Shown piece by piece: positions 1 through 64,000 of a stretch of DNA of 64,000 nucleotides; position 1 is the first letter of the stretch, and each line of letters starts with the position of its first letter. The DNA is from Nitrospira sp. ND1. Its GTDB lineage: Bacteria > Nitrospirota > Nitrospiria > Nitrospirales > Nitrospiraceae. A model generated the notes under the pieces. The model was given only the letters and a program-made list of their open reading frames with translations. It was not told the DNA's origin and did no database searches. A program made the position numbers and the translations under genes. The stretch covers positions 1,635,089-1,699,088 of the forward strand of contig NZ_FWEX01000006.1 in NCBI RefSeq assembly GCF_900170025.1. Direction: 5' to 3'.

Positions 1-113
1 GAGACATCGCAACAAGCATGAGACCCGCGCCAGTGCCGCTTGCGCACGGCCTCCACTGAGCCCCCGCTTCGCAAAATTGATTTACTGGAGAAAAAATTGG
101 AGAGTGGCACTGG
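1..113. other. No supported gene at window edge
   Basis: This lies downstream of the leftward mnmA gene. I see no start with a ribosome binding site and no RNA-like fold. It could hold the beginning of a leftward gene that continues outside the window, but nothing in it can be recognised. Confidence 0.4.
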
Positions 114-1196
114 CTATGACCGCTGAATGATGCCGCCACCGAGTACGCGGTCGCCATCATAAAACACGGCGGACTGACCTGGGCTCAAGGCGCGCTGCGG
201 CTGATGAAATTGAACCTGAAGCGTGCCGCTTTCAGACGGTAGAAGGGTCGCCGGGCAGGGAGGCGTGGCGTAACGAATCTTCACGTCCGCCTCAACCGGC
301 TGCCGACCGAGGGCGTGATCAAACAGACTGAGATCGGCGACCTGACACTCTGACTGCACAAGCTGATCTTCCGCACATAACACCACCTGACCGGATTCAG
401 GCACCACTTTCTGCACGTACAACCGCTGCCCCACGGCAATACCCAGGCCGCGGCGTTGCCCCGGCGTATAGAACGCGATACCCTCATGCTGCCCGAGGAC
501 CTCGCCATCCACCCCCACAAAGGGTCCGGGCTTCTTAGCCTCCGGCATTTCCTGCTCGATGAACGTTCGATAGTCGCCGTGGCTCACGAAACAAATCTCT
601 TGGCTTTCCTTGAGTTCCTCCACGGGCAATCCGAGCGATTCGGCCTCTTGCCACACATCGCACTTCTGCATATGGCCCACCGGAAACAGCAGGTGCGGCA
701 ACCAGGCAGGATTGATCCGATAGAGAAAGTAACTTTGGTCTTTGCGCGCATCGAGCGCCCGATGCAGCGACCACTGCCCATCGATCTGCTGCACGCGGGC
801 ATAGTGCCCCGTCGCCACATAGTCCAGGCCTCGCTCATGTGCCAAGGCATACAGGGAGCGCAATTTCACCCGCTCATTGCACCGCACGCAGGGATTGGGC
901 GTGGTGCCGGAGGCATACCCGGCGACGAAATCATCGATCACGCCCTGCTGAAAGACTTCGCGACGATCGACAACCTCATATGGAATACGTAGACGTTGCG
1001 CGACATACTTCGCGATCCCGATCTTGCAGCATCCCCGCTCTTCCCAGCGCTTGGAGACGGCGACCTGGTCATCCTCATGCTCCCATACCTGGAGCGTGAC
1101 GCCGTGGACATCGTACCCCTGCCGCACGAGGAGCGAGGCAGCGACGGAGCTATCCACTCCGCCGCTCATACCTAGCAGTACGGTCTGACGTGTCAT
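114..1196 (-). CDS. mnmA: tRNA-specific 2-thiouridylase MnmA
   Basis: MnmA activates U34 of Lys, Glu and Gln tRNAs with ATP and inserts sulfur to give 2-thiouridine in the cytoplasm. The 360-residue protein opens with the PP-loop GMSGGVDSS at residues 9-17. The family's two catalytic cysteines are visible: C103 in NPCVRCN and C202 in QEICFV, matching the C102/C199 pair of E. coli in position. Length is normal for the family. It is the last leftward gene after the bactofilin pair. The MnmE/MnmG enzymes that modify C5 of the same nucleotide are encoded about 4-7 kb away on the same strand, so both halves of mnm5s2U synthesis are in this block. Confidence 0.97.
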   Translation of the reverse strand: MTRQTVLLGMSGGVDSSVAASLLVRQGYDVHGVTLQVWEHEDDQVAVSKRWEERGCCKIGIAKYVAQRLRIPYEVVDRREVFQQGVIDDFVAGYASGTTPNPCVRCNERVKLRSLYALAHERGLDYVATGHYARVQQIDGQWSLHRALDARKDQSYFLYRINPAWLPHLLFPVGHMQKCDVWQEAESLGLPVEELKESQEICFVSHGDYRTFIEQEMPEAKKPGPFVGVDGEVLGQHEGIAFYTPGQRRGLGIAVGQRLYVQKVVPESGQVVLCAEDQLVQSECQVADLSLFDHALGRQPVEADVKIRYATPPCPATLLPSESGTLQVQFHQPQRALSPGQSAVFYDGDRVLGGGIIQRS

Positions 1197-1228
1197 AAAT
1201 GGTACCGGAGGAACAATGCGCCGAGCAC

Positions 1229-1684
1229 CTACGGCTCTTGCGTTTTGACTTTGCCGCGATGGGCTACGAGGTCGCGCACGCCGGGATCCTGCGGAGCACC
1301 GAATTCAGAGGACTCGTCCTCCGTCCACTTTTCGGCGCCCATATTGCTCATGCCGTGAAAATGCGCGCCTTCTTCGATCATGATCACCGGGCTCTGGATA
1401 TCCCCGATGAGAATCCCCGGCTTTTGAATCTCGACCTTCTGCAGAGCCGTCACCGACCCCTTCACGCGTCCACTGATCGAGACGGATCCGGCAGCAATCA
1501 CGCCCTTGATGACGGCGCTTTCTCCGACGATCACCGCCCCGCCCGTATGCACTTCCCCCTCGACACGGCCATCGATTCGGACGGTGCCATCAAACGTAAC
1601 AATGCCCTTAAAGCTGGTCCCCTTGCCGAGAAAGGTAAATTTATCGTCTTCCGCGACCGGCTGCTTTTTGGTCTCACCCCACAT
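1229..1684 (-). CDS. Bactofilin family polymer-forming protein (first of pair)
   Basis: Bactofilins (DUF583) polymerise without nucleotide into filaments that act as scaffolds at the membrane. The 151-residue protein has a short polar N-terminus, then the beta-helix core from about residue 15 to 110 with the repeated glycine/valine pattern (GTSFKGIVTFDGTVRIDG, then GEVHTGG). The tail is polar and probably disordered. The start is supported by AAGGAGG 5-6 bases upstream. A second bactofilin lies directly upstream on the same strand, and parB-parA lie beyond it. A role in positioning the chromosome-segregation machinery or in cell shape is inferred from this neighbourhood. Confidence 0.9.
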   Translation of the reverse strand: MWGETKKQPVAEDDKFTFLGKGTSFKGIVTFDGTVRIDGRVEGEVHTGGAVIVGESAVIKGVIAAGSVSISGRVKGSVTALQKVEIQKPGILIGDIQSPVIMIEEGAHFHGMSNMGAEKWTEDESSEFGAPQDPGVRDLVAHRGKVKTQEP

Positions 1685-1813
1685 CGGCGTCCTCCTTCAC
1701 ACACCCCACACATCCTAGAGGCCGGGGCGCAGGCTGAATGGAACCTTGCTATGCCTACCTCTTGCTTACAAGGCAAGCCAGACCCTGTCCAACAAATTCG
1801 TCGTTGAGCCGAG

Positions 1814-2302
1814 TTATCCGTTGACCAACTTGACGCCCTGTCCGCGCGTGGATCCCTGCCCCTGCGGCTCGCGCGTTCCCGACTGGCTCATCTCCAACGT
1901 GCCGTTGAAGACCACCCCTTCTTCCATGGCCAACAGCGGCGCCTTCACGCCGGCATTCACCACGGCAGGCGCGCGCAACTTCACCTTCTCCCGGGCGCTG
2001 ATGTCGCCGGTGATCTTCCCTTTGCACACCACGGTACCGGCCGTGATCTTCGCCGTCAGAACCGCATCCTCACCGACCAGCAACACTCCTTCGGTATGAA
2101 TCTCTCCATCCAGATTGCCATCGATGCGGACGGTGCCGTTATAGGAAATGACACCCTTGAAGCTGACACCTTTTCCGACAAAGGCATTGATCTCTTCGTT
2201 TCCCTCGCGCGGTGCCGTAGATTCCAAATTTTCCATTTCAGTTCCCTCGCTTTGTCCTGCCTGACGCTTCCCGTCCTGCTTGTCCTTATTAATCCACGCC
2301 AT
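1814..2302 (-). CDS. Bactofilin family polymer-forming protein (second of pair)
   Basis: A second bactofilin of 162 residues: a lysine/glutamate-rich N-terminal tail of about 40 residues, the beta-helix core (GKGVSFKGVISYNGTVRIDG onward, about residues 43-135) and a glycine/glutamine-rich tail. The core closely resembles the neighbouring bactofilin, so the two probably arose by duplication and may co-polymerise. I chose the ATG at 2302 because GGTGGGAGG sits 8 bases upstream; an earlier in-frame start at 2359 lacks such a site and would add an unlikely cysteine/arginine-rich stretch. It lies 168 bases downstream of the parB stop on the same strand. Confidence 0.9.
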   Translation of the reverse strand: MAWINKDKQDGKRQAGQSEGTEMENLESTAPREGNEEINAFVGKGVSFKGVISYNGTVRIDGNLDGEIHTEGVLLVGEDAVLTAKITAGTVVCKGKITGDISAREKVKLRAPAVVNAGVKAPLLAMEEGVVFNGTLEMSQSGTREPQGQGSTRGQGVKLVNG

Positions 2303-2470
2303 TTGTTGCACCTCCCACCTGTTACAACGTCGTCCATGATCGGACCGGCAGGCTTTCAATTACCTGCCGGACGGTCACCACTAAGAGTGTCCCCATTTAA
2401 TATCCGGTGAAAATCGCCGATATTTTACTCTCGCAGCGAGCAGAAAATCTCGCCTAAAACACATCTGCCA

Positions 2471-3319
2471 TCAATTGAGCAGCCGCTCGACGACGCCGTC
2501 CAATTCTTCCGGCGAAAAATAATGGATGACGATCTTGCCGCCGCGCCGCCCCTTCTGAACATCCACTCGGGTCCCCAGACGTTTCTGCAATCGCTCTTCG
2601 AGATCCGATCGTAATGGCGCACGAACCGGACGTTTCCCCGGCTTTCTCGCTTCCGCATGTTCCTGTACCAATCGCTCCGCTTCGCGGACGGACAGTTGCC
2701 CGCTGACGATCTGTGTCGCCAAACTGACCTGCGCGGCCGGTGTCATCAGCCCGAGAATGACCTTGGCATGGCCTGTGGAGAGCTGATCGGATTCGATCAT
2801 GTGTTGCACCTCGGAGGGCAGCGACATCAATCGGAGCAGGTTCGCCACGGACGACCGGTCGCGCGCCACTTTCTGAGCGATCGCCTCCTGGGTAAGTCCG
2901 AATTCATTCAGCATGCGTTGGTACGCCCGCGCGGTCTCCATGGGATTCAGGTCGTCCCGCTGGAGGTTCTCCACCAACGCCAACACCATCGACTCCTGAT
3001 CGGACACGTTTCGCACAAGAGCTGGAATCTTCTGCATTCCCGCTAACTTAGCAGCTCTCAAGCGTCTCTCACCGGCAATCAACTCATAGATGCCATCACC
3101 TTTTCGTCGTACCAGAATCGGTTGCAGCAAGCCATTTTGCTTCAACGAGGCGGTCAACTCGGCCAGTTCGACCTCGGAGAATTGCTGCCGTGGTTGAAAG
3201 CGGTTTGGGACGATCGCTTCGAGCCGCAACTCCTGGACATCACCACGCTCCGGCTCTGCCGTTGTTCGGCCGGTCGGCAATAGTGCGTCGAGTCCTCTAC
3301 CGAGGGCTTTTTTCTCCAT
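2471..3319 (-). CDS. parB: Chromosome partitioning protein ParB
   Basis: ParB binds parS, loads as a CTP-dependent sliding clamp and stimulates the ParA ATPase to segregate the origin. The protein of about 282 residues begins with the typical MEKKALGRGLDALLP. It then shows the ParB/Srx CTPase domain with GERRLRAAK at residues 83-91, a helix-turn-helix (LTQEAIAQKV...SSVANLLRL, about 132-155) and a C-terminal dimerisation region. I chose ATG 3319 because AAGGAG lies 10 bases upstream; a TTG at 3328 is possible. The start overlaps the end of parA by 23 bases, so the two are translationally coupled. Two parS palindromes are 0.8 and 1.5 kb away. Confidence 0.96.
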   Translation of the reverse strand: MEKKALGRGLDALLPTGRTTAEPERGDVQELRLEAIVPNRFQPRQQFSEVELAELTASLKQNGLLQPILVRRKGDGIYELIAGERRLRAAKLAGMQKIPALVRNVSDQESMVLALVENLQRDDLNPMETARAYQRMLNEFGLTQEAIAQKVARDRSSVANLLRLMSLPSEVQHMIESDQLSTGHAKVILGLMTPAAQVSLATQIVSGQLSVREAERLVQEHAEARKPGKRPVRAPLRSDLEERLQKRLGTRVDVQKGRRGGKIVIHYFSPEELDGVVERLLN

Positions 3320-4073
3320 GGACCACAAACTCCTTGGCTAGGGAAAGATAGGCTTGGGCACCGGCGGATGCCATGTTGTAGAGCAGGGCCGGGCGACCAT
3401 AGCTCGGTGCCTCGGCCAACGTCACGTTGCGGGGAATCATCGTTTGGTACACGCTGGCCCCGAAATGCCCGCGAATCTGTTCGACCACCTGGCGGGCCAG
3501 CGAATTGCGCGCATCGTACATCGTGAGCACAATGCCCTCGATTTCCAACCCAGGGTTCAGCGACTGCCGGAGACGCTGAATACTCTCCATCAGCCGACCG
3601 AGGCCTTCCATCGCATAGTATTCGCATTGCACCGGGATCAACACTGAGTGCGCCGCGACCATCGCGTTGATGGTCAGGAGGCCGAGGGCCGGTGGACAAT
3701 CCAGCAGAATGGTGCCGTAGCGGTCAGACACCTCAGCCAGGGCCTCTTTGAGACGCTGCTCACGGTCCTCCATATTTACCAGCTCAACCTCTGCACCGGC
3801 GAGGTGGGAATTCGCCGGGACAATCGACAACCCGTTCACTCCGGTCTGCATAGCCAGAGACTCAATACTCTCCTTACTAATCAAGGCATTGTAGATCGTC
3901 TTCGTGAGCGACATGGCGTCCACACCAAGCCCGCTCGTTGCGTTTCCCTGAGGGTCAATATCGACGAGGAGAACCGATCCTCCCTCGATTGCCAGCGCTG
4001 CGGCAAGGTTCACAGAGGTGGTTGTTTTCCCCACTCCACCCTTTTGATTCGCAACAGCAATGATTCGAGCCAT
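3297..4073 (-). CDS. parA: Chromosome partitioning ATPase ParA/Soj
   Basis: A Walker-type ATPase of 258 residues that binds nucleoid DNA as an ATP dimer and moves ParB-parS complexes. The deviant Walker A KGGVGKTTT is at residues 11-19, Walker A' VDIDPQGNAT at about 37-46, and LLDCPPALG matches Walker B. There is no N-terminal DNA-binding extension, as expected for chromosomal Soj rather than large plasmid ParA. It lies between rsmG and parB in the classic order and overlaps parB. A parS site sits 43-58 bases upstream of its start, so ParB bound there could affect its transcription; that last point is inference. Confidence 0.97.
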   Translation of the reverse strand: MARIIAVANQKGGVGKTTTSVNLAAALAIEGGSVLLVDIDPQGNATSGLGVDAMSLTKTIYNALISKESIESLAMQTGVNGLSIVPANSHLAGAEVELVNMEDREQRLKEALAEVSDRYGTILLDCPPALGLLTINAMVAAHSVLIPVQCEYYAMEGLGRLMESIQRLRQSLNPGLEIEGIVLTMYDARNSLARQVVEQIRGHFGASVYQTMIPRNVTLAEAPSYGRPALLYNMASAGAQAYLSLAKEFVVHGEKSPR

Positions 4074-4115
4074 GTAGTTCCCCTATCCACTCAAACAAAG
4101 ATATGTGCGCCCCAA

Positions 4116-4131
4116 TGTTCCACGTGGAACA
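4116..4131. promoter_or_regulatory. parS centromere site 1
   Basis: Perfect 16-bp palindrome TGTTCCACGTGGAACA, the ParB target of the general bacterial consensus TGTTNCACGTGNAACA. It lies in the 63-base gap between the rsmG stop and the parA start. An identical copy is 670 bp away. Confidence 0.95.
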
Positions 4132-4136
4132 CCATC

Positions 4137-4802
4137 TCATCTCAACGCCTTTGAATACACGGACAACACTCGATGCCCGTACCTAGCAGGAAGCTCATAC
4201 TCGACTTCCTTGATCAAAGCAAGGCCGACAAGCTCAAAACTCCTAGGAACCTTCTCCGCACGGTATAAAACAAGCTTTCCGTCCGGCTTCAGAAGCGTCG
4301 ACAGCGCCACGCCGAACTGATCCACCTTAAAGGCCCTCACGACGATGTAATCAAACCGCCCCTGAACATTTCCTCGACCGGCATAATCTTCCAACTTGGC
4401 CGTCGCAACCGTCACGTCCTGCAGACCAAGCGATCCCACGACATAGCGCAAAAACGCCCCCTTCTTTTCGCTCGGCTCAAGCAATTCAACGGACAGCTGA
4501 GGCCGTACAAATTTGAGGGGCAGAGCCGGAAATCCAGCACCGGCACCAACATCGAGCAACTCAATTTCACTATTAATATCAATGACTTTAAGCCCATAGA
4601 TTGAGTCAATAAAATGCTTCACCAGGATCTCTCGATCATCGTCGATGGCCGTGAGATTGATGGCCCTATTCCATTTTTTCAGCTCGCTGAGGTAACGCCA
4701 AAAATAAGAAACAGAGGAATCATGAATGGAAATGGAGAACTCAGCGGCAAGAGACTGAAGAGATTTTTCGAACTGTAGCTCGTCGTGTTCCACGTGGAAC
4801 AC
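4137..4802 (-). CDS. rsmG: 16S rRNA (guanine-N7) methyltransferase RsmG (GidB)
   Basis: RsmG methylates N7 of G527 in 16S rRNA using SAM. The protein is about 221 residues, normal length. The family's N-terminal KWNRAINLTAI is near residues 43-53, and the SAM-binding motif LLDVGAGAGFPALPLKF is at about 84-100. It sits between mnmG and parA in the conserved origin block. The proposed start is GTG 4802, and no good ribosome binding site is visible there, so the exact start is uncertain. A complete parS site forms the first codons (FHVEH), meaning this end of the gene is under dual selection. If initiation is later, parS would lie in the leader instead. Confidence 0.92.
   Translation of the reverse strand: MFHVEHDELQFEKSLQSLAAEFSISIHDSSVSYFWRYLSELKKWNRAINLTAIDDDREILVKHFIDSIYGLKVIDINSEIELLDVGAGAGFPALPLKFVRPQLSVELLEPSEKKGAFLRYVVGSLGLQDVTVATAKLEDYAGRGNVQGRFDYIVVRAFKVDQFGVALSTLLKPDGKLVLYRAEKVPRSFELVGLALIKEVEYELPARYGHRVLSVYSKALR
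4786..4801. promoter_or_regulatory. parS centromere site 2, inside rsmG 5' end
   Basis: A second perfect TGTTCCACGTGGAACA, identical to site 1. It overlaps the proposed first codons of rsmG. Two sites 670 bp apart, next to parAB, support this region as the chromosomal centromere. Confidence 0.95.
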
Positions 4803-4896
4803 TTACGCGAAAAGAACCAACAGGGTCAAGCAAGTTCTTCCTTATCATGCGCACAGTGTTAGCGAGAATCCATTCCCGGCAATCCAGCACACCATT

Positions 4897-6771
4897 TCAT
4901 GCCGATGGTTGCCGACGATGTCTCTCGATTGCAACCAACAGAAGTGAAATAGCGGCAGGCGTCACACCGGAAATACGCGAAGCCTGCCCTATCGATGCCG
5001 GCTTCACACGCTTGAGCTTCTCCCTGACTTCACCTGAGAAACCGGCTATTCCGTCATAATCAAACTGATCTGGAATCGCTCTGTGCTCTAGCTTCTCCGA
5101 TCGCTGAATCTGCTGCAGTTGCCGCTTAATATATCCTTCGTATTTCACTTCGAGTTGAATCGCTTCCGCGATATCAAGATCGTCAATATTAGCGCCACCG
5201 AACACTGCGACGATCTTTTCATACGTCATTTCCTGACGCCTGAGAATCTCAGCCAACGATTGCGTTGGTGCCACAGTGCCTATCTTCGCCTCTTCCATGA
5301 GCCGCTTCACATCAGACGTTATTTTCGGCCTGGTTTCCTTGAGGCGCTGAACTTCCCGTTCAATAGCAGACCGCTTCGCCTCCAGCTTCCCGCGCACCTC
5401 ATCAGATACCAATCCGATGCGGTGCCCGAGATCCATCAGGCGAAGATCGGCGTTGTCATGGCGGAGCAACAGACGGTATTCCGCGCGCGAGGTGAACATC
5501 CGATAGGGTTCTCTGGCATCTTTCGTAATTAAATCATCAATTAACACGCCAATATAGGCCTGCGACCGATCCAGCACGAGCGGCTCTTCACCACGCCACC
5601 TCAAGGCCGCGTTTATTCCAGCCATAATTCCCTGGGCACCGGCCTCTTCATACCCGGACGTTCCATTGATTTGGCCGGCGTGGTAGAGCCCGGCAACTAA
5701 TTTCGTCTCTAGCGAATTGTGAAGTTGGCGGGGAGGAAAATAATCGTACTCGACCGCATACCCAGGCTTCAGCATTCTCGCCTGCTCAAGTCCGGGAATA
5801 GTTTTCAGGATGGCCGCTTGCACATCGACCGGGAGACTGGTTGAAATTCCATTCGGATAAAACTCGTTCGTATCCAACCCTTCCGGCTCGATGAAGATCT
5901 GATGCCGGTCTTTGTCGGCAAACCTCACGACCTTATCCTCGATCGATGGGCAATATCGGGGACCGACAGAGCCAATCACCCCGCTGAACAACGGCGATCT
6001 ATCAATATTTTTCGCAATAATATCATGCGTTTGTGAGTTCGTGTACGTCAAATGGCAGGGCACCTGTGGCAAGGACACACGCAGCGTTCGGTAAGAAAAC
6101 GGCGGTGGAGGATCATCTCCTGGCTGCAGCTCCATCACAGAAAAATCGATAGAATCCCGATCGAGGCGGGGTGGAGTTCCCGTCTTCAACCGACCAACCT
6201 CAAATCCAAAATCACGCATGCAATCGGAGAGGTGCTCCGCGGACGCCTCCCCAGCACGACCAGCGGGAAAATGATTGAGACCGATATGGATCAACCCCTT
6301 CAAAAATGTGCCCGACGTAAGCACTACTGCCCGCGCATGAATAGACGTACCGGCATCCGTGACGATACCGGTTACAGCCCCACCCCGGGTGAGAATGCGA
6401 TCAACTGTCCCGCCCCTGATCTCAAGTGCCGGCTGCGCACGGAGCGTGCGCTGCATGACTTCGCGATAGACCTTCTTATCGCATTGCGCGCGCAAGGCAC
6501 GGACGGCCGGACCCTTGCTGGTGTTGATCATCCGAAACTGGATGCCGGCCTGGTCGGTATTTCGCCCCATTTCTCCGCCTAACGCATCGATCTCCTTGAC
6601 GAGATGTCCCTTGGCAATGCCGCCGATCGCAGGGTTGCAGGACATCTGAGCGATCCGGTCCGGATCCATCGTGAGCAGGATCGTGCGCACCCCCATGCGG
6701 GCTGCGGCCAGAGCCGCTTCACACCCGGCATGGCCTCCCCCGACGACGATGACGTCACACTGTTCACTCAC
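4897..6771 (-). CDS. mnmG: tRNA uridine-5-carboxymethylaminomethyl modification enzyme MnmG (GidA)
   Basis: MnmG is an FAD- and NADH-dependent partner of MnmE that adds (carboxymethyl)aminomethyl groups to wobble U34. The 624-residue protein carries the dinucleotide motif [12 protein letters not shown] near residues 9-20, the MSCNPAIGG segment and the C-terminal helical domain. GTG 6771 is the chosen start because an AAAGGA element lies 8 bases upstream and it places the FAD motif at the usual distance from the N-terminus; reading further upstream adds 41 residues that overlap the end of mnmE. It starts 13 bases after mnmE, so the two subunits are co-transcribed. Confidence 0.97.
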
Positions 6772-6784
6772 GACAAGAGTCCTT

Positions 6785-8215
6785 TCATTTCCCGATGCAA
6801 AACTCAGCGAAAATGCGCTCCAGAATTTCGTCGGTCGTGATAGCCCCGGTAATTTCACCCAGGGCGTCGGCAGCGATACGAAGATCCATCGCAACTAATT
6901 CTCCCGCCATCCCTGCCTCGACCGACTGTCTGGCCTGCTCCACCCCCTGCAACGCGCGCTCGAAAGCAGCGGCATGCCGAAGATTGGTCACAAGGACCCC
7001 TTCCCGGGACTCTAAACCCCTCGGCATCAATCGGCTGCTGATCGCATCTCGCAATCCATCCAGTCCAATCTGCATTTTCGCAGAGATATCGAGCACACCG
7101 GCGTTCACGGGACAGACGCGGATAAGGTCTTCTTTCGAGATCCGAGATGGCAGATCGCACTTATTCACGACCAACAACGCCTGCGCGGCCTCCTGACGAC
7201 GAAGCAACAGCCGATCGCTCTCCAGCAACGGTTGCGAGCCGTCCAGAAGAATCAGCGCCAAATCCGCGTCTTCCCATGCGAGGTGGCTCCGACGAATGCC
7301 TTCGGCTTCGACGGGGTCATCCGTTGCGCGGATGCCGGCCGTGTCGAAGAGTCGGACCGGAATGCCATGGATACTGACGACCTCTTCCAACATATCCCGC
7401 GTCGTACCGGGAATCGGCGTGACGATCGCGCGGTCGCTCCGTAACAGGGCATTCATCAAACTCGACTTGCCGACGTTTGGACGTCCGAGAATCGCCACTG
7501 CGGCGCCTTCTCTCCAGATCCGTCCTTCCTGACCGGACTGAACCAGACCCCGCAGCTTGCTCAAGGTCTCATCAAGGAGCCGCAGAAGTTCGTCCTGCCG
7601 AACGAATGCAATATCCTCTTCCGCAAAATCCAGCGCGGCCTCGATATGCGCCAAGGCCACGACTAAAGCCGACCGCGTCTCCTCCACTTCACGGGACAAC
7701 TCGCCGCGCCGTTGCGATTGTGCAATCGCCAGGCTACGCGCAGTCTTCGCGCGAATCGTATCGAGCACGGCCTCGGCCTGCGCCAGATCCAGTCGGCCAT
7801 TAAGGAACGCGCGCTTGGTAAACTCCCCCGGTTCAGCCAGTCTGGTCCCTGCGGATATCAAGCCCAGGCACAGCTGATCCAGCACGACCGGCCCCCCATG
7901 GCACTGCACCTCGACGACATCTTCGCCGGTATACGAATGCGGCCCCTTCATCACGACTACGAGCGCTTCATCGAGCACCGCATGCGGACGTGATTCCGTC
8001 CCGCGAGGAACGGTTTGGAGCGCGCCGGGCGAGCCTACGTCCGCCAGCGCCATGACATGAGTTTGAAGGTCGTGAAGGGATTTGCCTGACCGGAGGCGCA
8101 CGACTTGAGAAGCGACATCAACGGCTTGAAGCCCGCTGATGCGGACGACCCCGATTCCCCCTTCGCCGGGAGGGGTGGCGATAGCACAGATGGTATCGTC
8201 CAGCGCGCCATGCAT
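6785..8215 (-). CDS. mnmE: tRNA modification GTPase MnmE (TrmE)
   Basis: MnmE is a potassium-dependent GTPase that uses a folate one-carbon unit and works with MnmG on wobble uridines. The 476-residue protein has the N-terminal folate-binding domain ([15 protein letters not shown] near residues 14-28), helical domain, G domain with GRPNVGKSS (244-252), DTAG (291-294) and NKCD (351-354), and the invariant C-terminal CIGK (473-476). Length matches the family. It lies between yidC and mnmG on the same strand, 21 bases after yidC, consistent with one operon. Confidence 0.97.
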
Positions 8216-8236
8216 GACGCACCCAATCGTGTGGAA

Positions 8237-9979
8237 TTACTCGGATGGACTGTTGCGCCGCTTGCCGCTGCTCTTCTGCTCTTTCGGTTCGTCGCCGGTC
8301 ACAGCATCGGCGTCCGCAGCAGCCACTTGCCACTTCTTCCCGAACAGCCGCTCGGTCACCACCTGCTGGGTGATCGTAAGCGTATTGTTCGTCAGCCAAT
8401 AGAGCACCAATCCGGCGGGGAAGTTCACGAACAGGAACGTCATGAACACCGGCAGAAACAGCATGATCTTCGCCTGCGTCGGATCCATCGTGGTCGGAGT
8501 GATCTTTTGCTGAATGACCATGGTGGCGCCCATGACGATCGGCAGCACGTAGTAAGGATCCTGCACAGACAGGTCTTTGATCCAGAGCATGAACGGGGCC
8601 TGCCGAAGATCGATCGTCATATACAGAATATTGAACAGCGCCACGAAGACCGGCATCTGCAGCACCATCGGCAGACAGCCGCCGACCGGATTCACCCGAT
8701 GATCTTTATAGAGCTTGATCAGTTCCTTGTTCAGCCGCTCACGATCGTCCTTGAACTTCGTCTGCAGGGCCAGCACTTTCGGCTGAATGACCTGCATCTG
8801 CTTCATGGACTTGTAGCTCTTGTACTGCAGCGGCACGAACATCAGCTTGATCAGCATGGTCAAGAGAATGATCGTGATCCCGTAGTTGTGCGTAAATTCG
8901 TAGAGGAATCGCAGCACATAGAAAATCGGCTTGGCCACCGCCTTGACCAACCCCCAACTCCCAAATACAAACCAGCCGAAATCGATCGTATCTTCCAGCC
9001 CGACGTTTAAGCGTTTCAGCGTGTCGTACTCTTTGGGCCCGGCGTAGAGCTGCATCGCCATCGTTGCCTCGCTCTCGGGCGTGGCGAAGCGGACACCGGC
9101 CGACACCAGCTTGTCCCCTTCCTTCTTCGCGAGGGCAGCCGCAGCCTTCTGCGGCATCAACACACTTAAGAAATACTTATCCTGAATGGCCGACCACTTC
9201 ACGTCGCCTTTGCGTTCAGCCTCGCCGTCCGGCGTTTCCTTCAATACCTTGTCGTCGACCAATGACGCCGACCCCATGAGCCCGATGAAACCTTCCCCCC
9301 ACTCCACAATGCCGAAATTGGTGCCGAGAGTGACATCCACCGGAGTCGTCAGCCCTTGAGTACGAATCGCAATGTCCACCACGTAGGACCCATGGTGAAA
9401 GGTCAGCTCCTTCTCAACGTCAACATTCTTCTGGGTATCGTGGTACCGGAAGGTGAGGTGACCGACAGGATGCGCGCTATCGAGATGCGAGAGATCCTGG
9501 GTGACCTGATAGAGGGCAGATCCAAGGTCGCTGGTCACGGCTTGATCCCCGGTCACCAGGCTCAGAGGTCCCTTGAACCGTCCTCCGCTATAGACCAACT
9601 GCACAGGCGTCGAGCTCTGCTCGACAGCCGCGCTGTATCGCTTCAATTCCCAGGATTTGAGCACGGCGCCGCGATTGCTGAATTTGGCACGAAACAGTTC
9701 CGTGTCCACTTCAACCGTTTGCTCCTCACTTGCTGCCCCGGTCGCATTGCCGGGAGAAGCGGGCGCACCATTCACGGAGGAGACCGGATCAGCACTTGCA
9801 GCCTTCGCTGGATCTCCCGCACCCCCCGCAGGCTTGCCTGTCTCGGCCGCAGGGCTTGGGTTCGTAGCCACCTGCACCGGCTCAGACGGCGGCAACAGCC
9901 CCATGCCCTTGAGCAGATAGTCGTAACCGATAATCACGGCCAGGGAGACGATGAGGAAGACGATGACGCGTTTTTCCAT
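8237..9979 (-). CDS. yidC: Membrane protein insertase YidC
   Basis: YidC inserts and folds inner-membrane proteins alone or with SecYEG. The 580-residue protein has an N-terminal transmembrane helix (about 4-20), a proline/alanine-rich linker, a large periplasmic domain (about 85-340) and the conserved 60-kDa insertase core with five membrane segments (about 355-560). A conserved core segment reads PLQYKSYKSMKQMQ. The long periplasmic domain is typical of Gram-negative YidC rather than the short Gram-positive type. The C-terminus is basic (SSGKRRNSPSE), fitting ribosome contact. It follows rnpA and yidD and precedes mnmE, the usual order. Confidence 0.97.
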   Translation of the reverse strand: MEKRVIVFLIVSLAVIIGYDYLLKGMGLLPPSEPVQVATNPSPAAETGKPAGGAGDPAKAASADPVSSVNGAPASPGNATGAASEEQTVEVDTELFRAKFSNRGAVLKSWELKRYSAAVEQSSTPVQLVYSGGRFKGPLSLVTGDQAVTSDLGSALYQVTQDLSHLDSAHPVGHLTFRYHDTQKNVDVEKELTFHHGSYVVDIAIRTQGLTTPVDVTLGTNFGIVEWGEGFIGLMGSASLVDDKVLKETPDGEAERKGDVKWSAIQDKYFLSVLMPQKAAAALAKKEGDKLVSAGVRFATPESEATMAMQLYAGPKEYDTLKRLNVGLEDTIDFGWFVFGSWGLVKAVAKPIFYVLRFLYEFTHNYGITIILLTMLIKLMFVPLQYKSYKSMKQMQVIQPKVLALQTKFKDDRERLNKELIKLYKDHRVNPVGGCLPMVLQMPVFVALFNILYMTIDLRQAPFMLWIKDLSVQDPYYVLPIVMGATMVIQQKITPTTMDPTQAKIMLFLPVFMTFLFVNFPAGLVLYWLTNNTLTITQQVVTERLFGKKWQVAAADADAVTGDEPKEQKSSGKRRNSPSE

Positions 9980-10025
9980 GGAATTTATGTACTGAACAGA
10001 AGCTGAAGAGTTATTGCCACGACGG

Positions 10026-10289
10026 TTACCGTACCGGGTCCACTCCGCCGGGATGGAAGGGATGACATTTCAGCAAGCGCCTACCCGCCATGAGAAGCCC
10101 CTTGAGAACGCCATACCGCTCGATGGCATCCTGGGCATACACGGAACACGTGGGATGGAACCGGCACGCAGGCCCGAGCAATGGGGACAGACAGGCTCGA
10201 TAGATCATCAAGAGGACAATGCACAGCCGCCTCAGAGCGAGGGTTCCCCAAAACGGGCCAACCGCTGCCTTTGTAATGTGCCTCGCCAT
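10026..10289 (-). CDS. yidD: Membrane protein insertion efficiency factor YidD
   Basis: YidD is a small amphipathic protein that aids YidC-dependent insertion. The 87-residue reading shows the family signature: [20 protein letters not shown] followed by [12 protein letters not shown] and [12 protein letters not shown], with the conserved cysteines. The start at ATG 10289 has GGAG 11 bases upstream and overlaps the rnpA 3' end by 58 bases. A shorter version beginning near the IYRA segment (about residue 27) would remove the overlap and is also possible. It stands between rnpA and yidC as in most bacteria. Confidence 0.9.
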
Positions 10290-10600
10290 AGGATCTGCAG
10301 CTCCGCAAACGGCAGATTCAGGCACTCTCGCTTCGGAAACACGAGAAATGCGTGACCTGGGACTAATGCCGGGCGCACCGCGCGGCCCAATTCCCGAAAC
10401 AGACGCTTTGCCCGATTCCGACGCACTGCTGTCCCGAACCGTCGCCCGATCACAATCCCCAACATCGCATCCTGGGACAGACCCGGACAAATCTGAAGAT
10501 TGAATAGTCCTGTTGAAACCCGTCGGCCGTTCTTCTTGATGTGCTGGATATCCCGGCTACGCTTCAAGAAAAACGGAACAGCCCTTTGCCCTGCCGACAT
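10232..10600 (-). CDS. rnpA: Ribonuclease P protein component
   Basis: The protein subunit of RNase P, which matures tRNA 5' ends. The 122-residue protein has the family core: [15 protein letters not shown], then [23 protein letters not shown] with the RNR-type basic helix at about residues 59-71. It is basic throughout. AGGTG lies about 6 bases upstream of ATG 10600. It follows rpmH with a 180-base gap and overlaps yidD. Confidence 0.96.
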
Positions 10601-10780
10601 AACACACCTGCCTGTGGGTCACCAGCCCAGACCAGGCCTCAAAGACCAGAGGCCGCGTGCCAAGACTGTGCGTCGCCGCATTTTTACTACGACCAGGCTA
10701 AGACGACAGGACCCACCCCAGGTGTACCATCCACCACCTGGATGTTGCCTACTTGCAGATTGCCTAGCGGCAGGAAAGAA

Positions 10781-10918
10781 TCAGACGGTGAGACGAGCGC
10801 GGCCTTTGGCTCTACGACGAGCGATAACTTTTCGGCCGTTCTTGGTGCTCATGCGCTTCCGAAATCCATGTTCCCGCTTGCGCTTGAGATTCGAAGGTTG
10901 CTTAAAAGTGAACGACAT
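10781..10918 (-). CDS. rpmH: 50S ribosomal protein L34
   Basis: A 45-residue, very basic ribosomal protein. Translation begins [19 protein letters not shown] and continues [20 protein letters not shown], ending RARLTV, which matches the L34 family along its full length. AAGGAG lies 6 bases upstream of the ATG. It is the first gene of the leftward origin operon, 45 bases downstream of a consensus promoter's -10 box. Confidence 0.97.
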
Positions 10919-10962
10919 TGCGCACTCCTTGTCGAGAGATCATTCTTCAATGAAGAGGCCGC

Positions 10963-10991
10963 ATTATAGGGGCGGGACAGGAGGGTGTCAA
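10963..10991 (-). promoter_or_regulatory. Consensus sigma-70 promoter for the rpmH operon
   Basis: On the minus strand TTGACA (10986-10991) and TATAAT (10963-10968) are separated by exactly 17 bases, a perfect match to the housekeeping consensus. It points at rpmH, whose start is 44 bases beyond the -10 box. Confidence 0.93.
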
Positions 10992-11403
10992 TCAACCTGC
11001 TTGCTTCAATCAGCCCTGCAAGGGCGCACGGAAGGAGAACCAGAGCTGGAATGGGGAAAGGTTTCTGACCACGCGATCGCTACTCAACCTCGAACTCTTG
11101 AGGCACTCTTGCCCGACTGTGACAAACATGCCACAGAAACAGGCAGAGGGCGCGTCTTGCCGCATCGATCTAACTAATTGTTCTGGAAAGATAATCGTTC
11201 CAGTCCGCAACAATCTCCACCCTGGCATCCAGCTTGCGTTAATTAGAGCCCGGGGTCGTGGACCACAACGGATTGGAGGTATTCCTAGCGGCCTGCGGAT
11301 GCCCCAGCAGAAACCGGATGTACGCATTCTGAAATGGCCATGCTTGTCCGAACGTGTCAGTGACAAAAACGAGAAGAGCTCGCGAGAAACGCTCCCTGCG
11401 AGA
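10992..11403. other. Divergent intergenic region, no gene seen
   Basis: About 420 bases separate the rpmH promoter from the rightward lipoprotein gene. No convincing coding frame, tRNA or stable RNA is visible, and I find no cluster of DnaA boxes (TTATCCACA type). In many bacteria dnaA or the replication origin lies here; neither can be supported from this sequence. A short dyad-rich stretch (CTCGCGAG near 11380) has no assigned role. Confidence 0.5.
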
Positions 11404-11415
11404 TAGAATGAAACG

Positions 11416-12564
11416 ATGAGACGCCTGACCCACATTTTCCGCACCTTCTGCAGTCTAGCCCTTGCCGGACTCCTGGCAATGAGCCTGGGCGGGTGTGTCG
11501 AAACGGTCCCCGACGAGCTGGTCGAAGCCATTGAGGGCATCGACCGCGACCTCGTCACGCTGCGGGCATCCGACATCAGCCCCGAAGCCTATTCAAAATT
11601 CTCCCGCGAATGGATCTCTTTACGAGCCCGCATTCAATCCGAGGAAAATATCGTCCGTTGGCCATGGGAAGAAAATGAGCTGGAGACCGACCTGGAAAGC
11701 CTGCAAGTCGAAGGGTCGCAGCTCGTGGCCGACGTGAACACGCGCCTCCAAGCACAACGCACCGCCGCCGAAACAAAACTCGCCAAGGTCGAGCAACGGC
11801 TCCGCCTCTTGAACACCCGCGTAGGAGATATCGGCAGCCGTGTGGTACTCGGCGAACATCCGGTTGAAACCGAACTGCTTGTACGACAAGCTCGCCTGTT
11901 CATTGAACAGGGACAGTTCGATCATGCCATCCAGGCTTCAGATCGTGCGGGAAAAATACTTCTCACCCAAACCGCCTTGCTGACAAACGAGTTGGGCCGG
12001 TATGCCGATGACGACCTCATTGCAGCCTGGCGAGAATCAGCCCAACGAACCATTGAATGGTCCCGCACCCATCGTGCGCAAGCCATTGTCATCAGCAAGG
12101 CCGACCGAGTGCTGTCTCTGTACAAAAACGGCAAGAAAGTATTGACCTATCCGATCCGCCTGGGGTCGAGAGGGATCCGGGCAAAACAGCACTACGGCGA
12201 CGGCGCGACGCCCGAAGGCGAATATCGCATTCACCGCAAACGCGGGTCGGGACAGACCCCGTATTTCCGCGCCCTGATTCTCGACTATCCCAATGCCGAC
12301 GATCGACGCCGCTTTGAAGAAGCTCAACAATCAGGGTTGATTCCCAAGAGCCAGCATATGCCCGGCCTGATCCAGCTCCATGGCATCGCACAAGGTATCA
12401 CGGATCAACCGTACGGCAGCATCCTGTTGGATAATCCTCAGATTGCTGTGCTCTTTGACCAAGTTTCTGTTGGAACACCTGTCACCATTGTCGGCGCACT
12501 GGAATCGCAGAATTCCATTTCTCTCGTACTGGCCGATTTAGGTGATCAGGAAGAAGAAACCTAG
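11416..12564 (+). CDS. Lipoprotein with degenerate L,D-transpeptidase (YkuD/ErfK) domain
   Basis: A 382-residue predicted lipoprotein with lipobox LGGC (C27). Residues 30-215 are helical and charged, with coiled-coil-like stretches. Residues 222-360 match the YkuD fold: AIVISKADRVLSLYKNGKK, then GDGATPEGEYRIHRK and IQLHG. In active enzymes the last block reads SHGC followed by Ile/Val-Arg; here the aligned stretch is QPYGSILLDN (331-340), so the catalytic cysteine is Ser335 and the preceding His is Tyr333. The flanking GTPVTIVG end of the fold is intact. It is therefore probably not a normal cysteine transpeptidase; a binding or structural role at peptidoglycan is inferred. A TAGAAT box lies 6 bases before the ATG. 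Confidence 0.82.
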   Translation: MRRLTHIFRTFCSLALAGLLAMSLGGCVETVPDELVEAIEGIDRDLVTLRASDISPEAYSKFSREWISLRARIQSEENIVRWPWEENELETDLESLQVEGSQLVADVNTRLQAQRTAAETKLAKVEQRLRLLNTRVGDIGSRVVLGEHPVETELLVRQARLFIEQGQFDHAIQASDRAGKILLTQTALLTNELGRYADDDLIAAWRESAQRTIEWSRTHRAQAIVISKADRVLSLYKNGKKVLTYPIRLGSRGIRAKQHYGDGATPEGEYRIHRKRGSGQTPYFRALILDYPNADDRRRFEEAQQSGLIPKSQHMPGLIQLHGIAQGITDQPYGSILLDNPQIAVLFDQVSVGTPVTIVGALESQNSISLVLADLGDQEEET

Positions 12565-12655
12565 ATCCCCATCCTTCCGCGCGACTGCTCCAACCGCACA
12601 GCACCCACACCCACTCATTCAAGAAACTCCTGCGCAGTCTCTGGCTTCTCTTTGT

Positions 12656-12684
12656 TTGCCTTTTTACACGCTCGAACCTAAGAT
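12656..12684 (+). promoter_or_regulatory. Candidate sigma-70 promoter for the pgi cluster
   Basis: TTGCCT (12656-12661), 17-base spacer, TAAGAT (12679-12684), about 55 bases before the pgi start. The match is partial, so this is a moderate prediction. Confidence 0.45.
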
Positions 12685-12739
12685 ACGAAAGAGCCGAGGT
12701 CCATCGATTCGTTCCTCCACTAACGGAAGAGAGCGTGTT

Positions 12740-14443
12740 ATGCCGACCCGTCCCACTGCATCGCTCCTGCTCGACAACCCAACCATCAGCAAAACGCTGG
12801 ACGACCTGGCGAGCAGCCATACGATCGAGCGTATCTGGACACGAGACCATACTCTCTGGAAGCCCAGTCCGACTGAAATCGATAATCGGCTGGGCTGGCT
12901 GACGGTGCTCGACCATATGCAGGACGGGCTCGCCGAGTTACGGAGCTTCGAGCAGGCTGCCCGGGAAGCTCGCATCACCGACGTCGTGCTTCTCGGAATG
13001 GGTGGAAGCAGCTTGGGGCCCGAAGTCCTCCGCTGCACATTTGGTTCGGCCAAAGGGTCCCCCAAACTCTGGGTACTGGACTCCACAGTCCCAGGCTGGG
13101 TCCGTCAGGTGACGAAAGCGATTCAGCCGGCGCGAACCCTCTTTCTCCTGGCCAGCAAGTCCGGCGGAACGATTGAAGTGATGTCACTCTTCGCTCACTT
13201 CTGGGAACTTGTCCGGCGGACCAAAGGCAATCGCGGCGGAGCCCAGTTTGTCGCCATCACGGATCCCGGCACCGGACTTGAAGAGCTTGCGCGCGAGCGC
13301 GGGTTTTGGCGTACGTTCACCAATCAACCGGACATCGGCGGACGATACTCCGTCCTCTCCTACTTTGGCCTTGTGCCCGCCGCACTGCTGGGACTCGACG
13401 TGAGCAAACTCCTGAGCCGGGCGCTCGCCATGCGTGAGGCCTGCCGACACACCACTCACCCAAAAGACAACCCGGGAGCAGCCCTGGGAGGGATGATGGC
13501 CGCGATGGCCATGGCAGGGCGGGACAAGGTCACTCTGCTGACCTCTCCCGCACTCAATTCATTTGGACTCTGGGTGGAACAACTCCTCGCGGAAAGCACC
13601 GGGAAGGAAGGAACCGGGATCGTCCCCGTGGCAGGTGAGCCCCTGGCCTCCCCGACCGCCTACGGAGCCGATCGACTCTTCGTCACGCTTCGACTCAAAG
13701 GCGACCGCAATGCCGCGCTGGATCGATCCATCATCACGTTGCAACGGGCCGGGCATCCGGTATTTCGATTGAACCTGGCGGATCGCTACGACCTCGGCGG
13801 GGAATTCTTCCGTTGGGAGTTCGCCACCGCGGTCGCAGGACACGCGCTCGGCATCCATCCCTTCGATCAACCGAACGTGCAGGAGAGCAAAGACAACACA
13901 GGACGCGTACTAAAAGAAGTTGAAACACAGGGACGATTCCCCTCACTGCCGATGCTCACGCCCAAGCAGGCACTGACTCAATTACTCGAACAGGCGACGC
14001 CCAATCGCTACCTGGCCATTCTGGCGTACACCACTCCCAGCCCTCAGCTGGACGCCTCAATACGAGCCTTACGCAAAGCGGTGATGCTGCGCCACCACAT
14101 CGCCACCACGGCAGGCTATGGCCCCCGGTACCTGCATTCCACAGGCCAACTCCACAAAGGCGGCCCGAACAGCGGCCTGTTCCTCGAACTCGTGGACAGC
14201 ATGAAACCCGACCTTCCGGTCCCCGGAAAGTTCTATTCCTTCGGCACGCTGGCACAGGCGCAAGCCGTCGGCGACCTTCAATCGTTGCAGACCCATCAAC
14301 GACCGGCCGTCCGAATCGCCCTCGGACCCAATCCCGTGCGCACCATCCGAAGCCTCATTGCCATGCTCACACCGGCCAGAGCCGGTCGTCGTAAACCCGC
14401 GGCAAAAAAACGTCCTCTGCCCAAACGCCGCACTCACCGTTGA
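12740..14443 (+). CDS. pgi: Glucose-6-phosphate isomerase
   Basis: Interconverts glucose-6-phosphate and fructose-6-phosphate in the cytoplasm. The 567-residue protein shows the SIS-domain motifs GMGGSSLGPEVL (about 91-102) and ASKSGGTIEV (about 137-146), and near the C-terminus GPRYLHSTGQLHKGG. The tail after about residue 540 is very basic (AAKKRPLPKRRTHR). I chose ATG 12740 with GGAAGAGAG upstream; 66 further in-frame codons upstream have no family similarity. It starts a cluster with pgl, glk and rpiA, with pgl beginning one base after its stop codon. The set joins glucose phosphorylation to glycolysis and the pentose phosphate pathway. Confidence 0.95.
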   Translation: MPTRPTASLLLDNPTISKTLDDLASSHTIERIWTRDHTLWKPSPTEIDNRLGWLTVLDHMQDGLAELRSFEQAAREARITDVVLLGMGGSSLGPEVLRCTFGSAKGSPKLWVLDSTVPGWVRQVTKAIQPARTLFLLASKSGGTIEVMSLFAHFWELVRRTKGNRGGAQFVAITDPGTGLEELARERGFWRTFTNQPDIGGRYSVLSYFGLVPAALLGLDVSKLLSRALAMREACRHTTHPKDNPGAALGGMMAAMAMAGRDKVTLLTSPALNSFGLWVEQLLAESTGKEGTGIVPVAGEPLASPTAYGADRLFVTLRLKGDRNAALDRSIITLQRAGHPVFRLNLADRYDLGGEFFRWEFATAVAGHALGIHPFDQPNVQESKDNTGRVLKEVETQGRFPSLPMLTPKQALTQLLEQATPNRYLAILAYTTPSPQLDASIRALRKAVMLRHHIATTAGYGPRYLHSTGQLHKGGPNSGLFLELVDSMKPDLPVPGKFYSFGTLAQAQAVGDLQSLQTHQRPAVRIALGPNPVRTIRSLIAMLTPARAGRRKPAAKKRPLPKRRTHR

Positions 14444-14444
14444 C

Positions 14445-15206
14445 ATGTCCCAGGCTCCAGCAATCCACACCTTCACCGATGCCCAGGAACTGACCCGTGC
14501 CGCTGCAGGTCTCTTCCTGGAAGTGGGCAAGCAGGCGATCGCCGAGCGGAATCGTTTCCTCGTGGCTCTCTCGGGCGGCTCAACTCCGAAAGCACTGTAT
14601 TCGATCCTGGCCAACGACAAATACGCACAGCAACTCAACTGGAGCAAGGTGCACTTTCTGTTCGGAGACGAGCGCAGCGTACCGCCTACGCATGCCGACA
14701 GCAATTTCGCCATGGCGAACGCCATATTGTTCAGCCCGTTGCACATTCCCTCAGCGCAGATTCACAGGATGCGCGGCGAAGACCCGCCTGAAACCGCGGC
14801 AGCTCAATACGAAACCACCCTGCGTCACCTCACCACAGCCGTCCCCGGGCAATGGCCGCGGTTGGACCTTGTCCTTCTGGGCATGGGCGACGATGGCCAC
14901 ACCGCCTCACTCTTCCCCGGCACGGCATCACTGACCGAACAGACTCGTTGGGTAGTTCCCAGCACGTCTCCCCAAGGAACGCGGGCACGGGTGACTCTCA
15001 CCCTAGGTGTGATCAATCACGCGAGTGTGATACTGTTCCTCGTCGCCGGAAGGAACAAAGCCGCGGTTGTGCGACGCGTACTGGAGCAGCGGCCCGGTGA
15101 TCCCGGCCCGTATCCGGCAGCTTTGATTCGGCCTGAGACCGGACGACTGTTGTGGTATCTTGACCGCGCCGCGGCATCCGAATTGACCGCAACCACTGAC
15201 GATTAG
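14445..15206 (+). CDS. pgl: 6-phosphogluconolactonase
   Basis: Hydrolyses 6-phosphogluconolactone in the oxidative pentose phosphate pathway. The 253-residue protein of the NagB/DevB superfamily carries VALSGGSTPKALYSIL (about 41-56), HFLFGDERSVPP (about 73-84) and GMGDDGHTASLFPGT (about 146-160), all typical of Pgl. Its ATG lies one base after the pgi stop, so translation is likely coupled. glk follows 17 bases after its stop. No glucose-6-phosphate dehydrogenase gene is present in the window. Confidence 0.94.
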   Translation: MSQAPAIHTFTDAQELTRAAAGLFLEVGKQAIAERNRFLVALSGGSTPKALYSILANDKYAQQLNWSKVHFLFGDERSVPPTHADSNFAMANAILFSPLHIPSAQIHRMRGEDPPETAAAQYETTLRHLTTAVPGQWPRLDLVLLGMGDDGHTASLFPGTASLTEQTRWVVPSTSPQGTRARVTLTLGVINHASVILFLVAGRNKAAVVRRVLEQRPGDPGPYPAALIRPETGRLLWYLDRAAASELTATTDD

Positions 15207-15223
15207 TCATCGCAAGAGGCACC

Positions 15224-16309
15224 ATGATCCTGGCAGGCGATATCGGAGGCACAAAAACCAATCTGGCGCTCTACGACTGGACGACTGAACGGGTCGAGCC
15301 GGTGCGGGAGGATAGCTTTCATAGCGCGGACTATAAGACCCTCGAAGAAATCATCGAAGAATTTCTCAGTGCACCGTTGCCCAAGCCACAAGCAGAAGAC
15401 GAGCTGGGAGACGAGCCCATCGAAGCGTCGGCAGAAGGAACTACGGAGGCACCGGAGCTTCCCCCAGAGCCCATCAAATTAACGGCGGCGTGCTTCGGCG
15501 TGGCAGGGCCGGTGATCGATAACCGTTGCCGCACCACCAATCTTCCCTGGTTCATTGATGGGGCGACACTCGCGGAGCGATTCGCCATCCCCCAGGTGCG
15601 CCTGCTCAACGACCTCGAAGCAACGGCCCATGGGCTCCTCCTCTTGAATCCCGATGAAATCGTAGTACTGAACGCCGGCGCCCCGCCGAAGAAAAAACAG
15701 GCCCTCGCCTTGATCGCAGCCGGTACCGGGCTCGGGGAATGCATTCTCTATTGGGATGGAAGTCGCTACCGCCCCATGCCGTCGGAAGGCGGGCACACGG
15801 ACTTTGCCCCCAACAGCGACAGCGAAATCGACTTGCTTCGCCATCTGCGCGGCAGCTACCTGCATGTCAGTTACGAACGCATCGTATCCGGGCCGGGCCT
15901 CCATGCCATTTATGAATATCTCCGCGACACCAAAAAAAATGAGCCGACCTGGTTGGCGGAGAAGATCAAAGCCGGTAATCCTGCCGCCGAGATTGCCGAG
16001 GCCGGACTCAAGGGCCAGGCCGAAATCGCCAAACAAGCCCTGGATTTATTTGCGTCCATCTATGGCGCGGAAGCCGGCAACCTGGCGCTCAAGGCGCTCA
16101 CACTCGACGGGGTCTATGTCGCCGGCGGGATTGCGCCCAAATTACTGAAGAAACTGCAGGACGGCTCGTTTATGCGCGGGTTCACAAATAAGGGCCGTTA
16201 CAAACGGATCATGAGCCAGATTCCGGTGAAGGTCGTGATGAACGACAAAACCGCCTTGCTCGGCGCCGCCTCGATGGCAGCACAACTCACATCATCGACC
16301 ACATCATGA
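15224..16309 (+). CDS. glk: Glucokinase (ROK-independent Glk type)
   Basis: Phosphorylates glucose with ATP. The 361-residue protein begins with the phosphate-binding DIGGTKTNLALYDW. It then has CFGVAGPVIDN (about 90-100), LLNDLEATAHGL carrying the catalytic Asp, and AAGTGLGE. An acidic, proline-rich insertion at about residues 51-84 (between FLSAPLPKPQAE and PPEPIKLTAA) is not part of the core fold and looks disordered. AAGAGGCACC serves as ribosome binding site. rpiA overlaps its stop by four bases. Confidence 0.92.
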   Translation: MILAGDIGGTKTNLALYDWTTERVEPVREDSFHSADYKTLEEIIEEFLSAPLPKPQAEDELGDEPIEASAEGTTEAPELPPEPIKLTAACFGVAGPVIDNRCRTTNLPWFIDGATLAERFAIPQVRLLNDLEATAHGLLLLNPDEIVVLNAGAPPKKKQALALIAAGTGLGECILYWDGSRYRPMPSEGGHTDFAPNSDSEIDLLRHLRGSYLHVSYERIVSGPGLHAIYEYLRDTKKNEPTWLAEKIKAGNPAAEIAEAGLKGQAEIAKQALDLFASIYGAEAGNLALKALTLDGVYVAGGIAPKLLKKLQDGSFMRGFTNKGRYKRIMSQIPVKVVMNDKTALLGAASMAAQLTSSTTS

Positions 16310-17022
16310 CGCCATCCATCATGACACTACAATTTGATCTTGATTCCGAAAAGAAACAGGCGGCGCTGAAAGCCACTGAATATGTGCAAGACGGCATGGT
16401 CGTCGGATTGGGGACCGGTACGACATCGAAGCATTTGATCATCGCCCTCGGCGAGCGCGTCCGCTCAGGGCTCAAAATCCAAGCCGTGCCGACCTCGCAC
16501 GACACAGCGGCTCTGGCCAGGCAATCCGGCATTCCCCTCATCGAGTCCGACAACGCATGGATGATCGATGTGGCCATCGACGGAGCCGACCAGGTCGATC
16601 CCGCCTTGAACCTCGTGAAAGGCGGCGGAGGCGCGTTGCTCAAAGAAAAAATTGTAGCCGCCGCAGCGAAGCGCTTTATTGTGATGGTCGACCACACGAA
16701 ACTCGTGCCGGCGCTCGGCGGCAGTTTTCCATTGCCGATTGAAGTCGTGCCGTTCGGATGGGGTAGCACGGCACGGAACATCGAACAAGCCTCAGGAGGC
16801 AGAGCGGTCTTGCGCGAGCGAAACGGCGTCGTGTTTCAGACCGAAGCGGGCCACGTCATCCTCGATCTGCACATGCCCAAGATCGAAGATCCGGCCACCC
16901 TCGAGATAGAACTTAACCAGATTCCCGGCATCGTTGAGACCGGACTGTTCATTGGACGCACCAGCATCCTGATCGTCGGCCATGCACAGGGTGTCGACGT
17001 CACCCTTGCAGCGGAGTCATGA
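16306..17022 (+). CDS. rpiA: Ribose-5-phosphate isomerase A
   Basis: Interconverts ribose-5-phosphate and ribulose-5-phosphate. The 238-residue protein has GLGTGTTSKHLI (phosphate loop, about 29-40), DVAIDGADQVDP (about 86-97) and LVKGGGGALLKEKI (about 101-114) with the catalytic acid and lysine region. The ATG at 16306 overlaps the glk stop (ATGA); ATG 16321 is an alternative that gives a length closer to E. coli RpiA. It completes the sugar-phosphate set begun by pgi. Confidence 0.95.
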   Translation: MTPSIMTLQFDLDSEKKQAALKATEYVQDGMVVGLGTGTTSKHLIIALGERVRSGLKIQAVPTSHDTAALARQSGIPLIESDNAWMIDVAIDGADQVDPALNLVKGGGGALLKEKIVAAAAKRFIVMVDHTKLVPALGGSFPLPIEVVPFGWGSTARNIEQASGGRAVLRERNGVVFQTEAGHVILDLHMPKIEDPATLEIELNQIPGIVETGLFIGRTSILIVGHAQGVDVTLAAES

Positions 17023-17204
17023 CGGGCGACCGGACCGACCCTCCCGTCACTCGGCGACATGCGGCGTTGCTGGCCACACGAGTCCTCACCAACGCAGTGG
17101 TGTGGTTGGGAGCCTGGCACGGCGCAACCTCCTGGTTCTTCGTGCCCGCGGCCTGGAGCCACTCGAATCCGCCACACAACCATCGACGGCCGAAGACACA
17201 CACT

Positions 17205-19796
17205 ATGGGTTCATCTATGACGACTCACGATCCCTACAGACTCCCGCGCCATGTCCTCCCGTCTCATTACGACTTGCGTATCGAGCCGGACCTCCAGGCA
17301 CACTCGTTCACCGGCCACGAGGTCGTGACGCTGACGGTGACCGAACCGACTACTGAGATTCTCCTGAATGCGACGGAATTGGAGGTCTCGACAGCGACAT
17401 TGTCCGGTGAAGGGACGCCGCCGCGCACCGGGACCGTACGGATGGACGAGGAGCACCAGCGATGCTACATCACCTTCCCGTCGGTCATTCAACCCGGCGC
17501 CTGGAAATTGAGCCTGGCGTTTCGCGGCACACTGAACGATAAATTGCGCGGGTTCTATCGCAGCAGCTACAAGGATGAACAGGGCCATTCGCACAGTCTG
17601 GCCGCGACCCAGTTTGAGGCGACCGATGCGCGGCGGGCCTTCCCCTGTTGGGATGAACCGCAATTCAAAGCCGTCTTCGCCGTCACCCTGGCAATCGATC
17701 CCGCACTGACCGCCATCTCGAATACCCGGATCGTGGACGATCGACAAGAGGGCGGGAAGCGAGTGCTGCGCTTCGCGGAATCCATGAAGATGTCCACGTA
17801 TCTCGTGGCTTTCATCGTCGGGAAACTCGACGCCACAACTCCCACCATGGCCCGGCAGACCCCAGTCCGCCTCTGGTCCGTGCCCGGCAAACAACACCTG
17901 ACCCCGTTCGGTCAGGAAATCGCCGTGTACTCGCTCAATTTTCTCGCCGACTACTACGGCATCCCCTATCCGGGCGACAAACTGGACCTCATCGCCATCC
18001 CCGACTTCGCTTCCGGGGCGATGGAAAATCTGGGCGCGATCACATTCCGTGAAACAGCCTTGCTGCTGGACCAGCGCACGGCCACACATGCGGAGCAGGG
18101 ACGAATCGCGGATGTGGTCGCGCACGAGAATGCCCACATGTGGTTCGGCGACCTCGTGACCATGGCCTGGTGGAACGGGCTCTGGCTCAACGAGGCCTTC
18201 GCCACCTTCATGGAAATGCTGGTGGTGGATGCCTGGAAACCGGAGTGGGAACGCTGGACGGCCTTTGGCGTCTCACGCGCTGCCGCTCTGTCGGTCGACG
18301 GCCTGCTGAGCACGAGGCCGATTGAGTTCCCCGTGCGCGCGCCCAAAGAAGCCGAAGCCATGTTCGACGTGCTGACCTATGAAAAGGGAGCCTCCGTCCT
18401 GCGCATGCTGGAACAGCATATCGGTCCGACGGTATTCAGAGACGGCGTCCGCCACTATCTGACGACGCATGCCTATGGGAACGCAGAGACTACCGACTTG
18501 TGGGTCTCGCTCGCGCATGCGTCACAACAGAATGTTCCGGCACTCATGAACGAATGGATCTTCTCGCCGGGATATCCCTTGCTCTCGCTTGCCATCGACT
18601 CATCCTCCACGCTGACGCTCACACAGCGTCGCTTCACCTACGCCGAAGGCTCTACGGCGGCATCTTCCGGGGCACCGGCGCAACTCTGGCAGGTTCCGAT
18701 TCAGTTGCGCATCCACACCGCGCGGGGCGCTGAAACCCGGCGTGTGATGCTCAGCGATCAGGAGAACCGTATCCCGCTGCCGAAGGATTGGACATCAGTA
18801 CTGGCGAACGAGGGCGGGCACGGATTCTACCGCGTTCGATACAGCACAGCGCTCCTCAACGGCCTGCAACAGACCGGCCTCCAGACCCTGGCCCCCGTCG
18901 AACGGTTCAATCTCCTGAACGACACCTGGGCCTCAACCATCGCCGGTATGGTGTCACCCGCCGACTATCTCAGCTTGACGGAACACTTCCGTGGCGAACA
19001 GGACCCGCATGTCTGGGCCGTGATGTTGGGGTCGTTCTCCACCATGAATCACCTGCTGAGCGAGGAGGATCGACCGCTGTTGGCTGCCTTTGTGCGCAAT
19101 CGACTCACCCCGACATTCCAGGATCTGGGATGGACACCGCGTACCGATGAACGCGATCTCGTCAAAGAACTGCGCGGTGACGTGATTCGCGCCTTAGGCA
19201 CATTGGGTCGCGACCCCAGCGTCCAAACCCAGGCGCTGGAAGCTTACACTGATCTGCAGCAGCAGACTCGACCGATCGACCCCAATGTGATCCCCGCGCT
19301 CGTTTCCATCCTGGCCTTCACAGGCGACGCGGCTCGCTACGAGGAATTTCTCAACCGCTTCCACAAGGCCTCCACCCCGCAGGAAGAGCGTCGCTATCTC
19401 TTTTCACTCGCGGCCTTCCGGATACCCGAACTGCTGGAGCGCACCCTGGCGAAAACCCTGACCGACGAGATCCGCACCCAAGATGCGCCCTTCCTCGTCA
19501 GCAGCCTGTTGCACAATGTGTACATTCGTGAAAAAGCCTGGGAGTTTGTGAAGACTAATTGGGAGCGAATGGACCGGCAGTTTCCCAAGAGCGGCCTGCG
19601 CCGCATGTGCGGAGGGATCACCGGTCTTTCGACTCCGGAATTGGAGCAAGACGTCAGAGCGTTCTTCACATCCCGGAAGATCGACCTCGGCGGGAAGACT
19701 CTGGAGCAGTACCTGGAGCAGCTGCACATCGCCGTACGATTCCGGGAACGCGACCGCGACGCCATTCGCGCCGTGCTGGCACGCGTCGCGATGTAG
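17205..19796 (+). CDS. M1 family aminopeptidase (PepN/APM1-like)
   Basis: A zinc metallopeptidase that removes N-terminal amino acids. The protein is about 863 residues. It begins with the family's YRLPRHVLPSHYDL strand, then carries SGAMENLGAITFRE (exopeptidase signature) and the zinc site HENAHMWFGDLV followed by NEAFATF, giving two His and a Glu ligand. The C-terminal half is the ERAP1-like helical domain. The start is uncertain: the frame is open back to 17019, where an ATG overlaps the rpiA stop, but those 62 residues do not resemble the family. I therefore chose ATG 17205, with ATG 17217 also possible. No signal peptide follows from this start, so a cytoplasmic enzyme is inferred. Confidence 0.92.
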   Translation: MGSSMTTHDPYRLPRHVLPSHYDLRIEPDLQAHSFTGHEVVTLTVTEPTTEILLNATELEVSTATLSGEGTPPRTGTVRMDEEHQRCYITFPSVIQPGAWKLSLAFRGTLNDKLRGFYRSSYKDEQGHSHSLAATQFEATDARRAFPCWDEPQFKAVFAVTLAIDPALTAISNTRIVDDRQEGGKRVLRFAESMKMSTYLVAFIVGKLDATTPTMARQTPVRLWSVPGKQHLTPFGQEIAVYSLNFLADYYGIPYPGDKLDLIAIPDFASGAMENLGAITFRETALLLDQRTATHAEQGRIADVVAHENAHMWFGDLVTMAWWNGLWLNEAFATFMEMLVVDAWKPEWERWTAFGVSRAAALSVDGLLSTRPIEFPVRAPKEAEAMFDVLTYEKGASVLRMLEQHIGPTVFRDGVRHYLTTHAYGNAETTDLWVSLAHASQQNVPALMNEWIFSPGYPLLSLAIDSSSTLTLTQRRFTYAEGSTAASSGAPAQLWQVPIQLRIHTARGAETRRVMLSDQENRIPLPKDWTSVLANEGGHGFYRVRYSTALLNGLQQTGLQTLAPVERFNLLNDTWASTIAGMVSPADYLSLTEHFRGEQDPHVWAVMLGSFSTMNHLLSEEDRPLLAAFVRNRLTPTFQDLGWTPRTDERDLVKELRGDVIRALGTLGRDPSVQTQALEAYTDLQQQTRPIDPNVIPALVSILAFTGDAARYEEFLNRFHKASTPQEERRYLFSLAAFRIPELLERTLAKTLTDEIRTQDAPFLVSSLLHNVYIREKAWEFVKTNWERMDRQFPKSGLRRMCGGITGLSTPELEQDVRAFFTSRKIDLGGKTLEQYLEQLHIAVRFRERDRDAIRAVLARVAM

Positions 19797-19826
19797 TGGG
19801 AACGGCCGAGTACATCCAGCCGGCCG

Positions 19827-22499
19827 TCACTCGTGCCGAAGCACAGTCAACGGAGGCTGCCCGAGCAGTCGGTAGGTACTGAGGAACCCTACGATGAGGG
19901 TGAGCAACACAGTGCAACCCAGCCCGATGCCCAGCAGAGACGGCTCCAGCGACCAGGGCAACTCCAGAATGTAGCGCAGAATCGCCCACGAGAAGAGGCT
20001 GGCCAGGCCCACGCCGATCACCCCCGCCACGCACCCCAGCACTGCATATTCCGCTGCAAACGACCGGGCAATCAACGCACGGGTCGCGCCGAGAGCCTTG
20101 AGAATCACGGCCTCATAGAGACGACGATACCGCGTAGCCGCCAGAGCCGCCGCCATGACGAGTGCCCCGGCCAACAGACAAAACAGAGCCACCGCGCGGA
20201 TGGCCAGGGACAGCCGGTCGAGAACCCGGGCGAAGCTGCTTAAGACCTCGCCGATGTTAATCGCCGTCACATTGGGAAACGCGGCGACCACGGCCGATTG
20301 CAGCGCCACCTCATCCTGCGGGGACACCCGCACCGTCGCGACATAGGTCATCGGCGCCCCGTCCAATGCTCCCGGTGAAAAAATCATATAGAAATTCGTG
20401 GAGAAATTTCCCCACTCGACCTTTCTGATACTGCTGACCTCAGCCCGCATAATCGTCCCCTGGATATTGAGGTCCAGAGTGGTGCCCACATCAATGCCGA
20501 GACTCTTTGCCGCTTCCTCTTCGACAGACACCTGCGGTCGCGCAAAGACCTGCCCCGGCTTCCACCAGGCGCCTTTGACAATCCTATTGTCTTTAGGCAG
20601 TTGCTCGAGAAAGGTCAGCACATACTCACGATTCACATACCAATTCTTCCGCTTCTCTTCTTTGGACTGACTGGGCTGGTCTTCCTGTTCGGACTCCCGC
20701 TCAACCGCGACTGCTTGGCCATTGATCGCATGCAATCGAGAGCGCACCAGCGGAGTCAGATCAGGAGCCACATCGCCGGTGCGCCGATGAATCAAGGCGG
20801 AGAAGCCCTCCGCCTGATCCGGCTGAATATCGACAAAAAAGAAAGTCGGTGAATCGTTCGGTCGGTTCTCGCCGACTTGACGCACTAAGGCCTGTTCCAG
20901 CAACGCAATCGCGAGAATCACCATCACCCCGACGCCGATGGAGACCATCACCCCAAGGGTTTGCCCTCCGGGACGTTGAATGTTGCCGAGCGCCTGTCGC
21001 AGAGAAAGCGCACGCGGGCTGGGTAACACACATATCCCGAGGAGGAGTGCTTTCGCGGTCACAGTTAACGCCACCACAGCGACCAGGAGGCCGCCGATAA
21101 AGAGCCCTCCGATTGTCAGAGACCCGGCCTGCCACACCGAGAGGCCCGCCAAACCAAGCCCAATGCCGGCCGCCGTGACGGCACGAACAGGATCCGCCGT
21201 GACGACCTGTGCCGCGCGGCCCCACACCGATGTCTCAGGCCGAACACCGGGGCGGATTGCACCTTCCACTTCACGCCTGAAGATGACCGCAGGCTTGATG
21301 GTTCGAATCGTCAGAAGCGGCCACAGACTGAACAGAAGGGTGTTCAGCACACCCAAGCCCAAGCCCTTCGAGAGCGGCGCCAGCGCTGTCCAAGACAGCA
21401 CGGACGTAAACTCGACCTGCTGCAGGACATCCGTCGCGAGCAAGGTGGAGACCGCCTGCGGCAAAACGGTCTGCAACAGGAGCCCGATCCCAATACCGAC
21501 TGCGCTGCCCAGCACCCCCAACCCAACTGCTTGTCCCAGATACGAATAGATGATGGTCTTCGTATCCGCGCCCAATGTCTTGAGGATCGCAATCGAGTGG
21601 AGTTTTTCTCGAACGAACGCTTGAATCGACAAGGCCACGCCAATCCCGCCGACGAACAACGCCGTCAAGCCCACTAGCCCCAAGTACCGGGCGAGCTGAT
21701 CGAGAAACTGCTTGAGCTGTGGCTGAGCATCCCGATAGGAAGACAGCCGTGCGGACTCCGCAGAAAGGCGCCCCTGGAGCTCATGGAGCAGCGGAGACAG
21801 GGGCATGGAAGCGGGTAACTTGAGGAGATGCCGTTCGCGAAGACGACTTCCTGGTTTGACGAGGTCGGCGGCCACGAGACCGTCTTGGGAAATCAGCACT
21901 CGCGGTCCCAGGCTGAACATATTCGCCATTCGATCCGGCTCGGTATGAATGACGCCGGTAATCCGGAATGACGCCTGTCCGATTTTGATCGCATCGCCCA
22001 CGACCAACCCTAACCGAATCAGAAGACTTTCCTGAACCACTGCCCCATGGCAAGCCTCTCGACAGCTGTGTCCTGTTTGGCGCAGCAACTCCATCAGCGG
22101 CCGGTCAGGTTCAACCCGTACAATTCCATACAGGGGATACCCTGATTCGATCGCTTTCAATTCGACCAGCTGCGTCACATCTGCCGCGCCCACGGCGCGA
22201 TCAATTCGTGCCACCATTGCGACCAGTTCACTCACTCGTGTGCGCAAAATCCCGCGCTCTGCGAGACTCTGAAGCACGACCGAGCCTGCCGCGCCTACAG
22301 GTTTGGAAAGGCGAATCTCCAGGTCCCCCCCCAGCAACCCGCGCGCTTCCTTCAGAACGGCCCGCTCAACATTGGTAGAAAAGAGTGAGACCCCGACCAC
22401 TGCCCCGACTCCCAGGGCAATGCAGCCGAGAAAGTACAGAAAGTGCCGCCAGGCCGAACGTAGTTCCCGCCAGGCCATCATGAGCCAGAAGGGAATCAT
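19827..22499 (-). CDS. FtsX-like ABC transporter permease (YbbP type)
   Basis: An 890-residue membrane subunit of an ABC exporter-like complex. It has an N-terminal helix (about 18-40), a periplasmic MacB-type region, a first FtsX domain of three helices (about 260-390), two additional central helices (about 440-495), then a second periplasmic region and a second FtsX domain (about 765-885). This duplicated layout is that of E. coli YbbP, not of LolC/E or FtsX. Its ATG overlaps the stop of the ATPase gene by four bases, so they form one complex. In the YbbAP family, lipid or hydrophobic compound handling together with TesA is proposed; that function is inference here. Confidence 0.9.
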   Translation of the reverse strand: MIPFWLMMAWRELRSAWRHFLYFLGCIALGVGAVVGVSLFSTNVERAVLKEARGLLGGDLEIRLSKPVGAAGSVVLQSLAERGILRTRVSELVAMVARIDRAVGAADVTQLVELKAIESGYPLYGIVRVEPDRPLMELLRQTGHSCREACHGAVVQESLLIRLGLVVGDAIKIGQASFRITGVIHTEPDRMANMFSLGPRVLISQDGLVAADLVKPGSRLRERHLLKLPASMPLSPLLHELQGRLSAESARLSSYRDAQPQLKQFLDQLARYLGLVGLTALFVGGIGVALSIQAFVREKLHSIAILKTLGADTKTIIYSYLGQAVGLGVLGSAVGIGIGLLLQTVLPQAVSTLLATDVLQQVEFTSVLSWTALAPLSKGLGLGVLNTLLFSLWPLLTIRTIKPAVIFRREVEGAIRPGVRPETSVWGRAAQVVTADPVRAVTAAGIGLGLAGLSVWQAGSLTIGGLFIGGLLVAVVALTVTAKALLLGICVLPSPRALSLRQALGNIQRPGGQTLGVMVSIGVGVMVILAIALLEQALVRQVGENRPNDSPTFFFVDIQPDQAEGFSALIHRRTGDVAPDLTPLVRSRLHAINGQAVAVERESEQEDQPSQSKEEKRKNWYVNREYVLTFLEQLPKDNRIVKGAWWKPGQVFARPQVSVEEEAAKSLGIDVGTTLDLNIQGTIMRAEVSSIRKVEWGNFSTNFYMIFSPGALDGAPMTYVATVRVSPQDEVALQSAVVAAFPNVTAINIGEVLSSFARVLDRLSLAIRAVALFCLLAGALVMAAALAATRYRRLYEAVILKALGATRALIARSFAAEYAVLGCVAGVIGVGLASLFSWAILRYILELPWSLEPSLLGIGLGCTVLLTLIVGFLSTYRLLGQPPLTVLRHE

Positions 22500-23200
22500 G
22501 ATTCGAGATCAGGCATCCTATGGTGGAGTGACGCCAGCTGATCCGAAGCCACACGCCCATCCCGGAGCGTAATCACCCGTTCCATGGAAGCGGCCAGGTG
22601 CTGGTCGTGAGTGACCAGGACCAGGGTCGTCCCGGCATCGCGGTGCAAGGCCATGATCAATTCGATCACCTGCTGCCCTGTGGAGGAGTCGAGATTGCCG
22701 GTCGGCTCATCGGCCAACAGAATCGGCGGGCGACAGGCAAACGCACGCGCCACCGCGACCCGCTGTTGCTCTCCTCCCGATAGCTGGACCGGATAGTGCG
22801 ACATCCGATGTCCTAACCCTACCGCGTGCAGCAATTCCTCCGCTCGCCTCGGGGCCTGAGAGTCGCCCGCGAGTTCAAGCGGTATCGACACATTTTCCAG
22901 CGCCGTGAGCGTTGGAATGAGATGAAACGATTGAAAGATATACCCGACATTGGCCAAGCGCAGTCGCGCCATCGCCTGTTCACCGAGCGCCGTGATCTCG
23001 ACCCCGTTCAACCAAATAGTTCCAGATGTCGGTCGGTCGAGCCCCGCAATCAGGCCTAAGAGCGTGGACTTACCGCTCCCGGAAGGCCCGATAATCGCTA
23101 CCGTTTGCTTTTCCGGAATGTCTATCGTGACATCGTCAAGAATGGTCACCGTTTGACCGCCTGCGGCCAACTGCATCGTCACATGCTGAGTAGCAATCAT
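22496..23200 (-). CDS. ABC transporter ATP-binding protein (YbbA type)
   Basis: A 234-residue ATPase of the LolD/MacB/YbbA class. Walker [10 protein letters not shown] is at residues 38-46. The Q-loop lies in [17 protein letters not shown], the signature is [14 protein letters not shown], and Walker B is [16 protein letters not shown] 23200 is chosen because it places the first strand at the usual distance; the frame is open 11 codons further. It drives the YbbP-like permease encoded immediately downstream. The adjacent divergent TesA-like gene reproduces the ybbAP-tesA arrangement known from E. coli. Confidence 0.93.
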
Positions 23201-23258
23201 TGCTTGGATGATTCCTCGATGGAGTGCCCGCAAAACGATTTCATATTATACTGTACAG

Positions 23259-24062
23259 ATGCTGACCTGCTCGGAGCTTTTGAAGTGTATCGCGCGCCTG
23301 GGAACGGCTTGCCTCATGGCATTGGTCCTCAGCGGACTATCAGGATGCGATCAATCAAATACGTCCACTGTCCCTTCCTCACCCGACAGCCTTGCATCTG
23401 CAACTCCTCCATCCTCCGAACAAACACCCCCCCGCGAATCGCTTCCTGCCGCGCCGAGTCCTTCACCTGACGATCGGCCCCGTATCATCGCGTTTGGAGA
23501 CAGCTTGACTGCCGGACTTGGAGTCTCCCCGGAACAGTCTTACCCCACCCAGCTTCAGAAACAACTCGATACCTTAGGCTATCACTACCAAGTGCTCAAT
23601 GCAGGAGTCAGCGGGGACACGTCAGCAGGAGGACTCCGCCGTGTGTCCTGGGTCCTTGCCGGCAAGCCACGGGTGGTGATTCTTGAGTTGGGCGGGAATG
23701 ACGGACTGCGCGGCCTCGGGTTGCCTGAAACCCGGTCACACCTCGACGCGATCATCCGACAGTTCAAGGATGCTCACGTACGAGTGATCTTAGCGGGAAT
23801 GAAGCTCCCCCCAAATTACGGCGAAGAATACACCGCTCGATTCGAAGCCATATATCGGGATCTCGCGCAGCTCCATGGGCTTCCACTTATCCCATTTCTA
23901 CTGGAGGGAGTAGGAGGGGAAAAGGCCCTCAATCAATCAGACGGCATCCACCCGACGGGGGAAGGGTATCGTATCGTGGTCGAGAACGTGCTCCGGAGCC
24001 TGCTTCCTGTGTTGAAGGACGCATCCACCAACAACTCGTCAGCGAAAAAGAAGCAGGCGTGA
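23259..24062 (+). CDS. GDSL/SGNH arylesterase, TesA-like lipoprotein
   Basis: A 267-residue hydrolase with a signal sequence ending in lipobox LSGC (C30), then a Ser/Pro/Thr-rich linker (about 31-72) and an SGNH domain. Block I is AFGDSLTAGLG with Ser82, Gly is in NAGVSGDTSAGG, block III is ELGGNDGLRG, and block V is SDGIHPTGEGY with the catalytic Asp and His. This matches the TesA family of periplasmic lysophospholipase/thioesterases, but with a lipid anchor in place of a soluble signal peptide. The frame is open to 23208; ATG 23259 gives a clean lipoprotein signal. TATACT lies 6 bases before this ATG. It is divergent from the YbbAP-like genes. Confidence 0.87.
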   Translation: MLTCSELLKCIARLGTACLMALVLSGLSGCDQSNTSTVPSSPDSLASATPPSSEQTPPRESLPAAPSPSPDDRPRIIAFGDSLTAGLGVSPEQSYPTQLQKQLDTLGYHYQVLNAGVSGDTSAGGLRRVSWVLAGKPRVVILELGGNDGLRGLGLPETRSHLDAIIRQFKDAHVRVILAGMKLPPNYGEEYTARFEAIYRDLAQLHGLPLIPFLLEGVGGEKALNQSDGIHPTGEGYRIVVENVLRSLLPVLKDASTNNSSAKKKQA

Positions 24063-24123
24063 AATATCCTCCCCGCCACATCAAGCGGGTGAACATTTCA
24101 CGCCATGAAGTCCTGAAAGCCGG

Positions 24124-24300
24124 TTAGCTCTTCTTGAAGAAGGTGTCGTAGACCCCGAAAGCCAAGATCAGAGCGATCAAGGTATAATACAGGCCCGTGA
24201 TTCCACTGTAGTCCGGTGGACCTTCACTGACATTGGCAAACGCACTGGTTGCCTGAAGCGCCCCAATACCGGCAATCAATCCTGCTATCAGCTTGTTCAT
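24124..24300 (-). CDS. Small predicted exported membrane protein, 58 aa
   Basis: A 58-residue frame with AAGGGGGG three bases upstream of ATG 24300. It shows a signal-like N-terminus (MNKLIAGLIAGIGALQ, possible cleavage after SAFA at residue 22), a short linker NVSEGPPDYSG, one transmembrane segment (about 34-51) and a basic C-terminus FFKKS. The ribosome binding site and membrane-protein pattern support a real gene. No function is recognised. It lies alone between a TesA-like lipoprotein gene and a SWIM-finger gene. Confidence 0.7.
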   Translation of the reverse strand: MNKLIAGLIAGIGALQATSAFANVSEGPPDYSGITGLYYTLIALILAFGVYDTFFKKS

Positions 24301-24440
24301 GATCCCCCCTTGTAATCAAGGAATACCCAAAGAGGGCCGCATTGTACTGAAGTGACCCTGGATGACGCAAGGGGGGTTCACAAAGAGGGAATAGGGGAGA
24401 AAAATCGGGGTGGCAGCTTCCGTGACCACCGACTTGCCAA

Positions 24441-25307
24441 TCAGGCCTTTCCCAAAGACTTGAGCATCGAAGACACATCTCGGCAGGTATCCGAAAGACC
24501 TTCCAAGCGACGCCCCTTGTCCGTCAAAAGTGCGGCCATCGCTTTCACCTCGACTTCAACCTGCTCAACCTGCCGGGCAAGATCGGTCGTCTTGCTTACC
24601 GCAGCCTTCTGCGCCTCAATCTCCCGTTGAAGATCTCGGCAAATGACCTGTAGTGACTTAGATTCATTAACGGAAGCCTCCAGATCCTGGGTGAGACGGG
24701 CCACGACCGCTTCTCGATTGCGAATGTCCCCATCAAGCTCAACCTGAGCGACTTCGCTCTCTCGCCTCCGTTCATCCATCTGTTGGATCACCTGGGTCCA
24801 GGTCAACACAAGGCCCGGTCCGATAGAAGGTTGGTCTGGAAGGGGCTTCCCGGCTTGAATGGCCTGAACCGTTCGCTGCATCCACTCCGTAAACTGGTTC
24901 AATTCGCTCAACTTCATATCACCGGAGGACACGACAGGGGCGGCCGGTTTTTCTGCTTCGGGGCGGGGAGCGGCGACTCTGGGCTTGGGGACAACTCGTG
25001 CCTTTGACCACCGCTGATACTCAAGCAGCGCAGCCACACCGTGTCGGCAGATCGGTTGCTCGGATAACGTGCAAGAACATTTGGCTTCCAGATGACCATC
25101 AATGAGACGAATCGTCTGCTCGTACAACCCGGAATTGCCCATGACCGACGACGTCACTTCCGTATCCGACGCATCCGTCATTTGCACGCGGCGTTCTGCC
25201 TGATACTGCTTTCCGATTTGGAACGCGTTGGGCTCCACCACCGAACTAATCATGGCCGCCTCCAACAAACTCAGACGATCGGCCGAACACGCGATTCTGC
25301 CCTTCAT
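24441..25307 (-). CDS. SWIM zinc-finger and coiled-coil protein
   Basis: A 288-residue protein of unknown function. Residues 1-70 are beta-rich, and a SWIM motif follows: C77-x-C79, then C87-x-H89 in CSCTLSEQPICRHG. This motif binds zinc and mediates DNA or protein contacts in other families. Residues 103-130 are a proline/alanine-rich linker, and about 185-285 form a long coiled coil. ATG 25307 is preferred because AGGTG lies 5-6 bases upstream; the frame is open 32 codons further. Other SWIM proteins in bacteria accompany SNF2 helicases or AAA proteins, but no such partner is adjacent here. Confidence 0.8.
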   Translation of the reverse strand: MKGRIACSADRLSLLEAAMISSVVEPNAFQIGKQYQAERRVQMTDASDTEVTSSVMGNSGLYEQTIRLIDGHLEAKCSCTLSEQPICRHGVAALLEYQRWSKARVVPKPRVAAPRPEAEKPAAPVVSSGDMKLSELNQFTEWMQRTVQAIQAGKPLPDQPSIGPGLVLTWTQVIQQMDERRRESEVAQVELDGDIRNREAVVARLTQDLEASVNESKSLQVICRDLQREIEAQKAAVSKTTDLARQVEQVEVEVKAMAALLTDKGRRLEGLSDTCRDVSSMLKSLGKA

Positions 25308-25521
25308 AGTGTCACCTGTGGAATGATTAGTACCGCTGAGTCGTCCTTGCAGCCTACCGAGTGATCGCCGCAGTGTCATGGAATCACCACCTTTGACGTC
25401 CACCTATCCAGCGAGACTTGAGTGTATGACAGGTTCTCCTGAACGACCATCCCGCAGGCGGGGGGAATTGTGAGAAATGGATCGAGGCCGCGCAGAATTT
25501 TCGTGCCGCCACTGGAGAGTC

Positions 25522-26538
25522 TTATCGGCAGCGTCGAGGAGGTCCTTGAGCCCCCTGGGGGGTCAGCCACACATAGTCAGCAATCCCTTCTTGCATGGCC
25601 TGATGAAGCTCTGCAGCCCGCTCTCGCTCGAATGTGGCCATATAAACCGTGACCTGCTTGAGCCCTTCCGGAACTCGTCGAGCCACCCGATCCGGGACCG
25701 GCAACCGGTATTGCACATGACCTCCGCCCGTATAACTGAGCAGGGGGCCCTGACCGGAGCTGGCCTCGACACGTAGTTGCTTCATCGCCGCTGCTAAGGT
25801 CTTCGCCATCCCCTCGTCTCTGACCATAGAGGCTTCATACATGGTCTGGTAGTCCTCCGGAGACCCACCGCCGTGGCAGTCCTGGAGTTGAGATAAAATC
25901 CGGGACCGGTAGGTAGGCGCATCCACGATGACCTCTCCCTCCATGCCCCATTGACGCCACTCAGGCTGTTCCTTGGCTTGGACCAAACCCTGCTTCACCA
26001 CCTGCCGGATCAGACTCTTCGGCGGATTCATTGCCAGAAGCGGAAGACGTTGATCTTTCGCGAATTGCGCCAATGGCTCGTAATCTTCAAACGCGCCGCC
26101 CCAATTCTGCTTCCACGCGACTTGCTCCAGGAACTCCGAGCGAATACTCTCCTCCGAACGCAGATAGCGAGCGAGCGCCGGCTGACCGTCCCACCCGAAC
26201 ATTTCCATCGCGAGCCACGGACGACGCCCCTGGCTCATAAGGGAGCGAAGCACCGTCAACGCCGCGTCGATATGCGATCGATTGTGATGTTCTTCTCCCA
26301 GGTAGATCACATCGTACGTGGCCAGCCCCTCCAACCACGGCTGCATCGGTACTGCGAGACCGGTCCTGGCATCCACCACCTGGCCCACCGCCCATTCGTC
26401 CCAGACCCGATGAGTGACCATCGCTGAGCGATCTTTCGCCTGGCAGCCGAACATCATCAAGACAAGACCAAGCAGGGCGAGCAAGCGGCCCGAGACTGGG
26501 CGAGTCTTCCGGAAAAGCGACGGAGTGAATGTATTCAT
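25522..26538 (-). CDS. ChaN-like lipoprotein (DUF399)
   Basis: A 338-residue predicted lipoprotein with lipobox MFGC (C32). The rest matches the ChaN/DUF399 family, whose Campylobacter member binds haem: VIYLGEEHHNRSHIDAAL (about 75-92), WLAMEMFGWDGQPAL, then LLAMNPPKSLIRQVVKQG and TGGGHVQYRLPVPDRV. The paired histidines in EEHHN and GGGHV are candidate metal or haem ligands. The C-terminus ends in a proline/arginine-rich tail. A role in iron or haem handling at the outer membrane is inferred from the family only; no transporter is next to it. Confidence 0.85.
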   Translation of the reverse strand: MNTFTPSLFRKTRPVSGRLLALLGLVLMMFGCQAKDRSAMVTHRVWDEWAVGQVVDARTGLAVPMQPWLEGLATYDVIYLGEEHHNRSHIDAALTVLRSLMSQGRRPWLAMEMFGWDGQPALARYLRSEESIRSEFLEQVAWKQNWGGAFEDYEPLAQFAKDQRLPLLAMNPPKSLIRQVVKQGLVQAKEQPEWRQWGMEGEVIVDAPTYRSRILSQLQDCHGGGSPEDYQTMYEASMVRDEGMAKTLAAAMKQLRVEASSGQGPLLSYTGGGHVQYRLPVPDRVARRVPEGLKQVTVYMATFERERAAELHQAMQEGIADYVWLTPQGAQGPPRRCR

Positions 26539-26677
26539 ATTGTCTACCTAACATATGGACCCAGTAGCCGCAAGGCAGCTCCCTTGACTCCCTTACGACA
26601 GGCCCGATACTCTGCCCGGACACGCAGCAGCTTTCATCCCCGCACCACCGAGGAATCCGTACACCGCTGATCGAATC

Positions 26678-28006
26678 ATGCACGTTGACTCTGACAACCT
26701 GGCGGCCTTTCGGAAACAGATCACGTCGGCGCGGTCACTGGATGCACAAGCCTGGGAGGCCTCGCGTCACCTGGTGAATGCCGCGCACTGGCCGATGACC
26801 CTTCACGCGCTGGTCAACGCGATCGAAACCTCGACTGTCCCGGATACGATCAAACGCAGCCTGGTTGAAGCCCTGCCGCCGGAGCACGAGAGCACGAACC
26901 GCATCGCCTCCACGGAATCGCTCAAGCACCTGACGGGACTCCCGCCCTCCAAAGCCTTACGGGCGCTTTGCATCTTTTTTGGAGTGCGCTCGAAACCATC
27001 ATCGAAATGGCCGTTACCGGCGGTCACGGCAGACACCATCGACGTATTGATCCGCCGGCACCACAACCCCTTCGACCTGCTGACACAAGAGAACCCGGCT
27101 TCCGTCTTGGATCTGGGAGCCGGTGACCTTTCGTTTGCCGAAGAGCTGGCCACCCTGTACGAACCTCAGCTAGCCGCGCAAAGCAGACCCCTCATTTTCC
27201 ATTGCCTTGACCGGCTGCATCCCGGCTCGCAACTGGGCGGTCCCCTGCACGCTCATCCGCTTCGTCTGCACCGTCTGCGTTCCAGACCCGGACTGCAATT
27301 TCGCTTTTACGGCGATCAAGACATGTTTGCACTCACCCCGCTCGAACAGGATCACCGTCTTGCCGAACGCTACCTGATCGTCACCTGCTGGGCACCCGCC
27401 ACCCCGACCTTTGCCTATGAACCCACGCGCCTCTCCCCGGCCTGTCTGGCCGAAGAGCTGCGACGCACAAAAGGCGAGTCCCGACAAGTCCGGCATGGCA
27501 AAGAGTCCGCCCTTGAAGTGCACCACGCGGGTCGGAGTCTCCTTTTTCCGCCCTGGAAATTCGATATCCGCGGCCCGCTTGCCCTCTTGGAATTGATGGC
27601 CACACGCGGAGCGCTCTGCGTCTTGGGAGCTGTTGACTCCCAAGTATTTTGGGAAATCCTGTCGCAATTGATCGAAGATCCGCGGGTCAGACCCCGTGAT
27701 CTCATCCTGTCTGCTCAGAATGTACCCGAGGTCTTCGGGGATACCTACCACAAGCTCTCAGCCCTCCCGATCGGCGGATCCTGTCTCTTATCCGACCTCA
27801 CACCGTTGCGCCGGACCTTTCCTTCTGTGCTTCACCGGCCTGCCGACCGGACTGCAGCCTACCGATTCCGACAAGTGACCATTCAGCGCGGCGCTCTGTT
27901 CGAAGGTCGTCCAGCCAGCAGCACGGCCCGGCGGTTTGAGGGGATGGCGGAAGAAACTCCCCCCTGGTTTCTTACTCTCGTTCCTGAACCAGTCCAGACG
28001 GCGTGA
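26678..28006 (+). CDS. Uncharacterised protein with SAM-methyltransferase-like motif
   Basis: A 442-residue protein I cannot assign to a named family. Residues 143-150 read VLDLGAGD, followed by LSFAEELA, resembling motif I of class I SAM methyltransferases. Later stretches include RYLIVTCWAPAT (about 232-243), FPPWKFDIRGPLALLELMA and the C-terminal RGALFEGRPASSTARRFEGM. The N-terminal 110 residues are helical. It is encoded alone, divergent from the ChaN-like gene and upstream of the MoxR operon. No strong ribosome binding site precedes ATG 26678. Methyltransferase activity is only a possibility. Confidence 0.65.
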   Translation: MHVDSDNLAAFRKQITSARSLDAQAWEASRHLVNAAHWPMTLHALVNAIETSTVPDTIKRSLVEALPPEHESTNRIASTESLKHLTGLPPSKALRALCIFFGVRSKPSSKWPLPAVTADTIDVLIRRHHNPFDLLTQENPASVLDLGAGDLSFAEELATLYEPQLAAQSRPLIFHCLDRLHPGSQLGGPLHAHPLRLHRLRSRPGLQFRFYGDQDMFALTPLEQDHRLAERYLIVTCWAPATPTFAYEPTRLSPACLAEELRRTKGESRQVRHGKESALEVHHAGRSLLFPPWKFDIRGPLALLELMATRGALCVLGAVDSQVFWEILSQLIEDPRVRPRDLILSAQNVPEVFGDTYHKLSALPIGGSCLLSDLTPLRRTFPSVLHRPADRTAAYRFRQVTIQRGALFEGRPASSTARRFEGMAEETPPWFLTLVPEPVQTA

Positions 28007-28082
28007 CAGGCGCACAAAAGTCGCGCCAACGTGGCAGTCCCTACAGCTTCCGCCTGGCCTCCCGCGTGAAAGTCCGTATAAA

Positions 28083-28111
28083 TTGACGGTCTCCAGACCC
28101 TTTGTTAGACT
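28083..28111 (+). promoter_or_regulatory. Candidate sigma-70 promoter for the MoxR operon
   Basis: TTGACG (28083-28088), 17-base spacer, TAGACT (28106-28111). Transcription would begin near 28118. This favours the GTG start at 28165 for the MoxR gene over the upstream TTG at 28102. Confidence 0.6.
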
Positions 28112-28164
28112 TCGGGCATAACGCCCCTGGTGCCGACCGTAACCCTCTTCAGAAACATCCCATC

Positions 28165-29106
28165 GTGAATTCTTCTCAATCTATCAAATCGTTACAGGAC
28201 AATATTGCGCAGGTCATTAAAGGGAAACCACAGGTGATCGAGATGGCGGTCGTCTGCCTGCTGGCACGTGGCCATCTCCTGATCGAGGACGTCCCCGGTG
28301 TCGGGAAGACCACGTTGGCCCATAGCCTCGCGCGCTCCCTCGATTGCTCCTTCAAACGTATTCAGTTCACTAGCGACCTGCTGCCCTCCGATATCGTCGG
28401 CATTTCCATGTTCAATCGCCAGAAACAAGCGTTTGAGTTCATGCCGGGCCCGCTGTTTGCCAACATCGTCCTGGCCGACGAAATCAACCGCACCACGCCG
28501 AAGACTCAAAGCAGCCTCCTCGAAGCGATGAGCGAATCCCAGATCTCCGTCGACAACCAAACCTATCCCCTTCAGCAGCCGTTTATGGTCATCGCCACAC
28601 AAAACCCGGCAGAGTATCACGGCACCTTCCCGCTTCCTGAATCGCAGCTCGACCGATTCCTCATGCGACTTCGCATCGGCTATCCGACTCCGGATGAGGA
28701 AAAGAAAGTGCTGGATCGCCCCCAGCTGCTGCACCCGGCCGACGAAATTCAACCGGTACTGAGCGCGCAGCATATCGTCGATCTTCAAGCGCAGGCGGAA
28801 AAGGTCCGGATGGAAGACAGCCTGATGGATTATCTCCTCGCCATCGTGCTCGCCACCAGGCACAACGAGCTGCTGTCATTAGGCGTGAGTACCCGAGGCG
28901 CCCTCGCGCTGTGCAGAGCGGCGAAAGCCCTGGCCCTCGTGCGCGACCGCGCCTATTGCCTCCCCGAAGACATCAAAGAGCTCGCACCAACCGTCCTCTC
29001 GCACCGTGTCATGCTCAGTCGGTCCCAGGGGATGCGCACGAACACCGTCGAACATACGGAACAGGTCATTCAAGACATTCTTGAGACAGTCCCGGTTCCC
29101 GTGTAA
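28165..29106 (+). CDS. MoxR family AAA+ ATPase
   Basis: A 313-residue AAA+ chaperone. Walker A is DVPGVGKTTLAHSLA (GVGKTT at 45-50), followed by GPLFANIVLADEINRTTPKT with Walker B, ATQNPAEYHGTFPLPESQLD with sensor 1, and the C-terminal lid VSTRGALALCRAAKALAL. MoxR proteins act on metal-cofactor insertion or envelope complexes with DUF58 partners. GTG 28165 is proposed because it lies downstream of the predicted promoter and leaves the AAA domain complete; no clear ribosome binding site is seen. DUF58 and transglutaminase genes follow, the standard MoxR operon. Confidence 0.92.
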   Translation: MNSSQSIKSLQDNIAQVIKGKPQVIEMAVVCLLARGHLLIEDVPGVGKTTLAHSLARSLDCSFKRIQFTSDLLPSDIVGISMFNRQKQAFEFMPGPLFANIVLADEINRTTPKTQSSLLEAMSESQISVDNQTYPLQQPFMVIATQNPAEYHGTFPLPESQLDRFLMRLRIGYPTPDEEKKVLDRPQLLHPADEIQPVLSAQHIVDLQAQAEKVRMEDSLMDYLLAIVLATRHNELLSLGVSTRGALALCRAAKALALVRDRAYCLPEDIKELAPTVLSHRVMLSRSQGMRTNTVEHTEQVIQDILETVPVPV

Positions 29107-29153
29107 CAACCGTCAGGGGGCCGAACACCGGCATCACGCGAAATGTCGCAGTA

Positions 29154-30326
29154 ATGCGGTCTGGACGGCAGCAGTCCATCAGCGTGGCAACCAACAAACT
29201 CCAGGCTCTGTTCCGCCGGCTGTTCCGGGACCGCACCATCCGGGTGACAACGGAAGGCATCCGTTTCCTGCTGTTGACCCTGGCCGTCGGGATCGCCGCC
29301 GTCAACACCGGCAATAATCTGTTCTACCTCCTATTGGCCATGATGCTGAGCCTGGTCGTGCTGTCCGGGTTGCTGTCTGAACAATGTGTGCGGCGACTGG
29401 ACGTCCATCGGCACCTCCCGGACTACCTCTTCGTCAATCAGCCGACCACCGCAACGCTCCGGGTCGCCAATTACAAATCACGTATTCCAAGTGTCTCGTT
29501 ACGCCTCCTCGATGTCGTTGCCGGGAAAGATCTCGATCGGGGGATTCACATCACACACCTCGCGCCTGCAGCCTCCACCCTCTGCTCGTACCCGCTACTG
29601 GTGCGACAGCGTGGACCATACCGGCTCGACGGAATCCGTATCGTGACCCCGTTTCCTTTCGGTCTGTTTTACAAGAAATCCTTCTATCCACTCGAAGCCA
29701 CACTGATCGTCTGTCCGGAAATCATTCCCCTTCCGCCGCTGCACTTGCAGGAACTGAATACCTTGGGGCAGGATCACGCACGCGCGCGACGCGGACCGGG
29801 TAACTCCCTGTACAACTTGCGCGAATTCAGGCCGGGGGACGATTCCCGCGCCATTCATTGGATGACCACAGCCCGTACCTCGAAGTTAATGCTCAAGGAA
29901 ACCGAGGCGGAAGAGAGACGATCGATCACTCTCGCCATCTCGACCGTTGCGCCGGACGAGGCAGAGAACAGCTTCGAGCGGGCGCTCTCGATCGGCGCCT
30001 CCCTCATTGATCACTTTCTGAAAGCCGGATACCAGGTCCGGTTGCTACTGGGCGATCAGCAGGACATTCTGGCCTGCGGGACTGACCAAGCCCTGCATCT
30101 ATTTCACGCCCTGGCGCTCTGCGAGCGACGCCCGATGGCAACGGGAGCTGCGATCCGACATTCCATGGCCCGGGCGCTTGCAGAATTGAACGAGGGACCG
30201 ACTATTCTGCTCTCACCCTGGACCGATCCCGCCCGGAATGAGCAATTTCCATCGGTCGATTACATCGTGTCTCCTCAGTCACACAGGGATCTCTTCGATG
30301 ACACTGGATCGAGCCTTTCGGCTTAG
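29154..30326 (+). CDS. DUF58 membrane protein of the MoxR operon
   Basis: A protein of up to 390 residues with two close transmembrane helices (about 36-75) and a C-terminal soluble DUF58 domain. The domain signature is GNSLYNLREFRPGDDSRAIH followed by WMTTARTSKLMLKE. These proteins pair with MoxR ATPases and resemble von Willebrand A folds. The start is not certain; GTG 29184 would shorten it by ten residues. It lies 47 bases after the MoxR gene, and its 3' end overlaps the transglutaminase gene start by 29 bases, so all three are one operon. Confidence 0.88.
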   Translation: MRSGRQQSISVATNKLQALFRRLFRDRTIRVTTEGIRFLLLTLAVGIAAVNTGNNLFYLLLAMMLSLVVLSGLLSEQCVRRLDVHRHLPDYLFVNQPTTATLRVANYKSRIPSVSLRLLDVVAGKDLDRGIHITHLAPAASTLCSYPLLVRQRGPYRLDGIRIVTPFPFGLFYKKSFYPLEATLIVCPEIIPLPPLHLQELNTLGQDHARARRGPGNSLYNLREFRPGDDSRAIHWMTTARTSKLMLKETEAEERRSITLAISTVAPDEAENSFERALSIGASLIDHFLKAGYQVRLLLGDQQDILACGTDQALHLFHALALCERRPMATGAAIRHSMARALAELNEGPTILLSPWTDPARNEQFPSVDYIVSPQSHRDLFDDTGSSLSA

Positions 30327-32502
30327 CTCAATTCTGCTGGCGGCAACCGGCTTTGCGAGCCTGACGCTCGCGATTGCCCTGCCATTCTGGCTTCTCGGCT
30401 TGGCAGGTGCAGCCTTCGCCATGGCACTCCTGCGCGTGAATCACGCCCCGGGCTTCTCCGAACTCTTCCCGCATCTCCGCCTCTCCGCCCTGACATGGAA
30501 TATTTTTCTCCTCCTCGCCTTCGCGGGCTTCTGGATCGATCTGTTACTCGTCTCGCAGGAACTTCTCCCGGCCGGGATTCATTTCCTCGTACTGCTCCTG
30601 GTGAACAAACTTTCCAACCTCGACCAGCGGCGGGATTTTCTTCACCTCTATGCCATTAGCCTCATCACACTCCTGGCCTCCGCCGCGCTGACTACACAAA
30701 TCTGGTACGCCCCCTTCTTCTTTGTCTATCTGGTAGCCGGAGTCTGGACGCTGCTCCTGTATCACCTGTTGCAAGAGCACGAAGAGAGCACCGGTCGCCA
30801 TTTGCTCGGCAGCCAAGCTGCACCGCTTGACTCGACACGGCCGCACATTACGGCCCGCTTCTTCTGGACTACCAATGCGATGGCAGCCGGCGCGTTCGGC
30901 CTCACATTGTTCTTTTTCTTTTCGATCCCACGGGTAGGGGTTGGCCTGTTGCAACATTCCCATGGGGAAAGCCTGCGAACGACGGGCTTTTCAGAGCAGG
31001 TCGATCTGGGTGTCATGGGACCGGTGAAACAGGATCCCAGCATTGTCATGCGCGTGGAGTTGCCGGACAGTCCCGGAACTCCCGCTGCACGGGGGCCGCT
31101 GTATCTCCGTGGCGTCGCCTACAATCGGTATGACGGAAAATCCTGGAGCAACAACCTGCTGCACCGCCGTATGCTCACGGAACTTCCCCAAGGCACCTTC
31201 ACGCTCCGAACACCGGGCGCCAAACCGCCGCCCCAGGCACGCGCACTCCGACAAGATATTCTGCTGGAACCGCTCGATACGGCCGTGCTGTTCGGCGCCC
31301 CCCTTGCCTTCGCCGTCAAGGGCGACTTCCACTCGGTCCAATCCGATCTGATGGGATCGCTGCACTTGGCGTTTCCTTCTCATAGCCGCATCCAGTACAC
31401 GGTCTACTCCGTACCGACCAGTCTCAATCCGGCAGAGCGGGCCGCCGCCGCGGTGCTGTACCCGGAGTTTATTCTTCAGCAGTATCTACAGATTCCCCCC
31501 GTCAGCCCGCAGATCCTTGACCTCGCACAGCATGTCACGCAGTCGGCCACCAGCGTCTCCCAGGCCGTTACCCTGATCCATACACACTTGCTGGCGAACT
31601 ATCGCTACAACCTGGACGTGCCCTCGCTCCAATCGGCTCACCCGCTTGAAGACTTTCTCCTGACTCGAAAAACAGGATATTGCGAACATTACGCGACCGC
31701 GATGGTGGTGCTGCTCCGCGCCACCGGCATTCCGGCTCGACTGGTCACGGGATTCCTTGCGACTGAATGGAATGAGTTCGGCGGGTACTATACGGTTCGA
31801 CAACGGGATGCGCATGCCTGGGTGGAGGTCTATTTCCCACGGTCAGGCTGGATTACGATGGATCCAACGCCGCCTGCTCCAGAGAACATTGGGCAAACCT
31901 GGTGGCAATCCGCCGATCGTGTGATGGATTCGGTCCGGCTTCAATGGGATCGCCTCTTTGTCCACTTCAGCGCAAACGATCAACTCACTGTCGTGCAAGG
32001 CATTCGAGAGGGCGGGGAAGCCGTTCGGACAAAACTCTCCGAATCTCTCAACTCCCTCTCGGCCCAGAGCTCCGCGATGTTCCGGCGCTTCATGTCCTCG
32101 TTCACATCGACCGGTATTCCGGAAACTGTACTCTTGATCATTCTGGCCATCGGCGCGACGTATGCGGGTCGGCGACTGCTGCGGTCGTCCCGAAACACAG
32201 CGGCACCGCCGGATGTGCTGTCAGCGCATCAACGCACCGTCGTCACGCTCTACACCGCCATGCTGCACTGCCTTGCGCAACGCGGCATCGTGAAGTCAGC
32301 GAGCGCCACACCCATGGAGGTGCTTCGCCATGTTCGTGACGAATGGGCTGAAGCCTGGCCCTCCGCTGATGCCCTTACACAACTCTATACTCGAGTCCGA
32401 TTTGGTCACGCTCCCCTCACTCCCGAAGACCATACCGCTGCCGAAAACCTGCTGCGCAGGCTCCACACACTGGAACGAGCGACAACTCGTTCACAACAAT
32501 AG
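30298..32502 (+). CDS. TgpA-like membrane transglutaminase
   Basis: A 734-residue protein with about six N-terminal transmembrane helices (residues 10-215), a periplasmic DUF3488-type region, a transglutaminase-like domain and a C-terminal helix followed by a DUF4129-like segment. The catalytic triad is visible: C462 in TGYCEHYATAMV, H506 in RDAHAWVEVYF and D522 in ITMDPTPP. Pseudomonas TgpA has the same layout and acts on periplasmic substrates. ATG 30298 is chosen because it gives the first helix directly; the frame is open 20 codons upstream inside the DUF58 gene. It ends the MoxR operon. Confidence 0.92.
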   Translation: MTLDRAFRLSSILLAATGFASLTLAIALPFWLLGLAGAAFAMALLRVNHAPGFSELFPHLRLSALTWNIFLLLAFAGFWIDLLLVSQELLPAGIHFLVLLLVNKLSNLDQRRDFLHLYAISLITLLASAALTTQIWYAPFFFVYLVAGVWTLLLYHLLQEHEESTGRHLLGSQAAPLDSTRPHITARFFWTTNAMAAGAFGLTLFFFFSIPRVGVGLLQHSHGESLRTTGFSEQVDLGVMGPVKQDPSIVMRVELPDSPGTPAARGPLYLRGVAYNRYDGKSWSNNLLHRRMLTELPQGTFTLRTPGAKPPPQARALRQDILLEPLDTAVLFGAPLAFAVKGDFHSVQSDLMGSLHLAFPSHSRIQYTVYSVPTSLNPAERAAAAVLYPEFILQQYLQIPPVSPQILDLAQHVTQSATSVSQAVTLIHTHLLANYRYNLDVPSLQSAHPLEDFLLTRKTGYCEHYATAMVVLLRATGIPARLVTGFLATEWNEFGGYYTVRQRDAHAWVEVYFPRSGWITMDPTPPAPENIGQTWWQSADRVMDSVRLQWDRLFVHFSANDQLTVVQGIREGGEAVRTKLSESLNSLSAQSSAMFRRFMSSFTSTGIPETVLLIILAIGATYAGRRLLRSSRNTAAPPDVLSAHQRTVVTLYTAMLHCLAQRGIVKSASATPMEVLRHVRDEWAEAWPSADALTQLYTRVRFGHAPLTPEDHTAAENLLRRLHTLERATTRSQQ

Positions 32503-32721
32503 TCCTGACTGAGGCCAGATTTCAGCGACTCGACAGAGACAAACGCGTATGAACAGGAGCGGGGAAAAACGGCGTGCTCGGCTGGCAAGTCCGCCCGTCA
32601 ACATGAAACCTGTCAGGGCGACCTAAATGATGGATGAAGGCCAGCCAGGATTCCAGCCGAAAGGGACGAACCGTGGTGGTCGAAAACGATATGGGTAAAG
32701 ATCGTGCTGAGGAGAAGTGTG

Positions 32722-32769
32722 AATTGGAGCGGGAAACGGGATTTGAACCCGCGACCCTCGCCTTGGCAA
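32722..32769 (-). repeat. Left attachment repeat (orphan tRNA-Gly 3' fragment)
   Basis: 48 bp identical to 36813-36860. On the minus strand it reads from the tRNA-Gly anticodon loop TTGCCAA through the T arm and CCA. It lacks the 5' half of the tRNA and cannot make a functional tRNA. This is the distal attachment site. Confidence 0.95.
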
Positions 32770-32869
32770 TTCTGAAAAGAGTAATTTCGTAGGGGCTTGA
32801 TTGAGCCGTGGTTTCCCCGATTTTTCCTGATAGTGGCTCAGTTTGGGCACTGTCGATTGGGTCGATAGG

Positions 32870-32919
32870 TTCTGACGAGGTTGATACTTTCTGACGACTT
32901 CTAGCACAAATCTAGCACA
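32870..32919. repeat. Phased short direct repeats at left end (candidate integrase arm sites)
   Basis: TTCTGACGA occurs at 32870-32878 and 32889-32897. TCTAGCACA occurs at 32900-32908 and 32911-32919, an 11-bp period (one helical turn). Paired short repeats inside an attachment end are typical of tyrosine-integrase arm-binding sites. That role is inferred from position. Confidence 0.6.
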
Positions 32920-32945
32920 CGTCCGTTTGAACTGATTGTCTCTTA

Positions 32946-33719
32946 CTATCTGATGTTGTAGGAAAACGGGACTACAAAGACTGTTGGCTTATGAGCATCA
33001 GTACTGTTTAGTGGATATGGGGAGCAATCCATGACCAATTTTGTAGCGGTCCGATCGAGCACGTCCGATCCTGAACTTTCGTCTAACTTTATTTCTTCGA
33101 CTTCACCGTTCGTCCTCAACGTTACCCGCATAATGACAGTGCCGCTTTGAGCGGACGCAAGCCCTATCAACTGAGATGGTTTAGCTGCTTGGGCAGTAAG
33201 GCAAGCCCATACATTAGCAGCAATCTTACGTTGATGTTCAGTCATAGGCTGCAGGTGGTATCGAAAAGGAATTACAGCGGAATATTCCGGGCGATGGAGA
33301 TCCAGATCAAGATTAAGCCGCTTCATTGATTGGATAGCGTCTAGAGCATTATTGTCGAGCAATGGAATGCCAGAGCTTTGGTGCACTTTAGCTTCCGTTA
33401 TCGTACCGTCCTTCAAGAAAACTACGCAAATGAGTACAACTCCCTGCCAGCCACGTTGTTGAGCCTTAGTAGGATAGGTCGGTTGTGGAATCTGCTGCCA
33501 AAGGTATGCCCCTATCACCTTGGGATGGTCCACTGGTAGATGATCTTCCACATTCGACTCAGGGGCAGTCGGTCTACAGGGAGGGATATGAGATATCGCT
33601 TGTCCAGCGCCACTTCTAAGGGTGACAACTTTAATAGGAGTGACTTGGTCACTTGCACAGCCGATAAGCAGGGCGGTCAAGAAAAAGACAACCAAGGATA
33701 TGTGCTTGCGAGTCGGCAT
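32946..33719 (-). CDS. Lipoprotein with two TonB C-terminal-like domains
   Basis: A 257-residue predicted lipoprotein with lipobox LIGC (C21). A first domain (about 75-150) matches TonB_C: PTYPTKAQQRGWQGVVL, then FLKDGTITEAKVHQSSG and LLDNNALDAIQSM. A second, weaker copy (about 190-255) reads VIMRVTLRTNGEVEEIKLDE then SSGSDVLDRTA. A normal TonB is anchored by one N-terminal helix and has a proline-rich spanning segment; this one has a lipid anchor and no such segment, so it is unlikely to energise receptors in the ordinary way. It is the only cargo-like gene of the element and faces away from the replication genes. Its benefit to host or element is unknown. Confidence 0.75.
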   Translation of the reverse strand: MPTRKHISLVVFFLTALLIGCASDQVTPIKVVTLRSGAGQAISHIPPCRPTAPESNVEDHLPVDHPKVIGAYLWQQIPQPTYPTKAQQRGWQGVVLICVVFLKDGTITEAKVHQSSGIPLLDNNALDAIQSMKRLNLDLDLHRPEYSAVIPFRYHLQPMTEHQRKIAANVWACLTAQAAKPSQLIGLASAQSGTVIMRVTLRTNGEVEEIKLDESSGSDVLDRTATKLVMDCSPYPLNSTDAHKPTVFVVPFSYNIR

Positions 33720-33825
33720 CGATTAGTATCCCCGGGAAAATCGGTCGCAGGATGAACGAGGCTAAGTCTAATCGTTGGCGTCGGCAAGTGAGTAGTCCTC
33801 AGTGGGATCAGAACCCCACCTGACT

Positions 33826-33837
33826 GGGGGGGGGGGG
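33826..33837 (+). repeat. Run of 12 guanines
   Basis: An uninterrupted G12 tract in the non-coding gap (33720-33945) between the lipoprotein gene and the RHH gene of the element. I see no gene in this gap. The tract is prone to slippage and to sequencing error, so its length should be treated with caution. Confidence 0.85.
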
Positions 33838-33945
33838 TTACAAAACAAGCTGATTAGAGGAGTACGGAAGGAATTTATTTTCGGTAACCGGGTTGGGCGT
33901 TTGGCCACTTGAAATGGAAGCTCTCTCATAAACCTAGCACGGCCA

Positions 33946-33986
33946 TTGACAATTTATATGTACTATATTATGTAATGCATACATAT
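33946..33986 (+). promoter_or_regulatory. AT-rich promoter with nested inverted repeats upstream of RHH gene
   Basis: TTGACA at 33946-33951 is followed by an AT-rich stretch with several possible -10 boxes. ATATGTA (33956-33962) pairs with TACATAT (33980-33986), and TATGTA (33969-33974) pairs with TACATA (33980-33985) around ATGCA. This looks like an operator overlapping the promoter. Autoregulation by the RHH-like product is inferred. Confidence 0.6.
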
Positions 33987-33999
33987 CATGGAGGACGTT

Positions 34000-34248
34000 A
34001 TGAAGGGTGAGGATACTAAGACCGAAACGCTGCAATTCAAAGTCACCGAACAAGAACGCAAGCTCATTGAGCGATGTGCCAGGGATGAAGGAACGACTGT
34101 CTCCAAGTATGTCCGCGGGGCAGTCCTCATGAGCATGGTGATGGACGGCAAAGCTGAGGCGATTAAAATCGTCGCCAGAGAGGTCGGAGAGAAGGCCTTT
34201 GGCGTCGTCCGACAGAAGCTTGTCCGACCGACTCAGGAAGGACGCTGA
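34000..34248 (+). CDS. Small ribbon-helix-helix / MobC-like DNA-binding protein
   Basis: An 82-residue protein. Its first strand KTETLQFKVTEQERKLIERC is followed by a helix and EGTTVSKYVRGAVL, the usual pattern of ribbon-helix-helix repressors and of MobC-type relaxosome accessory proteins. ATG 34000 is chosen because GGAGG lies 5 bases upstream; ATG 33988 overlaps that site. It precedes the rolling-circle initiator gene by 145 bases, and inverted repeats cover its promoter. It may repress its own operon, assist nicking at the hairpin region, or both. Confidence 0.7.
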   Translation: MKGEDTKTETLQFKVTEQERKLIERCARDEGTTVSKYVRGAVLMSMVMDGKAEAIKIVAREVGEKAFGVVRQKLVRPTQEGR

Positions 34249-34293
34249 GAACAATGCTATCCGTCTCACCATCAACAGGCAAAGCCGGTCCGC

Positions 34294-34368
34294 GCCGCAT
34301 GCCGGCAGGCTGCGGGGCGGAGCGGAATGGCCCCCGTCTTGGTAACACGGGGGCGCTACCCACAGCGC
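34294..34368 (+). other. Cluster of three hairpins, candidate double-strand origin or oriT
   Basis: In 75 bases just before the initiator gene: CCGCA (34295-34299) pairs with TGCGG (34311-34315); GCCCCCGT (34330-34337) pairs with ACGGGGGC (34347-34354) around loop CTTGGTAAC; and GCGCT (34353-34357) pairs with AGCGC (34364-34368). Rolling-circle initiators nick in hairpin loops next to their genes, so this is the best candidate origin. There is no U-rich tail to suggest a terminator. The gap contains no gene. Confidence 0.5.
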
Positions 34369-34393
34369 TCCGTACAGGAGTTCGATAGATTCC

Positions 34394-35395
34394 ATGGATT
34401 CTGGCTTCACCCTCACCATTGACTGGCTGGCCTTCACGGTCTTGGCGAGCAATCCCGAAGAGACCATGCGGGTCCTTGGTGGAGACTGGAGCAAGGCTAA
34501 GGGCGGGTTCCGAGGCTATCCCTTGTCCTGGATGAGAAGCGACGGTCTGCGTGGGGTCGGCAAATTGGGCACCAATGCCCCTCGTCGTCCGAATGAAATC
34601 CATGTGGATCTGTCGGGCGGCCTGGCGTCCGCCCTGACACTGGATCAAATCCGAACCCTCCTCCAGTGGGTGCATAAGCAGCAAGGACACGTCACGCGCA
34701 TTGATTGCGCCCTGGATGACCGGGCGGGAACGGTCCCGGTCAGGACGATTCGAGAGGCGGTTGCTGCAGGCCAGTGCGTCACGAGGGCGGCTCAAGTCCG
34801 GCATATCGTCTCAAACCTGACGCATGGGACCGGAGCGACGACGGGTGAGACGATGTATTTCGGGAGTCCTCAGAGTCAGACCTTATTGCGCATTTACGAC
34901 AAACGGCTGGAACTGCAGAGCAAAGGACAAGAGAACTGGCCGGAGTACGGGACTCGGTGGGAATTAGAGCTCAAAAAGGATCGCGCCGAACAGTGCGCAA
35001 GGGCACTGGCAACGTTAGACGAAACCGACTGGAAGGAGTTAGTCATTGGGTTGCTCCGGTCCTATGTGGATTTCCGGCAGACTTCAAACCATGCCGATGA
35101 AGAACGATACCGGGCTCCGATGCTGGAGTGGTACGCCCTCCTGACGGAGGGATTTCAAAAGGGGCGATTGGCCCAGGAGCAGCAGGTGCAGACCCTGCAA
35201 AATGTGAAACGATGGGTGAGTGACACCCTGACGCCGATGTTGGCGGTCATTTGTGCCACCCCTGGAGGGGAAGAATGGCTACTGGAAGAAATTGTCAGGG
35301 GCATCTCCAGGTGGAAGGACCGACACCGGAACTTGCTCAAACAGCCCGCTCGGTTTCACCGGTCTGCCGGCGGTCACGCGGGCAGCCCATGTTAG
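34394..35395 (+). CDS. Rolling-circle replication initiation factor (Rep_trans/NicK-like)
   Basis: A 333-residue protein of the replication initiation factor family found in rolling-circle plasmids, filamentous phages and the NicK relaxases of integrative elements. Seen in order: DWLAFTV near the N-terminus, NEIHVDLSGG (67-76), HVTRIDCALDD (99-109), METMYFG-like GETMYFGSPQSQTLLRIYDK (151-170) and WELELKKDRAE. Tyr168 in RIYDK is the likely nucleophile. The C-terminal 100 residues are helical. It is upstream of the excisionase-like and integrase genes and downstream of the hairpin cluster. Whether it supports autonomous replication, transfer, or both cannot be decided from the sequence. Confidence 0.85.
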   Translation: MDSGFTLTIDWLAFTVLASNPEETMRVLGGDWSKAKGGFRGYPLSWMRSDGLRGVGKLGTNAPRRPNEIHVDLSGGLASALTLDQIRTLLQWVHKQQGHVTRIDCALDDRAGTVPVRTIREAVAAGQCVTRAAQVRHIVSNLTHGTGATTGETMYFGSPQSQTLLRIYDKRLELQSKGQENWPEYGTRWELELKKDRAEQCARALATLDETDWKELVIGLLRSYVDFRQTSNHADEERYRAPMLEWYALLTEGFQKGRLAQEQQVQTLQNVKRWVSDTLTPMLAVICATPGGEEWLLEEIVRGISRWKDRHRNLLKQPARFHRSAGGHAGSPC

Positions 35396-35437
35396 GGGGA
35401 CTGGGGGTGTCGAGAGACTCCCCCGGTGTATCTGCAC

Positions 35438-35749
35438 ATGCTCAACGTCAAAGAGCTCTCGGCTTGGCTCAATATCAAGCCATCCACACTCTATCTCTGG
35501 GCCTCAGAGAACAAGATTCCCTGCCGGCGCATTCACGGTCTCGTCCGCTTTGAACCTGAGGCGATTCAGGCCTGGCTGAAGGGCTTTGAGACCAATTCCG
35601 TCAAGCCGTTCTCTCTGCCGACTCGCCACTACACCCGTGACCTTGACCAGCTCATTGAAGCCTCAAAACGCGAAGTCTATACTTCCCGTCACGGGGAAAC
35701 CATTCAGTCAAGCCTCATCCAGAAGGAGGATGCAGATGGGGCTGTTTAG
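35438..35749 (+). CDS. AlpA/excisionase-type helix-turn-helix protein
   Basis: A 103-residue protein with a MerR-like winged helix at residues 1-47: MLNVKELSAWLNIKPSTLYL, then ENKIPCRRIHGLVRFEP. This is the pattern of AlpA and excisionase proteins that bend DNA at attachment sites. The remaining 55 residues are polar with no recognised domain. ATG 35438 is chosen for the fold; ATG 35426 is possible. Its 3' end overlaps the integrase gene by 14 bases, linking translation of the two. Confidence 0.85.
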   Translation: MLNVKELSAWLNIKPSTLYLWASENKIPCRRIHGLVRFEPEAIQAWLKGFETNSVKPFSLPTRHYTRDLDQLIEASKREVYTSRHGETIQSSLIQKEDADGAV

Positions 35750-36809
35750 ACGCAATAAAGTATGGTGGATGACGTTCATTCATCAGGGCCAGCAAGTACG
35801 ACGGTCCACAGGGACAACGGACAAGCGCCTCGCAGAAGCGATTCTCGGGAAAGTACGGGTCAAGATTGTTGAGGGCCGATTCTTTGACACGTTGGAAGCC
35901 AAAGACCATACGTTCAACGACATGATGGATCGATACCTGAAAGAGCGATCAATCACCAAAGCCCCGGCAAGCCGACGGCGGGACGAGCAGTGCCTCACGC
36001 ATTTACGAAGTGCGTTTGGCTCCTTGAATCTTGCAGAAGTCACACCGAAACTTCTTGCCGCCTACAAGGCGAAGAGGCGTGAGACGGCCAAGCCAGCCAC
36101 GGTCAATAAAGAACTCGGCTTGGTTCGGCATAGCTTCAACGTGGCTATCCGAGAGTGGGAATGGTGTCGAGACAATCCCATGCAGAGAGTCTGCATGGAG
36201 AAAGTGCGCAACGAGCGCGACCGGTGGCTGTCCTCGGATGAAGAGGGCCGATTACTGGCTCATTCGGCACCGTGGCTGCAGGACATCATTGTCTTTGCCT
36301 TAAACACCGGCATGCGGCGAGGCGAGATTCTCAACTTGCAATGGCAAGCCATAGACCTCAATCGGCAGGTCCTGGTGGTGATGCGAAGCAAGAATGGCGA
36401 GAAGCGGACTGTCCCGCTCAACGGTCGGTTAACGGACTTGCTGAAGAGAAAAGCGTCAAAGAGGGCAGCAGGCTCGTTCGTGTTTGCGAGTTCAGCTGAG
36501 ACGCTATTCGACGCTCGAAACCTCACGCGATCATTCAGACTCGCGGCAACGAAGGCAGCGTTGAGCGATTTCCGCTTTCACGATTTGAGACACACCTTTG
36601 CCACTCGGCTCGCACAAGCTGGTGTCGATTTGTACAAGGTGCAACGTCTGTTGGGGCACAAAACAGCAGCTATGACGCAGCGCTACGCGCATCATTCGCC
36701 GGAGAGTTTAAGAGAGGGAGTGTTGATTCTGGAGCGCGTTCACCCTCAGATATCACAAAACTATCACAATGAGGGTGGAGCCGTCGGAGAGTGTTGTGCA
36801 AGTGCTTGA
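35736..36809 (+). CDS. Tyrosine recombinase/integrase of the element
   Basis: A 357-residue site-specific recombinase. An arm-binding/SAM-like N-terminal region (about 60-150) precedes the catalytic domain with R194 (NTGMRRGEIL), K219 (RSKNGEKRTVPL), H282 and R285 (FHDLRHTFATRL), H308 (LLGHKTAAMTQ) and nucleophile Y317 (QRYAHHS). All catalytic residues are present, so it is probably active. GGAGG lies 6 bases before ATG 35736. Its stop is 3 bases from the right attachment repeat, next to the tRNA-Gly target gene, the usual position for such integrases. Confidence 0.95.
   Translation: MGLFRRNKVWWMTFIHQGQQVRRSTGTTDKRLAEAILGKVRVKIVEGRFFDTLEAKDHTFNDMMDRYLKERSITKAPASRRRDEQCLTHLRSAFGSLNLAEVTPKLLAAYKAKRRETAKPATVNKELGLVRHSFNVAIREWEWCRDNPMQRVCMEKVRNERDRWLSSDEEGRLLAHSAPWLQDIIVFALNTGMRRGEILNLQWQAIDLNRQVLVVMRSKNGEKRTVPLNGRLTDLLKRKASKRAAGSFVFASSAETLFDARNLTRSFRLAATKAALSDFRFHDLRHTFATRLAQAGVDLYKVQRLLGHKTAAMTQRYAHHSPESLREGVLILERVHPQISQNYHNEGGAVGECCASA
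36741..36777. repeat. Phased direct repeats inside an inverted repeat at right end
   Basis: TATCACAA occurs at 36751-36758 and 36762-36769, an 11-bp period. The pair is enclosed by CACCCTCA (36741-36748) and its complement TGAGGGTG (36770-36777). The repeats resemble the CTAGCACA pair at the left end. They lie in the integrase 3' coding end and are candidate arm sites; the dyad could also end the transcript. Confidence 0.55.
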
Positions 36810-36812
36810 GAA

Positions 36813-36860
36813 AATTGGAGCGGGAAACGGGATTTGAACCCGCGACCCTCGCCTTGGCAA
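36813..36860 (-). repeat. Right attachment repeat within tRNA-Gly
   Basis: 48 bp identical to 32722-32769, covering tRNA nucleotides 31 to 75 plus three bases past CCA. Here it is joined to the true 5' half of the tRNA, so the target gene is preserved. Confidence 0.95.
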
Positions 36861-36890
36861 GGCGATGCTCTACCACTGAGCTATTCCCGC
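36816..36890 (-). tRNA. tRNA-Gly (anticodon GCC)
   Basis: A 75-nt tRNA including encoded CCA. It has a seven-pair acceptor stem beginning GCGGGAA, a D arm GCTC/GAGC, an anticodon stem TCGCC/GGCGA with loop TTGCCAA, a T arm with loop TTCAAAT, and discriminator T. All stems pair, with one G-T pair in the T arm. It is the integration target of the adjacent element. Confidence 0.97.
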
Positions 36891-36912
36891 TTCCACCGAC
36901 AGAAGAAGCGGG

Positions 36913-36942
36913 ATTCTACCGGCCATGCGTAAAGACTGTCAA
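36913..36942 (-). promoter_or_regulatory. Sigma-70 promoter for tRNA-Gly
   Basis: On the minus strand TTGACA (36937-36942) and TAGAAT (36913-36918) are separated by 18 bases; transcription would start about 16 bases before the mature tRNA. It lies on the chromosomal side, so expression does not depend on the element. Confidence 0.8.
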
Positions 36943-37173
36943 GCCGGGCAGCAGAAATATCGTCATGACAGAGACTCTACGTAGCTGCCTACGCGGGGCC
37001 ACTGTCAAAGCCGACCATCTGCACGAAGCGCGGGTGGCCCCTTTTCTCGCAAACATACAGCCTTTCGACTCAGACCTGCGTGCTTCTTCTGTCCACTTGA
37101 CGGACCTGCGGGGCTTGAGTAGAGTAATTCCAATGTCGGCCCACTCCATCCTCATCAGCGAGGTACCCTTAGC

Positions 37174-37503
37174 GTGACCTCACGTCCTCAGCCGTCCGCG
37201 CCTTTTGCAGCACAAGCCATTCCCTTCGACGAGTATCTCGCATCGGGCAAGATCCCCGAGGGGCTTCTCACGAGTGAATACATCGGGCAACAGTTTGTTG
37301 AGCGATTGGTTCACTACGTACTGAGCGTTCCTGCCGGGAGCTACACGATGGCACAACTCAGCCGTCTTCTCGAGGAGCTGGATCCACGCGCCCAGGTCTT
37401 CTTTTTCAAGCGACTGAAAGAAAATAGTCCGGATAGTCTGAAAGATTTTGCCCCGCTGTATTATGGATTCATGAACGAGTTTCATTCCCTCCTGTTTACG
37501 TAA
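37174..37503 (+). CDS. Hypothetical protein, 109 aa
   Basis: A mostly helical soluble protein with no domain I recognise. It includes FDEYLASGKIPEGLLTSEYI and SYTMAQLSRLLEELDPRAQV. GTG 37174 has GAGG about 10 bases upstream. It lies between the tRNA-Gly gene and another small unknown gene that has its own promoter. Confidence 0.55.
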   Translation: MTSRPQPSAPFAAQAIPFDEYLASGKIPEGLLTSEYIGQQFVERLVHYVLSVPAGSYTMAQLSRLLEELDPRAQVFFFKRLKENSPDSLKDFAPLYYGFMNEFHSLLFT

Positions 37504-37527
37504 GTCACTGCCCAGTAAAAAAATACC

Positions 37528-37555
37528 TTGTCGGCCCCCCATTCTCAGGTATAAT
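37528..37555 (+). promoter_or_regulatory. Candidate sigma-70 promoter
   Basis: TTGTCG (37528-37533), 16-base spacer, TATAAT (37550-37555), 32 bases upstream of the ATG at 37588. The exact -10 box makes it credible. Confidence 0.6.
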
Positions 37556-37587
37556 CACGAGAACCTCTTAATGAGCCAAGGAGCACT

Positions 37588-37956
37588 ATGAATCCCACGT
37601 TACAGCGCGCTGTTACGAGTTTTTATAATCTGGTGTACGAAGCCCAGACTTTCGCGACCACCATGTCTCGGATCGACACCGCCGAGCAGGAACACTATGC
37701 CGGGCGGATCGAAGGGCTGAACTGGGTCTTGGATCGCTGTCAGGAGCTGGAGGACATGGATGCCAATATCACTCCCACGACACTGCAACGTGTCCTGACG
37801 GAAGTGAAATCGGACTTGGATCATGAGCTCTCCGTACAGCGGCGCGAAAAAGGCCGACGGGCCGACGGACGCGAGGAAGCCCTGACCTTCGTGGCGGACT
37901 ACTTGTCCAGCCTGATCACGGCAACTGAGATCGAATCCGCCAAAACCTCCGTGTAA
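37588..37956 (+). CDS. Hypothetical helical protein, 122 aa
   Basis: A charged, all-helical protein without signal peptide. AAGGAG lies 5 bases before the ATG, and a TATAAT promoter precedes it, so it is a real gene. Helices include FYNLVYEAQTFATTMSRIDT and DHELSVQRREKGRRADG. No family is recognised. Confidence 0.75.
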   Translation: MNPTLQRAVTSFYNLVYEAQTFATTMSRIDTAEQEHYAGRIEGLNWVLDRCQELEDMDANITPTTLQRVLTEVKSDLDHELSVQRREKGRRADGREEALTFVADYLSSLITATEIESAKTSV

Positions 37957-38013
37957 CCGCCTGTCGATTGTCTCCAGGCTTATCCTTCGTCATGGCCTCC
38001 TCCGAGGGCGACT

Positions 38014-38253
38014 ATGGCCCGTGAGTGGATCATCTTCGCCGTTTGTCTCGGCTTGGGAGGCCATATTGCCCTTGCCGTGGTGTTGCACGCGCCTGACCTG
38101 TGGCCATGGAGCAAAGCCTGGCTCTACGGGTTGCTCTCAGGCGTCGCGCTCTATGTCCTGGTTCAGGTCATCCGTTCACTCTGGTGGATTTTTCGCGGCA
38201 GGAACGCTGAGGAGCCGGAAACACCCGAGGATCAACGTATCGGCCATCCTTGA
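38014..38253 (+). CDS. Small two-helix membrane protein, 79 aa
   Basis: Two transmembrane segments (about 6-25 and 37-58) joined by HAPDLWPWSKAW, with a polar, acidic C-terminal tail from residue 64. GAGGG lies about 6 bases before ATG 38014. It lies 57 bases after the 122-aa unknown gene and may be co-transcribed with it. Function unknown. Confidence 0.65.
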   Translation: MAREWIIFAVCLGLGGHIALAVVLHAPDLWPWSKAWLYGLLSGVALYVLVQVIRSLWWIFRGRNAEEPETPEDQRIGHP

Positions 38254-38316
38254 TTCCAATCCAGGCAGGCATCGTCCTGTTGCGCCGCATCGATCTCCCT
38301 CAGTAGAATACCGCTC

Positions 38317-38604
38317 ATGCAGCCACGTTCGAACAGACCCTCGCCGCTCAATTGGCCTCCAAGCGCCATGCGCCCGCGCCCCGCACCGTCACAACCTGGT
38401 CAACGCCAGACAGATCAATATGACTCGTTCAACGCTTCCCTGCTGTACTGCGGACAATGTCGCCAGGCAACTCCTACGCGCCAACGGCTCCTGCTCGTCC
38501 TGCCGACAGGGAATCTCTACGAATACCTCTGCGCTCAATGCGGAGCCTCCACCGGCTCCAAGACGGAAAGTGCTTCGGCCGAAGGTGGACTGCTCGCCCC
38601 GTAA
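38317..38604 (+). CDS. Small zinc-ribbon-like protein, 95 aa
   Basis: A proline-rich, disordered N-terminus (about 1-38) is followed by a likely four-cysteine zinc ribbon: CGQC at about 45-48 and CAQC at about 72-75, with RQRLLLVLPTGNLYEYL between. No further domain. There is no good ribosome binding site at ATG 38317, so the start may lie elsewhere in the frame. Function unknown; the ribbon could contact nucleic acid or protein. Confidence 0.55.
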   Translation: MQPRSNRPSPLNWPPSAMRPRPAPSQPGQRQTDQYDSFNASLLYCGQCRQATPTRQRLLLVLPTGNLYEYLCAQCGASTGSKTESASAEGGLLAP

Positions 38605-38762
38605 CCATTCGTGCCGCAATCCAGTGCCAGACGGTCGCTTCGGCGCGTACGCTCACGCATGACACGCCGAGTTATAAGCCGGGATCGTCAACGCCCATGG
38701 CAAGCGCGAACGCCTGCCAAGGGAGTACTCGCATTGGAGAAGAGAGGACCGAGGGAGGGTAA

Positions 38763-39023
38763 TCAGGAAACCTGTTCGAGAGGGATACCTTCGTCGATCA
38801 ACATGACAGGAATGTCTTCTCGTACGGGGTAGAGAATCTTGTTGTCGGATCGGATCAATCCTCCATCGAGCTTCTCCGTAACCGGCTTGTGGGCTTTATT
38901 TTTGAGCGCCCCGCGCTCGATCGCACCGTTCACCTTTTGAATCAACTGCTCATCGGCAAGAGCCACGGCCTGCTTCGTTTCGGGGCAACAAAGAATGGCT
39001 AACAGATCCTTGTCGAGGTTCAC
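38763..39023 (-). CDS. Trm112/UPF0434-like small protein
   Basis: An 86-residue member of the Trm112 family: DKDLLAILCCPETKQAVAL near the N-terminus and NKILYPVREDIPVMLIDEGI near the C-terminus. Eukaryotic Trm112 activates methyltransferases; the bacterial YcaR-like members are poorly understood. GTG 39023 with AGGA about 7 bases upstream places the start just before the conserved region. It is divergent from the DUF502 gene. Confidence 0.85.
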   Translation of the reverse strand: MNLDKDLLAILCCPETKQAVALADEQLIQKVNGAIERGALKNKAHKPVTEKLDGGLIRSDNKILYPVREDIPVMLIDEGIPLEQVS

Positions 39024-39202
39024 CTTTTTTCCTGCGGCATCGCTCACAATATCTCTCACAATCCCACCCGATAGGGGTGACTGAACGGTTACCGGAAAGA
39101 TAGTCCAAATGAATCGACAGATCAAGAAGATACCAAATCGCCCCCCTTTCTGATATCGTCATTGATCTATTCCTCCTTCACTCACCAACATCGGGGCGCG
39201 AC

Positions 39203-39829
39203 GTGACTGCTTCGCATCGGCTCGGACGCATTTTCCTTACCGGACTCCTCGTGCTCCTTCCGGCTTGGACAACGTTTCTCATTTTGGCCGCGCTGTTTGA
39301 GACACTGGATTCCTTCTTGCTCAATCTCATCGGCCGGCAGATCCAGCCCTATGCCCCGGGACTCGGCCTCCTGCTGCTCATTGGAATGGTACTCACGGTC
39401 GGGGCCATTGCGACCCAGGTCATCGGACAACGAGTTGTACGCTGGACCGAGTCCGTCCTGGACCGGATTCCCTTGATTCGCAGCATCTATATGACACTCA
39501 AGGGTATGACGGATTTACTGAACTACCGGGCACGCTTCGGACAAAGCACCGTGGTGGCCTTCCCTTTTCCACGCGACGGCCTTTGGGCCCTGGGTTTTGT
39601 CATGGGCTCTCCACCGGCGGCACTTCAAATCGCACCAATGGTGGAATTGGTGATGGTCTTTGTCCCGACTGCCATCCATCCCTTCACGGGATACTTGGCC
39701 TTGATTCCCAAAACACAATTACACCCGCTGAACCTGTTGCCGGAAGAGGCATTGAAGTTGGAGTTTTCAGCGGGACTCTATCGCCCCTTACCAGGCTGGC
39801 TGACGTCGCCGGCACGTAACCCATCATGA
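39203..39829 (+). CDS. DUF502 family membrane protein
   Basis: A 208-residue protein with two N-terminal transmembrane segments (about 9-31 and 51-75) and a C-terminal soluble domain. The family signature is seen in RIPLIRSIYMTLKGMTDLL and FPFPRDGLWALGFVMG. The biochemical role is unknown. The start is GTG 39203 with no clear ribosome binding site. Its stop overlaps the start of the GNAT gene (ATGA). Confidence 0.88.
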   Translation: MTASHRLGRIFLTGLLVLLPAWTTFLILAALFETLDSFLLNLIGRQIQPYAPGLGLLLLIGMVLTVGAIATQVIGQRVVRWTESVLDRIPLIRSIYMTLKGMTDLLNYRARFGQSTVVAFPFPRDGLWALGFVMGSPPAALQIAPMVELVMVFVPTAIHPFTGYLALIPKTQLHPLNLLPEEALKLEFSAGLYRPLPGWLTSPARNPS

Positions 39830-40344
39830 GTCTAGCCGATAGCCTGACCGTACGTCCCGCCACACTGGAAGACCTCGACGCGCTCACGACATTCAGCGCC
39901 GCCATGGCCCTGGAAACTGAGCAACGCACACTGGATCACGCACGCTTACGCCTGGGAACCCAAGCGGTTCTCGAACAGCCTGAACGAGGGCGGTTTTACG
40001 TGGCAGACTTGCGGCCAGAGCCGCCAGCCGATAGAGTAACCGTAGGCCAGCTGCTCCTCACGTACGAGTGGAGCGATTGGCGGAACGCCCAATTCTGGTG
40101 GATCCAGAGTGTGTACGTACACCCTGACTGGCGACGCAAAGGCATTTATCGGTCGATGCATGGCGCCATCATCAACCTCGCTCGATCACAACCGGGTGTG
40201 TGCGGTGTCCGGCTGTACGTCGAAGGCGACAATCACATCGCCAAATGCGTCTATGAACGAGTCGGGCTCTCGCCATCCAGCTACCAGGTGTACGAGTCTG
40301 ATTTTGTCCTACCCACCCCCCACAGCGCCCGCACAAAGGCGTAA
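39826..40344 (+). CDS. GNAT family N-acetyltransferase
   Basis: A 172-residue acetyltransferase domain. The acetyl-CoA loop is seen as VYVHPDWRRKGIYRSMH (about 96-112), preceded by FWWIQS and followed by GVRLYVEGDNHIAKCVYERV typical of motif B. The substrate cannot be read from the sequence. Its start overlaps the DUF502 stop by four bases, so translation is coupled. Confidence 0.88.
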   Translation: MSLADSLTVRPATLEDLDALTTFSAAMALETEQRTLDHARLRLGTQAVLEQPERGRFYVADLRPEPPADRVTVGQLLLTYEWSDWRNAQFWWIQSVYVHPDWRRKGIYRSMHGAIINLARSQPGVCGVRLYVEGDNHIAKCVYERVGLSPSSYQVYESDFVLPTPHSARTKA

Positions 40345-40379
40345 GTTAGTCCGATCGACGGCCGCATAAGGAGGATCAC

Positions 40380-40760
40380 ATGCGACGAGTGAGTGTGCTG
40401 TTGGTTCTGATGCTCCTGACACTGAATGCCTGCGCGTTCAGCCGAGGCACCCTCGGCGACGAGATCAAGACCGAAACCGTCAACTCCATCAAGAAGGGAG
40501 TGACCACCAGGTCCGAAGTCCTGGCTCTACTCGGTGCTCCTGACCGACTCCTTCAACTGAACGGACGTGATCTCTTTCAGTACTACCGGTACGATGCCAA
40601 GGTCGGCAGTCTGCTGTTGATCGTGCTCAATTTTTCGCGCGTGTCGGTCAAGAGCGACGATCTGTTTGTGGTGATCAACCGCGAAGGGACCGTCGAGGAA
40701 GTAATCGCGTCAAAACGAACAGAGGGCCTGGAATTCCGCTTCTGGCCATTCGGAGACTAA
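40380..40760 (+). CDS. SmpA/OmlA (BamE)-like lipoprotein
   Basis: A 126-residue predicted lipoprotein with lipobox LNAC (C18). The rest has the BamE-like pattern IKKGVTTRSEVLALLGAPDR then FQYYRYD and a C-terminal beta-strand region. AAGGAGG precedes ATG 40380. A similar lipoprotein gene follows after 4 bases. Whether it belongs to the BAM complex is not shown by the sequence; many small lipoproteins share this fold. Confidence 0.82.
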   Translation: MRRVSVLLVLMLLTLNACAFSRGTLGDEIKTETVNSIKKGVTTRSEVLALLGAPDRLLQLNGRDLFQYYRYDAKVGSLLLIVLNFSRVSVKSDDLFVVINREGTVEEVIASKRTEGLEFRFWPFGD

Positions 40761-40764
40761 GGTC

Positions 40765-41187
40765 ATGACAGGCTGGAACCGCTCGGTCACGCTGCTGTGC
40801 TCCGCAGTCATTGCCCTGGCTTTGGCCGGCTGTAACGTGGCTCGCCTCACGATCAACACCCCCCTGACGCCGGAATCGGTAGCCTTCATTGCGGAAGGCC
40901 GCACCACCCTGGCCGATGTCGTCGACACACTCGGAGCACCGGATTCCATTACCGATACGGAAACAGGAACTATCGTCACCTACCGGTTCCTCAACGCCAA
41001 ATATTCGCGGGTCAATTTCGGCTGGCTACTGAAACCCTGGTCGCCCGTGGATCCCGACCTCGTGTTCTCGCGCTCCGGCCTCGGCACAGACGCGTTCGAA
41101 CTCCTGTGCGACGACCATTGGATTGTCACCCACCATGCCTTTGTGCGTCACCGCCCCGCACCGCCGTTCACACCCTATCCGTTCTGA
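40765..41187 (+). CDS. Small lipoprotein with SmpA-like repeat
   Basis: A 140-residue predicted lipoprotein with lipobox LAGC (C23). It has the same module as its neighbour (FIAEGRTTLADVVDTLGAPD, then GTIVTYRFLNAKYS), suggesting a tandem duplication with divergence. The C-terminus is proline-rich. It is co-transcribed with the preceding lipoprotein gene, 4 bases apart. Confidence 0.78.
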   Translation: MTGWNRSVTLLCSAVIALALAGCNVARLTINTPLTPESVAFIAEGRTTLADVVDTLGAPDSITDTETGTIVTYRFLNAKYSRVNFGWLLKPWSPVDPDLVFSRSGLGTDAFELLCDDHWIVTHHAFVRHRPAPPFTPYPF

Positions 41188-41218
41188 CCCCTCTGCACAT
41201 ACGCCTCGCATCGGTGAA

Positions 41219-41247
41219 TTGCCGCCCCCGGCACATCTCGTTATAAT
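41219..41247 (+). promoter_or_regulatory. Sigma-70 promoter for the LOG gene
   Basis: TTGCCG (41219-41224), 17-base spacer, TATAAT (41242-41247). The expected transcription start falls at about the ATG at 41255, so the transcript may be leaderless. Confidence 0.65.
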
Positions 41248-41254
41248 GCCGCTC

Positions 41255-42112
41255 ATGGGTGCAGGTTCTTCCGACGAGTCATCGAGCCAACAGGCCCCCG
41301 GCACATCATCCTCCTATATCCCGGCTGATCACGACATCGACTTTCTCCAACGCGACGAACTGCGCCCCCTGCGCCTTGGGTTGGAGTTGCTCAAGCCGGA
41401 ATTGATACAGACAGAGCAGGGTATCCGCTCGACGATCGTGGTCTTCGGGAGCGCACGGCTGATGGAGCCATCGCGCGCACGCCAAGCCCTGGAACAAGCC
41501 TCGACAGCATTACAGGCCTCCCCCGACGATCGAACCTGTCAGCAACGTGTCGCCCTCGCCGAACGCCGTCTGGCCCTCTCGCGATACTATGATGTCGCCC
41601 GGGAATTCGGCCGGCTTGTGTCCTCAACCTGCCAGATCGACGGGCAATGCGACTACGTCATCGTCACGGGTGGCGGCCCGGGCATTATGGAGGCGGCCAA
41701 TCGTGGAGCCGCGGACGCCGGCGCCAAGTCCATGGGGCTCAACATCACGCTGCCGCACGAGCAGCGGCCCAATCCCTACATCACGCCAGACCTCTGTTTT
41801 CAATTTCGGTACTTCGCGCTGCGCAAGATGCATTTTCTCCTTCGAGCCCGGGCGCTGGTCGTATTCCCCGGCGGGTTCGGTACACTCGACGAACTCTTTG
41901 AGACACTGACCCTTCTCCAGACCGGCAAAACGCGCAACATCACGATCATCCTGATGGGGCAAGCCTTTTGGGAGCGCCTCATCAATTGGCCGCTGTTGAT
42001 TGAAGAAGGCCTGGTGGGCCCCGAGGACCTCGCGCTCTTCCACTTTGCAGAAACGGCTCAGCAGGCCTGGGATCTCATCAGCCGAAGCCATGGAGGCCCG
42101 TCCGCCCGATGA
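41255..42112 (+). CDS. LOG family protein (TIGR00730-like)
   Basis: A 285-residue Rossmann-fold protein of the lysine-decarboxylase-like/LOG family. Members act as cytokinin-type nucleoside 5'-monophosphate phosphoribohydrolases or nucleotide hydrolases. Motifs seen: TIVVFGSARL, VTGGGPGIMEAANRGA and the catalytic PGGFGTLDELFE. The N-terminal 30 residues are Ser-rich and variable. ATG 41255 fits a predicted leaderless promoter; ATG 41246 lies inside the -10 box. The nuclease gene downstream starts within its stop codon (ATGA). Confidence 0.88.
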   Translation: MGAGSSDESSSQQAPGTSSSYIPADHDIDFLQRDELRPLRLGLELLKPELIQTEQGIRSTIVVFGSARLMEPSRARQALEQASTALQASPDDRTCQQRVALAERRLALSRYYDVAREFGRLVSSTCQIDGQCDYVIVTGGGPGIMEAANRGAADAGAKSMGLNITLPHEQRPNPYITPDLCFQFRYFALRKMHFLLRARALVVFPGGFGTLDELFETLTLLQTGKTRNITIILMGQAFWERLINWPLLIEEGLVGPEDLALFHFAETAQQAWDLISRSHGGPSAR

Positions 42113-43506
42113 AACTCTCATTCCACGGAGCCGCGAGATCCGTTACGGGAAGCCGCCACCTGCTCGAAATGCCCGGCAATAGAATTCTCCTGGATTGCGG
42201 ACTCTTTCAGGGACAGCGCCAGGAAGCGGATCGTCAAAACCGGTTTCTGGGATTCGACCCGCGCTCGATCCAAGCCGTGTTGTTGTCCCATGCCCATATC
42301 GACCATTCCGGGGCTCTTCCCGTGCTGGGCAAACATCAGTTCCGCGGGAATGTGCACATGACCCGCGCGACCGTAGATCTTGCCGCGGTGATGCTGGAGG
42401 ATTCGGCCCGCCTACAGGAGAACGATTGCGCCTATCTGAACAAGAAAGAAAACCGTCGGGGCAAGCGCTGCCTGCAACCCTTCTATGAGAGCCGCGATGC
42501 CCGCGCCATCATCCGTCGCTTCGTAGGGGCGCGGTACGGGGACACGATCAAGGTCACCCCTCGCGTCACCGCCTCCTTTCACGACGTCGGTCACATTCTG
42601 GGATCCGCCGCCATTCGCCTCAAATATTCCGCGCGCGGCAACAGTACGACAGTGCTCTTCTCAGGTGACTTGGGACGGTCGCAGATGCCGATCCTCCGCG
42701 ATCCGGCTCCGCCGCCAAGCTGCGATGTGCTGATCATTGAATCCACCTACGGCGACCGCCTGCACGAAGAAGCCGGGGAGGCGCTGACCCAAAAAGCCCA
42801 GCAACTGGTCGCCCATGCCAAGGCGCACAAAAGCAAGATCATCGTGCCCGCGTTCGCGCTCGGACGCACGCAAGACCTGGTCATGCGGATCAAACGACTG
42901 GTGGCGGAGGGGCGAATCGACCCGCTCCCGATTTATATCGATTCGCCTCTGGCCTCGAAAGTGACAGACGTCTTCCGAAAGCACCCCGAGTGTTACGACG
43001 AAGAGACCTTCCGCACGTTCACATCGGAAGGGGATCCCTTTGCGGCCCGATATATCCGCTATGTCTCCTCGCCGGAAGAAAGCAAACGATTGAATGAGAT
43101 GAAAGGCCCCTGCGTGATCATCGCCTCTTCCGGCATGTGCGAAGGAGGGCGCGTCGTGCACCATCTCAAACATGGCATCCAGGACGAAGCCAACATCATC
43201 GCCATCGTGGGATTTCAGGCCGAGCATACGCTGGGGCGCAGACTGGTTGAAGGATGGGATGTCGTGCCGATTTTCGGGATCCCGACGCCGCGCCGTGCTC
43301 AGGTGGTCGTCTTTAACGGATTGTCGGCCCATGCGGACCGGAACGATCTGCTTGCGTACGTGCGGGCGATCTCTCCCGCCCCTCAGCAAGTGTTCGTGGT
43401 CCACGGAGAAGAAAAACAAGCCTTGTCGCTGGGAGCGGCCATCCAGACAGAACACCCCGGGATGGCTGTCGTGGTCCCGGCCAAAGACAGCATATACGAG
43501 ATCTAG
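42109..43506 (+). CDS. Metallo-beta-lactamase/beta-CASP RNA-processing exonuclease
   Basis: A 465-residue protein with the MBL zinc motif SHAHIDHSG (H61, H63, D65, H66), FHDVGHILGSA, SGDLGRS, a beta-CASP insert (PAFALGRTQDL, then SSGMCEGGRVVHHL) and the C-terminal GLSAHADRNDL. This is the CPSF-73/YSH1-like group of ribonucleases. A cytoplasmic RNA nuclease role follows from the family. It overlaps the LOG gene by four bases. Confidence 0.93.
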   Translation: MKLSFHGAARSVTGSRHLLEMPGNRILLDCGLFQGQRQEADRQNRFLGFDPRSIQAVLLSHAHIDHSGALPVLGKHQFRGNVHMTRATVDLAAVMLEDSARLQENDCAYLNKKENRRGKRCLQPFYESRDARAIIRRFVGARYGDTIKVTPRVTASFHDVGHILGSAAIRLKYSARGNSTTVLFSGDLGRSQMPILRDPAPPPSCDVLIIESTYGDRLHEEAGEALTQKAQQLVAHAKAHKSKIIVPAFALGRTQDLVMRIKRLVAEGRIDPLPIYIDSPLASKVTDVFRKHPECYDEETFRTFTSEGDPFAARYIRYVSSPEESKRLNEMKGPCVIIASSGMCEGGRVVHHLKHGIQDEANIIAIVGFQAEHTLGRRLVEGWDVVPIFGIPTPRRAQVVVFNGLSAHADRNDLLAYVRAISPAPQQVFVVHGEEKQALSLGAAIQTEHPGMAVVVPAKDSIYEI

Positions 43507-43550
43507 CCCCGCTGCTCGGGCACACCTACTCAGGGAGGAGGTCGGCAGTC

Positions 43551-44816
43551 ATGAACCCGTCAAGAACGATTCTCAATGCGGTACGGGCTTGCGCCGTGAT
43601 TCTTCTGACTGCCTGCGTGTCTCCGGCCTGGTGCCTAGACGGATCGCCCGATTCGGTGGACCAGGTCCGAGTCCGCGCGCGCGCATTGGGGCTGCACCCC
43701 GGACAATTTCAGCCCGGTCCCTTGAATGCCATCACCGATGTGCCCGGGGTCAAGGTCGGCCAGGTGACGCTGATGCAAGGGGACGGCCCCCTGCAGCCCG
43801 GACAGGGACCGGTTAGAACCGGCGTCACGGTTATCGTGCCACGGGATGATGTGTGGCACAAGAAAGTCCCGGCCGGATCCTTTGTCCTGAACGGCACCGG
43901 AGAAATGACGGGGCTCTCCTGGGTCGCAGAATCGGGCTTTCTCGAATACCCCATCGCACTGACCAACACACTGAACGTGCCTCGAGTTGCCAATGGCGTG
44001 ATCAGCTGGATGCTCAAGCAATATCCCGGCATCGGCATTACCGACGACACCCTGACCCCCGTCGTGGCGGAATGTGACGATGGACGCTTGAATGACATTC
44101 AAGGGCGTCACGTCTCGGAAACCGATGTCATGCGGGCCTTGGATGAAGCCTCCTCAGGCCCTGTGGCGGAAGGCAGCGTGGGAGCCGGAACCGGCATGAT
44201 CTCCTATGGATTCAAAGGCGGCATCGGCACAGCCTCGCGGCGGCTCCCTGAGGCCAATGGCGGATTTACGATCGGGGTGTTGGTGAACGCCAACCATGGC
44301 CGCAGACCAGAACTCACCATGGGCGGTGTACCGGTCGGGCAACGGTACGGTGCCGCTCTAACCCAATCCAGCCTGTCGCCGGAACAGAATTCGAGCTCCC
44401 TTCACGCCTCCCGCGAAGGAACCAGCGGCAACGCCGAAGGGTCGATCATTGTCGTCATTGCCACCGATGCGCCGTTGGATGGTCGGCAACTCACCCGCCT
44501 CGGAAAACGAGCGGCATTAGGACTCGCCCGCACCGGCTCAACCGCCCGCCACGGGAGCGGGGATTTCATGCTGGCCTTCTCCACCGGCAACGTCATCCCC
44601 CATTACCCGTCCGACCCCACCTTTTCACTCACCCATCTGGCCGACACCCACCTCAATCCGGTGATGACCGCCACGGTTGAGGCCACAGAAGAAGCGATTC
44701 TGAATGCGCTCACCGGAGCCACCACCGTCACCGGGCGCGACGGGTTTCGAGCCGAAGCCATCTCCATCCCTCGTCTGCGTGAGCTCCTATCCGCCGGTGC
44801 CACGCCCGGGCCCTAA
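43551..44816 (+). CDS. P1 (DmpA) family autoprocessing peptidase, exported
   Basis: A 421-residue member of the DmpA/BapA group of N-terminal nucleophile aminopeptidases. An N-terminal signal sequence (about 1-28, ending SPAWC) indicates export. Family motifs: NAITDVPGVKVGQVTL (about 59-74), VPAGSFVLNGTGEMTG, AEGSVGAGTGM and the autocleavage site in NAEGSIIVVIATDAP, where cleavage between G297 and S298 would free the catalytic serine. GGGAGGAGG precedes ATG 43551. The natural substrate is unknown; D-amino or beta-amino peptides are typical. Confidence 0.9.
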   Translation: MNPSRTILNAVRACAVILLTACVSPAWCLDGSPDSVDQVRVRARALGLHPGQFQPGPLNAITDVPGVKVGQVTLMQGDGPLQPGQGPVRTGVTVIVPRDDVWHKKVPAGSFVLNGTGEMTGLSWVAESGFLEYPIALTNTLNVPRVANGVISWMLKQYPGIGITDDTLTPVVAECDDGRLNDIQGRHVSETDVMRALDEASSGPVAEGSVGAGTGMISYGFKGGIGTASRRLPEANGGFTIGVLVNANHGRRPELTMGGVPVGQRYGAALTQSSLSPEQNSSSLHASREGTSGNAEGSIIVVIATDAPLDGRQLTRLGKRAALGLARTGSTARHGSGDFMLAFSTGNVIPHYPSDPTFSLTHLADTHLNPVMTATVEATEEAILNALTGATTVTGRDGFRAEAISIPRLRELLSAGATPGP

Positions 44817-44911
44817 CAGCCCGCCATCTCCCCGGCTGAGCCGTCGATACCTTGCTTTTGCAAGGCCCCACGGCTATTCTCCTGGCTTGTCAGTACGTCA
44901 TCCGGAGGGCT

Positions 44912-45139
44912 ATGGCTGATTATCCTATCGGAGGTGGCCTCACACTTCTGACCGCGCTAGAAAAGAACGGCAAGTTCGCTGAATTTTTACAGACGCGCAT
45001 GACGCAAGCACTGGAAACCCAGGACCCGACCGAACTCCACTACTTGCTCGCCCAGCTCGATGACTACCATTCGTATATGTGGCGCTATTACAAGAAACTC
45101 GCGTCGGACCGACCTGAGCGCATGAATCCGGGTGTCTAA
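44912..45139 (+). CDS. Hypothetical protein, 75 aa
   Basis: A small helical protein, from ADYPIGGGLTLLTALEKNG to YHSYMWRYYKKLASDRPERM. GGAGGG 2-3 bases before ATG 44912 supports translation. There is no signal or recognised domain. It lies upstream of the FIST gene with 48 bases between. Confidence 0.6.
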   Translation: MADYPIGGGLTLLTALEKNGKFAEFLQTRMTQALETQDPTELHYLLAQLDDYHSYMWRYYKKLASDRPERMNPGV

Positions 45140-45187
45140 CCGCACCGGACAGCTCACGACCCTGATCCTATTGGCAAAGACAGACCT

Positions 45188-46414
45188 GTGATTCTCACAC
45201 CTCCATCAACACTGCGGTTCGCCTCCGCCCTCACCCGTCAGGCTGACGCGCAGGCTGCGGCGGATGAATTGATCCGAGCCATTCGCGTGCAATTGGGCTC
45301 CTCACGCATCGACGTCGCCTTCCTGTTCATCTCCGCCCAACATGCCGATCAGGCCGATACGCTCTCGCACGCACTCCGCACGGCACTCGGCCCCGACACC
45401 TTGGTCGGTTGTACAGGAGAGGGAGTCATTGCCACCGGACGAGAAGTCGAAACGGGACCGGCCGCAGCCCTCTGGGCGGCCCATTTGCCCGGAGTCATCG
45501 CACATCCGTTACGACTGTCGTTTTCAAGCGTCCACGATCAGTTTTCACTGCGTGACTGGCCCGAACTGGACTATGGAGGCGAGTCGGCCCCCGTCATGCT
45601 CCTCTTCGCAGATCCCTTCTCCACCCCGCTGCAAGACGTGTTGGGCGTCATTGAGGAGCGTTACCCGCATGCTCGTGCGCTCGGTGGGCTGGCAGGTGGC
45701 GGGCAGGATCTTGCCGAGAATCGCCTTTTTCTGGATGACGAGGTGTACAGCGATGGCTTAGTCGGTGTCGTGCTCTCCGGAAACATCTCGGTTCGCACCG
45801 TTATTTCGCAAGGCTGTCGTCCGATCGGAGACCGGTTCATCGTCACAAAGGCGGAGCACAACGTCATTCAAGAACTCGGCGGAATCCCGGCCTTGCATTG
45901 TTTGCAAACCGTCTTCGGGCAACTCTCCATGGATGAACGCGCGCAAGCCCAACGGGCCCTCCATATCGGCATCGCCATGGATGAGCAACGCGCGCAATTT
46001 ACCCGGGGGGATTTTCTGATCCGCAATCTACTTGGAGCAGACCAACAGACGGGGGCCATCGTCGTCGGTGACGTCATCCAGGAAGGACAAACCGTTCAAT
46101 TTCAAGTCCGGGACGCACAGTCCGCAGACGAGGATCTCCACGCGTTACTCACCGCTTCCCGTCTGGAGGAATCACAACGGCCACTGGGGGCGCTGCTGTT
46201 CAGTTGTTGCGGACGCGGGAAAGGACTCTTCGGGGTTCCCAACCATGACGCGTCTGTCCTGGGAGAACAATTGGGCGCTATTCCTCTGGCGGGATTTTTC
46301 GCGCAGGGCGAGTTGGGACCGGTCGGCGGACGTAATTTTCTCCACGGTTATACCGCGAGCATCGCCATCTTTTCTGAACCGGATCGATCAGACACACAAG
46401 GCTCGAATCATTGA
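45188..46414 (+). CDS. FIST domain sensory protein
   Basis: A 408-residue protein with FIST_N (about 25-215; [30 protein letters not shown]) and FIST_C (about 220-385; [53 protein letters not shown]). FIST proteins are putative sensors of small ligands such as amino acids, often coupled to kinases or chemotaxis. None is encoded next to it here, and no output domain is fused. GTG 45188 is the start; AAGAC is the only weak upstream element. Confidence 0.9.
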
Positions 46415-46473
46415 CTACCGTCAGCGCATGCAGGTCACGCCACCGAACCTGCAGACTGGACAAGGACACCTCT

Positions 46474-46917
46474 ATGAACACTCGCTTCTGGCTGACGACT
46501 TGCGGTATCGTGGGATTCTTATTCCTAACCATAGGGAGACCAATCATGGCACAGAGTGAACAAACCGCCTCAACGCCTGAAATCACAACCGTTTCAGGCC
46601 TTACCTACACAGACGTCGTAGTGGGCACAGGCCGTGAGGCTGCCGCGGGAAACCTGGTGACCGTCCACTATACCGGCTGGCTGACCAACGGGAAAAAATT
46701 CGATAGCTCCGTTGACCGCAGCGAGCCGTTCTCCTTTCCACTCGGTGCCGGCAGGGTCATCAAGGGATGGGATGAAGGCGTCGCGGGAATGAAAGTCGGC
46801 GGAAAACGGAAGCTGACCATTCCTTCTCAACTTGGATACGGTGCGCGTGGAGCCGGCGGCGTGATCCCGCCTAATGCGACCCTCGTCTTCGACGTGGAAC
46901 TGCTGGAAGTCCGGTAG
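46474..46917 (+). CDS. FKBP-type peptidyl-prolyl isomerase, exported
   Basis: A 147-residue protein with a signal peptide ([20 protein letters not shown], cleavage near IMAQS) and one FKBP domain: [40 protein letters not shown] and [20 protein letters not shown]. It assists folding in the periplasm. ATG 46474 with AAGGAC upstream is chosen; an earlier frame start at 46411 overlaps the FIST gene and has no signal peptide. The active-site aromatic and Asp residues are present. Confidence 0.93.
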
Positions 46918-46972
46918 GACCGTTTTACACGCGCAGGCATTCACTCACCACCGTGGACGTTAGACGCACCTG

Positions 46973-48082
46973 ATGAAACAGACACCCCTCATCGACGCTC
47001 ACCGCAAAGCCCAGGGCAAACTCGTCGACTTTGCAGGCTGGGAAATGCCCATCCAATATTCCGGCGTAGTAGACGAATATCAGACTGTCCGCCGGCACGC
47101 AGGACTGTTCGATGTGAGTCACATGGGGCGCATCAGCGTCAGCGGACCGGGCTCGTTGGCATTTTTGCAGCGCGTCACCACGAACGATGTGTCAAAACTG
47201 TCCGTGCGTCAATCGCATTACTCCATGATCTGTGCCCCGAACGGCGGCATCAAAGACGACATCTTCGTCTACCACGTGAAGCCGTATGAGTTTTTGGTTT
47301 GCGTGAACGCCTCGAACCGGGAAAAGATTGTGGCATGGCTGCATGAGAAGGTGGCGCAAGCCCAGGGTTGCAAAGTCCAGGACCAGTCAGCGTCCCTCGC
47401 GCAAATCGCGATCCAAGGTCCGGCTTCACGTGACATCCTGGCAGCCGCCGGCCTTGCAGACCTCACGACGCTGAAAATTCGTCACTGCCTGGACGCCACG
47501 CTCTGTGGTCATTCACTGTTGGTGACACGGACCGGGTATACCGGCGAGTTGGGATATGAGTTGTATCTTCCGGCAGCGGGGGCGCCGACAGTCTGGGATC
47601 GACTCCTCGAAGCGGGACGTCCACTGGGGATTAAGCCGGCAGGGTTAGGCGCACGTGATTTGCTCCGGCTCGAAATGGCCTACCTGCTCTATGGCAACGA
47701 CATGAATGAGGAAACAACTCCCATCGAGGCCGGGGCGGAATGGGTTGTGAAATTCGATAAGGGAGACTTCATCGGCCGGACTGAATTGCTTGCCCAACAA
47801 TCACAGGGAGCAGCACGACGGCTCGTGGCGTTCGAGCTCGTCGAAAAGGCTGTGCCGCGTCACGGATTCAAAATTCTGAGTGCACAGGTACCTCATGCTG
47901 AAATCGGTGAAGTCACCAGCGGAAACCTGTCGCCCTTGCTGCAAAAAGGTATCGGTATGGGATATGTCACGCCCGCTGCAGCCCAACCAGGATCGTCCAT
48001 TCTGATCGATATTCGAGGCAAGGCTTGCCCCGCCGTCGTCGTAAAACCACCGTTTTACAAGAAACCCGCGGGCACGCCGTAA
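46973..48082 (+). CDS. gcvT: Glycine cleavage system T protein (aminomethyltransferase)
   Basis: Transfers the aminomethyl carbon from lipoylated GcvH to tetrahydrofolate, releasing ammonia. The 369-residue protein begins TPLIDAHRKAQGKLVDFAGW. It has HAGLFDVSHMGRISVSG, the folate-binding TRTGYTGELGYELYLP, and GLGARDLLRLEMAYLLYGND. Length is normal. A Nudix gene follows after 3 bases. gcvH is not in the window and gcvP is 5 kb away in the opposite direction, so the system is split. Confidence 0.96.
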   Translation: MKQTPLIDAHRKAQGKLVDFAGWEMPIQYSGVVDEYQTVRRHAGLFDVSHMGRISVSGPGSLAFLQRVTTNDVSKLSVRQSHYSMICAPNGGIKDDIFVYHVKPYEFLVCVNASNREKIVAWLHEKVAQAQGCKVQDQSASLAQIAIQGPASRDILAAAGLADLTTLKIRHCLDATLCGHSLLVTRTGYTGELGYELYLPAAGAPTVWDRLLEAGRPLGIKPAGLGARDLLRLEMAYLLYGNDMNEETTPIEAGAEWVVKFDKGDFIGRTELLAQQSQGAARRLVAFELVEKAVPRHGFKILSAQVPHAEIGEVTSGNLSPLLQKGIGMGYVTPAAAQPGSSILIDIRGKACPAVVVKPPFYKKPAGTP

Positions 48083-48085
48083 GTC

Positions 48086-48604
48086 ATGGTGAAACCGATC
48101 TACAAGGGCACGGTGGTCACGCTCAACGTCGATACGGTGCGCCTGCCGAACGGCCATACAATCGATCTGGAAGTCATCCGCCATCCCGGTGCCTCCGCCG
48201 TCGTTCCCCTGAAAGAAGATGGAACGGTCGTGCTGATCCGTCAATTCCGTCATGCGGCGAACGGTTTTATTTACGAAATACCCGCCGGGAAACTCCATCC
48301 GAAAGAAGACCCGCTCGACTGTGCGGCCCGCGAACTCGAAGAGGAGATCGGCTACAAGGCCGGTCGCTTCGAACTCCTCTCCAGCATTTTCACCGCGCCG
48401 GGATTTGCGGATGAAGTCATCCACATCTATCTTGCGACGGGCCTGACGATCGGCACGCAAAATCTGGATCAGGATGAAGTCCTGGAAGTGGTGGAAATGC
48501 CTCTCCGCGAGGCCATTGCGAAAATCGAGGATGGAACCATTCGGGACGGAAAAACGATCGTAGGGCTACAAGCAGTCTATATTCGGCAGGAGCGATACCG
48601 GTAG
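48086..48604 (+). CDS. Nudix hydrolase, ADP-ribose pyrophosphatase type
   Basis: A 172-residue Nudix protein. The Nudix box is complete in GKLHPKEDPLDCAARELEEE followed by IGY, with the catalytic glutamates. APGFADEVIHIYLA after the box is typical of ADP-ribose pyrophosphatases (NudF-like). The start is 3 bases after the gcvT stop, so they share a transcript. A hairpin follows the stop codon. Confidence 0.92.
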   Translation: MVKPIYKGTVVTLNVDTVRLPNGHTIDLEVIRHPGASAVVPLKEDGTVVLIRQFRHAANGFIYEIPAGKLHPKEDPLDCAARELEEEIGYKAGRFELLSSIFTAPGFADEVIHIYLATGLTIGTQNLDQDEVLEVVEMPLREAIAKIEDGTIRDGKTIVGLQAVYIRQERYR

Positions 48605-48613
48605 ACGACCCAA

Positions 48614-48644
48614 GAGGTCTCCCACCTCCAGGATGGGAGACCTC
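48614..48644. terminator. Strong hairpin between convergent genes
   Basis: GAGGTCTCCCA (48614-48624) pairs perfectly with TGGGAGACCTC (48634-48644), loop of 9. It lies between the ends of the Nudix and lysine-rich protein genes. There is no long T tract on either side, so termination strength is uncertain. Confidence 0.6.
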
Positions 48645-48680
48645 CCAAGCCAGCTAGCCTCGCCAGAAACGGTGTTGTGT

Positions 48681-48905
48681 TTAGTGGCCGCCCTTTTTCT
48701 CGTCCTTCTTCTTCTCTTCGCCGAACACGGTCTGGGACAGGTGTCCACCCTTCTTCTCTTCCTTCTTCTTCTCTTCACCGAAGAGGGTCTGGGAGAAGTG
48801 GCCGCCCTTCTTCTCTTCCTTCTTCTTGTCGTCACCGGCGAACGAAGGAGCGCTGAACGCCACCAACAATGCAGCCGCCATCACCGTCAACATCATCTTC
48901 TTCAT
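48681..48905 (-). CDS. Exported lysine-rich repeat protein, 74 aa
   Basis: A signal peptide (residues 1-23, cleavage after SFA) is followed by a 51-residue mature part built from near-identical repeats: KKKEEKKGGH then FSQTLFGEE, KKKEEKKGGH then LSQTVFGEE, and KKKDEKKGGH. The period is 19 residues. The result is highly charged and probably unstructured, with a possible amphipathic face in the FSQTLFG links. AGGAGGTGAGT precedes the ATG. No function is recognised; the histidines at each repeat end could bind metal. Confidence 0.8.
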   Translation of the reverse strand: MKKMMLTVMAAALLVAFSAPSFAGDDKKKEEKKGGHFSQTLFGEEKKKEEKKGGHLSQTVFGEEKKKDEKKGGH

Positions 48906-49144
48906 TCTGACTCACCTCCTGTTAGGTTTGAAATTACCAACGACCGACGGATGTTCGGTAAAGCAAAGTCCTTGCCTCATACACCCACAGATCTAAACTG
49001 TTGTTTTTTCGGACATGTCATGCATCGCACTTCGCAATGCTACAGAAAGCACAGCTCGATTCTGTGGCAGAATAGCCTGGACGATACTAAACCGCCTCAT
49101 CAGTCGATTCAGCAGACGCGACAAGGTACGCTCTCACGACCATC

Positions 49145-49690
49145 ATGCCAGAACAACCTCCTCTGCCAGATCATCTCCGCCCGGAACTCAGCATCGTATT
49201 CGTGGGCATCAATCCTGGGCTACGCTCAGCCGCGCTGGGGCATCACTACGCGGGACCTTCGAATCGTTTCTGGAAACTGATTTACGACGCGAACCTTGTG
49301 CCGGAACCACTCAGCTACCGAGATGACGGGCGACTACCGGAATGGGGATTGGGACTCACCAATCTGGTCAGCCGATCGACCGCGAGCATGGAGAGTCTCA
49401 CGCCGCAGGATTATACGGCCGGCCGACTTGTGCTCATGCGGAAACTTCTCCGGTATCGCCCGCGTGTTGTCGCCCTGCTCGGCATGACGCTCTACCCCAT
49501 CCTCTTTCCACTCGAACCAAAACAGACAGGACGAAAACCAGGTCTGCAACCAGCGACACTATACGACTCCAATATCGTGTTACTCCCCAACCCGAGTGGG
49601 CGAAACGCATCCTATCCCTACCATTCCATGCTGGAGGCTTTTCGTACGCTGACACCGTGGGCCAAGAGCGGCCTCAAGAGTCCTCCCTGA
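49145..49690 (+). CDS. Mug-type mismatch-specific uracil/thymine DNA glycosylase
   Basis: A 181-residue DNA repair enzyme of the Mug/TDG branch of the uracil-DNA glycosylase superfamily. Motif 1 is VFVGINPGLRSAALGHHYAG with the Asn of GINPG; next come PSNRFWKLI and GLTNLVSR, and motif 2 is LLPNPSGRNA. It removes uracil or modified bases opposite guanine. No clear ribosome binding site precedes ATG 49145. It stands alone, downstream of a 239-base gap with no gene. Confidence 0.9.
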   Translation: MPEQPPLPDHLRPELSIVFVGINPGLRSAALGHHYAGPSNRFWKLIYDANLVPEPLSYRDDGRLPEWGLGLTNLVSRSTASMESLTPQDYTAGRLVLMRKLLRYRPRVVALLGMTLYPILFPLEPKQTGRKPGLQPATLYDSNIVLLPNPSGRNASYPYHSMLEAFRTLTPWAKSGLKSPP

Positions 49691-49789
49691 CTTATCCTAT
49701 TCACGCCGTGCGCTCCGCTGGAATTCCGTCGGGGACCTGCTGTAAAATCTGCGGCTGATTTCCTTCGGGCACACCGAAACGGACACTCC

Positions 49790-50431
49790 ATGAAATGTTC
49801 TCCCATCACGATGAGCCTTGCGATCGCTCTGTTATTCGTTGCCGAGCCGGCTTCCGCAGGCACCTCGGTTCAACAACTCACGGCCGATGCGCTGCACGAA
49901 TGTGCGCTGGGCCGTCAGGCTCAGACTCGTGCGGAACGCGTTCAACATTTCGCACAAGGTCAAGCGTTTGGAGAACAGGCGGTCGAAAAGGACGACTCAT
50001 CCCCCGATGCCCACTTCTCGCTGTTTTGTAACCTCGGTGAGCAACTGCGGATCGACGGGGAAAGCCTGACCTCGCTCTTCGGCTTCAGACGCATGATGAA
50101 GGAGTTGAACCGCACCCTCGAACTGGCTCCGGACCATTTGGATGCCCTCTCAGCCAAGGGAACCGTTCTGGTGCGCATTCCGGCATTCATGGGCGGGGAT
50201 AAAGAAAAGGGGGAGACGCTGCTGCGTCAGGTCATTGCCAGGGAACCGGCTGCCGTCAATGCCCGGTTGAGCCTGGCAAAGAGCTATTGCGCCAATGGGC
50301 GGCATGAAGAAGCGGTTGCCATTGCCACAAAGGCGCTGGATCTCGCGCAAAGCCTGCAGCGCGCGGACTTCATTCCCGAAGCCCGGCAAGTGCTGTCCCA
50401 GTTACGAGCCCAAGCGGCCAAAGGTAATTGA
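49790..50431 (+). CDS. Exported TPR protein
   Basis: A 213-residue protein with a signal peptide (about 1-23, ending PASAG) and three to four TPR-like helical repeats, for example RTLELAPDHLDALSAKGTVL and AREPAAVNARLSLAKSYCAN. It is probably periplasmic and mediates protein contacts. No fused catalytic domain. Its stop is 42 bases from the end of the convergent ribokinase gene. Confidence 0.8.
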   Translation: MKCSPITMSLAIALLFVAEPASAGTSVQQLTADALHECALGRQAQTRAERVQHFAQGQAFGEQAVEKDDSSPDAHFSLFCNLGEQLRIDGESLTSLFGFRRMMKELNRTLELAPDHLDALSAKGTVLVRIPAFMGGDKEKGETLLRQVIAREPAAVNARLSLAKSYCANGRHEEAVAIATKALDLAQSLQRADFIPEARQVLSQLRAQAAKGN

Positions 50432-50473
50432 GCAGCCCGCTTTTCCCACTCGCCTGAAATCAGGCCTACCGAC

Positions 50474-51400
50474 TTACGAACGCGGCGGCGGTTCCAGCTG
50501 CCTGATCCCAGATCGACATAACTGCTCGATGTCATCTTTGGTCGGCATCGACTCCTGCGCCCCACGACCGGTGGTGGCCAACGCACCGGCCGCATTAGCC
50601 CGCACGATCGCGCTCTTGATCGGTACCCCTTCAGCCACAGCACAGGCCACAGCACCGTTAAACGCATCTCCGGCGCCTGTCGAATCAATCGTCTCGACAA
50701 GAAAACCGGGGATATGGGTCACGTCGTTACCAGTTGCCAAGAACGCCCCGTTTGCGCCACAGGTCACGACCACGGTGCCGACGCCACGATCAGTAAGAAT
50801 CCGTGCCGCCTCTGCCGGATCCGCCGAACCGGTCAACGCCTGCGCTTCGCTTTCGTTGGGAGTGAGGATATCGATCAATCGCAGGAGGTCCGACGGCAAT
50901 GGAGCAGCCGGAGCCGGATTAAGAATCGTGGTGAGACCGCATTCGCGGCCAAGCCTCAACGCTTCGAAAACAGTCTCCCGCGGAATTTCCATTTGAAGCA
51001 GCAACACCCGTGCTCCGGCTATCAACTCACGATGCTGCCGCAGATCAGCTGGTGTCAGACGCCCATTGCTCCCCGGCACGACCGCAATCTGATTCTCTCC
51101 GGAGTGATCGACGAGAATCATCGCAACTCCGGTGGGGAATTCGGCATCGCGAAGAAGGATCGGGCGCGACAGCCCCTGCGCGGCCAAGTGCTGTTCGATC
51201 AACCGTCCATTGGCATCCGCCCCCAGCTTGCTGAGAAATGCGACCTCCGCACCGGCGCGGGCTGCCGCGACGGCCTGATTTGCGCCCTTGCCGCCGAATG
51301 ATTGGGCGAAACGGTACCCGAGGACGGTTTCTCCCCGGCTCGGCAGACGATCGACCGACGCCACCAAATCGATATTGCTGGACCCAACCACTAGGATCAT
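50474..51400 (-). CDS. rbsK: Ribokinase (PfkB family)
   Basis: Phosphorylates ribose (or deoxyribose) with ATP. The 308-residue protein has VGSSNIDLVASVDRLP at the N-terminus, the family signature FAQSFGGKGANQAVAAARAG and the catalytic DSTGAGDAFNGAVACAVAEG. ATG 51400 overlaps the nucleoside hydrolase stop region; GTG 51406 is an alternative. The pair would release ribose from nucleosides and phosphorylate it for the pentose phosphate pathway, in which the rpiA product of this window acts. Confidence 0.93.
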   Translation of the reverse strand: MILVVGSSNIDLVASVDRLPSRGETVLGYRFAQSFGGKGANQAVAAARAGAEVAFLSKLGADANGRLIEQHLAAQGLSRPILLRDAEFPTGVAMILVDHSGENQIAVVPGSNGRLTPADLRQHRELIAGARVLLLQMEIPRETVFEALRLGRECGLTTILNPAPAAPLPSDLLRLIDILTPNESEAQALTGSADPAEAARILTDRGVGTVVVTCGANGAFLATGNDVTHIPGFLVETIDSTGAGDAFNGAVACAVAEGVPIKSAIVRANAAGALATTGRGAQESMPTKDDIEQLCRSGIRQLEPPPRS

Positions 51401-52383
51401 GGGCACAGCCGGTTGCGTAGGAAACTCAGCGTCCGGTCGACATCGACATCAACGGCCACGCGCATGTTCGGACGTGCCTTCTCCTCCGGCGTGCGCTGGC
51501 GACGATCGGCGATGGTAATCCCGCGAGACACTCGCCCGGCCATTTCAACCGACACATGCAACGGCTCCACCTTCAACAAGGAGGAATCGACGGCGGCCAG
51601 AACGGCCAACGGATCGTGGAAATAGAAGAGCCCATGCCCTTCAACCTTTTCAGCGAACTCGAATGCCTTCCGCGTCATGTCAGTTGTCATCCGAGCGAGC
51701 GGGGCACGCGACTCAGCGGCCCAGGTCATCAAGCTCTCCCGTGTCACTCCGACGCGGGTCGTCACATCGAGCGGAACGAGCGTGAGCGGGAGCGACGCCT
51801 GAAACACCCGATGCGCCGCATGCGGATCTACATACATATTAAACTCTGCTGCGGGGGCAACATTGCCGGGTACGCCGATCGCGCCCCCCATCACGATCAC
51901 CGAACGGAACTTCTGAACCGTCAGGGGATTCACCTTCAACGCCACGGCCACATTCGTCAGTGGTCCTAACGTGATCAGCGTGACCTCATCGGGATACCGG
52001 CGGACACATTCATTCCAAACATCCTGGGCAGTTGAGAGCACAGAAGGCAACCGGACTTGAGGGTATCGCGGCGTCCCCTCCTCGGCCAGGACAGAGTCGA
52101 GTTCGCCAAGCCCGTCGCTTCCGTGGACCTGGACCGCTGTCACAAGATCCTCCTCCAAAGGCCGCGCCGCGCCCTGCCCGACCAACAGCCCCGGAGGTGG
52201 CTGTACAACGTTCAGCAGGCGGAACAAATTCTTCGTCGCCTGTCCCACCGGCACGTTCCCGCACACGGTGGTCACCCCGACGACCTGCAATTCGGGCGAG
52301 GCGAACGCCAGCAACAGCGCCAGGGCGTCATCGACTCCTGGATCGGTATCGAGAATCACTTTCGTAGGAGAGGGTCTCTGCAT
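51397..52383 (-). CDS. Inosine/uridine-preferring nucleoside hydrolase
   Basis: Cleaves nucleosides into base and ribose. The 328-residue protein has the calcium-binding DTDPGVDDALALLLAF (about 12-27), LGPLTNVAVAL (about 138-148) and EFNMYVDPHAAHRVF. This is the IunH/RihA family; the preferred base cannot be read from the sequence. It precedes and overlaps the ribokinase gene, forming a two-gene salvage operon. Confidence 0.93.
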   Translation of the reverse strand: MQRPSPTKVILDTDPGVDDALALLLAFASPELQVVGVTTVCGNVPVGQATKNLFRLLNVVQPPPGLLVGQGAARPLEEDLVTAVQVHGSDGLGELDSVLAEEGTPRYPQVRLPSVLSTAQDVWNECVRRYPDEVTLITLGPLTNVAVALKVNPLTVQKFRSVIVMGGAIGVPGNVAPAAEFNMYVDPHAAHRVFQASLPLTLVPLDVTTRVGVTRESLMTWAAESRAPLARMTTDMTRKAFEFAEKVEGHGLFYFHDPLAVLAAVDSSLLKVEPLHVSVEMAGRVSRGITIADRRQRTPEEKARPNMRVAVDVDVDRTLSFLRNRLCP

Positions 52384-52415
52384 GCCTAGAAGATTTGATA
52401 GGGAATCGACCCCTA

Positions 52416-53006
52416 TTACAAGCCGACGTCACGCCCGGATACCGGTGCGGCAAATCGGGTAGCTTGTCCAAGTCCTTCCAGAACGGACTGATACCCTGAC
52501 GCCTCGTCGGGAGGTCCCATGAGAAAATATATCACCGACGTATTGCCGGGCCCGAGGACTGCCAAGGCACGACCAGCCAGGTCTTCACCCTGATACGAGC
52601 GGGCGATCGAGCGTTCAGTCTCAACTTCAGAGCCGGCAGGAATAAACGACAACCCGTGTAACAGCGACAGGGGTTGACTGAGGTGATCGCGGACCGTCTC
52701 CCGGGTCACATCGGTGAGGGGAAACATCATTCCCAGGCCCTTCCCTTCTTCCGCCATCAGAAAGGGCATCTCCGAATCTTCGGGGCGAGTACTTTGCCAA
52801 CCGGTCGGCACCAGGAACGACCAATCGGTCCCGGGAATTCTGAGCCTGGCGCCGGCGCGGTACGTCACGCCGGGATCGACATCGAGCATGGGACTGCTCT
52901 GTTGCATCTCCGCAGCCGCGCCCGATTCTGAATCAGCCCAAGCCCGTGGCGAGAAGAACAGGGGCAACAGAAGACAACCGGCGGCGATCGAAAGGACGGC
53001 ATGCAC
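52416..53006 (-). CDS. Exported protein of unknown function
   Basis: A signal peptide (HAVLSIAAGCLLLPLFF, cleavage near RAWA) is followed by about 170 residues with a folded core: TDWSFLVPTGWQSTRPED, PLTDVTRETVRDHLSQPLSL and NTSVIYFLMGPPDEASG. This resembles small exported proteins with a PsbP/DUF1795-like theme, but the match is not firm. GTG 53006 gives a clean signal peptide; the frame stays open to 53192, and ATG 53114, inside gcvP, is an alternative start. It follows gcvP on the same strand. Confidence 0.6.
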   Translation of the reverse strand: MHAVLSIAAGCLLLPLFFSPRAWADSESGAAAEMQQSSPMLDVDPGVTYRAGARLRIPGTDWSFLVPTGWQSTRPEDSEMPFLMAEEGKGLGMMFPLTDVTRETVRDHLSQPLSLLHGLSFIPAGSEVETERSIARSYQGEDLAGRALAVLGPGNTSVIYFLMGPPDEASGYQSVLEGLGQATRFAAPVSGRDVGL

Positions 53007-53061
53007 CTGCGGCAGGCGATATGTCGCCGTGTCCGTCGAGGAGGCACCGCCCACAGATCGA

Positions 53062-55947
53062 TTAGGAAGCGGGATCCATCGGAGGACAGGTGCAAAAGAG
53101 GTGGCGGTCGCCATAGGCTTCATCGATACGACCCACGCTCGGCCAAAATTTGTTGTCACGCACCCACGGAGCAGGAAACGCCGCCTGCTCACGCGAGTAC
53201 GGCTTCGTCCACTCAGCCGCGGTCACAGATAATGCCGTGTGAGGAGCATTTTTTAGAACATTGCCCGCACGCGGTTGCCGGCCTTCGGCAATCGATTGAA
53301 TCTCGCCCCGGATCGCGATCAAGGCTTCGCACAACCGGTCCAACTCCGCCTTCACTTCGCTCTCCGTCGGCTCGATCATCAAGGTCCCGGCCACGGGAAA
53401 CGAGACCGTGGGAGCGTGGAACCCGTAATCCATGAGACGCTTGGCCACGTCCATCGCTTCCACACCGCTGCTCTCCTTGAGCGGGCGCAGATCCAAAATG
53501 AACTCATGTGCGACGAAGCCACGGGTGCCGCTATACAACACGGGGTAATACTTTTCTAATCGTTTGGCCATATAGTTGGCGTTCAGAATGGCCACCTGCG
53601 TGGCTTTGGTCAGGCCCTCTCGTCCCATCAGGGCAATATAGACCCAGGAAATCGTGAGGATGCTCGGGCTCCCGTACGGCGCGGCGGCGATCGGGCCGAT
53701 CGACTCCGGTCCACCCAGTTTGGTGACCGGGTGTCCGGGCAGAAACGGCACCAAATGACGGGCGACCCCGATCGGTCCCATCCCGGGCCCGCCACCGCCG
53801 TGAGGAATGCAGAACGTCTTGTGAAGGTTCAGGTGACAGACGTCCGCCCCCAGGTCGGCCGGCCGACAGAGCCCGACCTGAGCATTCATGTTGGCCCCGT
53901 CCATATAAACCTGCCCGCCATGCGTGTGCACGAGCTGGCACATGCGGCGAATCCCTTCCTCAAAAACACCGTGGGTCGAGGGATAGGTGATCATCAACGC
54001 CGCGAGGCAGTTGCGATGCTGAGTGGCTTTGGCCTCAAGATCGTTCAGATCCACATTGCCACGCTCGTCACAGGCCACCGGGACCACCGTCATCCCGCAC
54101 ATCGAAGCGCTCGCAGGATTGGTCCCGTGCGCCGACACTGGAATCAAGCAAACGTCGCGTTGCGTTTCGCCGCGATGCCGATGATGCGCACGGATCACCA
54201 TCAACCCGGCATACTCCCCCTGCGAACCGGCATTGGGTTGCAGCGAAATGGCGGCAAACCCGGTCAGTTCAGCCAACCAGGCTTCGAGCTGTTGGAACAG
54301 CGTCTGGTATCCCTGCGCCTGCTCGGACGGAGCAAACGGGTGGAGGCGCCCGAACTCCGGCCAGGTCACCGGCAACATTTCCGCCGTCGCATTCAGTTTC
54401 ATCGTACAGGACCCCAAGGGAATCATGGAATGCACGAGCGACAAGTCGCGGGACTGAAGTCGATGGATGTAGCGTAAAAGTTCATGTTCGGCATGGTACC
54501 GGTGAAACACCGGATGCGTGAGATAGGGGCTCGTGCGCGCGAGCGGTGCGGGATAACGCACATCGACCGAGGCGAGAATGGCCTGAAATTCTTCGGCAGG
54601 GATCTCATGACCGACGAAGAGCGCCAACACCTGCTGGACTTCCTCAACCGTACTCCATTCATCCAACGAAAGCCCCAGGCTCTGATCGTCGTACTGACGG
54701 AGATTGATCTTCTGCTGTCGCGCCCGGTTCAGAATGGTGTCCGATTGCGCCGGCGACAGTGGAACACGCAACGTGTCGAACACCGGCTCCAGGCCGACGG
54801 CACAACCATGCCGGCGCAAACCTTCAGCCAGTACCATCGTCAGGCCGTGAATTCGCTCTGCAATCCGCCGCAACCCTGCAGGACCGTGATAGACCGCATA
54901 CATCCCCGCCATGACGGCCAACAGCACTTGCGCCGTGCAGATATTGCTGGTGGCCTTCTCGCGCCGGATATGTTGTTCCCGGGTCTGCAGCGACAAGCGA
55001 TAGGCCACGCGGCCCGCCACATCTTTCGAGACGCCGATGATCCGGCCCGGCATCTGCCGGCGAAACTCCTCCTTGGTGGCAAGAAACGCCGCATGGGGCC
55101 CACCGAATCCAAGCGGGACACCGAACCGTTGGCTGGATCCGACCGCCACGTCCGCTCCGAATTCTCCCGGTGAACGCAGCAGCGTGAGCGCCAGCAAGTC
55201 GGTCGCCACCACGACGTAGGCCCCCGAGGCATGCGCGCGCGTGATGAACTCGCTGTAGTCACCGACGTACCCGTCCGTCGAGGGGTATTGAAGCAACAGC
55301 CCGAAGAACTCGTCCCGGGAAAGATCCAACGACTGAATCGCACCGATCTGCAGGACGATGCCCAGCGGTTCCGCACGGGTCTGCACCACCGCAATCGTTT
55401 GCGGATGGCAATTTTCAGAGACGAAGAACTTCTTGCGCTCATGCCCGGCCGCTCGAGACATGGCCGCACACATCGTCATCGCCTCGGCTGCGGCAGTCGC
55501 CTCATCGAGGAGCGACGCATTGGCGAGCGGTAAGCCGGTCAGATCGGCGACCATGGTCTGAAAATTGACCAGTGCCTCGAGACGCCCCTGCGCAATCTCG
55601 GCTTGATACGGGGTGTACTGCGTATACCATCCGGGATCCTCCAGAATGTTCCGCTGGATCACCAACGGCGTGACGCAATCGTAGTACCCCATGCCGATCA
55701 AAGACCGCCACACCTGATTCTGTCCGGCCAAGCCACGCAATTCCGCCAGGACCTGCTGCTCACCCCGCGGGGACGGCACCGTCAAGGAGGTCTGCAAGCG
55801 AATATCGGACGGGACCGTCACCTCGACGAGGGCCTCCAACGACGGCAGGCTCAATGTGGCCAACATCTCCTGGATGTCGGAATCCGTCGGGCCAATATGG
55901 CGGGGCACAAACGTATCGTTCGGTTCAAGGAAATTCGGTTGTGGCAT
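53062..55947 (-). CDS. gcvP: Glycine dehydrogenase (decarboxylating), GcvP, single-chain
   Basis: The PLP-dependent P protein decarboxylates glycine and loads aminomethyl onto GcvH. The 961-residue protein is the fused form (both halves in one chain). The N-terminus is [18 protein letters not shown]. The PLP lysine is in [20 protein letters not shown], with [13 protein letters not shown]-like [20 protein letters not shown] before it. Length matches E. coli GcvP (957). gcvT is 5 kb away on the plus strand, and gcvH is not seen. It is divergent from the flavoprotein gene. Confidence 0.97.
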
Positions 55948-56151
55948 GGGGGTGAAATCCTGCTAAAAGTTGACGCTCTCGTGCATTCGAAGCGGCGTGG
56001 GCTAACCTATCATGCAGGACCGAGTTTTCCAAGCGTTCAGCGCCCATCGCCCGTCGCTTGTTTTCCGAAATTCCATAGCGTAATAGTGACATCGGATGTC
56101 CCTCCCGGGATGTCGATCGCACGGCTGAACGGTGGCCAGGATACGAAGACC

Positions 56152-57807
56152 ATGATCACACATGACATCTTGATCGTCGGAGCGGGACTCGCCGGAATGC
56201 GGGCGGCTATTGCCGCACCGCCTGACCTCAATGTGGCACTCCTCTCCAAGGTTCATCCGGTCCGCAGCCACTCCGTGGCCGCCCAAGGCGGAATTAACGC
56301 GGCCATCGGGGAGCAGGACTCCTGGGAAGCCCATGCCTATGACACGGCCAAGGGGGGACTTTACCTGGGCGATCAGGATGCGATCGAGGCCATGTGCCGG
56401 GAAGCCCCGCAAGACATTTTAGAGCTTGAACGCATGGGTGTGATCTTCAGCCGCACCCCGGAAGGGCGAATCGCCCAACGGCCGTTCGGGGGAGCCGGAT
56501 TTCCACGAACCTGCTATGCCGCCGACCGCACCGGGCACGCGCTGTTGCACGCCATGTACGAGCAGCTGATGAAGAGACAGTGCCGGGTGTACGAAGAATG
56601 GTACGTCACGGCGTTGCTGGTCGAACAGGGCCGTTGTTGCGGAGTGGTGGCCTGGGATCTGGTCCATGGAGGATTGCAGGTCCTGCGTGCAAAGGCCGTC
56701 ATTCTTGCCACCGGCGGGAGCGGCCGCGTCTTTTCGACCAGCACGAATGCCGTCATTAACACCGGAGACGGCATGGCCCTGGCCTATCGCGCGGGCCTCC
56801 CGCTGGAAGACATGGAGTTCGTCCAGTTCCATCCGACCACCTTGAAAGACACTGGCATTCTGATCACCGAGGGCGCGCGCGGGGAAGGCGGCTATTTGCT
56901 GAACACGCTCGGCGAGCGGTTCATGAAACGATATGCGCCGGAGCAGATGGAGCTGGCGACCCGCTCCACGGTGTCGCTGGCCATCGGCCAGGAAATTCAA
57001 GAAGGACGAGGCGTCGACGGCTGCGTCTTACTCGACCTTCGACACCTCGGCCGCGCCCGTATTCTGGAGCGGCTCCCGCAGATTCGAGAGCTGGCCCTGG
57101 AATTCGCCGGACTCGATCCGATCGAAACACCCATTCCCATTCGACCCGGCGCCCATTACCAAATGGGCGGCGTGAAAACCAACGCTTGGGGAGAGACCGA
57201 CCTACCGGGACTCTTCGCCGCAGGCGAATGCGCTTGCGTGAGTGTGCACGGAGCCAATCGCCTGGGAGGGAATTCCCTCCTCGAAACCATTGTCTTCGGA
57301 CGCCGGGCCGGCACGAGAGCCGCGGAGGCGATCCGCGACTGTGACCTGCAGCCAGTTCCCGAAGAAGTCCTCAAAGGTGAAGAACAGCGATTGAAGACCC
57401 TGCTGATTAATCCCGGCCCCGAGCGGGCCTGGCAGATACGGGATGACCTCGGCAAGACCATGAGCCTCAATCTGGGCATCTTCCGCACCAAGCAGTCCAT
57501 GCAAGAGGCCCTGGGGGCCATTCAAGCCCTCAAGGTCCGTGCACAACGGATGTGCGTTCAGGACAAGGGACAGATCTTCAACACCGACCTGATCCAGGCG
57601 CTTGAACTCCAGTGCCTACTCGACATCGCGGACACCATCGTCGTGAGCGCCCTCGGACGGGAAGAAAGCCGCGGGGCCCACTATCGGGCCGATTTCCCCA
57701 CTCGAAACGACAGCGCCTGGCTCCGCCACACCGTAAGCCACCATCAGGCGGATGGGCCCCGGTTGAGCTATGTTCCCGTCACCATTACACGATTCCCTCT
57801 CGCATAA
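56152..57807 (+). CDS. Succinate dehydrogenase/fumarate reductase flavoprotein subunit
   Basis: A 551-residue FAD-binding subunit of the SdhA/FrdA family. The dinucleotide fold is [15 protein letters not shown] (about 5-19). The covalent-FAD histidine is H39 in [14 protein letters not shown]. The substrate segment is [20 protein letters not shown]. Further along are [12 protein letters not shown] and [13 protein letters not shown], and the C-terminal [16 protein letters not shown] is complete. NadB (aspartate oxidase) is less likely because of the histidyl-flavin motif and the C-terminal part. ATG 56152 is chosen; the frame runs far upstream inside gcvP but without similarity. No SdhB or membrane-anchor genes adjoin it. 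Confidence 0.9.
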
Positions 57808-57969
57808 CGCCTCGATTCCCGTCCCAGACGTGCCCTGTTCGATGAGTACCCGCTAAACCGGCCGGCCGGTTGCGCTCCTACCGTTTTGCGCTATCCTTTT
57901 CAATAATCACCGATCGCTCCACTCACGGGACCGTCCACAACAAGCCCGGGCGAAGGGTCGTTAGGCACC

Positions 57970-59283
57970 ATGGCAACCGTTCACCCAGGCACAGCAACAT
58001 CTGCGTCCGCCATCGCTTCGCCGCTGGATTCGACGCAGGCGGTCGTCTGCCCCTTTTGCCAAACCCTCACCCCTTGCGCGCCTGTTGCCGGTGTCCCCCT
58101 ACATCAATGTCCCTGTCCCTCCTGCAACGAAAATCTGCTGATTCTCAACCCGGACGGGCAACCAGCCGATGAGGACATGGTCACCCCATCGTCGGCCGGC
58201 GGGTCTGATGCCACCGACATGTCACGGCGTCTCGTAGGTCTCGCTGTGGCTCTGCTGGCCTGTGTCTTGAACTATGCACTGCTGGCCGGCATGGCGTCCT
58301 GGATGTTCAATCAGATCAAATCGACGCATGATCCCTATGACATCGATGAATTGACGCTCTCCCCGATTATCTTGAAAGCCAACGGTTGGACAGCGCTTCA
58401 CCTCGCAGCGGCACGAGGAGATCTGTCCGAGGTGACGTCGCTGCTGGAAGACGGGAGCCCGGTCGACCGACACAATAACAATGGACGAACGGCCTTGTTC
58501 GAAGCAGCAACGCGCGGGCAGACACCGGTGGTCACGGTGCTGCTTCAATATGGAGCCAATCCCAACGCGAAGATGAAGCAAAACATGACCGCGCTGCTGA
58601 CGGCGGCTGAACACGGACATGCCGACACCATTGCCGTGCTCCTGTCCAACAGCGCCGATCTCAATGCGCTGTGCACCTGTGGCGATTCAGCGCTACACCG
58701 GGCCGTACGGAAAGGGCATCTGGCTGCCGCTCAAGTCCTGCTGGAGCAGGGCATCGCTGCAAACCAAAAGAGCCATGGAGAGACCGCCCTTGAGATCGCG
58801 CAGCATGACGAGGATCGGGAATTGATCGAGCTGTTGCGCGCGCACGGAGGCAGAGAATTCTCCCAGGCCAAGGCCCATCGTGCCCAAGGCGTAGCCTTCC
58901 AGAAGAAGGGGCAGGTCGATAAGGCGCTTTTCGCATACGCCGAAGCCCTGAACCTGGACCCGGATGACCCGGAAGCCTATTTCGACCGCGGCACCGCGCT
59001 GCTCGAAAAGGACTCCCCGGATGAAGCACTCATCGCCTTTCACGCCGCGATCCGCCTCAATTCAACCTTCCTCGAAGCCTATAGCGCCGCGGCCTCGGTA
59101 CACGTCGCGCGCCGACAGTGGGACCAGGCCTCAGCCTTGTGGGACCGATACCTGGCACAACGGCCACAGGACGGCCGCGCCCATTTTGAACGAGCGATCG
59201 TCAAACGGTCGAAGGGGGACAGCAAGGGTTTCTTGCAGGAACTGCAACAGGCCTGCACCTTCGGGCATCGGGCGGCCTGCTGA
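57970..59283 (+). CDS. Membrane protein with zinc ribbon, ankyrin and TPR repeats
   Basis: A 437-residue multi-domain protein. Order seen: an N-terminal cysteine cluster (CPFC at about 27-30 and CPCPSC at about 47-52) likely binding zinc; a transmembrane helix (about 87-113); five ankyrin repeats (about 138-293), for example GWTALHLAAARGDLSEVTSL and GRTALFEAATRGQTPVVTVL; then two to three TPRs (about 300-430), for example KALFAYAEALNLDPDDPEAY. With one helix, zinc ribbon and repeats would lie on opposite sides of the membrane. No enzyme domain. It is 3 bases before a DUF898 gene that also starts with a zinc ribbon, so the products probably work together. Confidence 0.82.
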   Translation: MATVHPGTATSASAIASPLDSTQAVVCPFCQTLTPCAPVAGVPLHQCPCPSCNENLLILNPDGQPADEDMVTPSSAGGSDATDMSRRLVGLAVALLACVLNYALLAGMASWMFNQIKSTHDPYDIDELTLSPIILKANGWTALHLAAARGDLSEVTSLLEDGSPVDRHNNNGRTALFEAATRGQTPVVTVLLQYGANPNAKMKQNMTALLTAAEHGHADTIAVLLSNSADLNALCTCGDSALHRAVRKGHLAAAQVLLEQGIAANQKSHGETALEIAQHDEDRELIELLRAHGGREFSQAKAHRAQGVAFQKKGQVDKALFAYAEALNLDPDDPEAYFDRGTALLEKDSPDEALIAFHAAIRLNSTFLEAYSAAASVHVARRQWDQASALWDRYLAQRPQDGRAHFERAIVKRSKGDSKGFLQELQQACTFGHRAAC

Positions 59284-59286
59284 ACC

Positions 59287-60555
59287 ATGACCACCACCGA
59301 CGCGCAGAGCGAGACCGCCGACCACTCCCCAAGCGTCACCTGCAATCGCTGCCTCGGTCGCTATCGGATTCGCGACGCACGTCGATTGACGGGTAGATCC
59401 CGAAGCCTCTGCCCGACTTGCGGGGCACGATTCGCCGTCGTGGTCGCCGCGCCTGCTGTAAATCAACGGCAGATTGAAGTACAGGTCCCTTCGCCGGTGC
59501 GCTTCCAGCCTCCGGCAACCGACGCCCCTGAATCCACTCCCTCAATGCAACGCGGGTCCTTTCACGGAGCCGGCGGCACCTTGCTGGGCATGCAGATCGT
59601 CAACGTCTGCCTGACGATCGTCACCCTTGGCGCCTACCACTTTTGGGCCAAGGCGAAGATCCGCCGGTACCTGTTCAGCCAAACCTCATTCGCGGGAGAC
59701 CGGTTTGTCTATCACGGCACCGGAAAAGAACTGTATCAGGGGTTCTTGAAAGCGATGGTGGTCTTCGGCATTCCCTATTTTTCGTTAGGCGCCGCGCAGA
59801 GCTTTCTGACCCTCCCGCAACCGGTCGACGTCCTCTTACAAGCGATGGCAGCTCTGGTGCTGTTCCTCTATGTCCCGGTCGCCATCGTCAATGCGCGGAG
59901 GTATCGCTGCACGCGCACCTCCTGGCGAGGCATCCGATTCTCGTTTCGAGGACGAACAGCGAACTTCCTGAAGCTCTATCTCAAAGGGTGGCTCTTCACC
60001 GTTCTGACCCTGGGCACCTACTATCCCTATTTCCAGACGCAGCGGCAGGCATTTCTCCACTCCCACACCTATTTCGGCAATCAGCAGTTCCGGTTTACCG
60101 GACACGGATCGGGCCTGATGGTGCCCTTTGCCGTCACCCTCTTCACCACCTACGCGGTACTGTGCCTGTGCGGCCTCGCCCTGGCCCTCCAGTTGACAAA
60201 CGCCGGGCTCACGCTGCTCCTGATTCCCTTCGTACTCGGTCCGGTGTGGGTGTGGCTACTCGGGCAAAAGCAGAAGTACTACTGGGATCACACCACGTTC
60301 GGCGAGGCACGATTTTCATCCAGCATCACCTGGCAAAAACTATCCGGCCTCTACCTCGGCAACCTTGCTCTCTTGCTGCTCACGCTGGGGTGGGCCTGGC
60401 CATGGGTCACCGTCCGGAACGCCCGCTTCTTCACCGGCACGCTTTCGTTGCAGGGTGTGACGGATCTCGATCGCGTCCTGCAAGACACCACCGAAACATC
60501 CGTCACCGGCGAAGGCCTGTCGAACCTGCTCGACACTGGCTTCGATATGGACTAA
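59287..60555 (+). CDS. Zinc-ribbon and DUF898 (YjgN-like) membrane protein
   Basis: A 422-residue protein. Residues 19-45 form a zinc ribbon (CNRC ... CPTC). After a linker, DUF898 spans about 90-405 with some seven transmembrane segments and the repeated hallmark LGAYHFWAKAKIRRYLFSQT, echoed by LGTYYPYFQTQRQAFLHSHT and LGWAWPWVTVRNARFF. The biochemical function of DUF898 is unknown. It lies between the ankyrin/TPR protein gene (3-base gap) and an M48 protease gene (5-base gap), and DUF898 with M48 proteases is a recurring pairing from general knowledge. Confidence 0.88.
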   Translation: MTTTDAQSETADHSPSVTCNRCLGRYRIRDARRLTGRSRSLCPTCGARFAVVVAAPAVNQRQIEVQVPSPVRFQPPATDAPESTPSMQRGSFHGAGGTLLGMQIVNVCLTIVTLGAYHFWAKAKIRRYLFSQTSFAGDRFVYHGTGKELYQGFLKAMVVFGIPYFSLGAAQSFLTLPQPVDVLLQAMAALVLFLYVPVAIVNARRYRCTRTSWRGIRFSFRGRTANFLKLYLKGWLFTVLTLGTYYPYFQTQRQAFLHSHTYFGNQQFRFTGHGSGLMVPFAVTLFTTYAVLCLCGLALALQLTNAGLTLLLIPFVLGPVWVWLLGQKQKYYWDHTTFGEARFSSSITWQKLSGLYLGNLALLLLTLGWAWPWVTVRNARFFTGTLSLQGVTDLDRVLQDTTETSVTGEGLSNLLDTGFDMD

Positions 60556-60560
60556 CCCGC

Positions 60561-61703
60561 ATGCCTGCCAGCCGGAGCGCCTACTATCTCGACGGTCGCA
60601 CGGCCACGCGCCATCGTGTCACCCTCACAGTCACCCCCGCGACCCTGCACATTGCGATGCCCGACGGCAGTGCCAAACAATGGCCCTATAACGGGATCCG
60701 TCAGACGCAGGGCACTTACCGCGGCGAGCCGGTTCGCCTGGAATTCGGGCCTGAACCGGCCGAAGCCATCGTCGTTTCCACAGCCGCGTTGCTGAGGGAC
60801 ATTCACGGGGTGGCACCGGCTCTCGCACGGCACTTCCATAACCCGGCCATACGACACGCGCGCATCGGTTGGACCCTCTGTGCCGCAGTCGGCGTCGCTC
60901 TCATGGTCGTGGGTCTCTATCGATGGGGCATCCCCGGTATCGCCTCCGCCGCGACGCCCTTTATACCCGTAGCGTGGGAAGAATCACTGGGCCGGCAGAT
61001 CGTCGCACACCTTGCGCCGGAAACACAGCAGTGTCGCAATCCGGAGCGACTGCGCAAACTCGACCTCATCGCGCAAACGCTGGCCGCCACACATCCTGAG
61101 TCCCCCTATCGGATCACCCTCTCCGTCGTCGATGACCCGACCGTCAACGCATTCGCCGCACCGGGCGGCCGGGTGGTGATTCTCCGCGGCCTGCTGGAAC
61201 GCACAGCCAGCCCGGATCAACTGGCCGGCGTGCTCGCCCATGAACTCCAACATATCTATCAACGCCATACGACTAAGGCCATTCTGGAACAGACAGCCGC
61301 CACGCTGCTGCTGACCGCCGTCTCCGGCGACATGTCCGGCGGGCTCGCCTGGGGCCTGGAGGGGGCTCGCACGATGGGTTCGTTGCACTATAGCCGTACT
61401 CATGAAACGGAGGCCGATCTCGAAGGCCTTCGTATGATGCAGGCCGCCAGCCTCGATCCCGCCGCCATGATTGCCTTCTATGGAACCATGGAGAGAGGTG
61501 CCCAGGATCAGATCGGGCCGCCTGCCTTCCTCTCCACCCATCCGGACATGGGGGAACGGCTCGCCAGGCTCATCGCACTGGCCGGCCCTCCTCCGTCCGA
61601 CGCGCAACGGCTTCTTCCCGGAGAAGACTGGAAAGATATCCGTACACTCTGCCGCCTACAGGCAGGCGGGCGTTCCGCCTCAGCCTCCCCCGAGTTGTCT
61701 TAG
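60561..61703 (+). CDS. M48 family membrane metalloprotease
   Basis: A 380-residue zinc protease. An N-terminal domain (about 1-90, small beta-rich, PH-like as in DUF7092) precedes a transmembrane helix (about 103-121), then the peptidase with HELQH at 227-231 (zinc histidines and catalytic Glu) and the third ligand Glu282 in HETEADLEGL. This is an Oma1/BepA/HtpX-like M48 layout with the catalytic domain after the helix. ATG 60561 follows the DUF898 stop by 5 bases. A role in envelope quality control with its neighbours is inferred. Confidence 0.9.
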   Translation: MPASRSAYYLDGRTATRHRVTLTVTPATLHIAMPDGSAKQWPYNGIRQTQGTYRGEPVRLEFGPEPAEAIVVSTAALLRDIHGVAPALARHFHNPAIRHARIGWTLCAAVGVALMVVGLYRWGIPGIASAATPFIPVAWEESLGRQIVAHLAPETQQCRNPERLRKLDLIAQTLAATHPESPYRITLSVVDDPTVNAFAAPGGRVVILRGLLERTASPDQLAGVLAHELQHIYQRHTTKAILEQTAATLLLTAVSGDMSGGLAWGLEGARTMGSLHYSRTHETEADLEGLRMMQAASLDPAAMIAFYGTMERGAQDQIGPPAFLSTHPDMGERLARLIALAGPPPSDAQRLLPGEDWKDIRTLCRLQAGGRSASASPELS

Positions 61704-61739
61704 CCCCGCGATTCCGCTGCTCACAGATCCGATGGCCTC

Positions 61740-61748
61740 TGGTATAAT
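61740..61748 (+). promoter_or_regulatory. Extended -10 promoter element
   Basis: TGGTATAAT, a full TATAAT at 61743-61748 preceded by the TGN of extended -10 promoters. It is 23 bases before the response-regulator ATG. No good -35 box is seen, which is usual for this class. Confidence 0.6.
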
Positions 61749-61771
61749 CCACCGACTTATGGGCCCCATGT

Positions 61772-62443
61772 ATGCGCGTCCTCGTCATTGAAGATGAAAC
61801 CAAGGTGGGCTCCTTCATCAAGCGAGCGCTTGAGGAGGAGAGTTACGCCGTCGATCTCTGCGAGGACGGCGCGCAAGGCCTCGACATGGCCTTGAGCGGC
61901 AGTTACGACCTCATCATGATCGATCTCATGCTGCCGAGCCTACCCGGGCTGGAAGTGCTCACACGCCTCCGCAAGGAAAAGATTCAGACTCCCGTGCTGA
62001 TCCTGACGGCGCAATCGAAAGTGGACCAGCGGGTCAAAGGATTGGACGCCGGCGCGGACGACTACCTCACAAAGCCCTTCGCCATCGATGAATTGCTCGC
62101 GCGTGTCCGGGCTCTGTTACGACGCGGCACGGCCGAATCCTCCGGCACACTCCAGATCGACGATCTCCTGCTCAATCCGGCCACACGCGAAGTCACACGC
62201 GGCGGACAACGCATCGAGCTGACGGTGAAGGAATATGCGCTGCTGGAATATTTCATGCGCCATGCCGGACGGGTGCTGACTCGTCCCATGATTTCCGACC
62301 ATGTCTGGAATCAGGACTTCGACACGTTCACCAACGTGATCGACGTCTATGTGAACTACTTGCGGAATAAGATTGATCGCGGACGCGCTCGAAAGTTGAT
62401 CCATACGATTCGAGGGAGTGGGTACATGCTCAAGGTGGACTGA
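61772..62443 (+). CDS. OmpR/PhoB family response regulator
   Basis: A 223-residue transcription regulator. The receiver domain has acidic residues IEDE (6-9), phospho-acceptor Asp51 in IMIDLMLPS and Lys101 in YLTKPFAIDE. The winged-helix output domain (about 128-222) ends RKLIHTIRGSGYMLKVD. ATG 61772 is used. The kinase gene starts within its stop codon (TGATG), so the pair is coupled. The stimulus and targets are not evident; the upstream membrane cluster or the downstream gene are possible targets. Confidence 0.95.
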   Translation: MRVLVIEDETKVGSFIKRALEEESYAVDLCEDGAQGLDMALSGSYDLIMIDLMLPSLPGLEVLTRLRKEKIQTPVLILTAQSKVDQRVKGLDAGADDYLTKPFAIDELLARVRALLRRGTAESSGTLQIDDLLLNPATREVTRGGQRIELTVKEYALLEYFMRHAGRVLTRPMISDHVWNQDFDTFTNVIDVYVNYLRNKIDRGRARKLIHTIRGSGYMLKVD

Positions 62444-63846
62444 TGCCGCTTCGAGTCCGGCTCACACTCTGGTACGGAACGGCCCTGGCCCTCATCCTGC
62501 TGACCTTTTCCGTGGTGCTCTATACGATCACAGCGCGCGGCCTCCGGGATCAAGTCGATGAGTCGCTGCAAGAAACCGCATCGGCAGCCGTGCGTTCACT
62601 GGAGAAGCGCGGATTTCTCCCCTTGATCGACGAAGACGCGCTGTTGAGCCAATTCCCCGAATTGACCCGCATCGACAAATTCTTCCAGATCTTCAGTCCT
62701 ACCGGCACCATCACCATCCGCTCTCCCAACATCCGGCAACACGACGTGCCATTGAGCCGCCACGCGCTGGAAGCCGCCTTTACGGGCAGCACCGTCTTCG
62801 AATCGGCCAGGTATCCCAACGAACCTCCTCTCCGCCTGGTCTCAGTTCCCATCATCTACCGCGGCTCCCTGCTCTATATCGTGCAAGTCGGCACCACCCT
62901 GGAAGGTGTCGAAGAAACCCTTCGCCGGTTCTTGCTCGTCCTCGTGGTCATGGCGCCGATCGCTCTGGTCGTCTCATTGGTGGGAGGATGGTTTCTGGCC
63001 GGACGCGCCCTTCGGCCCGTCGATTCCATTACCATCGCAGCGCAACGCATTGCCGCAGGCGACCTGACACAGCGCCTGACCTCAGAACGCTCCACGGATG
63101 AAATCGGACGACTCACCGACACCTTCAACAACATGATCGCGCGCCTGGAAACCTCCTTCGCGCAAATCCGGCAATTCAGCAGCGATGCCTCGCACGAACT
63201 CCGGACCCCGCTGACCGTCATGAAGGGCGAAAGCGAGCTGGTCCTCCGTCGTCCTCGTCCCGTCGAAGACTATATCGCCGTCCTGGAAAGCAATCTGGAG
63301 GAAATCGACCGGATGTCGCGCATCGTCGAGGAACTCCTCTTCCTCTCGCGGGCGGATCTGGGCCAGGTCAAAACAGAATGTGAGCCGGTTCGCCTGGAAG
63401 CCTTGGTGGAAGATATCCAGCGTCAAGCCTGCCTGCTCGGTCAAGAGCGTGGGGTAGACGTGATCATGGGCACCATTCAACCGGCAACCGTCCGTGGCGA
63501 CGAACTCCGCCTGCGGGAACTCATTCTGAACATCGTCGACAATGCCGTAAAATACTCCTACCCGCAGGGCACGGTGGATATCGATTTGCTGGTGGAAGGC
63601 CCCACGGCGCGCCTTTCAGTGCGGGACCACGGGATCGGCATCCCCCAGGACGCGCACAAACAAATTTTTGACCGGTTCTTCCGCACCGACGACGCACGCT
63701 CCCACACGAAAAAGGGGACCGGGCTCGGCCTGGCCATCTGCGCCTGGATTGCCGAGGCGCACCATGGACACATCGAGGTCCAGAGCGAAGTCGGCAAAGG
63801 GTCGACCTTCACCATCGTGCTGCCCCTTGCTCCTCCGACAGCTTAA
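62443..63846 (+). CDS. Two-component sensor histidine kinase
   Basis: A 467-residue kinase: transmembrane helix 1 (about 10-30), a periplasmic sensor of about 130 residues, helix 2 (about 163-186), a HAMP domain (about 187-240), HisKA with the phospho-accepting His251 in SSDASHELRTPLTVM, and HATPase with NIVDNAVKYS, DHGIGIP and GTGLGLAIC. The domain set is complete. It pairs with the OmpR-type regulator just upstream; the ligand is unknown. Confidence 0.95.
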   Translation: MPLRVRLTLWYGTALALILLTFSVVLYTITARGLRDQVDESLQETASAAVRSLEKRGFLPLIDEDALLSQFPELTRIDKFFQIFSPTGTITIRSPNIRQHDVPLSRHALEAAFTGSTVFESARYPNEPPLRLVSVPIIYRGSLLYIVQVGTTLEGVEETLRRFLLVLVVMAPIALVVSLVGGWFLAGRALRPVDSITIAAQRIAAGDLTQRLTSERSTDEIGRLTDTFNNMIARLETSFAQIRQFSSDASHELRTPLTVMKGESELVLRRPRPVEDYIAVLESNLEEIDRMSRIVEELLFLSRADLGQVKTECEPVRLEALVEDIQRQACLLGQERGVDVIMGTIQPATVRGDELRLRELILNIVDNAVKYSYPQGTVDIDLLVEGPTARLSVRDHGIGIPQDAHKQIFDRFFRTDDARSHTKKGTGLGLAICAWIAEAHHGHIEVQSEVGKGSTFTIVLPLAPPTA

Positions 63847-63960
63847 CAACTTCTAATCCCTCGTTAATTGGTTTCTCATCCACGGTTGCTACCTTCCAGA
63901 GTGTCTGCTGCGGGATCTCTCCCGAGCACACCAATCACCGACTTCAGGAGGAGGAGCCCC

Positions 63961-64000
63961 ATGAAACGACCTACGCAGTCCGTCAGTGCCATTGCCGGCA
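63961..64000 (+). CDS. Start of a gene cut by the window edge
   Basis: ATG 63961 follows GGAGGAGGAG by 4 bases, and the first residues are MKRPTQSVSAIAG. Only 13 residues are visible; the basic N-terminus suits a signal peptide. The product cannot be named. It lies 114 bases downstream of the kinase gene. Confidence 0.65.
   Translation, partial: MKRPTQSVSAIAG

Follow-up and report, generated by a model that had tools for sequence, protein, structure and literature searches.

Members of the genus Nitrospira are key nitrite and ammonia oxidisers. In the genome of Nitrospira sp. ND1, a stretch of 64,000 nucleotides (hereafter the window) contains a short segment that is bounded by two repeats at a tRNA gene and holds five genes. 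This locus raises the question of what kind of mobile element it represents and by which vehicle such an element could reach new cells. Leaving the vehicle apart, we consider it highly probable that the segment is an integrative rolling-circle element.

A 4.1-kb element at tRNA-Gly

The 48-bp direct repeats at 32722-32769 and 36813-36860 are identical and lie 4,091 bp apart, start to start. The right copy takes in the 3'-terminal 45 bp of tRNA-Gly(gcc), the sole tRNA in the 64-kb window. Between the repeats we found genes for a tyrosine integrase, an HTH_17/excisionase-like protein, a Rep_trans initiator, a NikA-like ribbon-helix-helix (RHH) protein and one cargo protein:

32722-32769, no strand: attL, 48-bp direct repeat, 3' fragment of tRNA-Gly (repeat search; empty site in G022, occupied site in N. 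defluvii)
32900-32921, plus: left arm-type direct repeats TCTAGCACAAATCTAGCACA (sequence; motif comparison with relatives)
32946-33719, minus: cargo, 257-aa lipoprotein-like protein with two TonB_C-type domains (Pfam TonB_C, 8.1e-28; TonB_2, 4.5e-11)
33988-34248, plus: RHH protein of 86 aa, NikA/MbpA-like (Pfam NikA-like, 8.3e-8; NCBIfam MbpA, 26 bits against a cut-off of 90)
34284-34325, plus: upstream stem-loop of the putative double-strand origin (DNA fold, z -5.2; two-stem layout in related elements and inoviruses)
34330-34355, plus: nick-type hairpin GCCCCCGTCTTGGTAACACGGGGGCG of the putative rolling-circle origin (genome-wide and genus-wide pattern search)
34394-35395, plus: Rep_trans rolling-circle initiator, 333 aa (Pfam PF02486, E = 2.4e-33; 4CIJ match; residues; dN/dS)
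35364-35385, plus: hairpin 1 CTGCCGGCGGTCACGCGGGCAG, overlapping the Rep C-terminus (pattern search, fold)
35400-35427, plus: hairpin 2 ACTGGGGGTGTCGAGAGACTCCCCCGGT, between Rep and the HTH gene (pattern search, fold)
35426-35749, plus: HTH_17/excisionase-like protein; listed GTG start, with ATG at 35438 as an alternative (Pfam, PHROG, NCBIfam)
35736-36809, plus: tyrosine integrase, 357 aa, catalytic residues intact (Pfam, PHROG, residue alignment)
36813-36860, no strand: attR, 48-bp direct repeat within the tRNA gene (tRNA and repeat search)
36816-36890, minus: tRNA-Gly(gcc), the target gene, intact (tRNA search)

The repeats, their spacing and the tRNA-Gly site had been pointed out in an earlier note on this DNA and were confirmed by repeat and tRNA searches. 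The integrase, which the note had described as apparently intact, matches Phage_integrase (E = 6.5e-39) and keeps R194, H282, R285, H308 and Y317. The excisionase-like gene named in the note is likewise borne out by matches to HTH_17 (E = 1.7e-9) and to PHROG 66 'excisionase and transcriptional regulator' (E = 1.6e-6), with a score slightly below the cut-off of the TIGR01764 'excise' model (26.1 against 28.8 bits). As for the gene inventory, the note was right about the single cargo gene and overlooked the RHH gene. The ORF list and profile searches revealed no coat, Zot, coupling or secretion genes inside the 4,091-bp element, in agreement with the note as to coat, coupling and secretion genes. 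In relatives, the arm-type motif takes the form TTTAGCACAAATTTAGCACA and is located at both ends, near attL and after int; it is also present in inovirus prophages having an A-like integrase. These repeats are putative arm-binding sites of the integrase.

In a Nitrospira relative (G022), both flanks are joined via one att copy (3,063 bp, 91.9% identity), so that this genome offers an empty site of natural origin. Between the same two flanks, N. defluvii (L035, FP929003.1) has a 4,406-bp element with other cargo and an integrase 89% identical to that of the window. The repeat pair is not due to chance, because the empty site exists in G022 and more than 20 other family members possess their own flanking repeats at tRNA genes. 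An integrase, flanking att repeats at a tRNA and an empty site in a relative together identify the segment as a site-specific integrative element. It has neither the own T4SS and coupling protein that define an ICE nor the pI/Zot morphogenesis ATPase and coat genes that define an inovirus and that prophages of the same genome possess. An empty 48-bp site and relatives at tRNA-Gly with other cargo had been named in the earlier note as things to look for; both were found, the relatives also at other tRNAs, and they support its proposal of an integrative rolling-circle plasmid or a satellite that uses a helper. A further genome (G015) carries an element copy that is 98.8% identical, next to 15 kb of right flank with 94-94.5% identity. 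This difference fits a transfer later than the split of the two genomes and agrees with the note's suggestion of a recent, mobile element, while a slower rate of change within the element may be an alternative cause. The 4.1-kb tRNA-Gly element is real and intact, and comparison with the G015 copy suggests that it has probably been recently mobile.

Initiator, origin and kinship with filamentous phages

The Rep protein shows similarity to the solved Rep_trans protein 4CIJ (E = 8.9e-19). Residues Y168, K170, D104, D72 and E190 are conserved in all aligned Reps of the family and of inoviruses, and a median dN/dS of 0.07 (330 pairs) indicates purifying selection. Of the earlier designation as a Rep_trans/NicK-like initiator, the first part stands, whereas the protein is closer to the filamentous-phage Reps of the same genome than to NicK-type relaxases. 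Against the MobT equivalog model it scores 54.6 bits, with a cut-off of 600, and no N-terminal HTH domain was recognised by Pfam. The RHH gene adjoins Rep in under half of the family (45 copies examined).

Two stems are positioned just 5' of Rep. Folded as ssDNA, they reach z = -5.2 in the window and -4.6 to -7.4 in six other elements with a differing first stem, and related elements and inoviruses have a two-stem layout of this kind in other sequence. Allowing two mismatches, we detected the nick-type hairpin at eight sites in the 4.45-Mb genome, which correspond to four elements and four inovirus prophages; the reversed pattern, used as a control, gave no match in the host genome. Across the genus, hairpin matches track Rep genes. 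We infer that the two stems constitute the rolling-circle origin, with nicking predicted. An initiator that has the PF02486 domain and keeps its catalytic Tyr and acidic residues, accompanied by a structured origin that lies beside the initiator and is specific to such replicons, places the element among Rep_trans replicons.

The prophages at the four other hairpin sites of the ND1 genome encode a Rep 52% identical to that of the window, a Zot/pI ATPase, a pIII-like protein and a 70-aa coat-like protein. The pIII-like and coat-like proteins gave no Pfam or PHROG match, and their putative assignments rest on size, position and membrane-segment appearance. Genes for Zot (PF05707) are present in 16 of the 29 genomes, with four in ND1. 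Nitrospira inovirus Reps (52%), which share the same origin hairpin, are the nearest Reps outside the family, and two of the inoviruses examined (L064 and L081) possess an HTH protein and an integrase 52-61% identical to those of the window. In the Rep tree, the elements form one branch apart from the inoviruses (support 100/99), which argues that they diverged long ago as a lineage of their own and did not arise by recent decay of prophages. Downstream of the coat gene, inoviruses retain a hairpin (16 of 17) and a GC-rich block (15 of 17), neither of which was found in any of the 45 elements; this structured block is a possible packaging signal.

The two further hairpins lie around the Rep stop codon (fold z = -3.3) and, by a strict pattern, occur in 41-42 of the 45 element copies. 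In the host genome, hairpin 2 is confined to the four elements and one inovirus. Among inoviruses, the strict pattern recognises it in 3 of 17, with degenerate forms in L059 and L082. Hairpin 2 may serve as a complementary-strand origin or in packaging. The idea that it is the inovirus packaging signal is weakened by the fact that most inoviruses lack it and carry the other conserved structured block.

A genus-wide family with variable cargo

A search with Rep over 61 relatives gave matches in 29. Among 296 genomes of the phylum, 35 had any Rep match, all of them from the same taxonomic family as the window's genome. Copies with a Rep of at least 69% identity are present in 23 of the 29 Nitrospira genomes, a tally made by hand from the Rep search with fragments counted, and ND1 alone has four. 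We examined 45 copies in which Rep is followed by an integrase gene; they have in common the order cargo-(RHH)-origin-Rep-HTH-Int-tRNA, in which the right module is fixed and the cargo variable. The 23 copies with att repeats of at least 40 bp measure 4,088-10,315 bp. The earlier reading needs one qualification here: the element is not exceptional and represents the smallest type within a family spread across the genus.

Six kinds of tRNA serve as targets of the family: Arg, Glu, Val, Thr, Gly and Met. Integrases are 95% identical (median) within a target tRNA, in contrast to 49% between tRNAs, while Reps are 94% identical within and 93% between. Since the integrase follows the tRNA and Rep stays at about 93% either way, we conclude that a single Rep-origin core has combined with many integrases, each linked to a single tRNA. 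The family is genus-wide and apparently undescribed. A limited literature library yielded no paper on filamentous phages of Nitrospira or on small mobile elements of this kind, which is weak evidence of novelty. Searches of IMG/VR by Rep protein and hairpin patterns returned neither elements nor inoviruses of this group and are uninformative, as both kinds are missing.

The cargo protein of the window has a lipobox-like start and no known defence match; TonB_C proteins are also present in other family members. The 57 distinct cargo proteins of relatives include HMM matches to AbiTii, TIR-domain, NACHT, Dsr1 and viperin-like proteins and to a restriction enzyme. In one element (L044), an ArsR-like ORF is accompanied by cargo genes whose products match a sodium bile acid symporter family protein, a low-molecular-weight phosphatase and a glyoxalase-family protein, a set that we read as putative arsenic resistance. 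By these profile matches, the cargo of the family is varied and often of a predicted anti-phage or metal-resistance type.

Possible vehicles and known counterparts

In the cycle that we propose, the integrase, with the HTH protein as the likely directionality factor, would recombine the 48-bp att copies to give a 4,091-bp circle. Rep would nick the GCCCCCG...TAACACGGGGGC hairpin just 5' of its own gene, and rolling-circle replication would yield a single-stranded circle, which could enter a new cell using machinery supplied by something else. There, the complementary strand would be made, followed by integration at the 3' end of tRNA-Gly. Excision, nicking, the ssDNA form and helper-dependent transfer are all predictions from sequence. 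As no transfer genes are present in the element, it would be helper-dependent or reliant on host DNA uptake, and a co-resident filamentous phage is the favoured helper, because the Rep family and the origin are common to both. Roughly apportioned, carriage by an inovirus and transformation or another route are both plausible, each somewhat short of probable, and conjugation is unlikely.

In the strictest form of inovirus dependence, co-resident inoviruses would supply the coat, Zot and related proteins that package the rolling-circle ssDNA of the element and export it, in the way known for RS1 with CTXphi. We regard this as a real possibility that stops short of being probable. It agrees with the 52% identity and common hairpin of the nearest outside Reps and with the four prophages of ND1, a genome in which replicon kinship and co-residence coincide, as well as with the element-type integrase and HTH protein of the L064 and L081 inoviruses, the presence of hairpin 2 in some inoviruses and the near absence of conjugation genes from the genus. 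At 4.1-10.3 kb, the elements are also close in size to inoviruses, which span 5-20 kb (PMC6813254). Per genome, the numbers of elements and of Zot genes correlate weakly (Spearman 0.43, p 0.02), which genome quality could cause, but presence and absence of the two are not associated (Fisher p = 1) and 10 of the 23 element-bearing genomes have no Zot gene. Moreover, the conserved post-coat block occurs in 0 of 45 elements, hairpin 2 is limited to a minority of inoviruses, and the elements yielded no packaging signal that all inoviruses share. Occurrence in genomes without an inovirus would suit an integrative rolling-circle plasmid whose spread relies mostly on DNA uptake by the host or on vesicles, without a dedicated helper, as would the element core, with no transfer gene, and the ComEC-type competence protein encoded in the host genome. 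However, homologues of ComEC are common, being present in 10 of 14 control genomes, and the origin held in common with inoviruses would then be explained by common descent alone; we consider this reading rather unlikely.

Were the element an integrative mobilizable element (IME), Rep would act as a relaxase, the hairpin as oriT and the RHH protein as a relaxosome accessory, with a conjugative element giving the pore and coupling protein. Precedents are known from ICEs, which can rely on Rep_trans-type relaxases (MOBT), and from streptococcal IMEs mobilised by Rep-Trans relaxases (PMC6499999, PMC7563843), and the RHH gene matches NikA/MbpA models. Yet, VirB4 was detected in 1 of the 29 genomes and a coupling protein (T4CP) in 6 of 29, with neither in ND1, although plasmids are easily lost from metagenome-assembled genomes and helpers could be missed. 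Furthermore, Rep falls far below the MobT cut-off with no N-terminal HTH recognised in Pfam, and most family members showed no RHH gene next to Rep. Conjugation looks unlikely as a route in the Nitrospira host, and mobilization of this kind is improbable in our estimate. Finally, the element could be the immobile remnant of an inovirus prophage whose morphogenesis genes have been lost, in keeping with its inovirus-related Rep and origin and the lack of coat genes. Repeated decay would scatter element Reps among inovirus Reps, whereas they form one branch (100/99) with a dN/dS of 0.07, and the integrases are intact, the cargo variable and site occupancy varied. Rep monophyly and dN/dS rule this reading out for practical purposes, and we assign it a very slight probability.

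Returning to the favoured helper, we tentatively propose that the elements may form a new group of filamentous-phage satellites in Nitrospiraceae, i.e., tRNA-integrating ssDNA elements with an integrase-swapping origin-Rep core and defence or resistance cargo, exported by origin-sharing inoviruses. This network would extend to relatives that have a serine recombinase and an unrecognised Rep, whose predicted structure had a pLDDT of 36, too low for a statement on its fold, and to a Rep-less derivative replicated in trans. Should the elements travel with filamentous phages, inoviruses would have a general part in carrying defence and metal-resistance genes, comparable to that of tailed phages for PICIs. 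Otherwise, 4-10-kb islands are still exchanged by some other route within a genus that nearly lacks conjugation genes. With its defined att sites, defined origin and natural empty site, the family makes the transfer question directly testable.

RS1 is a small element with its own replication initiator and no morphogenesis genes that occurs in genomes with related filamentous prophages. The tRNA-Gly element resembles RS1 of CTXphi and the inovirus-satellite plasmid, both described or cited in PMC11389934 (for the autonomous plasmid, Schmid et al., 2024, as cited there), in small size, an own initiator, the lack of morphogenesis genes and co-resident related filamentous prophages. It differs from them in its own tyrosine integrase and excisionase-like protein for tRNA sites and in the large variable cargo; it is without the inovirus post-coat structure, and its packaging by an inovirus is hypothetical. 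PICI, P4-like and PICMI satellites are compact, encode an integrase and an AlpA/excisionase-like protein and frequently carry defence cargo. The element shares compactness, integrase plus excisionase-like protein and frequent defence cargo with them, but they use tailed-phage capsids, whereas it has a rolling-circle Rep_trans initiator, an ssDNA-type origin and no recognised packaging or capsid-interfering gene.

The nick-type hairpin, with its C-run/G-run stem, presumably resembles the oriT of ICEBs1 and Tn916. With the MOBT relaxases of ICEBs1, Tn916 and ICESt3, Rep shares PF02486 with catalytic Tyr, Lys and acidic residues; unlike these ICEs, the element has no conjugation genes, is much smaller and resides in a different host phylum. 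The MOBT architecture combines an N-terminal HTH with PF02486 (PMC6499999). Streptococcal IMEs with Rep-Trans/MobT relaxases (PMC5357655, PMC7563843) are similar in having an own recombination module, a Rep_trans-type initiator, no transfer pore and a small size. They are set apart by the element's Rep, which is without a recognised N-terminal HTH and below the MobT cut-off, by a host genus nearly free of T4SS and by the inovirus Reps as nearest relatives. By analogy, the element may work like an RS1-type satellite or an IME, and it is a candidate member of either. The Nitrospira inovirus prophages (such as L057, L058 and L064) have the origin hairpin, the Rep family and some integrase and HTH modules in common with the element; their coat, pIII-like and Zot genes and conserved post-coat hairpin block are all absent from it. 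At the margins of the family, a Rep from a different genus (L085) shows the gene layout of the elements, although its branch in the tree is long, and hairpin 2 also marks a further class of elements.

Elements lacking an intact Rep gene

The gene for Rep, the Rep_trans-type initiator, is unrecognisable or damaged in the following elements.

Elements without Rep or with a broken Rep gene
L154:4467-9177, N. defluvii, tRNA-Lys: no recognisable Rep gene in an element of 4,666 bp with 45-bp att repeats
L076:7432-9860, genome G007: Rep gene interrupted by an insertion of about 1.4 kb
L052:8001-9004, N. defluvii: frame-broken Rep gene

The L154 element retains the origin, the RHH gene, hairpin 2, the HTH gene and the integrase, and carries a DpnII-type restriction enzyme as cargo. 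No recognisable Rep gene was found along its length, and it would need Rep in trans. The L076 and L052 elements, otherwise typical, are perhaps dead or trans-dependent copies.

The window's own genome (G000) harbors four prophages of inovirus type, equipped with Zot and coat-like genes; we found no description of them in the literature searched.

Rep positions of the inovirus prophages in G000
C6:672771
C6:2652655
C5:165795
C3:37828

Serine-recombinase relatives

We also observed hairpins 1 and 2 in a further element class (L148, L149, L152, L153 and L155; genomes G004, G027, G019 and G008), whose genes specify a serine recombinase together with a MerR-like protein and a protein of 362 aa. The two-stem origin is present in all of these loci except L155, a short contig. 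Searches of Pfam and PHROG returned no match for the 362-aa protein; it contains a Rep_trans-like catalytic motif (LRVYDK...RIEW) and possibly represents an unrecognised Rep family. The cargo of this class includes a SIR2-like protein (L148).

Target sites, cargo and origin region

The tRNA-Gly site used by the window element is a hotspot for insertion, because in G004 (L143:3630-11575) it appears to hold another element, of 7.9 kb and with a distant integrase (34%). Copies of the 48-bp att repeat form the ends of metagenome-assembled contigs L141 and L093 (G015) and L139 and L145 (G003), a pattern to be expected of a population with a mixture of occupied, empty or circular forms. At tRNA-Glu, the L044 element (1976-10444) carries what looks like an arsenic-resistance set together with an insertion-sequence transposase.

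Elements L033 and L047 share an 11-bp duplication (CAACACGGGGG) upstream of Rep, within the origin hairpin region; the duplication hints at replication slippage or re-initiation there. In the window element, a plus-strand run of about 12 G (33827-33838) lies between the cargo and RHH genes.
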